From: Armatimonadota bacterium
Lineage (GTDB): Bacteria; Sysuimicrobiota; Sysuimicrobiia; Sysuimicrobiales; Humicultoraceae
Assembly: GCA_016199305.1 (NCBI GenBank)
Contig: JACQGZ010000253.1
Location: 1 to 10,855, forward strand
Reading direction: 5' to 3'
Length of the DNA stretch: 10,855 bases
Shown here: one piece after another, positions 1-10,855 of the stretch
Position numbering within the stretch: position 1 is the stretch's first letter
Layout of the letters: each line of letters starts with the position of its first letter
Notes under the pieces: generated by a model
The model's database searches: none
What the model was told of the DNA's origin: nothing
What the model saw: the letters and a program-made list of their open reading frames with translations, nothing else
Translations under genes and position numbers: made by a program

Positions 1-855
1 ACCCTGGCCCTCGCCGTCTTCTCCGGGTCGGCCTCCTGCAACATCGCCATCGAGTTCGGCATCACCGGTCCCACCAGCGCCAACTCCGACTCCTGCACGT
101 CGGCGACCATCGCCATCGGCGAGGCCTTCCGTACCATCCGCGCCGGTGATGCCGATGCCTTCCTGGCCGGCGGGGTGGAATGCCCGCTGGCGCCGCTGAT
201 CTTCGGGGCCTTCGATCTCATCCGGGCCATGTCCACCCGCAACGACGCGCCGGAGGCGGCGTGCCGCCCCTTCGACGCCGGGCGCGACGGCTTCGTCATG
301 GGGGAGGGCGCCGCCATCCTGGTGCTGGAGGAGTACGGTCACGCCATCCGCCGCGACGCACCCATCTACGGTGAGGTCCTCGGCTACGGGACCAGCAACG
401 ACGCGCACCACATGACGGCGCCTCTGCCGTCCGGGCAGCAGGCGGCGCGGGCGATGCGCCTGGCGATGGCGGAAGCGGGGCTCGTGCCCGACCAGATCGG
501 GTACGTCAACGCCCACGCCTCCTCGACGCCGCTCAACGACTCCATCGAGACCACGGCGATCAAGATGGCGCTGGGCGAGCTAGCCTACCAGATCCCGGTG
601 AGCGGCACCAAGCCGATGCACGGCCACTCGCTGGGGGCCTCCGGGGCAATCGAGGCCGCCCTCTGCGCGCTGGCCCTGCGCCACGACTACCTGCCGCCGA
701 CATTGAACCTGGAGCAGCCGGACCCCCAGTGCGACCTCGACTACATTCCGCAGACCGGCCGGCGCGCCCGCGTGGATTTCATCCTCAGCAACTCCTTCGG
801 CTTCGGGGGGATCAACGCCACGCTGGCCTTCGGGCGCATCAGCGGTGCAGGGTAG
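1..855 (+). CDS. fabF: Beta-ketoacyl-ACP synthase II-type (FabF/KAS II family), 5' truncated by window edge
   Basis: The frame is open from base 1 and ends at TAG 853-855, giving 284 visible residues; the N-terminal part lies outside the window. Enzymes of this family condense malonyl-ACP with acyl-ACP in fatty acid elongation in the cytoplasm. The thiolase-fold triad is visible: nucleophile Cys in SDSCTSATIAIGEA (codon 94-96), first His in NAHASSTP (514-516), Lys in SGTKPM (610-612) and second His in HGHSLGASGA (625-627). The C-terminal NSFGFGGIN gate loop and the STRNDAPEAACRPFDAGRDGF segment match E. coli FabF closely. The Cys context (SDSCTSA rather than TACxSG) and HASSTP rather than HGTSTP are slightly unusual, so a FabF paralogue or a dedicated ketosynthase cannot be excluded. 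It converges on the HIT gene with a 12-base gap and no visible terminator. Confidence 0.9.
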   Translation, partial: TLALAVFSGSASCNIAIEFGITGPTSANSDSCTSATIAIGEAFRTIRAGDADAFLAGGVECPLAPLIFGAFDLIRAMSTRNDAPEAACRPFDAGRDGFVMGEGAAILVLEEYGHAIRRDAPIYGEVLGYGTSNDAHHMTAPLPSGQQAARAMRLAMAEAGLVPDQIGYVNAHASSTPLNDSIETTAIKMALGELAYQIPVSGTKPMHGHSLGASGAIEAALCALALRHDYLPPTLNLEQPDPQCDLDYIPQTGRRARVDFILSNSFGFGGINATLAFGRISGAG

Positions 856-867
856 CGGTCGGCGGCG

Positions 868-1317
868 TCAGGCTTGCCCCAAGGCGCGTCGGATCGATGC
901 GGCGGCAGCCTCCAGATCCTCAGGCGGCTTCTGCCCGTAGTGCTCCGGGAAGACGAAGTCAAAGCCGTCGCCTGTGTAGCGTGGAATGACATGCAGGTGG
1001 ACGTGTAGCACCACCTGCTCCGGCGGTCCATCCGCGAGAAACAGGTTGATCCCTTCACAACGCAGACCGGAGCGCCGCACCGCCGCGGCGAGCCGTTGGG
1101 CCACGCCGAACATGTGCCATCCTACTCCCTCGTCCAGTTCGGCCAGGTAGGTAGCATGCGCGTTCGGGACGATGAGCAGATGTCCCGGGTTGATCGGCTG
1201 GATATCCATGAAAGCCGTGACGGCTTCGTCCAGGTACACCACACTCGCCGGCGCGTCGCCCGCGACGATCCGGCAGAAAATGCACGCAGGATCAAACGGC
1301 CGCTGTGCTGCGGACAT
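868..1317 (-). CDS. HIT (histidine triad) family nucleotide hydrolase/transferase
   Basis: This 149-aa cytoplasmic protein starts MSAAQRPFDPACIFCRIVAGD and ends with TGA at 868-870. It carries the histidine triad HVHLHVIP at residues 105-112, with His107 as the expected nucleophile. Cys12 and Cys15 (CIFC) form the usual N-terminal zinc-site pair of HINT proteins. NPGHLLIVP around residue 43-51 is the conserved nucleotide-binding strand. Family members cleave AMP-lysine or AMP-X phosphoramidates or dinucleotide polyphosphates; the exact substrate cannot be read from sequence. The frame runs open upstream to 1677, but the start at 1317 is set by a GGGGAGGG Shine-Dalgarno (1327-1334) nine bases before the ATG and by the family's usual length. 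It is divergent from the SRPBCC gene. Confidence 0.92.
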   Translation of the reverse strand: MSAAQRPFDPACIFCRIVAGDAPASVVYLDEAVTAFMDIQPINPGHLLIVPNAHATYLAELDEGVGWHMFGVAQRLAAAVRRSGLRCEGINLFLADGPPEQVVLHVHLHVIPRYTGDGFDFVFPEHYGQKPPEDLEAAAASIRRALGQA

Positions 1318-1351
1318 CGTCCTGGTCCCTCCCCTCGTGACGACAGCCCAT

Positions 1352-1357
1352 AGTATA
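1352..1357 (-). promoter_or_regulatory. Probable -10 box (TATACT) for the HIT gene
   Basis: Minus-strand TATACT matches the sigma-70-type -10 consensus at five of six positions and lies 34 bases upstream of the HIT start codon, leaving room for the strong Shine-Dalgarno. The hexamer 17 bp further upstream (TTCGTC, 1375-1380) is a poor -35. The assignment rests on the -10 alone. Confidence 0.45.
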
Positions 1358-1431
1358 CGGCGCACGGCCGGCGGGACGAATCGGGGCGGCGGCGAATACC
1401 CGCAGCACCACTTCTTCCAGGCGGTGTCTGG

Positions 1432-1872
1432 ATGAAAACGAAGACGATGCGGCAATCGGTGACGTTCAAGGCGACGCCGCACGACGTCTACGAGGCCCTG
1501 ATGGATTCCCGGAAGCACAGAAGCTTCACAGGCGGCGGGGCCCGCATCAGCCGGAAGGTCGGCGGGAGATTCTCTGTCTTCGGCGGCTGGGCGGCAGGCA
1601 CCAACCTCGCCCTCACCCCGGACCGCAAGATCGTGCAGGCGTGGCGGTGCGAGGCGCGCGGATGGCCGCAGGACCACTACGCCAGAGCCACCTTCGCCCT
1701 GCGCCGGGTGCGGGGCGGCACGCGTCTCTCGTTCACGCAGTCGGGGGTGCCCGAGGCCGCCTACGCGGACATCAAACAGGGCTGGTGGGACAACTACTGG
1801 ATCCCGATGAAGGCGATGCTCGAACCTACAGGCGGCGGATCCACGGCACCGTCAGAGCGACGACGCCGATAA
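1432..1872 (+). CDS. SRPBCC / AHSA1-like (Hsp90 ATPase activator homologue) domain protein
   Basis: The product is 146 aa, predicted cytoplasmic, a single helix-grip START-like domain. Typical AHSA1-type features are the opening beta strand RQSVTFKATPHDVYEALMDS (residues 7-26), KVGGRFSVFGGWAAGTNLAL, the IVQAWRCEARGWP strand, TRLSFTQSGVP, and the closing amphipathic helix with GWWDNYWIPMKAML. Such domains bind hydrophobic ligands or act as small stress proteins; no specific ligand can be named. The ATG at 1432 has a weak AGGCGG at 1419-1424; a later ATG at 1447 is possible. The last 47 bases overlap the end of the convergent MFS gene, so the Arg-rich tail (PSERRRR) is encoded antisense to the exporter's C-terminus. 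Confidence 0.85.
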   Translation: MKTKTMRQSVTFKATPHDVYEALMDSRKHRSFTGGGARISRKVGGRFSVFGGWAAGTNLALTPDRKIVQAWRCEARGWPQDHYARATFALRRVRGGTRLSFTQSGVPEAAYADIKQGWWDNYWIPMKAMLEPTGGGSTAPSERRRR

Positions 1873-3088
1873 ACCCGATCAGCACAATGCCTCCGAGCGC
1901 CAGCGCCCAGTCCAACCCCAGGACATCGGCGAGCGCGCCGGCCGGCAGCGTGCCCAGCGCCATCATGCCGAAGGCCACGGTCCCGAAGAGGCCCATCGCG
2001 CGGCCCCGCGCGCCCGGCGCCACCGTTGTCTGCAGCAGGGTGTTCGCGGTCGCCATCGCCACCGACTGACCCAGCCCCACCGCCACCAGCAGGAGTGCCG
2101 AGAGCGGAAACGAGGTGGAGAGGCCGAAGAGCGTCACCATGATCCCCATGGTGAAGGCGGCCGCCAGGAGCATCGTCCCGGACTGCATCCGGGCGCTGCT
2201 CCAGCCGATCAGGAAGACGGCCAGCACCGTCCCCACGCCGGGCGCCGCCTGCAGGACGCCCAGGCCTTCCGGGCCCACCCCCAGCACCTCGCGCGCGACC
2301 GCCGGCATGAGCCGGATGTAGGGGCGGCCGAAGAAGCTCAGCGCCGCGACGACCAGCAGGAGCACCAGCACCGCCCGGTGCCGGACCACCATGGCTAGTC
2401 CTTCGCGGATGTCCTGGATCAGTGAGACCCGGCCTTCGGCGGCGAACGCCGGCAGGCGCATCGCCAGCAGCGCCCACAGCACCGCCAGGTAGGAACCCGC
2501 GTTCAGGAAGAACGCGCCGTGCGTGCCCACCAGGCTGATCATCACCCCGGCGAGCGCGGGCCCGAAGATCCCGGCGCCGTTGAAGGCCATAGAGTTGAGA
2601 CTGACCGATTGCAGGATCTCCCGGTCCTCGACCAGGCTCGGGGTCAGCGACTGCCGCGCCGGCATGTCAAAGGAATGGATCAGCGAGTTGAAGCCCGCAA
2701 TGGCCAGGAGGTGCCAGACCTCGATCAGCTGCAGGTATGTCAGGACCGCCAGCGTCAGGGCCGAGAGCATCGCGATAACGTTGGTGATCAACAGCACCGC
2801 CCGGCGGTCCACGCGATCGGCCATCACTCCGCCCAGGAAGGCAAAGAGCAGGCGCGGCACGGCCTGGACGACGCCGAGCAGCCCCAGGTAGATCGGCGCG
2901 CGCGTCAGTTGGTCCAGCAGGTACCCCAGGGCCGTGAACTGCATCCAGGCGCCGGTGTTGGAGACGATCAGGCCGCTCCAGAGCAGACGGTAGTTCCGGT
3001 GGCGCAGGGGGGCAAAGGCGCCCGGGCGCGGCGGCTCCGCCGCCACAATCGTGTCAGGGATGGTCTCGTCGGGCACGGTCCTTTCCAT
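1826..3088 (-). CDS. MFS transporter, EntS-like (MFS_3) drug/siderophore exporter
   Basis: This 420-aa inner-membrane protein has about twelve hydrophobic segments starting near residue 35. MFS motif A (GGVMADRVDRR, residues 86-96) lies between the second and third helices. DMPARQSLTPSLVE (141-154) is characteristic of the EntS/MFS_3 branch, where it is usually PARQALxPxLV. The second half carries PGVGTVLAVFLIGW and GRAMGLFGTVAFGMMALG, again typical. Members export enterobactin, macrolides or other small molecules using the proton gradient; the substrate is unknown here. The ATG at 3088 lacks a clear Shine-Dalgarno and is preceded by a small inverted repeat (3094-3098/3107-3111); a GTG at 3076 is an alternative. 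It is divergent from the beta-lactamase-like gene and overlaps the SRPBCC gene tail-to-tail. Confidence 0.92.
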   Translation of the reverse strand: MERTVPDETIPDTIVAAEPPRPGAFAPLRHRNYRLLWSGLIVSNTGAWMQFTALGYLLDQLTRAPIYLGLLGVVQAVPRLLFAFLGGVMADRVDRRAVLLITNVIAMLSALTLAVLTYLQLIEVWHLLAIAGFNSLIHSFDMPARQSLTPSLVEDREILQSVSLNSMAFNGAGIFGPALAGVMISLVGTHGAFFLNAGSYLAVLWALLAMRLPAFAAEGRVSLIQDIREGLAMVVRHRAVLVLLLVVAALSFFGRPYIRLMPAVAREVLGVGPEGLGVLQAAPGVGTVLAVFLIGWSSARMQSGTMLLAAAFTMGIMVTLFGLSTSFPLSALLLVAVGLGQSVAMATANTLLQTTVAPGARGRAMGLFGTVAFGMMALGTLPAGALADVLGLDWALALGGIVLIGFIGVVALTVPWIRRL

Positions 3089-3118
3089 TTTAGGCAGGAG
3101 GCTCTACCTGCGGAAGGG

Positions 3119-3173
3119 GACGTGTCAGGCATCGACGTTACGACGAATCTTGACACGTCGAATGTCGCGTCAA
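3119..3173. promoter_or_regulatory. Overlapping inverted repeats between divergent exporter and serine-hydrolase genes (candidate operator)
   Basis: The 134-bp divergent intergenic region contains a perfect 9-bp inverted repeat GACGTGTCA (3119-3127) / TGACACGTC (3151-3159) with a 23-bp spacer. It also contains an overlapping 8-bp near-palindrome TTGACACG (3150-3157) / CGCGTCAA (3166-3173) with one mismatch and an 8-bp centre. The CGTGTCAGG arm recurs at 3050-3058 inside the exporter's first codons. Such clustered dyads between divergent genes are typical of regulator binding sites. No regulator gene lies in the window, and no good -10 box accompanies the TTGACA, so this is a candidate operator rather than a promoter. 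Confidence 0.4.
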
Positions 3174-3222
3174 GGACCCGCCCGCGGTAGCGCGAAATCA
3201 AAGCTTCCGGGAGGCAAGCGAG

Positions 3223-4091
3223 GTGAGCCTCAATCACAAACTGGCGGCGCTGCAACGACGTTTCAGCGGGCTCTTCGGCGTGGCGGCGCGGGACCTGGCC
3301 TCAGGGCGCGAGATCGTGCGCAACGCCGACGAGGTCTATCCCGCGGCCTCCTGCATCAAGGTCCCGATCATGGTGGAGGTCCTCCGGCAGGTGGACGCCG
3401 GTCTCCTGAACCTCGGCGCCCCGCTGCCCTACCGGCCCGAGCACCGGGTGGCCGGATCGGGCGTCCTCAAGGAGCTCACGCCGGGGATGACCCTGACCGT
3501 CCGCGACGCGGTCGTCCTGATGATCATCGTCAGCGACAACACCGCCACCAACTTGCTGATCGAGGCGGTCGGAGGCGTCGCGCCGGTCAATGAGGCCATG
3601 CGCCGCCTCAGCGCCCCTCAGTTGATCCTCCACCGGACCATCTCGCTCGACGATGACCGCCCGCTGGCTCATGGGACGCCGCGCGCGTTCTGCGATCTGC
3701 TGACACGCCTGGCCCGGGGCGAGGTGGTCAGCGCGGCGGCTTCGCAGACGATGATCGAGATCATGAAACGCCAGCAGTACACCGATATCATCGGCCGCCA
3801 TCTCCCCTACGACGGCAGCCGGCTCGAGGAGGACCCGGAGGGGCAACTGGCGATCGCCAGCAAGAGCGGTTCGCTGCGCGGTGTGCGCAACGATGTGGGC
3901 ATCGTCTTTCCGCCGGGACGTGCCCCCTACGTGGTGGCGTTGATGAGCCGGGACTGCGCCGACGACCGCTTCTGGGCCGACAACGAGGCAAAACTGGCCC
4001 TCGCCCGCGTCTCGCGCATCGTCTATGAGGCGTTCGTCGGGGCTGAGGATCCAGAGCGGCGGCCGATCCGCGGGAGGACCAGCCGCTCAGG

Positions 4092-4113
<22 letters not shown>
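3223..4113 (+). CDS. Class A beta-lactamase-fold serine hydrolase, cytoplasmic, lacking Glu166 motif
   Basis: The 296-aa protein has the penicilloyl-serine transferase motifs in order: S43-C-I-K46 (SxxK nucleophile), S104-D-N106 (SDN loop) and K214-S-G216 followed by SLRGVRNDVGIV (KTG-like strand). The class A general base Glu166 in ExxLN is not found: residues 125-166 contain no Glu at all, and the omega-loop position reads TISLDDDRPLAHGTP. There is no signal peptide, and an upstream in-frame TGA (3151-3153) with no ATG, GTG or TTG codon before 3223 rules out a longer form. The GTG start has a GGGAGG Shine-Dalgarno at 3209-3214. True class A enzymes are exported and need Glu166 for deacylation, so this is better read as a Beta-lactamase2-family esterase or peptidase-like hydrolase than as a resistance enzyme. 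Its last 22 bases overlap the convergent molybdoenzyme gene. Confidence 0.88.
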
Positions 4114-4688
<575 letters not shown>

Positions 4689-4689
4689 G

Positions 4690-5298
4690 TCACGGCTCAT
4701 TATACGGCCCGTCATGAAGATTGTGTGAAGAGCGCGTGGCGCGCAGATTATAGGCGTTCATGGCGGCCTCGATCCCGCGGCGGATGAAGAGCTCAACGGC
4801 GTCGGCCCCCCGTTCCACCGCGGTCTCGACCGCGGGAAGGTCGTCGGGCGCAAACCGGCTGAGCACGTAGTCGGCCGGGTCCCTCCCCTGGGGCGGCCGC
4901 CCGATTCCGACGCGCAGACGAGGAAAGCCACGCTCGCCGAGGGCATCGATGATCGAGCGCATCCCATTGTGTCCGCCGTGCCCACCCTGCGCCCGCAGCC
5001 GCATCTGCCCCACCGGGAGGTCCAGGTCGTCGAAGATGACGAGCAGATCTCCCAGTGACACGCGATGGCGGCGCCGCAGGTCGGCGACGGCCGCGCCGCT
5101 GACGTTCACGTATGTCTGCGGGCGGGCCAGCAAGGCGCGGCGGCCGTCCAGGGCCAGGGCGCCGGTCTCCGCCCATCCCTCCTCCCGCAGGGCGACGCCG
5201 TGGCGGCGCGCCAGCGCCTCGACGACGCGGGCGCCGACGTTGTGCCGCGTGCCGCTGTAGCGGCGGCCGGGATTCCCCAATCCGACGATCAGTCTCAT
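4690..5298 (-). CDS. pth: Peptidyl-tRNA hydrolase
   Basis: This 202-aa cytoplasmic enzyme hydrolyses the ester bond of peptidyl-tRNAs released from stalled ribosomes, recycling tRNA. Family signatures are MRLIVGLGNPG with Asn9, TRHNVG with catalytic His19, QTYVNVSG with Asn65, FDDLDLPVG with Asp90 and GGHGGHNGMRSI with Asn111, matching E. coli Asn10, His20, Asn68, Asp93 and Asn114. The frame is open further upstream, but the ATG at 5298 is fixed by the family's N-terminus and a GGAGAGA Shine-Dalgarno (about 5305-5312). Longer starts would run through the rplY terminator hairpin. It lies downstream of rplY, a very common bacterial pairing, but separated by a terminator-like hairpin. Its last codons carry the promoter of the following gene. 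Confidence 0.97.
   Translation of the reverse strand: MRLIVGLGNPGRRYSGTRHNVGARVVEALARRHGVALREEGWAETGALALDGRRALLARPQTYVNVSGAAVADLRRRHRVSLGDLLVIFDDLDLPVGQMRLRAQGGHGGHNGMRSIIDALGERGFPRLRVGIGRPPQGRDPADYVLSRFAPDDLPAVETAVERGADAVELFIRRGIEAAMNAYNLRATRSSHNLHDGPYNEP
4699..4729 (-). promoter_or_regulatory. Promoter inside the 3' end of pth (TTCACA-19-TATAAT) for the molybdoenzyme gene
   Basis: On the minus strand TTCACA (4724-4729) and a perfect TATAAT (4699-4704) are separated by 19 bp. Initiation 6-9 bases downstream would fall within a few bases of the ATG at 4688, giving a leaderless or near-leaderless transcript. The lack of any Shine-Dalgarno before all three candidate ATGs agrees with this. The spacing is longer than ideal. 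Confidence 0.5.
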
Positions 5299-5331
5299 GT
5301 GGCGTCTCTCCGCCGGCGATCTCAGAACGGC

Positions 5332-5359
5332 AAAACGGGGGTGCCGCCGGCACCCCCGT
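5332..5359 (-). terminator. Intrinsic terminator or attenuator between rplY and pth
   Basis: A perfect 11-bp GC-rich stem (5335-5345 paired with 5349-5359, arms ACGGGGGTGCC / GGCACCCCCGT) with a 3-base loop is followed on the minus strand by TTTT. A second, weaker hairpin built on the TCTGGCCAGA palindrome (5371-5380) lies between the rplY stop and this stem. The short T-run suggests partial rather than complete termination, which would allow some read-through into pth. Confidence 0.7.
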
Positions 5360-5385
5360 CCCTGGAGCACTCTGGCCAGACTCCG

Positions 5386-6072
5386 TTACTTCTCTTCCGA
5401 TTCCGGCTCCTTCGCAGGCGCCGCAGCGGGCGTCTCTGCCGCCTCGCCCTCTGCCACCTCCGCCGGAACCGCCTCCGCGGCGGCCGGCACGGCCGGCACC
5501 TCCTCCACCCGCGGCGTCAGCACCGTGGCCACGACCGCTCCGGTCGGCGTCAACAGGGTGACGCGGTCGGGGATGGCCAATTCCCCGGCATGGATCGTGT
5601 GTCCGATGGTCAGCCCCGTGACGTCGACCTCGATGTGCTCGGGGATCTGCGTGGGCAGGCACTCCACCAGCACCTCACGCAGATGCTGCTCGAGCACTCC
5701 GCCGTCGACCACACCCTTAGGCGTGCCCAGCAGGATGACCGGCACGTGCGCCTCGAGGGTCTCCTCCAGGGAGATGACGTGAAAGTCTACGTGGATGATG
5801 TCGTGCGTGAAGAGATCCCGCTGCAGGTCCTTCACCATCACCAGCTGCTTGTCCGCACCGTCGTTCCCCTGAATGCCCAGGTCGATCAGCACGTTCAGAC
5901 CGGCGTGGGTGTGCAGCGTGGCCTTCAGCGCCTTGCCCTCGACGGCCACCGCCTGGGACTCCCGCCCGTGACCGTAGACGACTGCCGGCACCTGCCCGCT
6001 CTTGCGCAGCCGCCGGGCGCCGGTCTTGCCCTGTCCGTCCCGGAGATTGGCCGCGAGATTGACCCGTTCCAT
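5386..6072 (-). CDS. rplY: 50S ribosomal protein bL25, Ctc/TL5 long form
   Basis: The 228-aa protein binds 5S rRNA in the large ribosomal subunit. The N-terminal L25 domain (about residues 1-95) has the classic GKTGARRLRKSGQVPAVVYG segment and FTHDIIHVDFHVIS strand. The TL5/CTC C-terminal beta domain follows (about 96-185: AHVPVILLGTPKGV, GGVLEQHLREVLVECLP, IPEHIEVDVTGLTIG). The last 40 or so residues are a low-complexity Ala/Pro/Glu tail ending in EPESEEK, as seen in many high-GC bacteria. The ATG at 6072 has a GGAGGG Shine-Dalgarno (6079-6084) at six bases. It is transcribed from its own TATAAT promoter with a hairpin-bearing leader. Confidence 0.97.
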   Translation of the reverse strand: MERVNLAANLRDGQGKTGARRLRKSGQVPAVVYGHGRESQAVAVEGKALKATLHTHAGLNVLIDLGIQGNDGADKQLVMVKDLQRDLFTHDIIHVDFHVISLEETLEAHVPVILLGTPKGVVDGGVLEQHLREVLVECLPTQIPEHIEVDVTGLTIGHTIHAGELAIPDRVTLLTPTGAVVATVLTPRVEEVPAVPAAAEAVPAEVAEGEAAETPAAAPAKEPESEEK

Positions 6073-6105
6073 CCAGATCCCTCCGAACCTCTGCCTGACA
6101 CAGGG

Positions 6106-6126
6106 GCGGCCCCTCAGCGGGGCCGC
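6106..6126 (-). other. Perfect hairpin in the rplY 5' leader
   Basis: GCGGCCCC (minus 6126-6119) pairs perfectly with GGGGCCGC (6113-6106) across a 5-base loop, between the predicted transcription start and the rplY Shine-Dalgarno. No T-run follows on either strand, so it is not a normal terminator. It may stabilise the mRNA or be an autoregulatory site; it could also serve as the 3' end of the upstream gene, whose stop codon lies inside it. Confidence 0.5.
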
Positions 6127-6425
6127 GAAACGCAGGTATTATACCATCGGCTCCCGCGGCGGGGAAGCGCGGCCGGTGAAGAGAGCACGAACCCGATCAG
6201 CCCTACTCCTCCGGCCTGATCGCCCTGCCGCAGGAACAGTCCGACTAAGCCGAGGACGCAGAAGAGGTAGGCCAGGCCCTGCCCGGCCAGCGCGGGCGTC
6301 CAGAAACGGTTGAACAGCGCCCCCGGATCGTAGTTGCTGGGATGCGTGAGCGACGTGATCCCCCAGAAGACGCCGGCGATGACGAACGCCGCGCCGCCCC
6401 AGCGAATCAGCACTTTGGTGGGCAT
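6114..6425 (-). CDS. Small membrane protein, probably 3'-truncated remnant
   Basis: The 103-aa frame starts MPTKVLIRWGGAAFVIAGVF at 6425 with a strong purine-rich GAGGGGGGG Shine-Dalgarno. Hydrophobic segments lie at about residues 8-26, 45-66 and 72-83, separated by THPSNYDPGALFNRFWTPALAGQG. This reads like the beginning of a longer multi-spanning integral membrane protein. After GLIGFVLSS the sequence abruptly becomes polar (PAALPRRGSRWYNTCVSRPR) and is encoded by the rplY promoter and leader hairpin, ending at TGA 6114-6116. I infer that the 3' part was lost by a deletion joining it to the rplY control region. I do not recognise a function. It follows the DinB gene by 84 bases on the same strand. 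Confidence 0.55.
   Translation of the reverse strand: MPTKVLIRWGGAAFVIAGVFWGITSLTHPSNYDPGALFNRFWTPALAGQGLAYLFCVLGLVGLFLRQGDQAGGVGLIGFVLSSPAALPRRGSRWYNTCVSRPR
6138..6166 (-). promoter_or_regulatory. rplY promoter (TTCCCC-17-TATAAT)
   Basis: A perfect TATAAT (6138-6143) lies 65 bases upstream of the rplY start, with a 17-bp spacer to TTCCCC (6161-6166), which matches three of six -35 positions. It sits inside the 3' end of the truncated membrane-protein frame. A ribosomal protein gene immediately downstream supports it as a real strong promoter. Confidence 0.7.
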
Positions 6426-6509
6426 CGCGACCCCCCCTCTCGAATCGGCCAGACATGATCCCGCGGCGTGGGGCGCTTTTCCCTCTGCCGGGAGGAATCT
6501 CCCCGTCTC

Positions 6510-7265
6510 TCAGTACCGTGCCCACCCACCCAGGCCGTGAGGCACGCGCACCCCATGATGGGCGGCGATCCGGGCCATCGACCGGAGATGGTAGCGCTCG
6601 TGGTAGAGGAAGCGGCCGAGCATCTTGCGGGCGCTCCACCACTTGTGGTCGATCTTATGAATCCGCGCCCGCTCGGCGGCGGTCAGCCGGCGAAGCCGGG
6701 CCACCGCCATCTTTCGCACGCGGGCCAGCCGTTCGATCGGATCGGACGTCCGGCCGAGGTGGGGAAACGGGCCGAGGGCCAGCCGTTGCAGATACCACCG
6801 CTCCGCTCCTGCCACGTGCTGCAGGTGCCGCTTGATCGTGCGCTCCTGGCCGGGGCGTGTCCAGGCGAGCCCGTCGGCGGGCAGCGAGGCGACCAGGGCG
6901 AGGGTGTCGCGGCGCATGAAGCCCATCCAGCGGAGCGCCCTGGCGACCTCGTCCCTGGTCACCGGCGGACGCTCGAACTGGTGCAACACCGCGTAGCCGC
7001 CCCAGCGCAGCCGCGGCTTGACGACGTACCGACTGGCGACGGTGACGGCGGGCGCCGCAGCCGACCGCACCGGCTCTCCGTGACGGCGCAGCCACCGCAG
7101 GGAGGCGGCGATCGCGCCCGGCAGCGCCCGAAGGGCGTGCCGCTCAGAGGGCTCGTTGAGGAAGAGCCCGGGAAACTCAGCCACCCAGACCGTCGCCCAA
7201 CCGTCCCCACCGACCTCGACGCTGGCCGAGAACCGTCTGCCCGACCTGCTGTCGTGCCCGGGCAT
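6510..7265 (-). CDS. HicB-like domain fused to DinB-family (DinB_2) domain
   Basis: The 251-aa protein has two parts. Residues 10-65 resemble a HicB antitoxin-type fold: FSASVEVGGDGWATVWVAEFPGLFLNEPSERHALRALPGAI fits the pattern of an opening strand, DG-W, a P-G-F turn and a following helix. Residues 105-235 are a DinB/YfiT-type four-helix bundle. Its likely metal ligands are His150 (in HLQHVAGAERW) and His222/His226 (in YHERYH). DinB-superfamily proteins include thiol-dependent transferases and damage-inducible proteins; the activity here is unknown, and no DNA-binding domain is visible. The ATG at 7265 lies five bases after the stop of the upstream methyltransferase, suggesting co-translation. 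No strong Shine-Dalgarno is seen. Confidence 0.8.
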   Translation of the reverse strand: MPGHDSRSGRRFSASVEVGGDGWATVWVAEFPGLFLNEPSERHALRALPGAIAASLRWLRRHGEPVRSAAAPAVTVASRYVVKPRLRWGGYAVLHQFERPPVTRDEVARALRWMGFMRRDTLALVASLPADGLAWTRPGQERTIKRHLQHVAGAERWYLQRLALGPFPHLGRTSDPIERLARVRKMAVARLRRLTAAERARIHKIDHKWWSARKMLGRFLYHERYHLRSMARIAAHHGVRVPHGLGGWARY

Positions 7266-7270
7266 GGCGT

Positions 7271-8020
7271 TCAGTGGCGCGCCGCCCTGCGCGCGAGGAA
7301 GAGGGTGCGGCCGACGTTCCCGGTCATCCCCAGGTCCCGCTCCGCTTCCCGGGTCGAGATCTCGCCGAAGCCAGCTTCGCCCAGGACGCCGCGCACCTCG
7401 GCCTCGGTGTAGCAGCGTTGCACCAGGGTCACGTCCGACCGCCGCCAGACGCCTCCCTCCAGCCGGAACATCGTGATCTCGTTCCGGCCGACCCTCTCAT
7501 CCGGGTCGAACCGGGCGCGCACCGCGCAGACGTTGTCCTCCTCCACGAACGCCACGGACCCTCGCCAGCGCGCCCGATAGCCCCCCTCCATGTTGAGGTC
7601 GAAGAGGAAGCGGCCGCCGTCGAGCAGGGCCGCGTGGACGTTGCGGAAGACCGCCGTCAATTCGTCGAGCGACATGATGTGGTTCAGGCTGTCAAAGGTC
7701 GAGAGAACCCCATGGTAGGCGGCCGGCAGCAAGAAGCGGCGGGCATCGGCGGCGACGAACTCGACGCCGGGAGCATTGGCGCGCGCCAGCGCCAGCATCG
7801 CCTCCGATCCGTCCAGCCCCGTGACCCGGAACCCCTGGGCGTGGAGGACGCCCGCCAGCTGGCCGGTGCCGCAGCAGAGGTCCAGGATGCGGGCCTCCGG
7901 CGGCAGGTGGGAGAGGAGCAGCTGCTCGATCACCGCCAGGAACCGGCTGGCGAAGGTACCACCCCAGTAGCGGTTGTAGAACCAGGCGAAGGCGTCGTAG
8001 TCCTCGTAGCGCTCACTCAT
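7271..8020 (-). CDS. Class I SAM-dependent methyltransferase
   Basis: The 249-aa protein starts MSERYEDYDAFAWFYNRYWG. Rossmann motif I is ILDLCCGTGQLAGVL (residues 45-59), the acidic residue after strand 2 is in VTGLDGSEAML (Asp70), motif II is VEFVAADARRF, and strand 4 contains GVLSTFDSLNHI. The C-terminal half carries the substrate part with VTLVQRCYTEAEVRGVLGEAGF, typical of small-molecule methyltransferases. It lacks the conserved cysteine set expected of ArsM arsenite methyltransferases. The substrate cannot be assigned. The ATG at 8020 overlaps the TGA of the upstream methyltransferase as ATGA, with a GAGGGG Shine-Dalgarno just upstream; a longer in-frame start at 8059 is unlikely. Confidence 0.88.
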   Translation of the reverse strand: MSERYEDYDAFAWFYNRYWGGTFASRFLAVIEQLLLSHLPPEARILDLCCGTGQLAGVLHAQGFRVTGLDGSEAMLALARANAPGVEFVAADARRFLLPAAYHGVLSTFDSLNHIMSLDELTAVFRNVHAALLDGGRFLFDLNMEGGYRARWRGSVAFVEEDNVCAVRARFDPDERVGRNEITMFRLEGGVWRRSDVTLVQRCYTEAEVRGVLGEAGFGEISTREAERDLGMTGNVGRTLFLARRAARH

Positions 8021-8740
8021 CTCTTCGCCCCTCGCGGCATCGGCGCGATACCGATGCACAGCCCGCGCCCCATCAGCCCCTTGCGGTCAACGATGACCTC
8101 GAGTCCCGCGCCGCGCAGCGCCGCCGCATATTGCGTGAAGCTGAAGAGACCGAGCCGATGACGCTCGGTGAAGTGCTTGATCCGTCCCCGCTGGGCCACC
8201 AGGTAGTGAAAGTCGAGGACCGACTGACCACGCGCCAGCCGGGTGACATTCATCCGGGCAACCTTCAGGTCGGGGTGACCGACAAACTGTCCATCCGTGC
8301 GGCCGGCTTTGAATCGCTCGGGGGTCAGCCAGGGCTCGATGATCAGCACGCCGCCCGGACGAAGGTGGCGGGCCATCGTCTCGACCGCCCGGGCGAAGCC
8401 GGGAGAGCGTCGTCGCGTAGCCGATGGCGCTGAACAGACAGGTCACCACATCGAAGCGGCGGCCCAGGGCGAACCGCACCATGTCGCCCCGGTGATAGAC
8501 GACGTCGGGGTGCTTGCGCCGGGCGATCGCCAGCAGCCTGGGGTCGAGGTCGAGCCCCTCGACCGCGTAGCGCCCTTTGAGGAAGGTGATGTGCCCGCCG
8601 GTGCCGCAGGCGACATCGAGCAGGGCATTGCCGGGGGAGCGCTTGTACCGCCAGATCAGCGCGTGGAGGCGGCGAGCCTCCCCCTTGTAGTCCTTCCAGG
8701 CGTAGAGGGCATCGTAGTAGGCGGCGGACTTCCTAAACAC
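8017..8740 (-). pseudogene. TylM1/DesVI-like SAM-dependent methyltransferase, frameshifted
   Basis: Two frames together make one methyltransferase of about 240 aa. The N-terminal part starts at GTG 8740 (FRKSAAYYDALYAWKDYKGEA, motif I LLDVACGTGGHITFL, then YHRGDMVRF and CLFSAIGYATTL). The C-terminal part reads MARHLRPGGVLIIEPWLTPERF, then IKHFTERHRLGLFSFTQYAAALRGAGLEV and GLCIGIAP. The order and motifs match sugar N,N-dimethyltransferases of the TylM1/DesVI type. The frames join if one C is removed from the CCC run at 8401-8403 (minus strand), restoring TLSGFARAVETMARHLRPGG. Everything else is intact, so this is either a recent lesion or a sequencing/assembly error. The GTG overlaps the ArsC-like gene's TAG by eight bases, and its TGA overlaps the next gene's ATG. 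Confidence 0.82.
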
Positions 8741-9143
8741 CGCTCTGCGCCTCGCTTTCCAGTTCGGCCCGCAGCCCTGCGATGCGGCCGCGCAACGCAT
8801 CCCGGGTCCGCCGGTGCTCGTCGAGATCGCCGGGGCGCGGGCCCGGCAGCGCCCAGTGGAGCGAGCGGGCTCCGGGGATGACCGGGCAGGCCTCCTCCGC
8901 GCACAGGCCGACGACCAGGGCCACATCCGGCCCCGCCGCCTCGGCGAGGCCCTTGGGGCGCTGCGGGGAGATGTCGATCCCGACTTCGCCCATGACGGCG
9001 ATTGCCTCAGGCCGCACCCTCGCAGCGGGCTCCGTTCCCGCGGAGCGCGCCCGCCACCCTGGCGGGGGCGCCGCGTTGAAGAACCCCTCCGCCATCTGGG
9101 AGCGGGCGGAGTTTCCGATTCAGACGAACAGGATGGTCTTCAT
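8733..9143 (-). CDS. arsC: Selenocysteine-containing arsenate reductase (ArsC/LMW protein-tyrosine-phosphatase fold); Sec at TGA 9120-9122
   Basis: Read through the TGA at 9120-9122, the frame gives a 136-aa protein beginning MKTILFV-U-IGNSARSQMAE and ending at TAG 8733-8735. The P-loop is C-X5-R-S in this family; here residue 8 is TGA in place of the nucleophilic Cys, with Arg14 and Ser15 retained. Cys81 and Cys86 (LCAEEACPVIPG) fit the resolving pair of thioredoxin-coupled arsenate reductases, and SAGTEPAARVRPEAI and HWALPGP are also family segments. The expected reaction is reduction of arsenate to arsenite in the cytoplasm, with Sec as nucleophile. The ATG at 9143 has a GAGG Shine-Dalgarno (9150-9153). 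A start at the internal ATG 9095 would delete the whole active site. The alternative is a nonsense mutation, but its exact position and the adjoining hairpin favour selenocysteine. It is divergent from the phosphate-transport genes. Confidence 0.85.
9087..9122 (-). promoter_or_regulatory. Candidate bacterial SECIS element within arsC
   Basis: On the minus strand the TGA (9122-9120) is followed by 8 bases, then a perfect 7-bp stem CTCCGCC (9111-9105) / GGCGGAG (9093-9087) enclosing an 11-base loop CGCTCCCAGAT. The loop begins 16 bases after the TGA and has a G at its second position. Bacterial SECIS elements are in-frame hairpins right after the UGA, with the apical loop about 16-37 nt away and a G at its start, bound by SelB. 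The match is good but made by eye. Confidence 0.7.
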
Positions 9144-9296
9144 GGCACGCCTCGGTGTCCGCTTCGGCGGTCGCGGGGGCAGACCCTTCGCCCGCAGGAC
9201 CGACCCGCCGGCAGCGGGACGCCGCCGCGCGGGCAGGCCAGCCCCTGAGCCCGCTCGAATAGGGTAGGGCGAGAGCGGACAAAGGGAGGCGGGACA
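9144..9296. other. Divergent intergenic region between arsC and DUF47-PiT
   Basis: These 153 very GC-rich bases separate the divergent arsenate reductase-like and phosphate-transport operons. They hold both Shine-Dalgarno sequences. The only -10-like strings are weak: TAGGGT at 9260-9265 on the plus strand and overlapping TATT on the minus strand, with no convincing -35. I see no clear operator palindrome and no small gene. Confidence 0.4.
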
Positions 9297-9917
9297 ATGG
9301 CGCTGCGGTGGCTGCCGCGCGAGGAGGTCTTCTTCGACCTGTTCAACCAGGCCGCCCAGAATATCCTGCAGGCGGCCAGGCAGTTGAAGGAGCTGATGGA
9401 CGACTACAGGGACGTGGAGCGGCGGGCCGAGGCGCTGAAGGCCCTGGAGGAGAAGGGCGATGAGATCATCCACACCATCATCGAGCGCCTCAACCGGACG
9501 TTCGTCACCCCGCTGGACCGCGAGGACATCCTGACCCTGGCCAAACAACTGGATAACGTCCTCGACTGGATCGAAGCCTGCGCGGCTCGCATGGCCATCT
9601 ACCGCATCCCCCACGCCACGCCGGAGGCCCAGGAGCTCGCCCACATCATCGTCAACATCTGCGAGGCGATGGTCGAAGGGGTGGGCAGCCTGCGGGGCAA
9701 ACACGATCGGGTGGACGGCGTGGTGCAGGAGATCAACCGCCTGGAGAACCTGGCCGACCACGTGCATCGGGATGCCATCGCCAAACTCTTCGCCGACCAC
9801 GTCGATGCCATCGACGTGATCAAGTGGAAGGAGATCTACGAGACGCTGGAGGAGGCCACCGACCAGGGCGAGGACGTCGCCAACGCGCTCGAATCCATCC
9901 GCGGGAAGAACATGTAG
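9297..9917 (+). CDS. DUF47 (UPF0111) PhoU-like phosphate transport regulator
   Basis: The product is 206 aa, all-helical, predicted cytoplasmic. It begins MALRWLPREEVFFDLFNQAAQNIL, the usual DUF47 opening with a short N-terminal extension. It continues through ALEEKGDEIIHTIIERLNRTFVTPLDREDI, the family's most conserved block, and LDNVLDWIEACAARM. It ends with DAIDVIKWKEIYETLEEATDQGEDVANALESI, the hallmark C-terminal helix. DUF47 proteins are nearly always encoded beside PiT permeases and are thought to modulate them, as PhoU does for Pst. The ATG at 9297 has a GGGAGG Shine-Dalgarno (9284-9289). The stop lies two bases before the PiT GTG, so the two are one operon. Confidence 0.95.
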   Translation: MALRWLPREEVFFDLFNQAAQNILQAARQLKELMDDYRDVERRAEALKALEEKGDEIIHTIIERLNRTFVTPLDREDILTLAKQLDNVLDWIEACAARMAIYRIPHATPEAQELAHIIVNICEAMVEGVGSLRGKHDRVDGVVQEINRLENLADHVHRDAIAKLFADHVDAIDVIKWKEIYETLEEATDQGEDVANALESIRGKNM

Positions 9918-9919
9918 CC

Positions 9920-10855
9920 GTGGACCTGACGGTCCCCGCCGGGCTGATTCCGGTCCTCCTGCTGGTCCTCGCCGCCGAGTTCGTCAACGGCTGGACGGAT
10001 GCGCCGAACGCGATCGCCACGGTCGTCTCCACCCGGGTGCTCGCGCCGATGACGGCCCTGATCATGGCCACCGCGCTGAACATTGTCGGGGCGATGACCG
10101 GCACGGCGGTGGCCGCCACCATCGGCAAGGGGATCATCCGCGCCGACGCGATCGACGCGGTGACGATCGCCGGCGCGATGCTGGCCATCATCATGTGGTC
10201 CACGCTGGCGGCCTTCCGCGGCCTCCCCACCAGCGAGAGCCACGCCCTGGTGGCCGGCCTGGCCGGCGCCGGCCTGGCCGCGGCGGGACCTGGGGTCCTG
10301 CTCGCGGACGGGTGGCGGAAGGTCTTCATCGGCATTGGGTTCTCCACGGTCCTGGGATTCGCCGGCGGCTTCCTCCTCATGGTCGCGGTCTCCTGGATCT
10401 TTCGTCGTACGCCGCTGCGGCTGGCCCGCCGGCTCTTCGGCCGGTTGCAGATGTTGTCGGCGGCCTTCATGGCCTTCAGCCACGGCAGCAACGATGGCCA
10501 GAAGTTCATCGGGGTCTTCACGCTGGCCCTCGTCCTTGGCGGCGTCCTCCCGGAGTTCCGCATCCCGATTTGGGTCATCCTCCTCTGCGCGGGGACAATG
10601 GGCATCGGCACCGCCATCGGCGGCTGGCGCATCGTGGCCACGATGGGGTTGCGCCTGACGAAACTGGAGCCGTATCAGGGGTTCGCCGCCGAGACCGCGG
10701 CCGCGACGGCGATCGAAGTGGCCAGCCGGCTGGGGATCCCCCTCAGCACCACGCACACGATCAATACCGCGATCATGGGCGTGGGGGCCACCCGGCGGCT
10801 GTCAGCGGTGCGCTGGGGGGTGGGGCTGGAGATCGTCACGGCCTGGGTGCTGACC
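9920..10855 (+). CDS. PiT-family low-affinity inorganic phosphate transporter, 3' truncated by window edge
   Basis: The frame opens at GTG 9920 and stays open to the window end (312 codons). It encodes an inner-membrane permease that takes up phosphate, usually as a neutral metal-phosphate complex with protons, or with sodium in some relatives. Both inverted PiT signature repeats are present: EFVNGWTDAPNAIATVVSTR near residue 20 and FSHGSNDGQKFIGVFTLAL near residue 189. The paired LPTSESHALVAGLAG and LSTTHTINTAIMGVGA segments are also seen. The usual NGFHDAANA is here NGWTDAPNA, a known variant. About seven to eight hydrophobic segments are visible. Arsenate, a phosphate mimic, commonly enters by PiT carriers, which is notable beside an arsenate reductase. 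The start is coupled to the preceding DUF47 stop. Confidence 0.95.
   Translation, partial: MDLTVPAGLIPVLLLVLAAEFVNGWTDAPNAIATVVSTRVLAPMTALIMATALNIVGAMTGTAVAATIGKGIIRADAIDAVTIAGAMLAIIMWSTLAAFRGLPTSESHALVAGLAGAGLAAAGPGVLLADGWRKVFIGIGFSTVLGFAGGFLLMVAVSWIFRRTPLRLARRLFGRLQMLSAAFMAFSHGSNDGQKFIGVFTLALVLGGVLPEFRIPIWVILLCAGTMGIGTAIGGWRIVATMGLRLTKLEPYQGFAAETAAATAIEVASRLGIPLSTTHTINTAIMGVGATRRLSAVRWGVGLEIVTAWVLT

Follow-up and report, generated by a model that had tools for sequence, protein, structure and literature searches.

We propose that the gene at positions 9143-8733 on the minus strand of the window (the whole stretch of DNA analysed, 10,855 nucleotides long) encodes an arsenate reductase-like protein of the thioredoxin type and the LMW-PTP fold, in which an in-frame UGA most probably specifies selenocysteine (Sec), the residue that would attack arsenate as the nucleophile. 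We give this reading a probability of about 80%. The gene almost surely encodes a selenoprotein, and the product is likely to be an arsenate reductase. Sec insertion, arsenate as the substrate and thioredoxin as the reductant are what we infer from the evidence below.

The gene and its in-frame TGA

The features of the gene are as follows, all on the minus strand.

9150..9154, minus: CGAGG, Shine-Dalgarno-like, six bases upstream of ATG 9143 (sequence)
8733..9143, minus: putative Sec-type arsenate reductase-like gene, LMW-PTP fold, 136 aa through the UGA (ORF, profile, alignment)
9120..9122, minus: in-frame TGA, residue 8, the P-loop nucleophile position, which is Cys in other ArsC proteins (TGA in 15/15 aligned loci)
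9099..9104, minus: Arg14-Ser15 of the P-loop, U-X5-R-S (invariant in the Sec-form and wider alignments)
9049..9107, minus: hairpin, candidate SECIS, nt 16-74 with the T of TGA as nt 1 (folding; stability supported, covariation not)
8901..8903, minus: codon of Cys81, a predicted resolving cysteine (unchanged in all 15 Sec forms)
8886..8888, minus: Cys86 codon, predicted exposed cysteine (invariant across all 31 aligned sequences)
8733..9095, minus: 120-aa ORF of standard gene calling, start ATG 9095 (without strand 1 and the P-loop nucleophile)

Read base for base, the frame runs from ATG (9143-9141) through MKTILFV, TGA (9122-9120) and IGNSARSQMAE to TAG (8735-8733), giving a product of 136 residues when the TGA is read through. 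An earlier note on this DNA had described this open frame, with a well-placed Shine-Dalgarno, a C-X5-R-S P-loop carrying TGA in place of Cys, and two resolving cysteines. The start, the TGA and the open frame are confirmed at every base, the CGAGG does lie six bases before the ATG, the loop reads U8-X5-R14-S15, and both C81 and C86 are present. Standard ORF calling likewise yields the 120-residue protein without an active site that the note had anticipated.

A six-frame search of 61 genomes, the window's own among them, detected homologues in 45. The nucleophile codon is TGA in 15 of the 43 genomes of the window's order (its own and 14 related ones), seven of these loci belonging to the window's family and six and two to two other families of the order. 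At this codon TAA and TAG occur in none of the 15 loci, and an ATG or GTG start codon stands exactly seven codons before the TGA in all of them. The next in-frame stop lies at least 125 codons beyond the TGA in 14/15 (L013 spans a run of N, and L014 leaves its contig). When all pairs of the 15 loci are compared, the five codons that precede the UGA have a pN/pS of 0.364, the 29 that follow it 0.357 and the remainder 0.339; the similarity of these values indicates that the sequence ahead of the UGA is under the same protein-level constraint as the remainder of the gene, with purifying selection on both sides. The apparent scarcity of synonymous changes after the UGA was dropped as an argument because a Cys group has the same gradient.

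These data bear directly on the reading of the UGA as a real stop, with the 120-aa downstream ORF as the product, or of the gene as decayed or misread. Such a reading would agree with standard gene calling and with the fact that the Sec machinery was not found in the window's own bin. Its probability is nevertheless negligible, since the codon is common to fifteen genomes, the strand-1 codons before it are under purifying selection, the frame beyond it stays open in 14 of the 15, and the 120-aa ORF lacks both strand 1 and the nucleophile. A pseudogene or a sequencing error is ruled out on the same ground of a shared codon. The argument of the earlier note that a random nonsense mutation was improbable is borne out by the distribution of the TGA in the order, and the decay or random stops that it had named as a possible objection were looked for in close relatives and not found, the TGA being kept at the exact codon. 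Homologues with either Cys or UGA at position 8, which it had suggested seeking, were both found: Cys occupies the nucleophile codon in 15 other fetched homologous loci (L016-L030) and in two database proteins, P0002 and P0025. The count of 15 Sec loci leaves out two TGA-flagged loci (G056:C111 and G048:C77, with two TGA). Two further loci flagged for an internal TGA, L017 and L018, were removed from the Sec set as Cys forms in which the TGA ends the gene, and an extra TAG in L003 is the end of its gene.

Selenocysteine machinery and a candidate SECIS hairpin

Among the 15 genomes with the gene, SelB exceeds its cut-off in 12, tRNA-Sec exceeds 60 bits in 12, and SelD exceeds its cut-off in 13, each of which has a SelD bearing one in-frame TGA. 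At least one of the three is present in 14/15, the exception being the window's own genome. In that MAG (69% complete, 343 contigs) no selA, selB or selD was found over cut-off and no clear tRNA-Sec. It is also the one without selA among the five genomes searched for this gene. In G001, G004 and G011 selA adjoins selB and tRNA-Sec lies near, and it can therefore be surmised that a single assembly gap could remove all three. The earlier note had pointed to selA, selB, selC and selD in the same genome as a check; this machinery is found in the relatives and not in the window's own incomplete assembly.

In some bacteria a tRNA-Cys with a UCA anticodon is known. A UGA read in this way as Cys, or as another amino acid, would make the product an ordinary Cys ArsC, in keeping with the Cys that homologues have at this place, two close relatives included. 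This is very improbable, because ARAGORN gives a tRNA-Sec with a UCA anticodon in 8/8 loci (the 15 genomes account for two of these), several of which adjoin selB, and because the SelD and FdhA of such genomes also carry UGA, in the case of FdhA in G001 and G007. The loci at which SelD is a Sec form with an in-frame TGA are L048-L050, L091-L099 and L101. In one genome, G040 (contigs C34, C11 and C81), selB, tRNA-Sec and selD are each present twice, and one selD without TGA adjoins one selB and a tRNA-Sec; this double set may reflect acquisition of a second Sec cluster, or else contamination, which the genome table puts at 6%.

We propose that decoding of the UGA in the reductase gene would depend on SelB and tRNA-Sec together with a hairpin that follows the codon. 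Against resampling of synonymous codons, nt 13-78 are more stable in the Sec loci, with a mean z of -2.06 (standard error 0.22) over the 15 loci, all of them negative, compared with -0.74 (0.26) in 15 Cys loci, which are more diverged as controls. When synonymous codons were permuted within columns, the observed mean energy was reached in 0/300 permutations for the Sec loci and 40/300 for the Cys loci; over the first 45 nt there was hardly any difference in stability. RNAalifold found double changes in 2 of the 15 pairs of the hairpin, and pair covariation in it was not significant, as 60 of 500 shuffles were as good. Its loop begins 36-41 nt past the UGA, at 37 or less in 6/15 loci, with the loop G in part of them only, while the usual bacterial SECIS model places the loop 16-37 nt past the UGA with a G in the first two positions (PMC13188914, in excerpt). 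A search for a SECIS common to the reductase gene and selD did not establish one, and Rfam gave nothing on the window at gathering scores. We thus regard the hairpin as a candidate SECIS. The selenoprotein interpretation put forward in the earlier note is supported, with relatives that keep the TGA, are free of decay and possess Sec machinery.

Predicted fold, catalytic cycle and phosphate-uptake neighbours

The window protein scores 63.2 bits against PF01451 LMWPc (LMW-PTP superfamily), for which the gathering cut-off is 23.2. It also matches the NCBIfam arsenate reductase models TIGR02691, PRK13530 and TIGR02689 below their cut-offs, reaching 77.3 bits against TIGR02691, the thioredoxin-type ArsC equivalog, under a curated cut-off of 174.3. 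Pfam, an AlphaFold model and comparison with the PDB uphold the ArsC/LMW-PTP fold named in the earlier note, and this fold, which is that of thioredoxin-type arsenate reductases, is predicted with high confidence. The U8 codon, N11, R14, S15, C81 and C86 are invariant in all 15 Sec-form loci, which therefore hold the ArsC-type set of a P-loop nucleophile and two resolving cysteines (U8, R14, C81 and C86 in 15/15), with a Sec codon replacing Cys. TIGR00014 and NF041106, the models of known Sec arsenate reductases, match none of the 15 members at E <= 0.01.

The protein could also be a true selenoprotein acting on another substrate: a Sec enzyme with the LMW-PTP fold might serve the metabolism of phosphate or pyrophosphate, either as a phosphatase or in thiol redox reactions. 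We consider this unlikely, although of appreciable probability. The three arsenate reductase models match all 15 Sec-form members, as opposed to weak matches of the phosphatase models to 7 and 3; the 24 best Foldseek matches are all arsenate reductases, and both ArsC-type resolving cysteines are invariant.

For arsenate reduction, the predicted cycle is modelled on the mechanism of pI258 ArsC, in which we take Cys82 and Cys89 to be the counterparts of Cys81 and Cys86. By analogy, Sec8 in the P-loop would bind arsenate, Cys81 would attack the Se-As adduct with release of arsenite and formation of an Se-S bond, Cys86 would then attack Cys81 to free Sec8, and the resulting Cys81-Cys86 disulfide would be reduced by thioredoxin. 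The Asp of the ArsC D-P motif is presumably the general acid, and the equivalent site here would be residue 101 (8841-8843), at which the window has G-P instead of D-P. In the 14 Sec forms that reach this far the site is D in eight, N in five and G in one, and Sec may perhaps relax the need for a general acid.

Upstream of the gene, two phosphate-uptake genes diverge from it.

9297..9917, plus: DUF47 (PhoU_div) gene, divergent from the reductase gene and paired with the Pit gene (PF01865, E 2.8e-30)
9914..10855, plus: Pit-type phosphate transporter gene, leaving the contig end (PF01384, E 7.1e-81)

Phosphate-uptake genes, recognised by Pfam or through membership of a BLAST cluster that contains a scanned protein, lie near the reductase gene in 13 of the 15 loci, related loci not being independent. 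They belong to two distinct uptake systems, each found repeatedly. The window, L068, L069, L077 and L081 have Pit and/or DUF47 (about 3 kb off in L081), while L071, L072, L073, L074, L078 and L079 have PhoU together with Pst-type genes. L075 and L076 have a PF12849 binding protein, inferred to be of the PstS type. At L070 three nearby ORFs were scanned and none is a phosphate gene, and at L080 the contig ends at the reductase gene. An inorganic pyrophosphatase gene directly follows the reductase gene in four loci, identified by Pfam in L078 and L081 and through the clusters in L077 and L079. No ars operon was seen among the neighbours scanned. Acr3 exceeds its cut-off in 2/15 genomes and ArsB in 4/15, three of them weakly, so that an arsenite pump of either kind is present in at most 4/15, which speaks against a classical ars system. 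The phosphate-uptake neighbours suggest that the enzyme would handle arsenate entering through phosphate transporters.

Downstream, a methyltransferase-like gene (window 8017-8740, minus), so named from its sequence, has a GTG overlapping the reductase TAG and is split by an apparent frameshift near 8376-8400; its piece 8020-8376 alone has no Pfam match. In G004 and G001 rplY follows the reductase gene in place of this methyltransferase-like gene. The gene order near the reductase is kept in these two genomes for rplY, pth, a molybdopterin oxidoreductase-like gene and an MFS gene (window 4690-6072, 4092-4715 and 1826-3088, all minus).

Distribution and relation to known selenoproteins

A UGA-motif pattern, which misses forms with other residues at its fixed places, was scanned over 84,980 species with one genome each. 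It returned nine contigs, namely eight MAG contigs (four ANGP1, three Armatimonadetes and one 'bacterium') and one of Hoeflea. The Hoeflea match (L064) was rejected as a chance occurrence outside any such gene; the remaining eight contigs have the same lengths as the contigs of eight of the 15 loci and were not added to these as further cases. ANGP1 stands under Candidatus Sysuimicrobiota at NCBI, and the window's genome, to judge from its kinship, presumably belongs to the same group. In a protein homologue search, 7,999 candidates were scored and 7,996 matched; among the best 120 of the 7,996, 117 start after the nucleophile codon, the window's own ORF among them, two have Cys there (P0002 and P0025) and P0004 has neither. 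In these protein records the UGA is presumably the cause of the N-terminal cuts. A search from P0025 gave at least 102 further proteins, of which 78 have Cys and 24 do not, 22 of the latter starting at Met17. P0141, with ArsC and pyrophosphatase domains in one record, was left out as it may be an assembly join.

Two trees were built, the first with 39 of 116 truncated proteins (every third) and the second with 24 of the 78 further Cys proteins and 4 of the 15 Cys loci. The Sec rows cluster together in the trees, apart from P0002 and P0025. The Cys protein P0002 sits beside L008 within the Sec clade (support 99/96), and P0025 lies at or in the base of this clade, its placement being unsure. A single clade of the 15 Sec rows alone is rejected (p-AU 0.032) because P0002 nests within. 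This position suggests, as the simplest reading, that the P0002 lineage returned to Cys.

Thioredoxin-coupled ArsC (S. aureus pI258, B. subtilis, A. fulgidus 1y1l) has the same LMW-PTP fold, an X-X5-R-S P-loop and, likewise, two more cysteines at disulfide-relay places, but its nucleophile is Cys where the window gene has a Sec codon. The cysteine spacing is C-x4-C in the window protein, as against C-x6-C in pI258, with x4 in A. fulgidus also. A further difference is that the window gene lies beside phosphate-uptake genes. The known Sec arsenate reductases (COG1393/pfam03960/TIGR00014 with UxxS; cd03032 and NF041106 with UxxC) share a predicted active-site Sec; they presumably have another fold, that of glutaredoxin-type ArsC, and belong to pfam03960, as against PF01451 for the window protein. 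Rhodanese-like selenoproteins offer another likeness, as we take the place of their catalytic Cys to lie in an anion-binding loop, with Sec there. Their fold and reaction are different (UxxS/UxxG, PF00581; Table 1 of PMC13188914).

In the literature, excerpts of PMC1088965, PMC9312934 and PMC2398784 give COG1393, pfam03960 and cd03032 for Sec arsenate reductases. An inventory published in 2026 distinguishes 119 families and subfamilies of prokaryotic selenoproteins; its Table 1 has arsenate reductases solely as TIGR00014 (UxxS) and NF041106 (UxxC), and PF01451 and TIGR02691 are absent from its text (PMC13188914). As its Sec arsenate reductases stand only under unrelated glutaredoxin-type models, the window gene looks like a new selenoprotein family. 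PMC1794560 includes selenoproteins termed 'ArsC-like' and 'distant ArsC homolog' in its counts, in passages that do not state their fold. Sec has been placed in the thioredoxin-type ArsC of B. subtilis by engineering, and, according to an excerpt of PMC4150793, it stands at residue 89, a resolving cysteine, and is inserted through UAG, whereas the window gene has UGA at the nucleophile. No natural Sec protein of the LMW-PTP fold was among the literature matches listed, and recent work could list the family; a paper on Sysuimicrobiota (PMC11604079) contains no word starting with 'selen'. This is probably a new natural selenoprotein family, the first reported with a Sec nucleophile in a PTP-type P-loop: it would be a selenium-based arsenate reductase linked to the uptake of phosphate, widespread within a single uncultured phylum but concealed in databases by records that lack the N-terminus.

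The LMW-PTP fold is a classic scaffold for a cysteine nucleophile, while a thioredoxin-like fold is found in most of the selenoproteins characterised so far (PMC13188914). A Sec family with close Cys relatives such as P0002 and P0025 would permit a direct test of the benefit of selenium, in arsenate reduction or in phosphoryl-type chemistry, and the start of 117 of the best 120 database proteins past the catalytic codon points to a systematic annotation error.
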